Source: Rhodocollybia butyracea (lineage: Eukaryota > Basidiomycota > Agaricomycetes > Agaricales > Omphalotaceae). From it: 48,296 bases of DNA. The stretch lies in assembly GCA_015501585.1 (NCBI GenBank), contig JADNRY010000442.1, forward strand, positions 1-48,296, written 5' to 3'. The notes under the pieces were generated by a model. The model searched no databases. It was given only the letters and a program-made list of their open reading frames with translations, and was not told the DNA's origin. Shown piece by piece: positions 1-48,296 of the stretch. Position 1 is the stretch's first letter, and each line of letters begins with the position of its first letter. The position numbers and the translations under genes were made by a program.

Positions 1-56
1 GAATACTCGAGTAAGTATGAGGAAGTTGAAGTTCTTATTATCTCTATAGTACTCAC

Positions 57-1150
57 CCATTTTTCATCCCACGCGCCAATACTAAGACGGAGTTGGAATT
101 TGGTGAATATGGGAATTTCTTTGATGAAATGGAAATGCGTGGCTGGTAGAAGATAATGAGAACATAATAAAAGAGGAATGAAATGGAAGGGAAAGAGACA
201 ACGCAAAGACATGAACATTGCTTACAAGAGAGCGCGACATGTCCCCAACACGTAGGAAATGAGGGAATAGATCTAACGATGCTTTCGTTCGTGCAAAATC
301 CAGGATCTGAGAAGGTTGTATAAGTAGACTGGATACGCACAGATGAGACAGGAAAGGAAGGCAGAGAAAAGTTTCAAGTTCCATGGACGTACCTTTGGAT
401 AACTAGAATTGCTCATATGCATATTGAAATCACTATCATCGAAACCTGCAACACGAAACGAGATATGGAATCACAAAGGGCCCAACAAGAGATGAGCTAA
501 AAGCAACATACCAACCCAAGTCTTATACCTCCCCTCCCATCGAACAGATGTTCTCCTATGGGCGTAACCGATTTCAACCACTCCTCCATCTCGGCCACCC
601 TCGAGAAGTCCTCTGATTCCTTCGACCCCGTATGCAACATATCTACTCTCCCCAAAGGTCCATATACGCGATCACAAGAGAGTGTAGACCGTAAAAAACT
701 GCGATAATAATACCTCGTGCTAGCTTTCAGCCACGCCCCAGCATATCTCATCCGTATCTTAACAACGCACCACAGGACACGGCAGTGCCATGCCCCTGGG
801 AATGAGCGGACGTTGAGCAGCACTAGGATGGCCATGACGTATGTGAGGGGATGGTGGTAGCCTTTACGATAAGCAGATTGCCGAACCTGTGCAAGACTTT
901 GTCGAATGGAACGGACGAGATGAGGGAATGGGAGATGTATAAGATGCGAGGATATGTATGAAAGGTAAGATAGAAATCGGAAGACATTTAGAGTTTTCGT
1001 ATATAGATTGAGCTTGGAACGAGGGAGTTTAACGGCGGGATTGAGATTGAGTCCGAGCTTGCGGGTTGTTCGACGAGCGATGAGGCTGATGGCATGGGCG
1101 ATAGGAGCGATGGATTGAGTTGGGGCTGGTGGAGACCGAGAAAAAGCCAT
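57..1150 (-). CDS. THEM6-like thioesterase (4HBT_2 type), 3' truncated by window edge
   Basis: Predicted hot-dog fold acyl thioesterase of the fungal THEM6-like family. Exons on the minus strand: 1150-529, 445-393, 306-226, 142-57; a GTGAGT donor follows at 56, so the 3' end lies outside the window. Exon 1 (207 codons) has a Ser/Arg-rich N terminus and a hydrophobic segment around residues 100-120 followed by the NVRSFPGAWHCRV motif region, typical of the family's membrane-proximal start. Exon 2 holds the hot-dog motif FDDSDFNMHMSNSSYPK and exon 4 holds THFHFIKEIP and IGAWDEKW. Junctions 1-2 and 2-3 are in phase. Exon 3 reads LFPHFLRVG and then needs a one-base shift at a G run (bases 243-246) to read GHVALS and join exon 4 in phase. 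That is an apparent one-base deletion: assembly error or pseudogene. Family call from motif recognition only. Confidence 0.72.
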
Positions 1151-3353
1151 TCCTAGAGCCAGACAAGGATGAATTGGAGGTATAGAGGATTATAGAAAAG
1201 TAGTACGAACAAACAAACAAGACGTTGAGATGAGCGATGGAGAGGTGTGTCGTTAATTGAGTGGACCAGGGTAGGAATTAGCATTACAGTTGTACAGTGT
1301 TGTTCTAATAAGCTATCGATTTTGTGGGGAAGCACCTAGACTGGGGTAGTCATTTCCCCAATGCCGTAGAAGCTGACGCAGCTAGATAGGGACGGCCGGC
1401 TAGATATCAGAGCCTGATAAGATGCAGACCATGTGATTCTTATGTACCTGACAAGACGCTTTGTCCGCTTCAACATCGTTTTATTGGCTTGATGATTTGT
1501 ACCATTCGTTCATGCATACCTCTGGCTTCTGCGCAGATAGACTCGTCCATCCTCGAAACGGAACGGAGACAGACATGGATGCCGAATAACTGGTAACTTC
1601 CGTGTCGGACTTGCCGGTGCGTACTCGATCACAAGCAATACCAGTAGACGTCTTCGAGCACGGAAGTTGTACATAACGAGTAATCAGTCTACCTTCAATA
1701 GGAGACCGGTAAATCAGCTCGTATTGAAGTTCAATAATAAAGGCTAACAGAATCGAAACGACTTAACGCGAGGTACATCCTTGCGCCTCCTTCGATGCTA
1801 TCCATTCAGCGAGTTCCTATAAGTTTTACGTTTGCCATCTTCCATGATGCATAAGCTTAGGGCGCTCGTATCGAGATAAAAAGCTGAGATCCAAATGAGG
1901 AAGTTTAAACAGGCTTCGCTACGAATCTACTTGTCTAGTCATAAGTCGAACTTTGTCAGACAGAAAGCCATGTCACGAACTTGAGCGTCCAGTGAAACGC
2001 GCAGTGGTGCAGCCACTCATGCGGGGTTCCAATGAAGGAGGGAATAGCTGTAACTTTTTGGGCTTCTTGTTCTGGAGACATACTAGCATAACCACAAGCT
2101 TAATGTTCCATTGTAAAGAGGGATCTTGACGCCATGTTCATTGGAGGTACAGTTGGATTTAGAAGCTAAACTACAGCGTAGTAGAATGCCAGAATTCATG
2201 TGAATACATCGAGATTACTGTGCCGCGCAAGGCATGAAGTTTGAAGCTGCTACAAAAAGACAAAGAACGACCGAGACTGTCCCGAAAGCTGTAGGATTTT
2301 CTGGTCTGTGTCGAGTAATCGAGCGATCACGTCAAGTAGGCCGAAGAGGGTTGACTATCAGGCCTTCAGGTATATATGCGGAATGGAGTTTACGCGACAG
2401 CTGAGAGGCTAAGCGACGCTATGCCGGGTGGTCTAAGACAACAGAAGATTTATACAGTAAGCAATGGAACGATCAGCTTTTAGACACACTTTTCTTTGAA
2501 AACACGCTGTTAGACGCCTGTGCATCCATAGAGCTTCAAGGGTTCCATAGTTCCATCTGTTGGTCGTGAGCGCATGAGAGCGCATGAGAGAAAGAAGCTC
2601 ATGCGGGCGCTTAAAATGAACAATTTAATTCAAGCATGTGATTGAGTCACCTGGTTCAACTCCATCATCGACTCTCTTTTGTTACTTTGGGAGTGTGTGC
2701 ACGGCACTCAGAGCTGGAATTCACGAATTCGTTGATTGGGTTGCCTATCTGAAGGTCTTGCTGAAGTCTGACGTCAAGAGTGCGCTCCAGAATCGCAATA
2801 GCGTACAGTCACAAGGATGATCGGCGGCTCGGATTAAGATGAACACTGACGTCTCTCATCCTTGCTTGTTACCCAATCTTCCAGAATGCCAAGTCCATTC
2901 AGGCTAGTCTAATCATTGCTCTTTAATATCGTCATATCTAGGCACTTCAATGCCAATTGCGATTGGAGCCAGTGCTTGATTCTATCCGCACGATCCGTAT
3001 GCTCATACGGTACCCCGGCCACAGCTACCGTCCCAAAGCTAACGGTGTACATCTAACCATATCTTACTTACCAGTCTCCAAGCGTACTCTATCCTACGGT
3101 AACTGGGTGTGTTCACGCTTCTCATGGGCTTTACTGTCTTAACGCGCAATCAGGCAAATGCGCCCCTACCGTGACAGAGGTAATGCTTCAAGGGATGGAG
3201 ACACGCATATAGCTTGGCCAAAATTGATTGCTCAAGTGCTCACCTCAGGTTCAGCTATTGTACGGCAGTTGGATGCAAAATTACACTCCGGTAAACCGTA
3301 ATTGTGTGCGCTCATGCTCCTTTCCTGTCTCCTTGTTGTCCCAAGTCCTGATA
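1151..3353. other. No gene recognised
   Basis: AT-moderate intergenic DNA. Only short open frames without homology, codon bias or splice context. A tiny tandem duplication of an 11-base unit (gcgcatgagag) is at about 2571-2591. Confidence 0.5.
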
Positions 3354-4515
3354 CCGGATCTATATTTTTTAAACAGGGCTGGGCATGGCCAACACCATTT
3401 AAACGTGTTTAAAACTTCATTTAAATGAGCTGGATTCAAGTTCTTGTGCACAGCTTCCAGTGTTCTGTCTACTGTACTTCAAGCAGGTGTTTAAATCAGT
3501 TAATTAAACGAGTACTTAGAGTAAACAAGCAGTTTTAAACACTAATAAATTCCTTTAACGTACGGGTGGTATTAAACGAACACAAATATACAGCTTGGAC
3601 AAAGTTTAAATTTCACCTTTAACCTGCCGCTCAAGCCACAGCATACAAATCAACAAAGATACGCACCATAGGGCTATCTTACAATGTAGTAAAGTGATCA
3701 CTGACAGACGCAAACCTTATAACATTTTGTTAACTTCTCATCTGGCATGCATGCAACCTCGATGAACTCGAGAGAGTGGTTGGATAGTGGGGGATGATGG
3801 TGGTGAGAGAAAGAGAAGTAAACAATTGTCAGACGGTTGGCCGCCGAACAATAAGCAAGGGCGTCTAGCACATAATTACACGGTCATGTGGGAGGCCACC
3901 TTTTGTCAGAAAGCACAGGCCCTTGCTTATTGTTCGGCGCCCAACTGTCGGATGGTTGTTCACTTCTCTTTCTCCCACTACCATCACACCCCCACTATCC
4001 AACCACTATCTTGAATTCACCAAGGTTCGCCGAGGTTGCATGCATGCCTGCGAGAGTGAAATATCGAGAGTGAAATATTATCAGGTACGCTATGACTGCT
4101 GTGCTCGTCTCACTGGTTTAAAACAGGATTCTTTAACAATCCAACTAGTGCAGTGGTGCCTGCCAGTGATCGATTTACTATGCTGTAAGAGGTGCGTATC
4201 TTTGTTGATTTGTATGCTCTGGCTTGAGCAGCAGGTTTAAAGGTGAAATTTAAACTTCGTCCAAGCTGTATATCCAAGAATCTTGTTTAGGAAGTGTACT
4301 CGTTTAATACCACCCGTGTTAAAGGAATTTATTAGTGTTTAAAACTACTCTAAGTACTCGATTAATTTGCTGATTTAAATACCTGTTCGAAGTACAGCAG
4401 ACAGAGTACTGTAAGCTGTACACGAGAATCTATATCCAGCTCAATTAAATGAAGTTTTAAACATGTTTAAATGGCGTTGGCCATGTCCAGCCATGTTTAA
4501 AAAATATAGATCCGG
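3354..4515. mobile_element. Near-palindromic fold-back / long-TIR element, non-autonomous
   Basis: The left half (3354 to about 3830) and the right half (about 3960-4515) are reverse complements over nearly the whole length. Outer ends are CCGGATCTATATTTTTTAAA at the left and its complement ending ATATAGATCCGG at the right, followed inward by a GGCTGGGCATGGCCAAC block that resembles hAT-type termini. TTTAAAC motifs recur in both arms. The centre also pairs (AACAATAAGCAAGGGC against GCCCTTGCTTATTGTT). No transposase reading frame is present; small open frames at 3787-4240 are by-products of the palindrome. I could not find a clean target-site duplication, so the exact ends are uncertain. Confidence 0.75.
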
Positions 4516-5614
4516 ATTCTTCCAAGTCAATACCTGTCAACACCGTGTCTGTGCCTCATCCCCTGCCTCTTTGCCCGATTTGATCGCCTATTTGTTCTAG
4601 CGTGTCATTATCCGGGCAGGTGAGGGGCTCGACTGCAACAGTCCCTGTCTACCTTTCTTACTGAGTACCTACGCCGTCACATTCAAAGCTTTCAATTTCG
4701 AAACGGTAGCGCGCGCGCAGAAACCGCCGGATAACCCGGAACCCCTCGATGTTACAATATCAAAATCCGAATCTTCTGCTGGTAGACCGGTTCCCCTTAT
4801 GCTATGAATGTCGCCATGCCTAGGTCTCTACCGTACAAAGGATGAATAGGTCGATTGAACTTGATTACAACGTTCAATTTTAGGAACATAAAGTCGGTAA
4901 AAAGTCGGGAGGTGCACATCTTGTTTCAGCCAATTACTTGGTACATGTCATATGGTCTTTCCTTATTGACCAAATCCCAGTTATAAGACAGAGACTATGC
5001 GCGATTTGGTAAGTATTCCTTCACCTTTACCAACCAATTGCTTCTCCCCAGGTTCGAATGGGATTGAGATCCTCAGATCCTCTCCCTGTTGGGTTCTGAG
5101 CTGAGTTGTTTATGTGACAATGTTGGCGGATTAATGTCGAAGGCTGGGAAGAAACTAGAGTGAGAAGAACCGGATGGGCGACTCAGAGATGAGACCCGCG
5201 GGTGTTCAGGCTTCAATGAAGACCAAGCACAACTAGTAGTAGAATGGCTAGTAGTACTACAACTTCATCGCACGGTCGGGAGACTTAACTTAGTTGAGCC
5301 CTTCCGATACCATCGTCAACGGTACTTGGCACGATCAAAGCCAAGAAACTAGCCTTGCGCACTTAGCACTTCGTGTTTTGGGCCTAGAGGGCTCAAACAG
5401 GTCTCGACCCTCATTCAACTTGAACCCACAAATTGAATACTTCGACCTCAATGAATCTTACACACTCGGACCATGCTGGCGCAACGTGCAACCATTTCAT
5501 GAGATACACAACTCGCCCTATGGTTGAGCTAGTTTTCGGATCCATCACACCAAGTTCGCGAACTTGAAGAACCCCTTCTGAATTACTCGAGCCTCATTAT
5601 AGAATTGTAAAAAT
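4516..5614. other. No gene recognised
   Basis: Intergenic. One 77-codon open frame at 5294-5527 has no recognisable motif and no splice context. Nothing else supported. Confidence 0.45.
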
Positions 5615-6930
5615 CTAGACATTCGGGGTTACTGAACTGGCTATGTGCACTGAAACCATCCCCTCTACTACAGATAACTCAAATTTCACTAAAATGTAGA
5701 CTGTAATAGGATACAATGCCTAAAACAAATTAGTATCGCCCATGCAACAAATGCCCTACATACCGAAAATGCAATCATGAAATTTGTCAGGTAAAAACTT
5801 GTCCTGAAAAGTAAGGTGTCGGTCTGGTTAGATTTTGTTGTGTCTTGCATACATTGAACCAATGTAAAAATCAACTACATCCCCAAGCAACATTAGCATG
5901 TGTTATTAATCAATCTAAGCGAGACGAACTCACCTGGAATGCGAAAAATATGACACCAGACTCTATCCAGAGAAGTAACACCCGTTGAGACTGGGTTAAC
6001 TTATGCACATGGTATTCTACACCCTCAATGCCTTGAATCTGCTGATGATATATCCTGTGGGAACAATACTATGAATGACTTCAGTACGATCATAAGTGGA
6101 ACCAGTACCAAGCCTTCAGGCCAAGTAGCAAATTTGTGATTACATTGATAGAAAGACTGGCCCAAAGTGAAAGAATATCCAGTGATGAGGAATTGGCGAG
6201 CTCCAGGACATCCCAAACTCCATCTACAACTTGGATTACTGGATTACATGGCGCTGAGAAACTAGTACACAAGCAAAAGAGCAAATGTTGTACATACCAA
6301 AGTTTCCAGTCATGAGAAGTATCATTACCGCTTTTGCCCGATTTTCAGTTCCCCACATAATGCATGCTCTCCACGTTACAATGGAATCACTCAGGATAAA
6401 CTGGAATCGGAGGATATCAAAAAACAGATCAGAAGTTAGCTATGCCAGATCACAGAGTCTACAGATCGGCACTACCATGATAGTAAGTGGTAAGCCGTGA
6501 ACTTTATTCCAGATTCGGGCAGAATTATTTGCCACTTCGACTTGTGATATGAGACCTTGACCGGTTTCCCGCATGCATGAGTAGAATATTAATTTTAGGT
6601 CGACTTCGATTGAAATTAACAAGTATAAAGTAAAAGCCATGAAGCCAATGAATATGCAAGTCAACCATATCTGCGGTTTGTTGCTTGAAATTCTGTATCT
6701 CATAATCAGGTTAAAGTAACGGCGGAACACAAGTTCCAATGTACTTACAGGTAGTATAAACATATTGAAGTGGCCAGTAAGTAGGAGCCTAGCCTCCAGC
6801 GTTTAAAATGACACAAAGCGAGGCTGTTCAATGACTCACCATATAAACAGGCAGTGGACAGAAGCTGAGAAACATCGAGGAATTGTGCGAGACCAATAGC
6901 GTAAAGAATGTCCGAATCATTCGGAGTCAT
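5615..6930 (-). CDS. Multi-span membrane protein of the Agaricomycete seven-TM hypothetical family
   Basis: Eight exons join in phase to 924 nt (about 307 residues): 6930-6840, 6788-6749, 6683-6476, 6400-6298, 6253-6109, 6054-5934, 5874-5764, 5719-5615. The product starts MTPNDSDILYAIGLAQF and has repeated hydrophobic helices, for example WLTCIFIGFMAFTLYLL. Hallmarks of this large basidiomycete family are SDSIVTWRACIMWG (exon 4), a SLWASLSINVITNLLLGLKAW helix split between exons 5 and 6, and LLLWIESGVIFFAFQ (exon 6). The family is thought to be receptor-like, but no ligand or role is established. The acceptor of exon 5 is ambiguous (6253 or about 15 bases later); both keep frame. Start chosen as the only upstream ATG in frame. 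Second member of this general class in the window besides 46343-47509. Confidence 0.78.
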
Positions 6931-7327
6931 CGAAGCAGGTAGTGTACTACATGTTTGATCCTTTCGTATTTCTCCTTATAACAAATCTTTTGCGCTTGGC
7001 GTTGATAAAGTTATATCAATCATGTTAGAACAGCCTAGAACATGCTCGTTAGAGTGCGTACTTACATAGTCCCGGTGTGTCCCGGTGTAATACTAACAGG
7101 TGATTCGCTGGGGTGATAGCACCTGAGCTAACATTACTACCGGCGTAACCATCTTTGGAAGTATGTACAGCGCCTAAACGACCATAGAGTACAAAGTCGT
7201 AACTAGATATGGTACAGCGCAGACTCTGCAGAACTCTAACTGAGCGGATAGTCCACGAGAGCCGGCGTGGCCCATAAACAGGTATAAGAGGTGCAAGTTC
7301 TTAACGCGATTCCACCTACTCATCCAC
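6931..7327. other. Intergenic, divergent promoters
   Basis: Separates a minus-strand and a plus-strand gene. A short imperfect repeat cccggtgt occurs twice near 7072-7088. No other feature supported. Confidence 0.4.
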
Positions 7328-8625
7328 ATGTCAGATCTTACTACTGTGCCAGTATCCCCGCCAGCAGTAAATGTAAGTAACTATCCGTCCCTGAGAAAAG
7401 TTATCATGAGCCTTCTGCAGACAACACTGCAACCCGGCACCACTACCTTTCCAGGCTCAAATATTACCTTCTGCCCGGAACCAAGTCATACGGGTGCTCC
7501 CGAATCAACTACTAGCAGTCGTAGACCTGGTGGTTGCGGAGGGCAGACGTTTCCAGAAATTACTATTCAACCACCTACCACGTAAGTAAATAAAATTGCG
7601 TTAATCTGCAGCCATTCACAACCTGGCTGAATTATGTTTTAAAGTTCTGGACAAGTCACAACAATTTCGTTGCCTGGCAGTGGAACGGTTTTCTTACCAA
7701 CAACGTCCATTGCAACATCTCATCAGAGCCCAAGTACAGCGTCGATCTCAAACTGGGATAGTGACCCTTTTGCTATCATTCCTTCCACATCAGGACTTGA
7801 AGCAATCTCAACAGTGATGACATCGGATCCAAGTTTTTCGGGACCCCCCAGTAGTACTACTAACTTGGATAGTAGCCAAGCGCAGACTTTCTCAGAAATT
7901 AGTACCATGGTAGTAACCACCCCGTAAGTCAAAATAGTCAAAGTGCCTAATTGTCACTATGCACTACAGCTACTAAATATGGTCGAAGCTTTGGGCGCCC
8001 CGTGACAACAGTTATCTCACCAGGACTGGTTATCCCAACTGTTGGATATCACAAGATATCAGTATCATTGTTATGATTGATCAAGCTCATAGTTATCTCA
8101 CACTCATTATTGACACGTACTTGCACGTACTTATTTCCTATCACCCCATTACCAGTATATAAGCAGTAGCTAGATATACGCTACCTCATCCGATTGCCCT
8201 CTCTCAGTGCTGTAGGGGGCAAACGGAATATATTGTGCTTTTTACTCTATTCTGCCGTTGTGCTATATATTATCCCGAGTGGTAATATCGTGTTCTATTT
8301 TATTATCCAACACAATCGGATCATATTTTATTATCCAACACAATCGGATCATATTTTATTATCCAACACCAACACCCACATCAACTTTGTGAGTAAACCT
8401 CTCATCAAATTTGCAGAGCTGTAAGATTAACTTGGCCGTATACTTTGTATTAGCACAATCACAGGAAATCTCACCGGAAATTCAAGCACTGTATATTCAT
8501 TGCCATCCGAGTCTGTTCCTGCTATGGCATCAAGTGGAGCTTGTGTTTTAACTCCGAATGCTCACTATGCTTGGGCAACAATCATTATCTTGCTTGTGCT
8601 TCCTACCTTACTGAACAGTGGTTGA
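7328..8625 (+). CDS. Ser/Thr-rich protein with GPI-anchor-like tail, internal structure unresolved
   Basis: Exons 7328-7581 and 7645-7923 join in phase (AC|T). They encode a Ser/Thr/Pro-rich sequence with a repeated element: QTFPEITIQPPTT at the end of exon 1 and QTFSEISTMVVTTP at the end of exon 2. Such composition is typical of O-glycosylated wall or surface proteins. A final exon at about 8465-8625 encodes NLTGNSSTVYSLPSESV, then SSGAC and a hydrophobic tail WATIIILLVLPTLLNSG-stop, which fits a GPI-attachment signal. Exon 2 leaves phase 2 while the last exon needs phase 1, so another exon is missing between 7924 and 8464 or the gene is damaged; a small minisatellite lies there. No signal peptide follows the ATG at 7328, so the true start may be upstream. 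The joining of the two parts into one gene is inference. Confidence 0.5.
8297..8369. repeat. 28-bp minisatellite, about 2.6 copies
   Basis: The unit ttttattatccaacaca plus atcggatcata is repeated head to tail with essentially no mismatch, so the amplification is recent. It lies between the middle and last exons of the Ser/Thr-rich gene and may account for the unresolved structure there. Confidence 0.85.
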
Positions 8626-8901
8626 ATTAAATATGGCTTGAAGTTTGTTTGAAGTATGGTGTTACATACTTAATCTAATGGCAATATCAAGGCAATATCT
8701 CTAGCTAAATATGTACTGGCCATAATCATAGTAATATTCTCCTGGACCAGCAACCATTGGAACCTTGACCACGACGAAGGTACCCAAAAGCCAAGAGGCT
8801 TTATTATGTACTGCGCGCGAATGGAGCTAATTTGCGAAGTTGTGTACCGTATTTAGTACCGTAGTGCAGTACACAGACCAAGAAAATCCCTTCATCATTG
8901 T

Positions 8902-11463
8902 TCATTCGTTATGCTCACCCGAACCTTGACCCAATCTCTTCTTAGTACCCCTCCCTCTCGCCGTGACAAACCTCAATAACTTCCTGAAAACCGGGTCCTC
9001 CCCAATATAAAAGAACGACAGGCAAAACCCGAAAGCAAGCATTCCGATTGCAACGAGACATTGAACCATCCAGCCGTGGTGGACGTGATAGTAGATATGT
9101 TGGGAGGAGATAAGATAAAGGAGATAAGATAAAGATGCACCCACTTGACCACCGACAATAGGTCCCACTAGAAATAACAACACCAACGATAAGGACGTAA
9201 GACAGAGTTCTTCATCGGTTCTTTTGAGGAAAAAAAAGAGAAACTCGCCTGCGCAACCGATAGCGAAGGACATGCAAAACGCCGCATATACATGAGCATC
9301 TATTCGAGTGTTTCGAGTTTTCGAGTTTCGAACAAAGTAAGCCAATTATACAGCAGTTAGATATTGCTGTGCTCACATCCAACACCCTCGATACCCCTCG
9401 ATACCGATGCCAGTTCAGCCATTAAGGGGATACGATTCCGGAGGCCCAGAATCCTGTGAAAGTAAAAAAGAAAAGAAACCGGGAGTCAGAGTCGGGCCGG
9501 ATGAGCTGATATTGATACCAAAGTAATATATCGAATACTACTCCAGGAGTACCACTCATAGAGTAGAACATGAAGGAGAGAAGCAGTGTAGACAAATAAG
9601 CGAGCAAGGAACGGGAAAAACATATTCGTCAAAGCAAATGACACGATCAACAGCGGAAGATTATTTATGATCATCAATACCCACCATGAGACCGACGCAA
9701 CGTATGAGATGAGGGAGATCCAGCTGGGCCGTAACGGTCGGAGATGTGGCCTGCGAGGGGACCAGCTAGAAGAGAGAGCGAGAGAATGGTCGAGAGAATG
9801 GGTGGGATCAGCATAGGATGCCTCAGGGAGAACGGAGATCAACAAGAAGGGGAGAACAGTGAGAACAAGAAAACACTCACAAATAAAGGTCGGGCCCATG
9901 GCAGCCAAAAACACAAGTCCGACCTTCGTAGAGTCGAATCCAAAAGAGGGTTGGAGACGGAGCGTAAGCGTTGGCTCGATTGACATTATCAAGGCTCTAT
10001 GGAGTCAGAGGATTCAGGGACAGAGATTTTGTCGTAAGTATGTAGAGGAAATTACGCACCCGTATACACAAGGCAGAATCGTACCCACGATCCCACGAGA
10101 AGATTTCGTGAATTGGACAATGACAAAAATCAACGATGGCGAGGGGGCTCGTTCTTCTTTTTCCTTTTTCCTTTTGCCTTTGTTTCCGAATCCATTGTCG
10201 ACATCGACCTGGTGGTGTCGGAACTATCGGAATTGGTTGGTTCCACTAGAGGCGTAGTGGTCTGTCCTTGTAACTCCCGCATTGGCATTGGGCTACCCGT
10301 TGTATTCGCTTCCGAAATTTCATGATTCCCGGTGGTGCAGCTGGATCGCATCCATACTTCAAAGCTGACTTGCGGTCGATGAGGAAGAAACGGCTTAGGA
10401 GATCGCAGAAGGCGGTGATGATTCCGAATATACAGGGACCGCGAAAGCCGAAGCGAGCGTAGAGAATCTGTGGATGTGGGTTCCAATTAGATATCTTGAT
10501 TGCGTGATTTGTGATGAAGGGGACTTACACCACCGGCTGCGGGTCCAACGAGAAGACTAGATCGAAGAAGTATCAGTGAGTAGAATATAATCGATGTAGA
10601 AAATTTGACTTGCCCAATCGACTGTCCAATCATCGCTACACCAAGTTGGCCTTATGAAAAGCGGTTCCTACATGAGCGACTCCACCGGGGACGAAAAGAC
10701 AAACAGAAAAAAGAAACCCACGTCCGATGAATTGCGTTGGGGTCATGTCACACTAAGGCAGGGCAATTCGAGCATATTAGCATTGGCTAGTTCAAGACCG
10801 AATAGAAAAATGGAAGCAGGATAACGAAAACTCACAGTAAAGCAGGCCCGCCAACCCATACCATCGCAGAACCCGTCCCTTGCAAAACTCGAGCAAGACA
10901 CATCAGCCAGTAAACGGGAGCCTCCATTAACATAATTTGTGAGCCGATGAGAACGAGAACGCCGCAGACTAGAGGGAGTTGACGGAGTTCGTATCGTTCG
11001 GAGACCATTGCGACTGGGATGGTGGCTGCGGGATTCAAAAAACCATTTAGGTTGAATCGGGTTGAGCGAGGTTTGAACGACTCACAGAAAACTAGACCCG
11101 CACACTGTACGAATTGTTTTGTAAGTTGAATGGACGTCGAATAATTGACCTCACGTACATATGCAAAAAGAAGCCAACTTGTAAGGACAGAAGGCGCAGC
11201 ATACCCGAGTTTTTCTAACTGAAAGGGAAGGACTGGTACAAGGATAGAATAGACGACCCAATCAGTGCAGATGCCTAGTCACAATGTAAGTTTTTTTGAA
11301 GCAAAAACTAAAAAAGGATAACCTAGGCCTACTACAAACGTAGCATACCAATAGGATGTTCGCCACTTGAGACCGTACAGTGGTTTAGGCGTGGAAGACG
11401 CTATTATTTTGAGATTTTAGTAGGCGAGAACATGCATAGAAGAGATCTGAACTTGCCTTCCAT
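8902..11463 (-). CDS. Major facilitator superfamily transporter
   Basis: Multi-exon MFS transporter (12-TM type, similar to fungal VMAT/multidrug-like members). The start MEASSTPKPLYGLKWRTSYW is split by a GC-AG intron (donor GCAAGT at 11456). TM1 reads GICTDWVVYSILVPVLPFQLEKLGY over an exon near 11160-11280. TM2 to TM4 (11038-10832) contains VSERYELRQLPL, SQIMLMEAPVYWLM and ARVLQG. A loop exon (about 10490-10330) reads LYARFGFRGPCIFGII. TM7 to TM8 (about 9970-9690) reads EPTLTLRLQ, FDSTKVGLVFLAAMGPTF and GPLAGHISDRYG. The last exons read ELASVSRGIEGVG, AHVYAAF and HHGWMVQCLVAIGMLAFGF, ending SGEHNE-stop. A one-base deletion is apparent at about 9726-9730, where DRYG changes frame to PSWISLISYVASVSWW. 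Probably an exporter; substrate unknown. Exon borders are approximate. Confidence 0.82.
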
Positions 11464-12248
11464 GGAAATACAGTAAGCTGATGATGGGAGGAGGAAAGAG
11501 AGAGTGTTTGGAGCCCTCACTCTCTCGCCGTTAGAAAAAAACCTTAGTTGACAATTATCGACGTAACGATTTTGATCCCGTTTGCTGGCTCCCATTAGTA
11601 ACTACTCCGATTTCGAAGCGAGGAAGTTTAACTGACAGTTTCGCATGCTTCTTTTATCCTTGCAACTCCCCTTAATGATATAAAAAAAGAAAGGGCAGAG
11701 GTCGGATACTTCGGTTTTCGGAATCTTTTTCGTCGCCATTAGAACCCATGATGCATCGATGAGTGTCCCGTACGTTCCGTCGTCTTGGAGCTTGTTGGAT
11801 ACAGCTTTTCTGCCGCATAGTAAGTACTTCAAGTTGGCGAAGTACATGTACAAACCAAGTGTGGACACGGTCAGATCTGAAATATCGATAAGGTCACCTG
11901 GTTCATCAGATAAGGTGTCAAAGCTGTATATACATGACTACTTATGGTAATCGCTTTATACCTTCCATGTGTCCATGACAAATTGGCGTATTGGCGTAGC
12001 AGCTTGTCTTGACATAGGCATAAGCCAATCAAGTAGTACAGCTTGGACCCAGGACGGCAAAATTACCTAGGCGTCACGTTTATTTACATATTCAAGAGGA
12101 ACGAACACTATTTCCCATTATTATCCATCACTGCACTCAAATATAGTCCCTTAGGTCACATACGTACTTAAAGGTACACAATATAAGCAAACACAAACGA
12201 CTATCCCGCATAAGAAAGAAATAAAGATCGTCTAAAGTCCATGCGAGC
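11464..12248. other. Intergenic, no gene recognised
   Basis: Upstream of the MFS gene and downstream of the RNR large subunit. Open frames at 11602-11868 (-) and 11759-11950 (+) show no motif and overlap each other. Confidence 0.45.
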
Positions 12249-15200
12249 TTATTTGCCCTCAACGCCTTTGTCAACGGTAAACTGAATCGCATCAACAGCT
12301 GGACGAGTTCGCAAATAACTATACTCAAAAAGTCAATCCGCGTATAGAACTCTTTTGTGCGAGACCACACTTACTATAACCCCGTCTTCAGGCCTTTCTG
12401 CCATCCGTAAAAGTGCATCGCAGTCTAATCATCCATAATCAGTCAAAAAAGATATCGTGTAAAAACCGACTCACCAACTGCTTCACCGATGGCTTAGCCA
12501 AAAATATATTAAGTGACTGGCTCCCGCAAATGAATGCTCCACGGTCAGCAGATAGATCAATGATACAGCGCTGGGAGATCTCCCAGACTGTCTTATAGAT
12601 AGATTTGACATCGTCAGGAATCTCCGGAATATTCTGCACCGAGCCACCATTTAAGATGAGCTTATTCTTCATGCGCTCGTCCCACAGGTTGAGGGCCACG
12701 AGCTCCTTGATGAGCCATGGACAGATGACTTGGAAATCACCTGCGGCGACACGACGCGTATACACGTTACTGTGAATCGAGTTCAAGCCAGAAAGTAATA
12801 ACAACGCAGAATAACTCACGTTGTGTAGGGCTCGAAGCACTCGTTGTTCGATAGTATATGACTAGTTGACACTGTGGGGGGCAACGCGACAAGGAGAGAG
12901 TTCCTCAAGCCTTTTTCAGCAATACGCGCCTTCAACCCAACCCACTCCCACAGAGGGCTGGGCGTAACACCCCAAAAGTCATACTGCAGCTGACCTCGCT
13001 GGGCAGGACTTCCTTCCCAGGTTTCATACGGCCCGTAACGCTCTGCAAGCTCAACACTAGCTTCGAGCGCACCGTGATAGATAGTCTCAAAAATCTGGAG
13101 GTTAAGCATCCGCGCTTCCTTTGACTCAAACGGCAGGCGGAGGCACATGAACACATCCGCGAGACCTTGCACACCCATACCGAGGGGTCTATGCCGCAAG
13201 TTCGAGTAGCGCGCAGCGGGGACGGGATAGTAGTTCACGTCAATTTGACGATCGAGGTTTTTGACAAACACTTTCGTGATGGCATGGAGCTTGGGAAAGT
13301 CGAATTGACTGTTGTGGATAAAGGCCGGAAGGGCGAGGGTACCGCAGGTGCAGACGGCTACTTCGTCTGGGGCAGAGTATTGGATAATCTCCGTACAGAG
13401 GTTGCTACTGAGGATAGTGCCTAAGTTTTTCTGGTTCGATTTGACTACGAACACAAATATAAGATGCAATATATATATAAGGGATGAAGGAGCTTACTAT
13501 TGGCTGGGTCTTTGTACAGCATAAACGGCCCTCCTGTCTCAATCTGAGCGGTGACGATGGCTACCCATAATTTTGACGACGGAATGACACGTCTGGCGCG
13601 TCCCTCACGCTCATAGCGTTCGTATAGCTCCTCGAATTCGGCGCCATAAACCTTGTTGAGCCCTGGAGCTTCACTAGGACAGAATAAGCTCCATTCTGCT
13701 TCCGCCTGAACTCGTTTCATACTAGTATACCATTGAGGAACCGAGAACCAGGATATTCCAACAAGGAATCACTCACAATAGGTCCGGAATCCACAGCGAG
13801 CAGAATAAGTCCCGCGCGCGCATCTCTTCTTTGCCATTGTTCTTCCGAATGTCTAGGAAATCGAAGATATCGGCATGCCAGGGCTCGAGAAACATGTTGA
13901 ATGCTCCACGTCGCTTGCCAGCGCCTTGATCTACATAACGAGACGTTGCGTCAAAGGTTCGCAACATAGGCACTAGCCCTGCGTCTCGCCCATGTGACTC
14001 AGGAATATAAGAGCTATAACGTCGATAGTAATACAGAGTAAGTGAAACTCGTCGTCACAAAAAGAACGCAGAGAATTTCTTTTCACTTACCCTCTGGCTC
14101 TATGATTGGAGATGCTCACAGCAGCTCCAGACGCATGGCGCGAGATGTGAGCACACGCCGTCAACGTTTCAAAAACCCCACCAACAGAATCATCTCGCAT
14201 ACACGTCAAATAGCAATTACACACTTGTGGGTGAGTGGTCCCAGCGTTGAAAAGCGTCGCCGATGAATGGGTGTAGTATTTTTGACTCATGAGGTCGTAT
14301 GTCTCCAGGGCCTGTTCGAGATCATCACCGTGAGTACCTACAGCGACACGCATGAGGAGGTGTTGGGGGCGTTCAGCGACTTTTCCGTCCATTCGGAGAA
14401 GGTAGGAGTGCTCGAGAGTCTTGAACCCGAAACTTTGTTGTTTGGGCGATATGTCAATTCAGGAGGTCGAGCTAGACATATGGAACACTTACTATTGGTA
14501 TTCGAAGTCCCTCGAATGATCAATAGCATTGTCAAGCGCGTCTTTGTGCTTCATGACATTCGCGAGGAAATCTTTGGAGACCATCGGAGCGGCGGTACCT
14601 CCGGTGTTTGGTTGGACTAGTTGAACATGAGAAGCGTGTTGGGGAAGAGATGGACTAGGATGAAATAACATACCATAAGCATGCAAATCCTGCATAACAT
14701 CACTGAATCGCTCTTTGGTCTCTCTGTGTAACTTAGCGACGGCAATGCGAGCGGCGAGAGCGGCGTAGTCCGGATGTTTGGTGGTCAGATAAGCCGCAGT
14801 CTCGGCGGCGAGGTTCTATTCTCTGTGTTAGACGAAGGCCACTTTGGGTAAACTGTACAAACGTCGATCTCGGACGCCGTCATCCCGGGGCACAGACCAG
14901 CAATTGTTTTGTTGATAACCCTCAGAGAAGAATCAGGTTAGGTCGCATCATATCAGATAGGAAATAATCTTACTCGTTGGGATCGACAAAGTTGAGGTTC
15001 AGTCCTTGGCATGCCTAAAGAGGACACTGTGTTCATTGAAATACCACCTAAAGATTCGCCTAACCTGTGTGATTTTCTCTCTAAGCTGAAGTTCGGTAAG
15101 ATGTAGTATCTTTGAGGGAACAGTATACAATAGGTACCTCTGCAATGTCGGTTTTGACGTCCCGCTTGACACTGTTCAATGACAGACCAGTAGGTGCACA

Positions 15201-15260
15201 TCTAGAAGGCAGATAATGATCCAGCAGCCGCTCCGATGGAAAAGACTTGTACACACCCAT
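12249..15260 (-). CDS. RNR1: Ribonucleoside-diphosphate reductase large (alpha, R1) subunit
   Basis: Class Ia R1: reduces NDPs to dNDPs with the R2 subunit, cytosolic. Exons read the conserved order: short ATP cone ([61 protein letters not shown]), [15 protein letters not shown] (about 14390), [18 protein letters not shown] with the first active-site Cys (about 14220), [13 protein letters not shown] and [12 protein letters not shown] (about 13900), [15 protein letters not shown] (13720), [19 protein letters not shown] (about 13380) carrying the catalytic Asn, Cys and Glu and the second redox Cys, the NNECFEPYT to NVYTRRV junction, and MHFYGW to [19 protein letters not shown]. The catalytic core is therefore intact. 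The product stops at [10 protein letters not shown], 5 codons after the usual FTVDK, so the C-terminal cysteine pair of eukaryotic R1 is absent. Start at 15260 gives an unusually short, divergent N terminus. The small-subunit gene lies 1.9 kb away, divergent. Confidence 0.9.
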
Positions 15261-17155
15261 CTCGAAGCAAGACTGTCATTGTAGTGGAGCGACTTGAAGT
15301 GGAGTGTGGAGTGGGAGAGCTATACTTTTGGGAACGAATTAACGACCTTTTTATGTATGTACAGCGGGGAGCTGCTACCAGTATGACAGGAAGTCAGCTT
15401 TCCCTCGGGCAGGAAGGGAAGAAAGAAGAATGTGTAATTCTCGCCGCAAAGGATCCAGGCCTGAGGGCTATTAAGACCCGTACGAGCGGAATCGAAGATA
15501 CACCGGTTTCAAAGCCTAGCAGCCTTTGAATTACTTCTGGTGAAACGCTAAAGCCAATCAAGAAGGGATGAGATGAGAGAACCGCAGTTGGTTTACCACC
15601 GATGTGCAAAAGAACTCCTAAATGACTGTTATCGTCCCATCCAGGAATGTAATCTGAGAGACATTCATATATTCAATGCTCGACAGGTGACCTGTCTTTC
15701 CGATAAGCAGATGCTCATGCAACAGTCCGCGAGTAGCACTTACCCAGTATAGCACCGACACCGAGTTAGAGCCTGACAATTTGCCTTCTGGTGATATACT
15801 AAAGCCAATCAAGCAATGATAAGATGAGAGAACCAATCGGTTTTCCGCCGGTGTATTCAAAACAACTAGCGTCAACTCAGTGAAAACCGTAGTCAGTTTT
15901 CTACCCAAGCGCAAAGGGAAGACGAGTGTTATCTACTCGCCTACGAAAGTACTACCCGATGCTCAACAGGCAGCTCGCGGTCGGTAACCAGATGCGAATA
16001 AAGCTGGCGAGGTTCTGTGTCAGTACATTATGTACCTGAGCTACCTAACGTAGCGTAGTCAAACAATAAGATCCTGGGTTATTCCGTACAGCCGATTCGG
16101 GGTACGTATTCGTAGACGCTTGAGGCCGCAGATAGAGCGACAAAACAAAGTGAAGCAATTCTGATTCATTCAGCCCCGAGGCAAGTAGGTTCGGAAGAGC
16201 TAAAAACAGGGGATGGAGAGTAAGGGGAAGAAGGAAGAAGCTCCGTGATGTAATCCGAAAGCATGCTACGCACTCCCCGGTAGGCGAAGAAAGCGACCAT
16301 TTAGTTAGATACGTGGCTGGTGGGTTTTCATCGACATCTTTAATTTCTCAAGTTGAGTAAATACCGTCCTTCCTCCCAGTCTACCCTCTTTCTCCGTGGC
16401 AGTTGTTTGTCCCAATCTGTGGCCGTCGCTGGTGGTGATAGTCTTGCCTTCCTGCGGACAGAATCATGGATTCGCTGGGAGTTTTCTTGGTCACTGTTTC
16501 GAGCCTGGCGAGCCGCCTTGGTCCTTGTTATAGCAAATTGAAAGAAAGTTCAAGGTTCAACATTGGAAGGAAGCCTGGAAGCTGGAAGGACCAGTGGTCA
16601 CATGTACAGAGAGCCGCCCATGTCATGTGCCGTAACTTAAAGAGCGCTTAGACCCTTTCAACGTCAAAATTCTTGTAATTCAAGTTGGGAGCTCAAGAAG
16701 AGATAACGCGAGGAGAAATCCTCGGAATCCTTTTTGATCGGCCCCCAAAACCTGACCGAAGATCACGAAGAAGACACCCATTACTCCCAGCCCTCACTAT
16801 TCTTCAAAAATTCAGAACCAGTGGTAGCAGCAAGGTCAGGTGGTGGTACACTGGCAAACAGCGCTCACTATTTCCGCACTCGTCTCCTTTCTTCTGTGAA
16901 AAGGTAATCAGGAGACACTACGAGGCAACTATACATGGCGTGCTACCTTATGCTATCCGGTGTTGCCGCACGATGTTTCACGATAGGAATTTCATTGAGC
17001 TCTGATCGAATTTCGTTAGTGAGTTTAATCTTGATTCAACCTCTTCGAACGTGTCTTTTTATTCCTCGAGATTCTCTTCTAACCCAACCGACTAATGGGA
17101 GTCTCTTCGTAATAGTTTCAACCGTGGCAAGTACGTACGTACTTAACAAGAACCA
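15261..17155. other. RNR1-RNR2 intergenic region with diverged repeat pair
   Basis: Shared upstream region of the divergent RNR genes. A roughly 115-bp segment at 15495-15612 recurs, diverged, at 15748-15870; both contain a ctggtga block, then ctaaagccaatcaag and agatgagagaacc. No MCB-type ACGCGT element was seen. Open frames here (for example 16685-17005) have no motif or codon signal. No gene supported. Confidence 0.55.
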
Positions 17156-18600
17156 ATGAGTCAACCGGCGCAATCCACCGTCCACCTAGGCGTCCTCTTC
17201 CAAAGAACTATAAGGTACACAGCTCCAAGCTCAAATCCTGTAGAACACAACCTCTCATTGGCCATGGCTGAACGTTTTGCGGGTGATATCCACTGTCAAG
17301 AGCACGACGAGCCCTTGCTCAAAGAATCCGTGAACCGATTTGTATTGTTTCCCATCAAATTCCCTGAGGTATCGCATTCCTTCGTCGTGCTTTATAGACA
17401 CCTAACAAATCGATAGATATGGGCCATGTACAAGAAAGGTAGCTTGGGTTAATGCTCTCATATCCTTGGCTGACGCTTCACAGCCCAGGCATCGTTCTGG
17501 ACAGCTGAAGAAATAGATCTCAAGAACGATCTTGGCGACTGGAACTCTCTGACGCCCGATGAACGCCACTTCCTCTCGCACATCCTCGCGTTTTTCGCTG
17601 CCTCAGATGGCATTGTCAACGAAAACCTCGTCGAGCGTTTCAGTAGCGAAGTCCAGTCCGCAGAAGCTCGTTGCTTTTATGGGTACCAGATCATGATGGA
17701 GAATATCCACTCCGAGACCTACTCGCTGCTCATCGACACATACATCGAGGACGTGGCCGAACGCGACAAGCTCTTTGCTGCTATTGAGAGTATCCCTTGT
17801 ATCAAGAAAAAGGCTGATTGGGCACGCGTATGGATCAGCGACAAGGACTCGACCTTCGGAGAACGTCTCGTTGCCTTCGCCGCGATAGAAGGCATATTCT
17901 TCTCTGGCGCATTCGCCAGTATCTTCTGGGTGAAGAAGCGAGGGCGCATGCCTGGCCTCACATTCTCGAACGAACTGATCAGTAGGGATGAGGGTTTGCA
18001 CACCGATTTTGCATGTGTTCTCTTCCGCCATCTTCGCCGGAGACCACACCCTGATGTAGTGAAGAGAATCATCACAGAGGCTGTAAGAATCGAGGAAGAG
18101 TTCCTCACCGGTACGCCTCTCATTTTCTGCTGTATCGCTTTCCTCATAATATTGCGTTTTCTGGTAGTCGCCCTTCCTGTTGCGCTGATCGGGATGAATG
18201 CGGACTTGATGAAACAGTACATCGAGTTTGTAGCAGACAGGCTACTTGTAGAACTTGGCAGCCCAAAGGTTTACAACGTCGAAAATCCGGTGGGAGATAC
18301 AAAATGATGACTTGCTGATGATCTTACTTTGCTAACTTTTTGTTCACAGTTTGACTTCATGGATATGATCTCCCTTCAAGGTATGTTATGTACTGTGACA
18401 CACAACAAGTGAACCTCATTTTTTCCTAAAGGAAAGTCAAATTTCTTCGAGCGTCAAGTGAGCGAGTACTCGCGCGCCGGGTTCTCGACAGAACCCAAAC
18501 AAGAACCATTGTTCTCTGTTTCTGGGTTCGTATCCAATATACGGAGTTATCGCTAGATCTGATTTCTGCTCCCTTTAGTGCGTTTGAGGAAGACTTTTAG
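17156..18600 (+). CDS. RNR2: Ribonucleoside-diphosphate reductase small (beta, R2) subunit
   Basis: Diiron-tyrosyl radical subunit of class Ia RNR. Seven exons join exactly in phase to 1131 nt (376 residues): 17156-17368, 17417-17438 (22 nt), 17484-18110, 18168-18289, 18350-18380, 18432-18525, 18579-18600. Iron ligands and radical site are all visible: Asp in WTAEEIDL, Glu and His in ENIHSE, the radical Tyr in HSETYSLL, Glu in AIEGIFF, Glu and His in RDEGLH. The R2 signature [16 protein letters not shown] and the subunit-contact tail ending AFEEDF are present. It looks fully functional. Length and introns are typical of a fungal gene, which argues against a viral or bacterial origin. An ATG at 17263 is a possible alternative start; 17156 was kept because the frame is open and the usual variable N terminus is expected. 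Confidence 0.94.
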
Positions 18601-19355
18601 ACCTTCAGCGCTACGAGAAAATTCTTGCAGAATTCTGCGTAAGTATACTTAGTTGGTAAAATCCATGCAATATCACGAGGTTAAAACACCAAGTAGTAGT
18701 ACATGGACTAAGCCAGTAGGCACTTTGTATTTGTGGCTGGGAATGCCTAATCTGATCACTTGAACTTATTCGAGTGCTTCTGATGAACGTACTTAACTAT
18801 GATTGAAGGTCAAAACCCGGTCAAATTTGAAAACCCTGAGCTTTCGTCTTGCATAATGGATTGAACTGGTCAAAGTTTATCACAAGTCATTCAATTTTCA
18901 ACACGGGCCTTTCTGGGACAGTGCTTCCTGTGTTTTCCCACTTTTTCCTCTTAGGGTTATCGACTTCCAACAGCACATGCAGTTTACAGACGAAAGAACC
19001 AATAATTCTTGGGCCCTGGTTACGGGGCCAATATACATGCATGTACACATCGGTATCATCATCGTAGGGAGTCTAGGGCCACCAACAATGAGTGAGCCAG
19101 CAAGGAGCAGCAAGGTCTCTCAGGTTGCGGGCCGTGCTAAGCCAAGTGGAGTATATATATCAATCGATCCGAAAATCGCTCAGGGCGGTGTCGATCTGTC
19201 CTGTTTCATCCTTTATGTATATAAAACAACTTGCCGGAAATTTAAAACGTTCCAAGAGTCGTTGTCTGTCGTTCTGCTGGTTCAGTTCAACCCCTCACTT
19301 CGGTTGCTGGTCAATCACTGGTAATCCTTGCAATACCAATCTATACGACTCGAAA
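18601..19355. other. Intergenic, no gene recognised
   Basis: Only shadow-like open frames. Contains the presumptive promoter of the secreted duplicated protein; a TATATATA stretch at about 19150-19158 precedes its start by about 200 bases. Confidence 0.4.
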
Positions 19356-20734
19356 ATGCGCTCCGATCTTCTCTTTGCCTTCATAGCTAGCTCCTTCCTT
19401 GCCGTGTGCCCTATGCCAATGCCAGGCTCGTCAGGACCACTGACAGAAGCAAGTATTTACCAGGTTATTTGTACTACATATATCTGATACCCGCATCTTT
19501 CCAGGGACGTCCTATCACTGTGACTTTCACCGACCAAACTCGTGAACCCTTGGATAATGTGGAAATTCCAGAATCTGAGAGAGGATCCCTCACCAAACTG
19601 TTCAGCGCCGCAACAGACTTTGATTTGGCTCGCAAAATAGACTACAAAGGTTCATATAGTAAACCACTGGGCGAGCTTACAGATCGGCGATGGGCTTACC
19701 TCATCTTCGTTGGACTGTTCGCGCAATGTACTGAGAAGAAGCCATGTTTTGGCTGGATAGCACAAGGTCGTGAGTACTCCCCCAAAGCTGGTTTTCTTGG
19801 CATTCCTTATATACGCTTTTCTAGAGGACTGGGCTGTCTACAGCGATAAGCCCAATCTCTTGATTCCCCATGGTAAATTTGCGAAGCGGTATATTGGCGT
19901 TATTGAAGGCGGCCCATACTGGAACATCCTTGCAGGCGAACCGAAGGAAAATAGAGATAGGGCGTCGATACTCACGCAGGCAATGCGAGGAGAATGGAAT
20001 ACCATCTCAAATGAGTTTATGGCGAGCTTAGTCCCAACGCCGATTGTAAGTATTGACTTGGTTGGCCAGATCGTACTATACCTCCATCTTTCCAGATAAT
20101 TCCCGCCACCGTGACCTTCATTGACCAATACGGTGTGCCAACCTCCGAAATCGACAGCATTGGCGAGTACGAGAAGATATCTGTCACTAGAATGTTTGTG
20201 GCAGCAACAGGCGTTAGTTTGGCTGGCCAACTAATCTACAAAGGCTTGTATAAACCACTGGACGACCCTCAAGGTCGGAAATGGGTTTTTTTTATCCTCG
20301 TTGGACTGTTCAAGGAATGTACTGAGCACAAGAAATGTTTTGGGTGGATAGCACAAGGCCGTGAGTACTCGCTCCTGGATATGGTTTTCCTCCCGTTCCT
20401 TATATACGCTTTGCTAGATGACTGGATAATCAACAGAAAGAACCCCAACCAAGCGGACCCCAGCCGGGACTTAACGAAGGGCTATATTGGCATCAGCGAA
20501 GGCCCTCCTGCTTGGAATAAGTTTGTGGGCTTTAAGGGCAGACCTGAAGACGGTAGACGGGCATCGGTAGTCACGCAGGCAATGCAGGTAGAGTGGAACG
20601 TCCTTTCACAGAAGTTTAGGAAGGAATTTATGAAAGAGCACCCAGTCATGGCCATATCTAATGCAATTCACAACTTCGAAGTACCTTTGCCACAACCTTT
20701 GCCATATGTACTAGGTACCTTTGCCGTATCCTGA
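19356..20734 (+). CDS. Secreted protein with two tandem copies of one domain, function unknown
   Basis: Starts MRSDLLFAFIASSFLAVC, a clear signal peptide. Exons 19356-19463, 19505-19769, 19825-20045, 20096-20360, 20418-20734 join in phase. Exons 2 and 4 have identical length (265 nt) and homologous products (PITVTFTDQ against PATVTFIDQ; FVGLFAQCTEKKPCFGWIAQG against LVGLFKECTEHKKCFGWIAQG). Exons 3 and 5 are also homologous (YIGVIEGGPYWN against YIGISEGPPAWN; ASILTQAM against ASVVTQAM). Even the introns between them are related, both beginning GTGAGTACTC and ending TATATACGCTTTnCTAG. The gene therefore arose by tandem duplication of a two-exon unit of about 160 residues. Two conserved Cys per copy suggest one disulfide. 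The first intron has a weak GTTATT donor and is only 41 nt, so that border is uncertain. I do not recognise the domain. Confidence 0.78.
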
Positions 20735-21801
20735 ATGTCAAGGAATTGTCATGTAACGTAGTTTGTGATCATACCAGGTACACATGTTTTATTTGAGTAT
20801 AACCCTATTGACGTGGTTCATCCTTATTTCTTACTTCCTCTCCGCAAAGGAAAGACTTTTTCGGGTCTCCCCTGCATAGGTAGACTTATCTTTCCTCGAA
20901 GTTACTAGTTAGAGTAATGGTTCTTGTTGAGGCCTCAGTTCGCTTTTTCGCTTTAAGGTTTCCGAGAGCGCGCGCTTGAGATGGCGGAGGGGGGACGTCC
21001 AGTTTAATTCGCTGCAGGTGGACTTGAGTTTCTGAAGCCAAATTAATGATTTTCTGCTCTGTTTGGATATCCCTGATCTAGATCTCTGGCTCCTCTTGGT
21101 CTCCGGCGTCCCTTCAACCAGACAACACAAGAGACAACACCCTTTTCCTTGCCCGATCCATAACCTATAGGTGACAATAGAAGTGTTTTCACTGTAAGTA
21201 CTTGATGTCTTCTCGTAAATATAAAAACAAAACAACGTGAAAAGTGTACAACGTCCGACGGCCGCGTAAAAGCTCTTTACTTATAATCTTTTTCAGTATT
21301 TACTTGATAAGCTTGGCGCAAAGATTGATCGAGAATCAAATCACCCGAAAAGTTCGAAATGCGACCTAATGCGACCGTTCGAGGGAGCCTTCAAAGCCTC
21401 AAAACTGGCGAAACATCTCTCACTCCCAACTGAGTTCCCAGCGCCTATTGTCCGGAATTCTAGCGCCTATTGCTCGTGGTTCATTCTCTCCTTCCTTTAT
21501 CGAAAGCTTGTACTATGGCATACCATGCATGTTGTATGAAGACATCGACGACAGCTACCAAGTCATCGGCTTGCGCCCGTCGTCACCGATATTGTCACTT
21601 GAAAATAGGAATTTCCAAAATGGGATTCTGTATCCGGGTCGGAATGCGGCCTCGGTTTGTCATCCTGTCTTACTATCTTTGCCTTTCCCGACTGCAACAA
21701 CCAAGCAACAGCCCATATTTGTATCTACGCGTCTCACACGACCACGTCAATAAATACTGAAATGCAATTTTCCACTGAAGCAAAACGTACCACCTCCCTA
21801 A
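20735..21801. other. Intergenic, no gene recognised
   Basis: No coding signal. Open frames at 20909-21235 (-) and 21448-21753 (+) lack motifs; the latter overlaps a run of alternative frames and is not supported. Confidence 0.4.
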
Positions 21802-24280
21802 ATGTCTTCCGACAGTTCCAGGTCGTTGTCCCCCGTCTCTCAGGCTCTAGCCTTGGGAGTCATTTTACTAGGAACCTACTTGATTCCAAAGATTGTTCAA
21901 TGGAGAAAAAGAATGGTCAAGGTCCGTCGTTGCACCCTGCTCTCAATAATCAAATAACACCTGTTTTCCACAGCTAAACGCTATTCCTACCGTCGGAAAC
22001 TCTGGATTCTTTTCATCCTACATTAGCGCAAGGAGGTTCAAAGACCATGCTCCAGAGATAATTCAAGAGGGATATCGCAAAGTAATTCGCTCGTTCTCAG
22101 GATGACAGTCACGCGGCTAATCGTTATTCAAATATACTCGACTAGTATCCTGGGCAGGCATTCAAGGTACCCCTCCCCGACCGCTGGCAGGTGATTGTTT
22201 CCGGAGAGGAGATGATTAGGGATCTCAAGAAAGCTAGCGAATTCGATGTTTCATTTGACGACGCCATTAGCGAGGTGTGTCCCAATTCACAGCTGTTACT
22301 TCTCAAAGGCTTGAGTTCGTCTCACTTAATCACGGGTTTAGACCATGCAAACGGAGTATACGTTGGGAAAAGAGGCCAAAAATCCTTATACAATTCCGGT
22401 ACGCGACCAGTTGTGCACAATATATCTCGCTCACAGCTTTCTCTCTTCTTGAAGGTTGTTCGTAGTCCCCTCACGCGCGCCTTACCTTCCCGATTTCACG
22501 ATCTGCGAGATGAGATCGTGGCGTCGTTCGATTCTCTCATTCCTGCTAAAGGTAAATACAACACCGCTTATCACCATTTACGTAGTCATCTCCCCTGGTC
22601 CATTTTCGGCACTGACTTATGTTTTTTTCTTTCAAGAAACGGAATGGATGAAAGTGTCAATGCTATATACCATCATGCAAATCGTGTCCCGCACCAGTAA
22701 TCGCTTTTTCGTTGGGTTGCCATTATGTACGTCTAGCTCGCCCTCTTATTCCAGCGTTATGTTGTGTATATTCAAGAAATACCTCCAGGTCGGGACCCGG
22801 ACTACGTCGTGAGTAGCCGATTATACTGGTTCTAACCTTCCCTCGATCTGATTTTGCTTCAACTTACCCACAGAATCTTAATATCCATTTCACGATTGAT
22901 GCTTTTAGGGATGCCCTGACCCTCCGGCGCTATCCCAGCTTTCTCAAACCGTGAGTTTCTTTCTGTTCCTTCATGGAAGCCCCATGAATCCTTCGCGTAG
23001 CCTCGCCCGTCAATTTTTGGGCAACGTCCCCGCATGCATGGCCCGCGCCGAAAAACATCTTGCGCCATTAATTCAAGAACGGCTGGCGAAGGAGAAAGAG
23101 TATGAAACCCAGGATTGGCCTGATAAACCCGTAAGCCTTTGCGTTGTTCTACTAGGTTGTGAACTAAGATGTTGTTTAGAATGATCTTGTTACATGGCTC
23201 CTGGATGAAGCATACACGCAGGGGAATGGCAAACGTCCAGAGGATATCGTCAATAAAATCGTCAACTATGTTATCCTCATTAACTTTGCTGCGATTCATA
23301 CCACGGTATGTTGTTTTGCAGACATTGGAGTACACTTTGTTTTAATTTTTTTCGCTTCTCGTATTTAGAGCATGGTGAGTCTACGAGCCTCGAATGGGAC
23401 TGACCTCACACTGAGTTTCCCTTCACCAGACTTTCACTAACAGTATCTACTATCTTGCCGCCAACCCCCAGATCGCCGATCCTCTCCGAGAAGAGATCAG
23501 TCCGATCGTTCAAGAGCTGGGATGGACTAAAGCTGCAATGGGTAAGATGATAAAGCTGGATAGCTTCTTGAAGGAGACGCAAAGGTTGAGTGGAGTCAGT
23601 GGTTGTAAGTTTCCAGTTTTCGTTCTCCATATCCGAAGTTACCTGTATTGACTCCCGAATCCATATTTAGTGAGCATGGACCGAATGGTACTCCGGGATC
23701 TCACATTTTCAAACGGTACAGTTGTCCCGGCAGGAACGATTGTTGGGACAGCTTCGTATGGGTTGCACCATGATAAGGTGTGTGTTCAGGTGTAGCAACC
23801 TCCCTACTCTCTCCGAGTTCATTTTCTTTCATGTTCAAATATGAATCTGAAGCTGAATATCTTATTAAAAGGCGCATTACGAAGATCCCGAAACCTTTAG
23901 ACCTTTCCGATTCTCCGACATCCGAGAACAAGACGGGGAGAGTCTGAAGCACCAGATGGTGGCTATAGACCCGTCATTTGCGTTGTTTGGTGGTGGACGA
24001 CATATGTGGTACGTCCCGTGTCTTGTAATATCTCTCCACTCGCGATACATCCCTCCTCATCCCTCACGTTTCTCCTCCTTCCCCCAAAACCCTTTCCTTT
24101 TGTAGCCCAGGAAGGTTCTTCGCGGTAAACGAAATCAAAGCTCTCATTGCGCACGTCCTACTTGCATATGATGTTAAATTTGAAGGCAACAAGGGGGTTC
24201 CCTCTCCAGTGTGGAGTGGGGCATCGTACACTCCGAATTCATCTGCCGAGGTTATGTTCAGGAAGAGAGCCGAGGCCTGA
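21802..24280 (+). CDS. Cytochrome P450 monooxygenase
   Basis: Haem-thiolate monooxygenase, ER-anchored. Exon 1 encodes an N-terminal membrane anchor (ALALGVILLGTYLIPKIV), followed by the proline hinge LNAIPTVGNSGFFSSY and EIIQEGYRK. Further exons read FKVPLPDRWQVIVSGEEMIRDL, TEYTLGKEAKNPYTIP, FHDLRDEIVASFDSLI, VSMLYTIMQIVSRTSNRFFVG, GRDPDY, FRDALTLRRYPSFLKP, an I-helix region NYVILINFAAIHTTSM, the ExxR motif in FLKETQRL, and the meander AHYEDPETFRPFRF. The haem loop FGGGRHMCPGRFF is split by an intron inside the Cys codon (TG|C at about 24010/24107). Ends MFRKRAEA-stop. No frameshift seen across about a dozen exons. Resembles Agaricomycete P450s acting on terpenoids or aromatics, but I cannot assign a CYP family. 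Borders of internal exons are approximate. Confidence 0.9.
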
Positions 24281-24639
24281 ATATTTCTTCATTGGATTTT
24301 CGAAGCTGGCCTGTTCTTATTTCTGAACGTTTAGGTCTGCGGCATAAGCTATTCTCTGTTCAAATTGTACTTGTACTTAGTTGTCAAATGGAAATTCCAT
24401 GCTTACCTCTCAGCCCAAACCTTGTTGTTTTCGACGTCGAAAGCTTTGTAGCTTCAGAGGTCTCTTTCACTTTTGCCTCAATGTTCTCAGCCATTAACAA
24501 CTCGACAGGAGAGTCTTAGGTATTCTACAATGCTTCAGGTGGCCAGTCACAGGGAGTTAACAAGCTTTAGTACTTAGGAGGTTGACAATATTTTTTTTGC
24601 TACACAAGGAGCCAGGGGCAAATCAAGCTCTTGACTATC

Positions 24640-24860
24640 TCAGAACAACGAGTTTGGGTTGTGGTAATGATAGTTATCGGGGAGTACACCCGCGTTGGCG
24701 GCCAATCTGGCGCTGTTGAGTCAAAGGATCACAGAGATCCCGCGGAATCGCCGTATTGTAAACACAGGTCGAACAGCAGTCCGGGGACCGGCAGGGTAGT
24801 GCTCCACCCGATTTCGGACTGTTGCGGAAAGTAATTATCCGGGATGCACATCAGCGTAGA
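24640..24860 (-). pseudogene. Decayed copy of the Ras-binding-like domain fragment found at 44.1-44.3 kb
   Basis: On the minus strand this reads CIPDNYFPQQSEIG, then LFDLCLQYGDSAGSL, a stop, then STAPDWPPT. It aligns with CIPDIYFSRYSIYQSEVG, LFALCFHYGDPFGCL and STSPNRPPT encoded at 44070-44330. DNA similarity is visible over about 200 bases in the same orientation. An in-frame stop and several indels show it is dead. The flanks are not similar, so it is a dispersed fragment. Confidence 0.65.
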
Positions 24861-24904
24861 GCCTGAGGTCTGCTGTGAATCACGCTCAATGAGAAAGAAG
24901 AACA

Positions 24905-25090
24905 AGGTATGATTTATATGATTTTATGAGGGGAACAGCGACAGCTACGGCCGAGTCGCCTTCCCGATTTACAAAAACAGAGAGAAGAAAATAAGAATAT
25001 AGATATGATTTATAAGTTTTTATGAGGGAAACAAGAGGGAAACAATGACAGCTACGGCCGAGTCACCTTCCCGATCGACAAAAACACGGG
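24905..25090. repeat. Tandem/direct repeat, unit about 90 bp, two copies
   Basis: Segments at about 24910-24976 and 25003-25083 share gatttatatgattttatgag and acagctacggccgagtc followed by ccttcccgat and acaaaaac. Copy 2 has an extra internal repeat of gagggaaaca. Noncoding, between the P450 and the lectin-like gene. Confidence 0.8.
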
Positions 25091-25147
25091 GTCAAAGAAA
25101 TAGAAGTATAGTGGTTCAACGTTCAATGTTCACTGAGTGATAACGGT

Positions 25148-25769
25148 TCACTGAGTGATAACGGAGGCGGGTGCGGGGTCAAAGTAAAAAGTGTTGGTCG
25201 ACCCAATAGTGTTGCCTTGGAATCTAGGGTTCATGATAAGAACCTAAATGTACAGTGATCAGCATAGTCCAAGTCAGTGTAGAGTCAGTAAAGCATACGT
25301 TGTTGACAGCAGTGGAGTCGTAAACCCAGAGGTTGTTCGTATTATCATTAGCCATGACATTTCCAACCCAACCTCCTTGCTGCTGCCTGTAATGGCGATT
25401 AAGAATGGTTTTGAGAGGTGTTGATAAATGAAACATACTTAGTGAACTGCCAGAAGATCCACTTGGTCCCAGTGTTACCACCAATCACGGGATCTTTGTC
25501 CAAAGACGTCGTATGGGTTGCCGCGAGCTCGAGAGCCTGCTGACCCTTTGGAAAACCAGTGATTACTCCATCACCGGCCACTTGCCACTATCGACAATTC
25601 CAGATCTAAAGACAACGCGAACTCATTTCGGAACACTTACAAAGTTAGCCGAGTCAAAGGCCCCAGTCCTGACGGGGTTCCCAGAACTTGTGGGGTAAGT
25701 GACCATTGTTTTCTTGCCTATGTCGGTGTAGATATAGTAGATTCCAGCGGGGAGAGAAACGTAAGACAT
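25148..25769 (-). CDS. Small cytosolic lectin-like protein, possibly beta-trefoil
   Basis: Four exons (25769-25641, 25587-25439, 25386-25299, 25243-25148) join exactly in phase to 462 nt, 153 residues. The start MSYVSLPAGIYYIYTDIG, the lack of a signal peptide, regular Trp residues (WQVAGDG, WIFWQFTK, GGWVGN, LWVYD) and Asn/Gly/Thr-rich loops recall the small defence lectins or beta-trefoil inhibitors common in fruiting-body fungi. Canonical ricin-B QxW motifs are not obvious, so the fold call is a guess. The stop codon lies in an 18-bp direct duplication (ttcactgagtgataacgg twice at about 25130-25166), so the stop and its last codons are repeated just downstream. Confidence 0.62.
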
Positions 25770-28700
25770 TGTGAGGTTGAGCTGTTGGCGAGGATGTTCG
25801 ATGGTTCAGGTCTTGATTCACCTAGTATTTATACTCATCTTATGTGCACCAGCTCTGAGTGTATTTACAGGTGCACGCATAGTAGTTTGTTACAGAGTAT
25901 AATTGTACGCTGACGGATGAAATGTTCGGTGGTTTCAAGGACCTCGCCATGTGTGCATTTTTCCTGTTACATCAAAGCTGTCTGTTGGCAATTTCTATCC
26001 TCAAGGCACGGGATTTTGCTCATTAATGATGAATATCTTGTGAATATCTCTGCGAAGATCCGGCGTATGATTTGGAAGATACTGTATTCCACCGCCAAGA
26101 GTGGTCTGGCCTAGGTTTGGTACTTGGGTCGCCGGCGCAGTGGCGCAGGTCATTCCCCGACATGATAGCCAAATTTGCCGGCAAACAGGAGTACTCAATT
26201 ATTAATCACAGCCTGAGCAACGAACTGGCTTAGCGGTTTCTTGCTAGGAAACTCTATTACAATTTTATAATCATGCTAATTGTAGTAGGGAATTCGTCAC
26301 GGACGAACATTGGTGATATAATATATTCAACTACTTATCCGCGCGTGTTCATAGCAGGGGCAGCTTCAACGTGGAAGGGTTGCATTTAACTTGCTTTGAA
26401 AAATAAACTACCAATGTTCTGAGCCTCAACATGTTACATGAGCATGAAAATTATCGGTGTCGACTCGGAGCTAGCGGTTCGGTGGTTTTTTTCTTCACTC
26501 TCGTAAATTCTTGCTGGTGAGGCTAGCGACTCGGGAGTTTCTCTGTTTGAGATCAGGGCTATTATACATGGAGAGAACTTTATGATGAGCCTATGGCCCT
26601 ATGCTTATCTATGTTGGAGTCCCCTCACTCTCTATGTGCCCAAAGGTCTTGAAGCTCATACAGCCTGTAACGCTCCTCGCAGCCGGCGAATTCCGAACCT
26701 TTTCGAGCCCGTCCCCTTTCTATAGAGGACATCAATCTGAACTTGATGCTGGTGTTAATGAGAATATTTCTACAATCAGCACCATGTAAAATGAGCGATA
26801 GACATCTAACATTTTCACAGTGTAGAATGATTGCGAACCTCGAAGGCGAACCGCCTCTGCTACAATAGGATCTAGAGATACATACCTTAATCTCCGCCAG
26901 CGTACTTTGGAACGCCTATAGTCTTTTTATTCGACAGTGGACCTTGAATGCAGCTCCCATAGATATCCACAGTTATGACTGCAGTTCATCTCAGTTTGTT
27001 TACTCCTAGGTTATCTATTGGACTCTTTTCTACTCCGTTGTACTGATATCTGCCCCTGTTCCTGGTCTATTGTTCGCCAGTAGAAACAGTTTATCTGTTC
27101 AATTTTAACTCTGCTCGTGAATTTTGGTAATCCACGCGTTGAGTATTTTTCTTCCTACAAGGTTATCATCCTCATGCCCCAAGTTGAAAGGCTCAATGAC
27201 AGTTTCTATTCAGCCCCAGCCTGATCACGTAGATTTTGACAACAGCGTCGATGACCATCTCTAGACTCTGTACTTGTTTGAACAAGGGGCACAGGATCGG
27301 AGTGGAAACTTGGTGGAAACTCAAAATATTTCAAGTTTGTGGTTCGAACACTCTCAACATACTATAACTATGAGACCTTGAGGCCCCAGGGGCCGGGATC
27401 AATGCCGTTCAGGGGATTGAAGAGGGTTGACCGAAAGTTATTCTCTCACCATACAACCTTTACAATCATCTAGAGCCATTGTCGATTAGTGCGCTGAGGA
27501 CTGCACACCGACTGCATGGGCTAACTAGCTCTCAAGGTAACTGCAAAATCTGGTGTAGTAGTATAATGACCATGGTAAAAAACATCATCTTGAAACAAGC
27601 ATTTCATGACCTGTACCTAAGTATTCTATTGACAGCGTAAGTAGCTCGTGGACATTGTTTCAAGCATGTGTGTCCGTCCTTGTAATATTTTTCAACATGA
27701 TTTATCTGTCATTTTGCGTTTTTCTTCCTCTTGTGGCCGGCAGTGAGTATCTGAGTATTCAAATACGGTGACATTGAAGTACCGCGTAGGGAAAATTGCA
27801 ACTGTCGTCAGAAATATCCTTGCTCATCGTAAGTTGAATGATGGAAAGTAAATATTTAATAGAGTTTCTCCGAAGTTCCAGCCTGACTTCATGCGAGCCA
27901 TCTAAGGCTCCAGGTAGGAAGCGAACGAACGAACGGACAAAGTTACAAATGAAGTGTGTACTGTAGATTGAACCCTGGAAATGGTTTTTGATGATGTTTT
28001 TGATGTTTTTTGAAGATCGACATGTGAATGATCAATGATCATCGTTGATCGTTATGCAACAACGCGCTAGCTTTCCCAATAAGGACTTTCAATGCTTATT
28101 CAGCTTGCCAGTATCTCGTTGGCTTCTGACAGAATTATAATCTAGTTTTGAATATGTTTCTACTACTAAGGGACCAATTTGAGAGTACTCATCCCTTATT
28201 CCTTATGCAGCTACTTTCTTATCATTCAAATACGGGATGACACTGAACTTTGAAGCATTGTCACTGGTAGCAAAGATTGCAGCTGCCACCTGAAGTATCC
28301 GTGCTTCCTGTAGGCTGGATAATGCGACATCCAGGTATGGAAAGCAAACGGAGCTTGCCATTGAGCTCCAGAGCCCATGCGAGCTTGATGCGAGCCCTTC
28401 AACCTCAGGCTCCAGACAGCGTATCGGAAAAGAAAACCTGACAGATGGCTGTGGATTCACAGGGACACACCAACTTGCCTGGAGTACGCGACGGAGAGCC
28501 CCCAGACTGAAATAGCCGTATATACAAGGACGCGGAACGCTTGATCAAGGGATAGATATCCACTAGAGGAAAATCGATGGGCTTGCGTAGTATACTAGAA
28601 ATTACATCGCAAACATTTTTTATCCAGCTGCGTCGGAGAATTAAGCCGACTATCACATGTAAACCACTTGTATACCTGTAACACGAAAACGTGACAGGGA

Positions 28701-29518
28701 TTACTTTGATCACATTGATACTTTTATGATACGTTGATCGCGGGTTTATAGGCTTCTATCAGGGGCTTGGGACTAGGGGCAAGTCTAGACTTCGAGAAAG
28801 GGACAAAATTAACATACAGGATAAATACTCAAACCCAGCATAATAAATGTGTAATCTTAACATTTCGTGTGTTCAATGGCTCAGTTTTCAATTGATAGTT
28901 CTGTTTCAGGAAATAGAGATAAGTATTCAGTAATTGTTTGAGCTATACTCACACTCCCCGGTTGCTCCCCAGGTACCGTTTCGGTGGTTTCCTTCTGTAT
29001 CTCATTACTCTTTTTTCTTATGGTATATCCTCTAGGGATATTACTCTAGGACTCCTCAGTTCGGACGTGTCGTGGCTCAATATTTATTATTTTTCATCAC
29101 CACTTCCTCGAAACGCATTTGGTAGAGATTCAGATGGATCGAGACATGATACATGTTCAAGAAGCATACTGACATGAACATATCAGCCGTCTTGTACCTC
29201 ATGTTTGCAGCGAGCTTCAAACTTTACGGCGATCTCAATATTGTGATGGAAGCTGAATACCCCTTCTTGACCCCTTTGGAGCTACAACACAAGCTACAAT
29301 TGAGAATCAGTGTCCAAGTCATAGTCATGCAATGGTACAAGGAGCAATATGACCCGGCTCTCGATTTGTCCATGGATAGCAGTGTCACATAGAAGCGATC
29401 TCGTTCTATAGCCCACCTCATTGCCTCTCTCTCCAACATTCTCATTGCCGCTCTCTCCCCATTGTACGACTATCCCAGAGTATCTACTAACCACCGTGCC
29501 CACTCTGCAGTGTCCAGA
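25770..29518. other. Gene-poor stretch with scattered diverged repeats
   Basis: About 3.7 kb with no supportable gene. Open frames at 25917-26198, 26601-26789, 28203-28713 and 28938-29392 lack motifs and splice context. Segment 28225-28345 is a diverged duplicate of 27745-27925 (shared attcaaatacggtgacattga, gattgcaactg..gaaatatcc and ccaggtaggaagc blocks with small indels). Confidence 0.5.
27745..28345. repeat. Diverged local direct duplication
   Basis: Two related segments, about 27745-27925 and 28225-28345, in the same orientation. Similarity is patchy (roughly two-thirds by eye), so the duplication is old. Possible remains of a gene, but neither copy has a convincing frame. Confidence 0.5.
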
Positions 29519-29722
29519 ATGAATACTTACCGCGGCAAGCTCAACTTTGACTTTGGCCCTGTGGCCAAGAACGAAGGCATAACTGTTGTGTTCCCTCTCC
29601 AGTTCCGCATTGGCGACCCAGTGTACACTATCTCGCAGTGGACTCAAACCTCTGACGGGGCCTTGAAAGAGAACTACTTTAACAATGGCTCCGTTATTTC
29701 ACTCACCGTCCTCAGTATCTAG
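29519..29722 (+). CDS. Small coding exon or gene fragment, unknown product
   Basis: Reads MNTYRGKLNFDFGPVAKN through FRIGDPVYTISQWTQ and NGSVISLTVLSI-stop (67 codons), with C-rich third positions unlike the surrounding DNA. A good acceptor context precedes it (CTAAC branch at about 29488, CTGCAG ending at 29509), so this may be the last exon of a gene whose upstream part I could not identify, or a gene fragment. Beta-rich, no signal peptide. Confidence 0.35.
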   Translation: MNTYRGKLNFDFGPVAKNEGITVVFPLQFRIGDPVYTISQWTQTSDGALKENYFNNGSVISLTVLSI

Positions 29723-30540
29723 ACCAGAATGCCCAAGGCAATCAAGAAAATTCAGGACTCGAAGCTCAAAGCAAAACCCCCGGGTATTGGATATCGACGC
29801 GTATGGTATACAGTGTTGGGTGTTTGACCGGCTCAATCTTGCTGCTAGGAGAAGCAGCAGAGACCCCGCTTCTAAAATTTGTGTGGCTCTTGTCGAGTCT
29901 TGTATGAATGTTGCAACATTGAACAGGTTTTGTACTAAGCAATGAGTCTTGCAGTGAGGGATACAAGGGTCAGATAAAGAAAGATCTCAGTAGCGAATAC
30001 AATGAATTGACTTGGACTGGAGCTGCCTTGCGTCGCTGAGGTCTCCGAAATCGAAGTGAGGAGTAGGCACTGTAGAATGAAATCCTATCCCTTGAAATCT
30101 AGTTGAACCCGGGCCGCCGTTCTTTTCTCCAGGGACTCTTGGTCTCAAGCTTGATCTCTTTCACTGTAATTAGCACCGTGTTTGAAGCTTTGACCCAGTC
30201 TACTATCGCAAAGCAGATGGCTATATTAGTATCTATCTCTGATAATCCAGGTGCAACTGCTGGATGCAGTTCAATGCGTCTCCCCCGTGTTCTACCACTC
30301 TCCTGCCAAACGGAAACTCACTCCCGTTCAAGATGCGAACTTGATATCCGCGCGCGGTTATCTGAATCAATGGCTGCTTCTGCTTCTAAATCGCCTGGCG
30401 GGCATACATGCACAATTACTTGTGACGATCCTCTTTTACTACGTCTTGTGCGCCTCTGCACCCTGCTAGCTAGTACTCATCGGCATGTATTTCAAGCTCC
30501 TTGTTCAGGTTTCCATGCCGTGTAATAAAATCTTTCTTCC
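29723..30540. other. No gene recognised
   Basis: A 140-codon open frame at 30103-30525 starts at TTG, has no recognisable motif and no introns; it is not supported as a gene. Confidence 0.4.
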
Positions 30541-30559
30541 TTCCTTGCTCAATGGTCAT

Positions 30560-31050
30560 TACTCTAATTCCGTCATAGATCGATCATCGATCGATTATGG
30601 GCACCTTTTGCTTCTTCATATCCGTATCCCTCATGCCGACAAACGAGCTATGTGATGTACTAATTAGGAAGGCAGGGCATCAATTTTTTCTTCCCTTTTT
30701 CGGTGCTTATTACCTTGGGAGCTATTTCTGTCCCTCGAATATCCACATTCCCAAAGTTGGAAACTCGTTGAATTTCTGTATACACATCTCCGGACGTCGA
30801 GTTATTCCGTGGAGATGGTCGGAAGACTGACAGCTGCATCTCAAGCTGTTATGACGTTACCAACAGCTTGAGTTAGCAAAAGAGGTGGGTCTGCAGCGAT
30901 TGGAAATTCTCCTGGGCCTCGGAGCGCTCTGCTGTTGCTTCTCGATGAAATCTTTTTTTCGGATGTGATAGAGTTTGGTCGTATAGCAACATCCCATGCC
31001 TTTGCGGCGTGTATATGTTATATGACCTCTTCAGCTAATATCTGTGATGC
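30560..31050 (+). repeat. Upstream copy of the micro-exon gene's 5' flank
   Basis: Roughly 490 bp very similar to 33225-33725, in the same orientation. Shared blocks include ttggaaactcgttgaatttc, ctgcatctcaagctgttatg, ggcctcggagcgctctgctg and tttgcggcgtgt. The similarity ends at gatgca, just where the downstream copy begins its coding sequence, so only the promoter and leader were duplicated or only they survived. Confidence 0.85.
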
Positions 31051-31253
31051 AAACTGCTAGCAGTACGCACCAAGGTAAAAGAGGTTTGTATGTACAATGT
31101 AACGATCTGGAAACGAGGGGCTCAAAGCAAAAAATGAAATGAAAAACAATAGAATCGGCATCATATGGATGTTCTGAGCAAGCATCTCAGTCAAAGAATA
31201 GGAATCGCTGAAAATGTGGGTGGAAAGGATGGAATGACACACTAATTAAGTAT

Positions 31254-32341
31254 TCAATCAAAATCATACCGGAACCCAAAAAATGGCTCTGGGTCCCTCC
31301 CATGCGGGAAATTAGCACCACCATGGACCGTAAACCCATTATTGAAATCCTTGCTAAGGGAAGCCCTTGCATGTGGGTCCCCATCATGAGGGAAATCCGC
31401 AACAAACTGACCATTAAACCCATCATCAAACCTCTGGTTGAAGATAACCCGAGTGTCCGGGCCGCCACCGCTATGGAAATCGGCAGCAATACTGCCAGTA
31501 AAACCGCTATCGAAACTCTTGCTAAGGGAAGCCTGAGCATGCGGGTCTCCGACGCTGGGGATATTGGCTGTGGCACTCCCGGTCCAGCCATCACCAAAAT
31601 CTGCGCTGAGACGAGCATGAGCCTGCTCGTAGTGAAAGGGGTCCCCGACACCTTTAGGAAAAATATCCACGGAGCGAGCACCAAGCTCCGCTTGCCCATG
31701 GTTGCCTATCGGTGCAACTACATTCACACCAATAGACACTTGTTGGCCATTGTGGTTTTGAGAACCACCGATATTAACATCCAAGGTTCCAGAGCCAACC
31801 AGAACTGAGGCACCAAGAGCGCCAGAAATAGCTTGTTCTCCGAGCTTTGGTACTCTTGCGTCCAGGGCTGCTCTGAGCGTCACAGGGTCGCCCCCTGACA
31901 CCCGTGCGGAGTAGTCTGTGTATTCCATATCTGAGCCAGAAAAGTGTTTGTCGGCCTTGTACTGCTCTTCAGCATAGGATGAGGTGCTCAAGAGAAGGGC
32001 TACACTGATTGTTGAAAGGGATAGGAAAGTGGAAGTGGCGCGTTCTGTGAGGGCAATAAGCAGAGAAACTGGGTGGATAGAGACTTAGATGCAAGTATAC
32101 AGGTCAGAGCTGGTTGTACTTACTAGAGCCGATTGAGATGAAGTATGAATCCACGGCAGAGGCGGAGACCAGAGTGGCCGTGCCAACAGCAGCCAGAAAC
32201 GCAACCCTTTGTAGCACTACAAAGACCAATTTCTATTAGTCAAGACCGGCATCATTTGCAGAAGGAAAGTTCCTTACTCGTTATGTGAGATTTGCAGCAG
32301 GGCAATGGCTTCCGCTTTTGCCAAAAATGTGCAAGGCTCAT
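31254..32341 (-). CDS. Glycine-rich beta-repeat protein with N-terminal membrane segments
   Basis: Exons 32341-32278, 32216-32124, 32068-31254 join exactly in phase to 972 nt (323 residues). The N-terminal third has two hydrophobic stretches (MLQRVAFLAAVGTATLVSAS and ISLLIALTERATSTFLSL..SVALLLS). The C-terminal half holds about four repeats of roughly 30 residues built on DPHAxASLSKxFDxGFTGSxAADF, for example GDPHAQASLSKSFDSGFTG and GDPHARASLSKDFNNGFTV, ending FGFRYDFD. The alternation suggests amphipathic beta hairpins, as in attacin-like or barrel proteins, but this is only resemblance. The second Met codon (MLQRVAF) is itself split A|TG by intron 1; if translation begins there, exon 1 is leader. 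Function unknown. Confidence 0.7.
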
Positions 32342-33720
32342 TTATACCAAACACCATAGTAGTGCTTAGTAGTACCGTAAAGTTAATTTTACATGAAACA
32401 TGAGGATCCACTGGATCGTATACTTAAAATGAAAAATGGTAACAAATGGTGCGGAGATGAAGAGAGTAACTTCCGCTTGACAGTGGCAGACTGTGCAAAT
32501 GTGATCCTAATTTCAAAGTGATCGCTAGCGGTATACTGTGCTTGATGATGTTCTTTTAGTGATTTGAATTCATGGCTCTCAGCCTCCAGGAGAAAGCCAT
32601 GAGTGACACGAGATCTGGAATTGCATGCAAGGCTTATTGAGGCTCATAACTTTCAGTGGCGCAGTATTATGACGGAAGACCTCTTTGCTTGATAGCGTCG
32701 AAAGGTTACAGCTCTTAGTTGTTCCTTCTATTGATCTCTACAGCTTTTGTGCTGTATAACAGTATAAAGTATTCACATACAAACTTGACGCTATCCTTGT
32801 GCTATCCTAATTAGGAAGCAGAGATCGAGGGTTTGGGTTTAATAACGCATAGTTTGTTCGAAGCCACGGCAAGCCTGAGGCCCAGGGCCCACAGCATTTT
32901 TTTATCCTTTCGTTCTACATGAAAGCTAACACCACATCTTTCCATGTATAAGATCACGTTGAGATGACCATGAGAAAAGTTTTGAAAACATCAATCTGCT
33001 GTCCTACTAGAAAGCAGAGACCAAGGGTTTGTATGTGATGATGCATAATTTGTTTGGAGCCACAGGAGTCTTCTATCTATTTGTGTTTTGCATGAACAAT
33101 GATAGTGAAAGAGTCCGAGATTTGTATCCTGTCGTTCCCGGGGTTGATCAATATGTTGCTTACACACTACTACGTCTGCTCTCTTTCAAGTTTCCATTCT
33201 TGGTTTGAGACAGTGGTTCGGTCATCGATCATCGATCAGTAGTCCTTCAATTATGGGCGCCTGTTTCTTCTTCATCTCCATATCCCCAATGCGCTGTGAG
33301 ATGTACTAATTAGTAGGACGGCAGGTTATTAACCTTAAGTTCTTTCCTTTTTCGGTGCTTATTCTCTTGTAAGCTTTTTCAGTCCCTAGAATACCCACAT
33401 TCAAATTCCCAAAGTTGGAAACTCGTTGAATTTCTGTATACACATCTTTACCATCTCTGGACGTCAAGTCAATGGTCATTCCGTAGGGACGGTCGGAAGA
33501 TTGATGGCTGCATCTCAAGCTGTTATGACACTACCAACAGCTCTAGTTGGCCAAAGAGGTGGGTCTGTGGCGATTAGGATTCGCAGTGGGCCTCGGAGCG
33601 CTCTGCTGTAGCCTCTCGGTGAACTCTTTTTTTAGATGTGATAGAGTTTAGTCAGTATAGCAATATCCCATGCTTTTGCGGCGTGTTTATGCTATATGTA
33701 CTCTTCAACTGATATCTGCG
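32342..33720. other. Upstream region of the micro-exon gene with local duplications
   Basis: No gene supported. The part 33225-33720 is the second copy of the 30560-31050 repeat and is the presumptive promoter and leader of the micro-exon gene. A smaller diverged pair lies at about 32800-32880 and 32997-33070 (both with agcagagaccaagggtttg-like and cataatttgtttggagccac-like blocks). An atcgatcatcgatca cluster is at about 33223-33238. Confidence 0.6.
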
Positions 33721-36700
33721 ATGCAGCCCCCCAGAGTCGGCGTCCTTACCATGTCTCAAAGTCCAGACTGTCCATTGGGATTGTTCTCAGGCGCACATAA
33801 TTTCCACATCGAAGGAAGTATCTTCCAAGTCGTTCATAACAACACAGGTGCGTACTGCTTTGGTGTCATTCTTGCTCACGAGCTGATAGTCGGTGACTTC
33901 TTCATGTTCAAAAAGCCGTATGTTCACTAGACCTTCGTACACGAAATGAACTGAACAATCTCACAGCATGCGTTCTATGTTAAAGGTCGTTTGTCATCCA
34001 GTGGTCCTCCTGACTATTATATCATAGGCTGTAAAATACTAGGAAGTCCAGGGGAGACTTCCTATGTTGTCAGGAGGTTTCGGCGGGAGGAAGACGGGGA
34101 TCGCTTTGAGTCATTGCTCCAGAAATTTGGGCAAGTTGCATAACTGTTCAAAGCTGTGATTGAATATTCCTCATAAAACTTTCAGATGGAGCACGTTCAC
34201 AGCAAAACCACTATGGAAGCTCACCGTGAATGGTGACCCGTGTTTGGCTGTCTCTGCTGCAGGTAATACTGAGCTGATCTTGTGTCCGAGTCACTAAAAC
34301 ATAGTCTGAAAAAGCTGTCTACACATGGAAAGAGATGATACGAGATCAAACAAATTTGGTTACAAAGTTTTTTCATCTAGTGAGTTTAGGTTTACCTCCC
34401 AGCGCTAGTCAGTTTCTACTAGTGCTCACACGTTAATAAAGCTCTTCAAGATCTCGGTAAGTCAAAAGCTGCCAGTAAGAATCTTGGAGTTGCACTAACA
34501 GAAAAGCCCAGTCATTTTTTATGGAAACGCCCCAAGTTTGTCCAGGAGACTGGATGTGGGCAGACCTTTGGGACAGTACCGGCCCATATTCCGACCTGAA
34601 ACTTTTTGATGAGAATGGAAATTTCATCATGGATGTGGAAATGCTGGAATCAAGGGGGTTGGTGTATCAAGAATACTCGGAATCCTTGGTAGGAATTGTC
34701 TATTGCTTATTCAAAAACATAAGCTGATGGGAAGCTGTTAGATAAATCAAGGAAAGGAGTTTTATGAAAATGCAACAAAGTTGATGAATGCAGCGACTGG
34801 GAGAATAGGTAAGTGTTGCAATTTTCTCAAGTTTCATTGAGAGCACATATTCCTTGCTAGGGAAAATCAATCTTGATAGATTTATAAATAGCCATATAAA
34901 AGCAGATCAAGTAAGTGAAAGAAGACCAATAATAAAGTACTTAGTAGTAAGTCGAACTAACCTTCACTTTGCAGGAAGTGAGTGCCAGCTCTAGCCTGCA
35001 ACTCAAGTATCTCATTTCCATTCAACTCTCATGCTCTTGTCACTCTCCAGTTTGTGAGTGCCGCCTTAGTGTTTACTTCCACTGACTCCTGTTCCTTGGC
35101 ATACTTGAATCTTCAGCTTGTGAGTTCCACATTACCCCCCTCTGATCACTGCCATCCACTGACTCTCATCCCTTGCCACTCTCTAGCGTGTGAGCCCGCC
35201 TGCAGTTGGCCTGCAGCCACCTCCATTCTTTCACTTCTGCTGACTCTTGTCCTCTTTTTCAGAATGTGAGTTGCTCTCCAGCCTCCAGTGTTTCATTTTG
35301 ACTCCTTCCCCTCCTCTTGCCACTTTCCAGGATGTGAGCCTTCTCCCAGTAACCAGTTCCAGTGTTCTCTTGCCACTTACTTCGATGCCTTGCCACTCAC
35401 CAGGATGTGAGCCTTCCACTACTCACCTCCAGTGGTACATTTCGGCTTACTTAAAACTTCCATGCCTTGCCACTCTTCAGGATGTGAGTCCAGCTCTACT
35501 ACCTCTGGGCTTTTGCTTCCACTGACTCCCACTCTCTCGTCACCTTTCCAGATTGTGAGTACCCCATGCAGCCATTTCCAGTCTTCTATCTTGACTGACA
35601 TCCATCCCTTACCACTCTTCAGCTGGTAAATTCCTCGTCAGCCACCATTAGTCCTTTATTTTCCTGACCTTCCACTGTCTCCTTGCCACTTTCTAGGCTG
35701 TGAGTCGCCATCAGTTACCTCGATGTTGTACTTGCACTAACTGCTGCCCCCTTGTCATTCTCCAGTTTGTGAGTCTCTATCAGCCAACTCCAGTATTTTA
35801 CTTTCCTTGACTTCTGCACCCTTACTACTTATGCTCAAGTCTGTGAGTCTTCCTCTGCCGTCATGATGTCACCTCCTCTTTCACTCGTTCTGAGATCCTT
35901 TTGCACCTCTTCAGGATGTGAGTCCTCTCCCGCCTCCAGGCTTTTACTTTTACTAATTTTCATCCCATGCCATTCTCCAGCTCGTGAGTACGCCCTCAGC
36001 AACCTTCAGCATGAATTCCCCTGACTTCTATCCCTTTGCTACCTCTAGCTTGTGAGTCTCCAGTCCTCCTGTCATCGATGTCCACTAACTGCCTCCAGCA
36101 TGTGAGCGCTCCGCCATCATCTCCAGTCCCTCAATTCCACTGACTTTCACCCACTTGCCAACTGCAGCATGTGAGTCCACCCCCACCCTCAGCTAACTCC
36201 AGAGTCCGGTGTTTTGATGCCACTGATGTTTACCCCAATAATATCAATGTCACTCTCCAGCTTGTGAGTCCGCACTCAGCTACCTCCTGACTCCAGATTT
36301 CACTTCTACATCAGGAAAAGCTGTTTTTGCCTAGGTGACCCCAGAGTGGCCTAAAGCAAACTAGGTGACCTATGAATCCTATGGCATCCTAGGAATTTGG
36401 GCTCATCCCTTGCCAGTCAAGGCTCTTGAGGATTCCCTAGGGTATCCTAGGCACACCCAGGGCAAGCCTAGGTTTGCCCAGGTTTGCCCAGGTGTTCCCC
36501 AGGTGTTCCCCAGGAGCACCTGGGCAAACCTAGGCTTGCCTAGGGAATCCTCAAGAGCCTTGACTGGCAAGGGACGAGCCCAAATTCCTAGGATGCCATA
36601 GGATTCATAGGTCACCTAGTTTGCTTTAGGCCACTCTGGGGTCACCTAGGCAAAAACAGCTTTTCCTGATGTACTAACTTGCATTCCGTGATCCTTTGCC

Positions 36701-38474
36701 ATGTTCCAGGTTGTGAGTTCCCTTAGGCACTTTAGCTTTTCACAAGTTCCACTGACCTCCATCTGGGATCCCCTTACCACTTTTCAGCCTGTAAGTCCCA
36801 CCTCATTCACCACTAGTCTTTGACTTGTGCTGACTTCTTTCCCCTTGCGACTCTCCAGGATGTGAGTGTCTCCTCATCCACTTGAGTACTTTTACTTACA
36901 TTGACCTCTATCCTCTTGCCACTCTGTAGTTTGTGAGTCCCTCTCAGTCAAGTTCAGCCGTTCAATTCCACTAAATTCCATTCTTCTCTCTAGGATGTCA
37001 GTCCCCTTCAGCTGCCTCTTGTCTTTTCTTGTTTTGACTAATTGCCATCCTCTTGTCACATTCTAGGATGTGAGTTCTCCTGGAGCCACTTTAGTCTATC
37101 ACTTCCACTGACTTGCATTGATCCTCTTGCGACACTGCAGTTTGTAAGTCCTAGCAACCTTCAGTCGTTGTTCAGTCATTCACTTGACACTGACTCCCAT
37201 CCTTCCCACTTTCCAGGATGTAAGTCTGCTCAGATACCCCCAGCCTCAGGTTTTCGCCTTTACTGACTTTGATCTTGACACTTTCCAGCATGTGAGTCCT
37301 CTGGCCTCCAGACTTTCACTTCTACTTATTTTCCCCTATACAGCTTGTGAGTCACGCCCTGTTGGGAAACCATTCACTTCCACTGAATTTCATCTCCTTG
37401 TCCCTTTCCAGTTCGTAAGTACTAGGTCCTGCACCCAGAGTCCTTTACATACACTGATGTCCATCCCCTTGACACTCTCTAGTTTGTGAGTCTACCCTCA
37501 ACCACCTCTTAGTCATTTACTAAGTACAATCTACTGACTTGTGTTCCCTGGCCACTTCCAGTTTGTGAGTCCCCTCTCAGCCACTTATGTTCTTCATAAG
37601 CTCCACTGACACAGTATACATCTTCTTGCTATACCTCTTTAGTTTGTGAGTCCACCAGGCACCCCCTTTGACTTTGACTACGGATTTTGAATCTTGATCC
37701 CCTGACAATTTCACCAGCTCGTGAGCACTGAGACTCCCCTCAACCACCTCCAACTCAACCATCTTCAACCTTTCACTTTTACTGACTTCCTTCCCCTTTG
37801 CCACTCTGCATTGCACAGAATGTGAGCCCTCCAACTTCAACCCTCTCTGCTATTTCACTTCCACTGAATTTTTTCCCCTTGTCACTTGCCGCAATCCAGG
37901 ATGTGAGTACTGCTTCGGCACTCAGCTGCTCCAGTCTGCGCTAACTTCCATGGACCACTCCCTCGCCACTCTCAAGCCAGTGAGTCCTCCGCAGACACCT
38001 ACGATCTTTCATTGATACTAATATATTATATCACCCCTTTCAATATAAGCCCACCAGAACCTATGATAGTCATCGATTCCAAGAAGTGGCCTCCGACCCC
38101 GACCCAAGCGCACAACCATTGAAAACTGGACTGGATACAATGCCTACTCCGAAAAACCAGAATGACCCCGGCTTCGTGGACCTTGGCCAGGGTCAAATTA
38201 AATTGATTATGCCTTCCAAGTCACTGTGTGGCAGCTATGGTCAGCAATATTTTCTTTATTTCCTTTTGTTCTTTGATCCTTATGCTAATGCTTAAACAAC
38301 TTTCATCCAGATTCATTATCTTCTCGGAAGGACTCCTATCCTCTTTCACCATCTACCCCGTCATCTACGGTGTCTTGCATTGACCAATTCATGACCGTTA
38401 TGCCTTCGTGGACATTGATTACCTGGCTGGCGTGTATACTCTGCTTGGTGGCTGCTATATACGTAGATCTCTAG
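33721..38474 (+). CDS. Micro-exon gene: tail-anchored protein with 37 single-codon exons
   Basis: Exons: 33721-33850, 33986-34130, 34186-34262, 34315-34379, 34442-34456 (15 nt), 34512-34688, 34742-34808, 34861-34910, then 37 exons of 3 nt (34975-37979, listed in the array entry), 38050-38239, 38311-38474. They total 1191 nt with one continuous frame, 396 residues. N terminus: SGAHNFHIEGSIFQVVHNNTG, a motif seen at the start of many Agaricomycete hypothetical proteins. Middle (exons 2-8): globular-looking, for example DYYIIGCKILGSPGETSYVV and FFMETPQVCPGDWMWADLWD; no family recognised. Then the array-encoded 37-residue acidic/aromatic segment, a polar Pro-rich linker (PTRTYDSHRFQEVASDPDP), and a C-terminal helix TLITWLACILCLVAAIYV two residues before the stop, i.e. 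a tail anchor. Intron 2 is GC-AG (GCAAGT). The junctions of exons 1-2 and 3-4 are the least certain; several AGs compete. Transcript evidence is absent, so the model is inference from phase consistency. Confidence 0.75.
34911..38049 (+). repeat. Tandem array of 38 introns separated by 37 three-nucleotide exons
   Basis: Micro-exons start at 34975, 35051, 35117, 35187, 35263, 35331, 35404, 35481, 35552, 35623, 35697, 35766, 35840, 35915, 35981, 36049, 36099, 36168, 36261, 36710, 36788, 36859, 36930, 36994, 37067, 37141, 37217, 37289, 37344, 37412, 37483, 37562, 37643, 37718, 37819, 37900, 37977. Each is preceded by a pyrimidine tract and AG, and followed by GTGAGT/GTGAGC (31 cases), GTAAGT (4), GTAAAT or GTCAGT. 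Introns are mostly 61-78 nt (extremes 47 and 98; one of 446 carries an inserted element). A CTGAC/CTAAC/CTGAT-like branch site usually lies 15-35 nt before the AG. Codons: GAT 9, TTT 7, CTT 4, CAT 3; 31 of 37 end in T. Products: 1-19 EFLRNDDDILAFSDLLHHL, 20-37 VPDFDDFDHLFFFFLNDP. Introns share a loose consensus (CAGCCACCTCCAGT early; CACTTCCACTGACT and CCCTTGCCACTCTCCAG late), so the array grew by tandem duplication of an intron-plus-codon unit. Confidence 0.85.
36309..36671. mobile_element. MITE with TA target duplication inside the micro-exon array
   Basis: A 363-bp near-perfect inverted repeat starting CATCAGGAAAAGCTGTTTTT and ending with its complement, flanked by TA at 36307-36308 and 36672-36673, as for Tc1/mariner-type elements. 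The arms of about 140 bp hold CCTAGG-rich sequence (GTCACCTAGG, TTCCTAGGAT); the left arm has one extra block near 36440-36460. The centre repeats tttgcccagg and tgttccccagg twice each. No coding capacity: the two open frames across it are the palindrome read from both sides. Removal restores a 79-nt or so intron with a TACTAAC branch site, the normal array unit. Confidence 0.88.
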
Positions 38475-38993
38475 GGATTCTAAGGGCATAACTATGTTGC
38501 TGTACCTGATACTGCACTTGATACTCAATCGGAAAAAGCGACAACCAAATCTTTCCCTCGGACTCAGCAGTACAAGGAACTTAGGAAAACAAGAACAATT
38601 ACCCTCTGCTTCTTTTCCCCGTGCATCGCACTCATACTCAATAAGGTCCGAGGGTGAAATCCGCACTTCAAACCTCCCAAGTCAAGTTGAACCCTCACAG
38701 CCATCACATATATAGCAACCCCAGATTAGCACAAGCCATTCCTTACCTCATTCAAAATCGGAAACCCGTTGCAAATGTGAATGCGTCGAGTCTTTCCAAT
38801 ATGGAATAGCTATGCTTACTCGGCATCTGACTAGATGTTTCAAGTCAAATATTGAACAGGAAGGAACAGGAAGGCCAAAGCTGCACATATAAGAGTTGAT
38901 TGCATATATTTGAGCTTATATGGAAAACTCACACAGCAATCTGCAAATAATACAAAGATATCTGCTGTATTCAATACATTTTCCACATCCCGT

Positions 38994-41403
38994 TTACAAC
39001 ATCCACGCAGCTTTCACAAGTGCTGCTGCCCGTTCCGCGACAATGTAAGTCGGTACCTGTGTATGTGCACTCGTAACAAAAGGCTACCGCCATCTTAAGC
39101 AAAACCGATAGCTCAAACCAAACAAAATATCAACTCACAAAAATAGACGCATCCACTACTCTCAGCCCTCCCACTCCCTTCACCTTCAAATCCGGATCAA
39201 CAACACCATAATCTGCGTCTTTCGCACTCATAGCCACCGTACCCACCAGATGCGCACTAGATCCAGAAGAGTCTCGGATATATGCGTCGAGGGTACTGTC
39301 GTCGGTACTTGTGGTAATATTGGCGAAAGGTCCAAATTGAGAGATGATATGGCCGTTCCAAGAGGGGGCTGTGAGATATTGGAACATAATTTGGATACCT
39401 TGTTTCATAGCGGCTATATCGAAGGGAGAGGTGTAGTATCCAGGATCGATGATAGGAGGGGCAAAGGGGCTGGTGCTGTTTATAGTTACCGAGCCACCTG
39501 CGAAGTCCGAACATGAGTGAGATAAAAGGTGACAGAAAACAAATACGTACGCGATGCGGGGCTAACCAATGCCAATGACAACGTCAGAAAATTGCCTGTA
39601 GCAGTAGCACCAAAGAATAATCCATTCTAAAAGCCCGAGAATGAGTCAGACATAATATGCTAGCGCATCGTACCAACCGAAGGAAACATCTCCAAATGCG
39701 GCGAATCCTCCCCCGATGCAGGATCGCCAAATGTGTCCGTCACGCTCTCATTGACCCTAAAAAACGCGATCTGATTGTTAGCAATATCCACCAACGGCCC
39801 TGTCCCTGTTTTATTAAACCGCGTATACTCTTCATTGAGCAATGTGGCATTGCGATTAAGGTTATCCAACGTTTTTCGTCGAATTGACCAGGAAAGGATT
39901 CGAAAATACCGGTTGGTCGCTGAGGTTCTGGCCTACACTAGGAAGATTGACGAGGGAGGTATACCGAGTCGCGAAAGAGTGGTAGAGTTGCCGATCCCGG
40001 AATTTAGAAGAATTTGCGGAGAGTTGACGACTCCGGCGGAAAGGATGATTTCTTTTGAGGCGTGGACTTGGAGAACGGGGCCTGATATATACGGATCATA
40101 TGAGTGGAAAATTCCAACCTGTTTAATCTAACTCGAACCAGTCCCCTGCTAGAGTTCACGGACACGGCTGATCTCAGTCATCAAAGTGTCCAAAAGAAAC
40201 GACTAGCTCGAGTCTATGTTTAATCGGACTTTTAGACATACCTTCAAGGTCCTGCGCCAATTCTACAGTGTGAAATGCAAATCCGGATGAAGGTTACTTG
40301 AAACGTCTGGAATAACCCGAGCCACGCGTGCATTGAGTAAAACGTGCAAATTGTCCCTCCGAATAAATTCAGATGCTAAATACGACGTCGCAGAGCTACT
40401 TCGACGGCCTTCGGTTGTCACGGTTTTTTGCAGCCAGCCTGTTTGAGAATTTACTCTTGAAATGATTTTGGAATCTATCACATCAATGTCACTCACCGAC
40501 TCCCAGAGGCTTACCTCCGTTCGTGTCTTCATTGTAGTGGAACACGCCCCCGAGCTCATGTGCAGCGTTGATTACTTTTGAATCGATGCTGAATGGGAAT
40601 CCCGGGAGACTAACGGCATTGATTCCTGTGAGACTGTGTACGGCGGGGTTGAATTCGCCGGTGGTGTTATGGTGGTCTGCAGGGGGCTCCCATTTTTCGT
40701 TCTGCAAGAAAGGAAAGTATAACGCAAACATAGCCCCATATTTTGAGTACTCACCAACGCAAGGAAAGGCTGGATATTATCCCAAGACCACCCGTCGTCT
40801 CCAGTTACCCTTGCCCAGCGGTCATAATCATCAGCAGATCCCCGGGTGTAGAACATTCCATCTTGCAAAAAAAGCACAACATTTACGCTGGAACCACAGA
40901 AACGTTTACTGGGGTACTCACTGACTGAACTCGATCCCCAAGGATAAACCCACGTGGAATAGAAGCAGGGCGGTTATTAAACCCACTTTGCAAGATGCTT
41001 GTGTAATTCCAGTCATATTGAGGTTTAATCGGAAACGCAAAGAAAGGTACATCAATTTCGAACGCATCAATGTTTCTAGGATACAGCTTGAGCTCGAGGA
41101 AGGCGATGAAGGAGCTGAGTGAAACATACGTTCCTCCGGCTTCGAGCACCAGCACTGAAAAATCTTTGTTCTCGGTGAGCCTATTTGCCAAAACATTTCC
41201 TGCTGTTCCTCCTGAAAGTGCGAATATCAGAATTTTGGGGGAACAGTTGGTTTTTGGGTATGCTTGCCTCCTATGATCACAAAGTCATATGTGCTTGATG
41301 GGAGATCACTAAAGCTGTTGTACACAGTGGCTGAGCAGAGCGAATTGAAGACTGTAAGACACCCGAAGGCTAAGATGAAGCGGAAGTTGAGCACTTTGAG
41401 CAT
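38994..41403 (-). CDS. GMC-family FAD oxidoreductase (CAZy AA3-like), secreted
   Basis: Glucose-methanol-choline oxidoreductase, such as aryl-alcohol oxidase/dehydrogenase types that supply H2O2 or oxidise alcohols. Exon 1 encodes a signal peptide (MLKVLNFRFILAFGCLTVF) and YDFVIIGG; a GC-AG intron (donor at about 41274) separates it from GTAGNVLANRL, completing the FAD-binding GxGxxG. Then VLVLEAGG, PQYDWNYTSI, NRPASIPRGFILGD, DGWSWDNIQPFL, GWLQKTVTTEGRRSSSATSYL, ILSAGVVNSPQILLNSGIGN, NLSDQPVF, AHLVGTVAMS with the catalytic His, LRVVDASIF and PFVTSAHTQ with the second active-site His, ending VKAAWML-stop. Between LGI and SLVNLPSVGQNLSDQP (about 39957-39963) one base is missing: frameshift by assembly error or inactivation. 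Substrate cannot be told. Confidence 0.87.
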
Positions 41404-44069
41404 CACTTGAGCGGTTTGGTATGAAGCGGATTTTCTCGGACGCTGATTTTTATTCTTCGGACGCTGTTCCTGAAGACTCGCTTGGAGCGGATATATCCTG
41501 GGAGTTCCAAACAAAAGAGAAGTGCTTGCGTCCTTTTTGAGGTAGTCACCAGGTTACGTACAGTGCCAGCGTGCAGTTATAAGTAGGTCCAGTGGAATCA
41601 GATTCCTTACTTGGCACATTTGGGGTTCTGTTGGGTTCATGCATAAAAGCTCCGAGCAGATTGAGCAGCCTACAGGAGTATTTCGATATGAAAGAAAGCA
41701 AAGCATTGAGCGCTCATTATAATTCAGTCATGTGATCAATGTCAATGAGATGCCGGGCTGCCGTTACATCAACCATCGTTTTGACACTGCGTTTCTGGTC
41801 TGTCTGGGTCTTCAGTACTTCAGTAACGTGTTTTTCGTGTTATATGCATGTCGAGTAGCTCGTTTAGGTGCTATTTTGACCTCCTTTCTGTTTGTACACC
41901 CCTTCAACTTACACTGCTACCGCCACTCTAGTGACTAGTCTCTCAATATCTCTCAGACCAAATCATTCGTTTTCGTTTTTACGTCCTGATATGCTCATGC
42001 TCAGCCGTTATACATCTCTTTCGTCCCACTACCCTCATGTGTATCAACGCGTATATATCCACGCCGAGTTTGTTTAAACTTTAGTCTTTCGACGCTAGTA
42101 CTAAGGTGTACATGTAAGGGCTCGACTTTTCTGTTTCTCTTTCAACAAAAATCCGAGTTCTTGATAATATTCTGTGTATAGATGCTGCTACGACTCGTGT
42201 AACTGCTTTCGGCTGGGGCTGCCCGGAACTCAGTTGGTCTTTTCCTCATGATCTGCATACCGATCCTTCTTTCACGGTCATTTTCACGTCTTGTTAAGCG
42301 GCTGAGACCCCGCCATCAGCTTTGCTTCTGCCCCTACCGCCTCAGCACTCTACTCATTGTCCTTCTTTATCTGGGTACCTGTATGTCCCTCCCTTGGTTG
42401 ATCAACTTGAAGACCAATCCGTTGCTCCTCACCCAACTTGCGCCAAGGCGTGCGGTATGTACCCCTTGAACTATGTCCCACCTAGTTACGTCAACCTATT
42501 GACACTGATACTCCTGTAAGCCTCAAGCGTCTGAGCGCTTGAGCTCTCTGCTCCTCACATGGGCACAGAGATCCCCTTTGTCGCCGTTACCTTCTTTGCC
42601 AATACCACGAGCCCATTTTTCGACTTTTCTTGAGTATTGACCCATTCAATCTTATTGACACCGTGTTGGTTCTATTTGTTGATGCAAAAGTCCTTGCAAA
42701 GATTTGATTACGCTCAAGGTAAGTCTGTCTTGGATGTTTCTTGTGAAAAATAGCTGATAGCCAATAGCTTCGTTGACTTCTGTATACTTCTGTATACCAC
42801 TCCTGCAATTGAGCAGCCCCATCACTGATGCCTGCCATCGGAGATGGGTGTGGTATTACTTCAAGAGCGTGAGCCATATTTTACACGTTTTCAGCTCCCA
42901 GATGAGTAGCAACTCATTGATACTTTCATGGGTCGTTGCTAGCCTTTTTATTGAGGTTGTGCCGCCGGCAAGTCCTACTTCCTTTCCCCGCAAAAGATTA
43001 AATCCAGACCCCCACCCTCAATCCCGTTGATGTCATGTCTCCGACAATTGGTCCTCAATTTATGCTTTTAGGGACGCTTGAGGGAAAAAACCTATGATTT
43101 ATTCTCCGGTGGGCGATTATCTTTCCCGATACTCTTCAACCTTCAGATGCACCGTGTTTGGGTTATCGTCAATTTACTTGTCCCGGGATGCAGGAGCAGT
43201 TTTTCCAGGTTTCCCTTCCATTGCCTTACTCTCTCTGTGCGGTACAGTACCATTGAATCTCGTATTACCTTGCCTTTTGCATCTACAATAGCACACATGT
43301 AAAACCCATTGCAACCAAAATGCCATGCCAACCCGGGCTTCAAGCGATATCAAACCAAGACCTGCCAGAGGGGGATGACCGAGACCCAACTTGAACAAGG
43401 ATCAAGTATGATGCCATTGCGGCTGCTCGCTTCTCTTACACTACCCTCCTTTCTCCCAGCGGCACCATATCGTTTGAGACTGGTGCTACCTGGATGCTCT
43501 GTTACCCGCTTGCTTGACTTGTCATTTATTAATTCAGGACCCATCTTGATGCTAAACTTTATCTTTGAAGCTCATCATCAAAGCCAGTCAAAGTAAAGAT
43601 ACTCGGTTGGAGTAGAGAGTCAGAATACTTCTGACTTCTACCTCTCTATCCTAGGGCGAGATGGTACTCTCGTGAAGAATGGATTAACTTGACAATGTTT
43701 CAGGCAATGTCTCTTTGTAATATCTGGCGGCTTCTTAGCTGTGACTTAGTTATGCATTGGCGAGGTGACCTGATATTGCTGCTCAAGTCGTGACTGACAG
43801 TCTTCCAGTCTTTTTTTGTCTGATGTGTAAAAAAATAGCTGTAACGTTACGGTCATTACGCCAACGACAGTTGATACCCTTCTCTGCTTCGGTATCTGGA
43901 CCTCGGGCTCCTCCCCTTTTCAACTGGAACCAGAAGTACGTCCGCCGCCTTTCCACGAACCGAGAACCGCCAGCGGAGAAATATCGCTAATATTGTATAC
44001 GATTACGGGCGAAGGCCGACTCTTTTCTTAATAGTAATGGCTACATAAAGAGCAAGAGCCGAGTCAAAT
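41404..44069. other. Long gene-free, pyrimidine-rich stretch
   Basis: About 2.7 kb. From about 41870 to 43600 the plus strand is C/T-rich, but without the AG-NNN-GTGAGT rhythm of the array. Short open frames (for example 42773-43030, 43309-43596) lack motifs. Nothing supported. Confidence 0.45.
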
Positions 44070-44568
44070 TTAAATAGGTAAACCTTTCAGAACATGCACC
44101 AACCTTGAGTTGAGGTAGTAATAGCTATCTGGGGAGTATCCAGACTCGCTTTGTGTTGGAGGTCGATTCGGCGATGTTGAGACAAAGAATCGTAGACATC
44201 CAAAGGGATCACCATAATGGAAACACAGCGCAAACAGTCTAGCATCGGATAGTGCTTCTCCCAAGGCGTAAGCCCCGACTTCGGACTGATATATCGAGTA
44301 TCGCGAAAAGTATATGTCAGGAATGCACATCTAGATAGAGGTGTTCAATGTTCGCCTGAGTATCAAGAAATTTTTTAAAAAATTACCCTGGAAAGGATTC
44401 TCTCTCGAATGTAAGATCCATTTGGAGCACCTGTTATCTCAACAGCGCAATATTGCTCCGCATTCGAGCTCACAATTACACGCGTTATCGGTAAGGCTCT
44501 GGACCTGTTGTGAGCACAAAAACGATGATCAGCTATATTATGGCAAAGACACGCTGGTAGACTTACAT
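44070..44568 (-). CDS. Stand-alone Ras-binding/ubiquitin-like domain resembling BCK1-type MAPKKK
   Basis: Exons 44504-44387 and 44330-44070 join in phase: ALPITRVIVSSNAEQYCAV, ITGAPNGSYIRERILSR, then MCIPDIYFSRYSIYQSEVG, AYALGEALSDARLFALC, YGDPFGCLRFFVSTSP and a short tail ending KGLPI-stop. This pattern (RVxx..D.E.Y..V.I.G....IRE.IL..L.IPD....YSIYQTEVG..A.G..LSD..L..LC..YGD..GSLKFFV) matches the Ras-binding-like domain preceding the kinase in fungal BCK1/Ste11-class MAPKKKs. No kinase domain follows, so this is a free-standing domain or a fragment. An upstream exon would end AT at 44567-44568 and supply a start codon split by an intron (AT|G), giving 126 residues. A decayed copy lies at 24640-24860. 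Confidence 0.55.
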
Positions 44569-46342
44569 TGGAACTGTGTAGCAAGAACTTCTTCGCTGAA
44601 GCTCTCATTCGAGTGTGTCTTTATGGGACCAGTGGACTGTATTGCCGAAACGTGATGGCTCGGAGAACTTGGAGAGTGAAAGTCCTTGATGATCGACAAG
44701 GCAAAAGTCCTAAAGGGGGAATTGAACCCAAAAAGAATACGAAGCAATGCCAGTTCTAACGCTCAACCCTTGTTATTTTTGGGAAGTGAAGGAGCCACTT
44801 GGACGACGGAATGATATCGAAGCTTGATTGAAGTGACCATCTCCAGACGGAAATTAACGAGGATGTGTACTATGCGACGAAAAAGGAGAGAAGCGTACTG
44901 CAATTAGGAACGGTACTTAGACTATATGTCCGGGGCCAGCAACAATCATCGAAACAAGCAGCCTGCAACTCTATGCTACACAGTGTATACAAAGTCCAAT
45001 GAGGATCGAGGGAGGACACAGCGTCGTTCTGTTACGCCGATGCGGAAACTGACGAATTATAGGCTCAGAAATGATCAACTGATTTTTGATTTCATCAAGG
45101 TCACATCTTAAGTGTGATTGTGGAGTTTTGCACTTCAGCTAATTACTTGACCGAACTTGGTGTGGTAGCCGCAAAGTTTGGATGAGTACTCACTCAGGTA
45201 AACCGTTGGAATTGATAGTTGTCAAAGAAGAACCCTTTTTGATCGGAAGACCAGAAGTGAGAGTCTGAGAGAATAAGACCATAATTTTCTCCTTGAAACA
45301 CGGTGGATCGTCATCTCAGTTCATGAGATAGCGTGGGTAAATGATGAAGGAGTTTGTTGGTATTCAAGTTCAGTGTGAGACGTTCTACGCGATGTCTTCT
45401 CCTAAATCTTTGGGGACGTTTGACTTGGGCTGTTTTTGTAGTACGACTGGCAGATTAAGAATCTGAAAACGCAAGGTATCAGAGTTTTCGTAGAGTTGTA
45501 GTTGATCCGGTTAGAACAATGATTTTACCTGATTCAAAGGATTACGAGAGAAGGTGAATGTCAAAGCTAACTGTATGGCCTTGTATGAGTGCTGTGCAAA
45601 TCACGGTATCATCGCCGGTAGCCCACTCATCATCCTTTTCGAGTGTCATTAGCTACATTTCACCTCCTAAATTCAACGCCGGCACCGCCGTAAGCTGAAG
45701 GATACTTTTAAAAACGATCATGATTAATTACTCTCGTAGGTTGGGTGGTCAAGCAAATAATACCCTTATACTACCACGCTGCTGAAACGGTTGTCGTCTG
45801 AGTTTTATGGCTCATCATGGCCCGCGTCAAATCCTCGGTTTTCAAGTTACGTGTTTGGTTTCCTTGATCATATCCATTCACTATATCAAAGATCAACCTT
45901 CTCGGTGTGCCTGCAGGATCCTTCGTGGTCAGTAGATGCGGTCACGAGCACAGCTTTCGAGCACAGTAGAAACGGGTAGAGAAGGGGTGGGAGATACTTA
46001 GGTCCTGTAACTAAGTCTGCTGAGTTTGTGAGCTTTGAGTAGTAGATCATGATATCATCAAAGACTTATCGTAAGATTGTTCGGACTCTACGAAAACACT
46101 AGGTAGCCGTTAGGAAATGATTGACAATAGAAAGTGTCACTGATGATTTTACCAAAGCGTGCAAGGTTCTCCTGAGCTACATGGATCAGCCATCCTGATG
46201 AATTACATATGACTTCCTTTCTGCGGGCACATCAGTCTACCAGAATTTAGATATGTCCAAAGCGGCGACAGAGTGACTCTATTTTAGTTTTCCAATTTCC
46301 ATGAATATTAGTAGTACAGGTGCATCAGTGTAAACAACCACA
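44569..46342. other. No gene recognised
   Basis: A Ser-rich minus-strand frame at 44538-44747 could be an alternative upstream exon of the Ras-binding-like gene, but its phase does not fit. The rest has only short unsupported frames. Confidence 0.4.
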
Positions 46343-47509
46343 TTACGTTCGACCTTCCTCCACCTCTTCATTATGCGGTATTGAATGTAGCGACAAAGTT
46401 TCCTCCACTCCAGACTGCTGAAATGCCAAAGTAAATTCCCGCTCCCTCATACGGCCCAATTTTACTTCCCTAAATACATGCCCTGCTGTGATATTGAGCA
46501 GCACTGGATGTATTGGAGCCAGCAACGGTCGATATATAGGAAAAACTGATTCGTTCAACATCAGAGTAAGCGCTGCGGCACCGCTTACTATGCTTATGCT
46601 GCATCATTCTTGATTAACTGACTTGCAAACAAGGAAAACCCAAGAACGCACAAGTAGTAGAATTGTCCATCTTGCAAGATCGCTCGAGTCAAAGATGGAA
46701 GGTCCCTTCCCGCAAAAGCTAGCACTCTTGCCTTGAAGCCCTGCATGAGACTTAGCCCAGTCTCTCCCCCACTTCGATTTTCCACACCGAATGACTGAAG
46801 GGGCGATCGATGCGAAACAATCTATAAATTTGGTATGAAATTGCCAAAAACACGCAACTGTCGTAGACCAGGATTGACAAAATGGGGCCCAGTAGCGGAG
46901 ATTTATAGGATGGGTCACACATCCGACGCTCTGTCCCCATAGTAAGACAATGTAAGAAAGGCTCCGCCCGATGCAAGTACCCAGAGCACGGCAAAGAATC
47001 CGTCTTGAACCAACCTTCACAGTAGATCACCTTGACACGAAGGAAGAATTGAAATAGTGTGAATACTATCGCAATAGACTTGCATGCAGTGGCTGCCAAC
47101 GTTAATGAAGGGTCGCACGCTTTTGAATTATCTATCAACGGTAATTCGACGGGCGTTGCGCTGTGTTACGACTTGCAGACTTACCGGCGGTTATGAATAA
47201 TGAGTTCATCAGAAAACACAATCTGATCACAAGTAAAGTACCAAAAATCATTTAGTCAAGTTCTCTTAACGTACCTAGATATGAAATAAGCTACTGTTGG
47301 AGGGCGAAATCTTCCCGGTAGCAAGAGTAATTCAACATCGTCGTCGATGTGAGTTACAATATCCCAAATCATCACCTGGCGAAGGTATACATCATAAGCA
47401 AAGCCAACAGATTTTTTTCCAGCACATACCGTTGCGGACATCTGAATCATATAGCGATATTTGGTGAGGGCTTAAGGACTTTGATTTGTTCATCTAAGGA
47501 CGAAGACAT
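46343..47509 (-). CDS. DUF6533-like multi-span membrane protein
   Basis: Exons on the minus strand read MIWDIVTHIDDDVELLLLPGRF and PPTVAYFISR (47450-47256 region), a helix LCFLMNSLFITA, ELPLIDNSKACDPSLTLAATACKSIAIVFTLFQFFLRVKVIY (about 47138-46990), a loop MCDPSYKSPLLGPILSILVYDSCVFLAISYQIYRL, GLSLMQGFKARVLAFAGRDL, GQFYYLCVLGFSLFASQLI, and a final exon with LLNITAGHVFREVKLGRMRE ending EEVEEGRT-stop. This order of motifs is that of the very large Agaricomycete DUF6533 membrane family (receptor-like, role unknown). The start is uncertain: ATG at 47509 (MSSSLDEQIKVLKPSP) needs a one-base shift near 47455 to continue, whereas ATG at 47450 reads straight in. Confidence 0.68.
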
Positions 47510-47897
47510 TGATACGAGCTGTCGGGCGAGGCTGGAAAGAAGAGGTTTCAGGAGGGGAGGTCTTATATGTATACCATTGCAAAGGTATATAAGTAGCACT
47601 ATCCTCCACGTCAAACAACATCCGGAATACCCTACAATGCCAAAGTGACTGAACAAATGTTACGAGCTCCCCTTAGGCTCACCTTGGCATTACTTCTCAT
47701 GTCAGTTGCGAAAATTGACAGAATGGACCACTGCCATTATAAGATAAGTATATGTACGTACCAATAAAAGCATGTTCTATTACGAAGAGTCACTCGCAAA
47801 CACCTCAGGCATCAACCACACTAGTGCTTGAAGGTGGAACGATACCCGAATGACATTCATGTCAATGGCCAAGACTGTGAGTTGGCAACTGTACTCT

Positions 47898-48296
47898 TCA
47901 GCTTCGACAAGCTCCAGTGAGCTCCATTCGATCGTGTTTGACTAAATTACTATGCGTAATACCCCCTAAAACCCACATACACACATCTTCGGGATTGGTC
48001 GCCAAGCTGTCTTCAGCTTGGGAGAGAGTGTAGAAGACGTGCTGGGAGTAGGAGCAATGCTTGGGATATAGGCATGAAGATACGTAGTGGTCCTTGAAGG
48101 GATCGAGGATGAGGAGACGATGGAATTGGGACCCTGCGCGCGCGGTACGCACTACTCCAAGTGGTTGGGCGGCGCACAGATTGAGCCAGAGAATACATAT
48201 CTATCTGAGATCGAAGTGTATGGTCGTGGCGGGACGCGGATACTATGGTCGCAGATACCTCCTAATTCATTGAATGGAACAACGGAGAAAAAAAGC
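47898..48296 (-). CDS. Unidentified partial gene at the right edge
   Basis: A minus-strand frame reads GVVRTARAGSQFHRLLILD, FKDHYVSSCLYPKHC and YTLSQAEDSLATNPEDV, then a likely GTATGT-type donor and non-coding sequence. It looks like coding sequence by composition, but I do not recognise the family and the 5' part is outside the window. Confidence 0.3.

Follow-up and report, generated by a model that had tools for sequence, protein, structure and literature searches.

Within the window analysed here, a stretch of 48,296 nucleotides from Rhodocollybia butyracea, the forward-strand block at 34911..38049 is organised as an array of 38 introns and 37 predicted exons of one codon each, with 111 of its 3139 nt predicted to be coding. 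Judging from the sequence, these 37 units are probably transcribed and retained in the mRNA as one-codon exons, and their joining by the spliceosome would give the protein a stretch of 37 residues. That a diverged sister gene on contig C1283 carries 36 units of this kind, sharing a reading frame with the rest of its exons, makes it likely that the unusual layout is in use and preserved, not an accident.

Layout of the array and its host gene

As a preceding sequence-only reading of this DNA had proposed, 37 AG-NNN-GT units are present, at 34973-37975; the block that contains them opens with a donor at 34911 and closes with an acceptor whose last base is 38049. Thirty-seven of the 38 introns are 47-98 nt long, and the remaining one, of 446 nt, comes to 81 nt once a 365-bp insert is subtracted. 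Apart from the insert-bearing step, successive units are 50-101 nt apart, so that the earlier figure of mostly 61-78 was about right. The 38 donors are GTGAGT (25), GTGAGC (6), GTAAGT (5), GTAAAT (1) and GTCAGT (1), only 2 of which depart from the GTRAGY consensus. A branch-like CTNAY motif, scored within the last 50 nt of each intron with the last 8 nt excluded, occurs in 33 of the 38 introns (shuffled mean 15.6) and in 28 of the 37 C1283 introns (shuffled mean 14.7); the reading had placed this motif before each AG, which holds as an enrichment and not for every intron. Array introns are phase 0, as are both the entry to the array (34910) and the exit from it (38050), in agreement with the same reading. 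Every one of the 37 units keeps the flanking frame, which, with the exons joined by hand, runs without interruption from 33967 to the stop. The openness of the frame claimed earlier is thus confirmed, while the count of 396 codons went beyond what the sequence confirms, namely 359 codons plus stop from 33967, the junction of the first coding exon being phase-mismatched; the array supplies 37 of the 359, or about a tenth.

In order along the forward strand, the predicted one-codon exons are 1, GAA (E), 34975..34977, which has no counterpart in C1283; 2, TTT (F), 35051..35053; 3, CTT (L), 35117..35119; 4, CGT (R), 35187..35189; 5, AAT (N), 35263..35265; 6, GAT (D), 35331..35333; 7, GAT (D), 35404..35406; 8, GAT (D), 35481..35483; 9, ATT (I), 35552..35554; 10, CTG (L), 35623..35625, with the weak donor GTAAAT; 11, GCT (A), 35697..35699; 12, TTT (F), 35766..35768, which is TCT (S) in the second copy on C515; 13, TCT (S), 35840..35842; 14, GAT (D), 35915..35917; 15, CTC (L), 35981..35983; 16, CTT (L), 36049..36051; 17, CAT (H), 36099..36101; 18, CAT (H), 36168..36170; 19, CTT (L), 36261..36263; 20, GTT (V), 36710..36712; 21, CCT (P), 36788..36790; 22, GAT (D), 36859..36861; 23, TTT (F), 36930..36932; 24, GAT (D), 36994..36996, with the donor GTCAGT; 25, GAT (D), 37067..37069; 26, TTT (F), 37141..37143; 27, GAT (D), 37217..37219; 28, CAT (H), 37289..37291; 29, CTT (L), 37344..37346; 30, TTC (F), 37412..37414, with the donor GTAAGT; 31, TTT (F), 37483..37485; 32, TTT (F), 37562..37564; 33, TTT (F), 37643..37645; 34, CTC (L), 37718..37720; 35, AAT (N), 37819..37821; 36, GAT (D), 37900..37902; and 37, CCA (P), 37977..37979.

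When the real block was parsed, 36 of the 41 exons obtained were 3 nt long, versus at most one exon of 3 nt in any of 30 dinucleotide-resampled versions given to the same parser. Since the parser took its site weights from the window itself, the C1283 paralogue is what provides an independent test. Unspliced coding across the block is ruled out by 38-54 stops per frame when read straight through. A simple tandem repeat was also rejected as the identity of the array, TRF reporting two short places in the block.

Both arrays draw on a narrow codon set in which GAT, CTT and TTT predominate; all 73 units are 3 nt long and none is a stop codon. The third base is T in 63 of the 73 and C in 5. In the flanking exons, these amino acids are encoded by 310 codons, of which 109 end in T (p 9e-16 versus the units). 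A T ahead of the donor would stop those codons from being stop codons; given the rarity of C at this position, it probably serves splicing itself as well as stop avoidance. Counting against the favoured reading, splicing constraints alone could impose the narrow codon set from which the residues of the array come. A genome search with RF00003 for a U1 snRNA variant matching the T before the donor gave no U1 among the 41 of 1567 candidates that were scored.

Ordinary exons flank the array on both sides, all on the forward strand. The probable first coding exon GLFSGAHNFHIEGSIFQVVHNNT (33751..33847) has a homologous segment in C1283 and a phase mismatch with its obvious donor. Next come the coding exon HAFYVKGRL...LLQKFG (33967..34130), followed by a GC donor, a 77-nt exon (34186..34262) of the same length in C1283, the exon VYTWKEMIRDQTNLVTKFFHL (34315..34379), a 15-nt exon LFKIS (34442..34456) whose C1283 counterpart is FLKVS, a 177-nt exon (34512..34688) again of equal length in C1283, the exon INQGKEFYENATKLMNAATGRI (34742..34808), and the final ordinary exon ahead of the array (34861..34910), which is 50 nt long in both genes and ends in phase 0. 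Past the array, an exon that starts in phase 0 and has a homologous exon in C1283 (38050..38239) is followed by the last coding exon (38311..38474), with a hydrophobic segment and then the stop. The predicted D/L/F-rich segment likely links the N-terminal domain to this hydrophobic C-terminus, which is possibly membrane-anchoring. No Pfam family was found for the protein, and no relative on viral contigs. A protein search, run with an approximate query in which a few residues next to exon junctions were incorrect and the 15-nt exon was missing, gave no full-length relative among 1526 candidates; this, together with two Gymnopus gene models that stop short of the array, counts against the favoured reading.

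A diverged paralogue, a second copy and a relic

The C1283 gene was parsed with weights from the window only and with exons of 1-30 nt allowed. Of the 37 exons chosen, 35 are exactly 3 nt long and the other two fall inside a mobile element; a 36th unit, with a GC donor, was added by hand to the parser's 35. The hand-joined exons give an open frame that crosses the array and ends in a hydrophobic C-terminus. Alignment of six flanking-exon pairs gives 108 identical residues out of 218 between the two genes. The array peptides, compared ungapped, are identical at 13 of 36 positions at the 3'-anchored offset (shuffle p 0.00076, or 0.004 when the best among 10 offsets is taken) and at 6 of 36 when the offset is 5'-anchored; the match is weaker when gaps are permitted (p 0.026). 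Identity at second codon positions is in slight excess, at 18 versus 13.9 expected. The introns of the two genes, on the colinear diagonal, have neither excess similarity nor a correlation in length. Nine of the 37 C1283 donors, one of them GC, lie outside GTRAGY, and this array may therefore be partly decayed. A detached fragment on C486 retains some 5 units that can still be read, and 3 of these have donors outside GTRAGY, against 2 of 38 in the window, which lends weak support to the one-codon-exon reading; the contrast in donors between C1283 (9/37) and this relic (3/5) is slight.

The copy on C515 is probably the other haplotype of the window gene. It keeps every GT and AG of the array, with zero substitutions across 76 GT, 76 AG and 152 donor +3..+6 positions, and lacks the 365-bp foldback insert, a TA-flanked, MITE-like sequence in intron 20 of the window gene (36307..36671, forward strand). 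Counting against the one-codon-exon reading, a 4-bp deletion at the donor of unit 30 changes GTAAGT to GTACTA, in which GT is kept and the consensus is lost. Substitutions between the copies number 1 in 111 micro-exon bases (Phe to Ser) versus 9 in 2321 other intron positions; the micro-exon rate is thus not below the intron rate, the numbers being too small to discriminate. Overall, the paralogue, the colinear peptide and the second copy give independent support, at the level of sequence, to the proposal of the sequence-only reading that these are one-codon exons of a single gene.

Pattern searches of the whole genome found a single relic beyond the gene family. A triple GTGAGT pattern matched at 13 places, 12 of them within the two copies and 1 in C1283, versus 0 for the backward control, and a triple GTAAGT pattern gave none across the genome. 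The pair pattern matched 75 times versus 223 for its backward control, and single pairs therefore carry no meaning. Of these 75 matches, 34 are in C764, C515, C1283 and one C486 unit; among the remaining 41, C1291 and C795 were inspected and had no array, and the others were judged by their matched letters only.

Proposed splicing mechanism and alternative explanations

Intron-definition splicing in a strict order, which the sequence-only reading held to be necessary, is a plausible route to such an mRNA. Each intron of 47-98 nt would be recognised as a whole. With just 3 nt separating each acceptor from the donor that follows, two adjacent introns are unlikely to be occupied by spliceosomes simultaneously, which would lead to their removal one by one. 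The simplest order would be co-transcriptional, from 5' to 3', with the upstream exon growing by one codon at a time, so that the following donor would always border a long exon. The product would be an acidic and hydrophobic segment of 36-37 residues, gained one residue per step. Omission of a unit would remove a single residue and always leave the frame intact, so the array would tolerate errors.

Such tolerance also suits an arrangement in which any one-codon exon is taken or skipped without frameshift or stop, with a segment variable in length and content. The uniform size of the 73 units and their freedom from stop codons fit this reading, as do the many equivalent acceptors open to each donor, and the loss of the donor consensus in unit 30 of C515 would then cost just one residue. 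The unit counts are, however, nearly equal (37 and 36) and the positions colinear, suggesting that inclusion is the usual outcome for most units, and we regard combinatorial use as possible though doubtful. That transcripts freely include or skip the 37 exons to yield a protein family with a tunable acidic and hydrophobic linker, a previously undescribed generator of diversity at the level of splicing, can be put forward only tentatively. A different fate for the codons is suggested by recursive splicing, in which a ratchet point is an acceptor followed at once by a donor and the RS-exon is absent from the mRNA; in the array, AG and GT are 3 nt apart in 37 of 37 units. The units could then be ratchet-like points that clear a 3.1-kb intron in bites of about 70 nt, the mRNA keeping few or no codons. 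The retention of AG, GT and the 3-nt spacing in both genes would be expected, and the narrow codon set with T before the donor might simply be splicing-friendly. A ratchet that discards codons, however, needs neither units that are all 3 nt long nor matched phases on both sides, and it is the codons that are colinear between the paralogues (13/36), not the introns, all of which makes this explanation unlikely.

Small RNAs such as snoRNAs have lengths in the range of the 47-98 nt introns, each of which could host one. An Rfam search over 30001-40000 (E up to 1) returned 9 weak microRNA-precursor matches, all in the foldback insert, and nothing in the array introns outside it, making a host function very improbable. 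Alternatively, introns may have multiplied in tandem, tolerated at the price of one codon per copy, with a peptide that has no function. The window introns are mutually alike (mean score 6.4 versus -4.1 shuffled), which suggests either descent from one unit or common composition and signals, and donors have been lost in C515 and C1283. Introner-like elements are near-identical introns spread across many genes; the array units are diverged, and GTGAGT triples are restricted to this gene family. The C1283 introns, moreover, mostly lack mutual likeness (mean 0.01 versus -4.0 shuffled), and AG/GT, the 3-nt spacing and colinear codons have survived there. Although tandem duplication and introner-like elements are described as sources of introns (PMC4974935, PMC4457414), a neutral array is thus an improbable account of the whole.

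Relation to known systems

The closest known systems to our favoured reading, one-codon exons retained in the mRNA, are schistosome micro-exon genes and aphid bicycle genes, both set apart by their longer exons. The sequence-only reading had spoken of a new gene architecture, and its view fits a search of the open-access literature, in part among the matches listed, which found no comparable architecture. Schistosoma micro-exon genes (MEGs) have 10-20 short exons, mostly of 15 bp and ranging from 6 to 81 bp (3-81 in the abstract), and introns of 0.1-5 kb (PMC10526429). Like them, the array gene strings together many tiny exons in a single frame, with lengths mostly divisible by three, and is hard for automatic annotation. 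Unlike them, the arrays of the two genes, with 37 and 36 exons in a row, have a uniform exon length of 3 nt and introns, save insert-bearing ones, of 47-98 nt, outside the typical 6-81 bp for exons and 0.1-5 kb for introns. No homology with these genes is claimed. Aphid bicycle genes are likewise dominated by micro-exons, one megacycle gene having more than 100 exons and encoding about 2000 aa, but theirs are far longer than 3 nt and the internal ones are almost all phase 2 (PMC9168663), whereas array introns are phase 0, one codon apart.

Plants splice ultra-short micro-exons of 1-15 nt, and the 1-nt exon of VPS55 adjoins conserved GTRAGT donors; in the sections describing them, these occur singly or as two adjacent exons (5 and 12 nt), not as dozens of 3 nt (PMC8831610, PMC11096116). 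Small exons are also known in fungi, with one micro-exon in Trichoderma Xlr2 (PMC11121469) and, in Phanerochaete P450 genes, scattered small exons of at least 6 bp between similarly short introns of 45-55 bp (PMC1184071). Introner-like elements and introns from tandem duplication resemble the array in that related introns have multiplied in one genome (PMC4457414, PMC4974935); array copies, however, run head to tail within one gene with one codon between them. In a stwintron, a splice element of the external intron is broken by an internal intron (PMC8469720), while every array unit has complete donor and acceptor elements around a codon.

If the codons are retained, the spliceosome would cope, dozens of times in succession, with an acceptor and a donor separated by 3 nt, and one natural gene would directly test the limits on exon size, the definition of introns and the order of splicing, the array serving as a ready-made ruler for the order and accuracy of splicing, 37 times per molecule. 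Two related Gymnopus gene models end ahead of the array, which suggests that gene finders overlook genes of this type.

A run of one-codon units

A scan of the entire window, requiring AG-NNN-GT and a donor-like hexamer, returned 46 sites on the + strand, of which 37 form one unbroken run (34973-37975) and nine are scattered outside it, and nine sites on the - strand. The run is preceded by a donor at 34911 and closed by an acceptor at 38049, so the 37 units that the sequence-only reading had placed between these positions, predicted to be one-codon exons, are borne out. The 38 introns measure 47-98 nt, with a single exception of 446 nt, and straight-through translation of the block meets 38-54 stops per frame. 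From its sequence, the exceptional intron is an 81-nt intron carrying a MITE-like insertion, since the 365 bp in question (36307-36671) are a near-perfect, TA-flanked foldback that is lacking in the second copy of the gene, C515. The sequence was read directly from 33800 to 39200, and exons joined by hand leave a frame open through the array, as had been claimed; its length of 396 codons could not be confirmed, because the obvious donor of the first coding exon does not match the next exon in phase, and the hand-joined exons give 359 codons counted from 33967.

The block was also given to a free parser that allowed exons of 1-30 nt and introns of 40-130 nt (longer ones being penalised) and scored only donor and acceptor positions. 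Of the 41 exons it returned, 36 measure 3 nt; among the remaining five, four fall inside the 365-bp insert and one stands in place of a unit whose donor, GTAAAT, is weak. None of 30 dinucleotide-resampled blocks yielded more than one 3-nt exon. Since the parser weights were derived from the window itself, its result there is, taken alone, partly circular. Data from the diverged paralogue C1283 played no part in these weights, and on that array 35 of 37 exons were 3 nt, the other two falling within an insertion of about 600 bp.

Further copies in the genome

A pattern search of the organism's own genome (95.6 Mb, 1381 contigs) for triples of consecutive units found 13, six in the window, six in C515 and one in C1283, against none in a backward control. 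At 98.6-99.5% identity with the window across the aligned pieces, C515 is probably the other haplotype. Over 33480-38800 the two differ by 18 substitutions, none of them in GT (0/76), AG (0/76), donor positions +3 to +6 (0/152) or the positions before AG (0/38); nine fall at other intron positions (of 2321), seven elsewhere (of 1117), one in the ordinary flanking exons (of 1065, with exon borders as drawn when counted) and one among the 111 micro-exon bases, changing Phe to Ser in unit 12. C515 also carries small indels, one of which, a 4-bp deletion (window 37415-37418), turns the unit 30 donor from GTAAGT into GTACTA, retaining the GT and abolishing the donor consensus. An element of about 604 bp in C515 (about 699-1302 of our piece L014, window about 31502) is not in the window; its terminal repeats resemble those of the C1283 insertion (TAGTGATGTGCGGGC) and it has an 8-bp duplication, CCAGTAAA.

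In the paralogue, the exons on both sides of the array correspond to those of the window gene: six exon pairs align over 218 residues, 108 of them identical, the phases agree, and several exons (77, 15, 177 and 50 nt) have the same length in both genes. The hand-joined frame is open here too (351 codons), and both proteins have a hydrophobic stretch near the C-terminus. The block spans 3081 nt and holds 36 units, one of which (donor GCGAGT, position 6718 of our piece L015) was added by hand because the parser could not accept a GC donor. Donors fitting GTRAGY number 28 of 37, versus 36 of 38 in the window. Besides the GC-AG intron in this array, another lies between ordinary exons at window 34131 (GT in C1283), and a 15-nt exon outside the array (window 34442-34456), reading LFKIS in the window and FLKVS in C1283, has an AAG acceptor in both. 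The C1283 insertion (L015 about 5561-6162), which we take to be a hAT-like element, is flanked by an 8-bp target duplication, CACTTACT. A colinear intron has been hit by different elements in the two arrays, between units 19/20 in the window and 18/19 in C1283, for which the chance is about 1 in 37.

The pair pattern picked up a unit on another contig, C486, with about five readable units around it (7162-7500 of our piece L032) and no exons of the array gene found within 20 kb. The donors are ATGAGT, GTTTGT, GTGACT, GTGAGT and GTGAGT, three of the five being off consensus and one having no GT, and the fragment reads as a partly decayed piece of an array. For the reading as one-codon exons this relic counts as weak support, because the contrast in off-consensus donors is slight (3/5 versus 9/37 in C1283).

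Codon order, splicing and origin

The predicted array peptides are EFLRNDDDILAFSDLLHHLVPDFDDFDHLFFFFLNDP in the window and FLDIGDLDDVLRDLLVLDIGDPDDFDLLLDLGILDV in C1283. Compared without gaps and anchored at the 3' end, they are identical at 13 of 36 positions, where shuffling expects 5.8 (p 0.00076, or 0.004 once the best of ten offsets is permitted); anchoring at the 5' end gives 6/36, and a gapped comparison gives a weaker signal (p 0.026). Introns on the colinear diagonal are not more similar than other window-C1283 intron pairs, and the lengths of colinear pairs show no correlation. Because the peptides are colinear while intron similarity and length are not, the codons have kept their order, of which the introns between them bear no trace, a contrast that fits translated codons.

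A weaker alternative is that the codon match reflects slow change of splice-constrained bases. By codon position, identities out of 36 number 18 at the first base (10.9 expected), 18 at the second (13.9) and 28 at the third (27.8). Third bases across the 73 units of both arrays are T 63, C 5, G 3 and A 2; T thus occupies 63/73 units, versus 109/310 flanking-exon codons of these amino acids (p 9e-16), and the T:C ratio is 63:5 versus 109:77 (p 5e-8). All 21 Asp codons among the units are GAT, the flanking exons having 21 GAT and 19 GAC. A third base of T or C rules out a stop codon, and the preference for T over C before the donor suggests a role in splicing. Read as translated codons, the units would most often encode D (21), L (18) and F (10).

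The size of the array introns would suit intron definition. As an acceptor and the next donor lie only 3 nt apart, their simultaneous binding should hardly be possible, and the introns would be removed successively. In a 5'-to-3' order, every step would leave the next donor bordering a long exon. However many units were skipped, the frame would be preserved; unit 30 of C515, with its spoiled donor, may offer a natural case of such predicted skipping.

Similarity among the introns of the window array is a mean of 6.4 versus -4.1 when shuffled, neighbours being no closer; little is left in C1283 (0.01 versus -4.0). As an origin of the array, these values would be consistent with tandem duplication in an early burst and, after it, independent drift.

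Known micro-exon genes, relatives and neighbours

No run of 3-nt exons was described in open-access papers, judged by titles and abstract openings among the matches listed. Schistosome MEGs have 10-20 exons, mostly of 15 bp, and long introns (PMC10526429), whereas the exons of the present array are 3 nt and its introns 47-98 nt save one. In aphids, bicycle genes comprise about 17 exons, phase 2 for the most part, and a related gene encodes about 2000 residues in more than 100 micro-exons (PMC9168663). Plants splice 1-nt exons and also two adjoining micro-exons of 5 and 12 nt (PMC8831610; PMC11096116). Phanerochaete P450 genes have exons as short as 6 bp (PMC1184071), although a 2024 paper calls functional micro-exons in filamentous fungi previously undescribed (PMC11121469).

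The nearest proteins are two models of Gymnopus androsaceus JB14 (genes BT96DRAFT_945923 and BT96DRAFT_654253), one sharing 64% and the other 57% identity with the query across 46-48% of its length, and both ending upstream of where the array would start; a further relative has 45% identity over 31%. A search of the own genome with the first Gymnopus model reached at best 67% identity (58 residues) and 80% (30 residues), so that the organism is probably a species other than G. androsaceus, and likely an agaric. Window 30591-31051 and 33247-33725 are duplicates of about 480 bp with 79.5% identity; the second adjoins the array gene on its upstream side and may represent a shared promoter. By Pfam matches the window contains exons from each of the two ribonucleotide reductase subunits, large and small (12816-13469, - strand; 17693-18307, + strand), a combination that is unusual in fungi.
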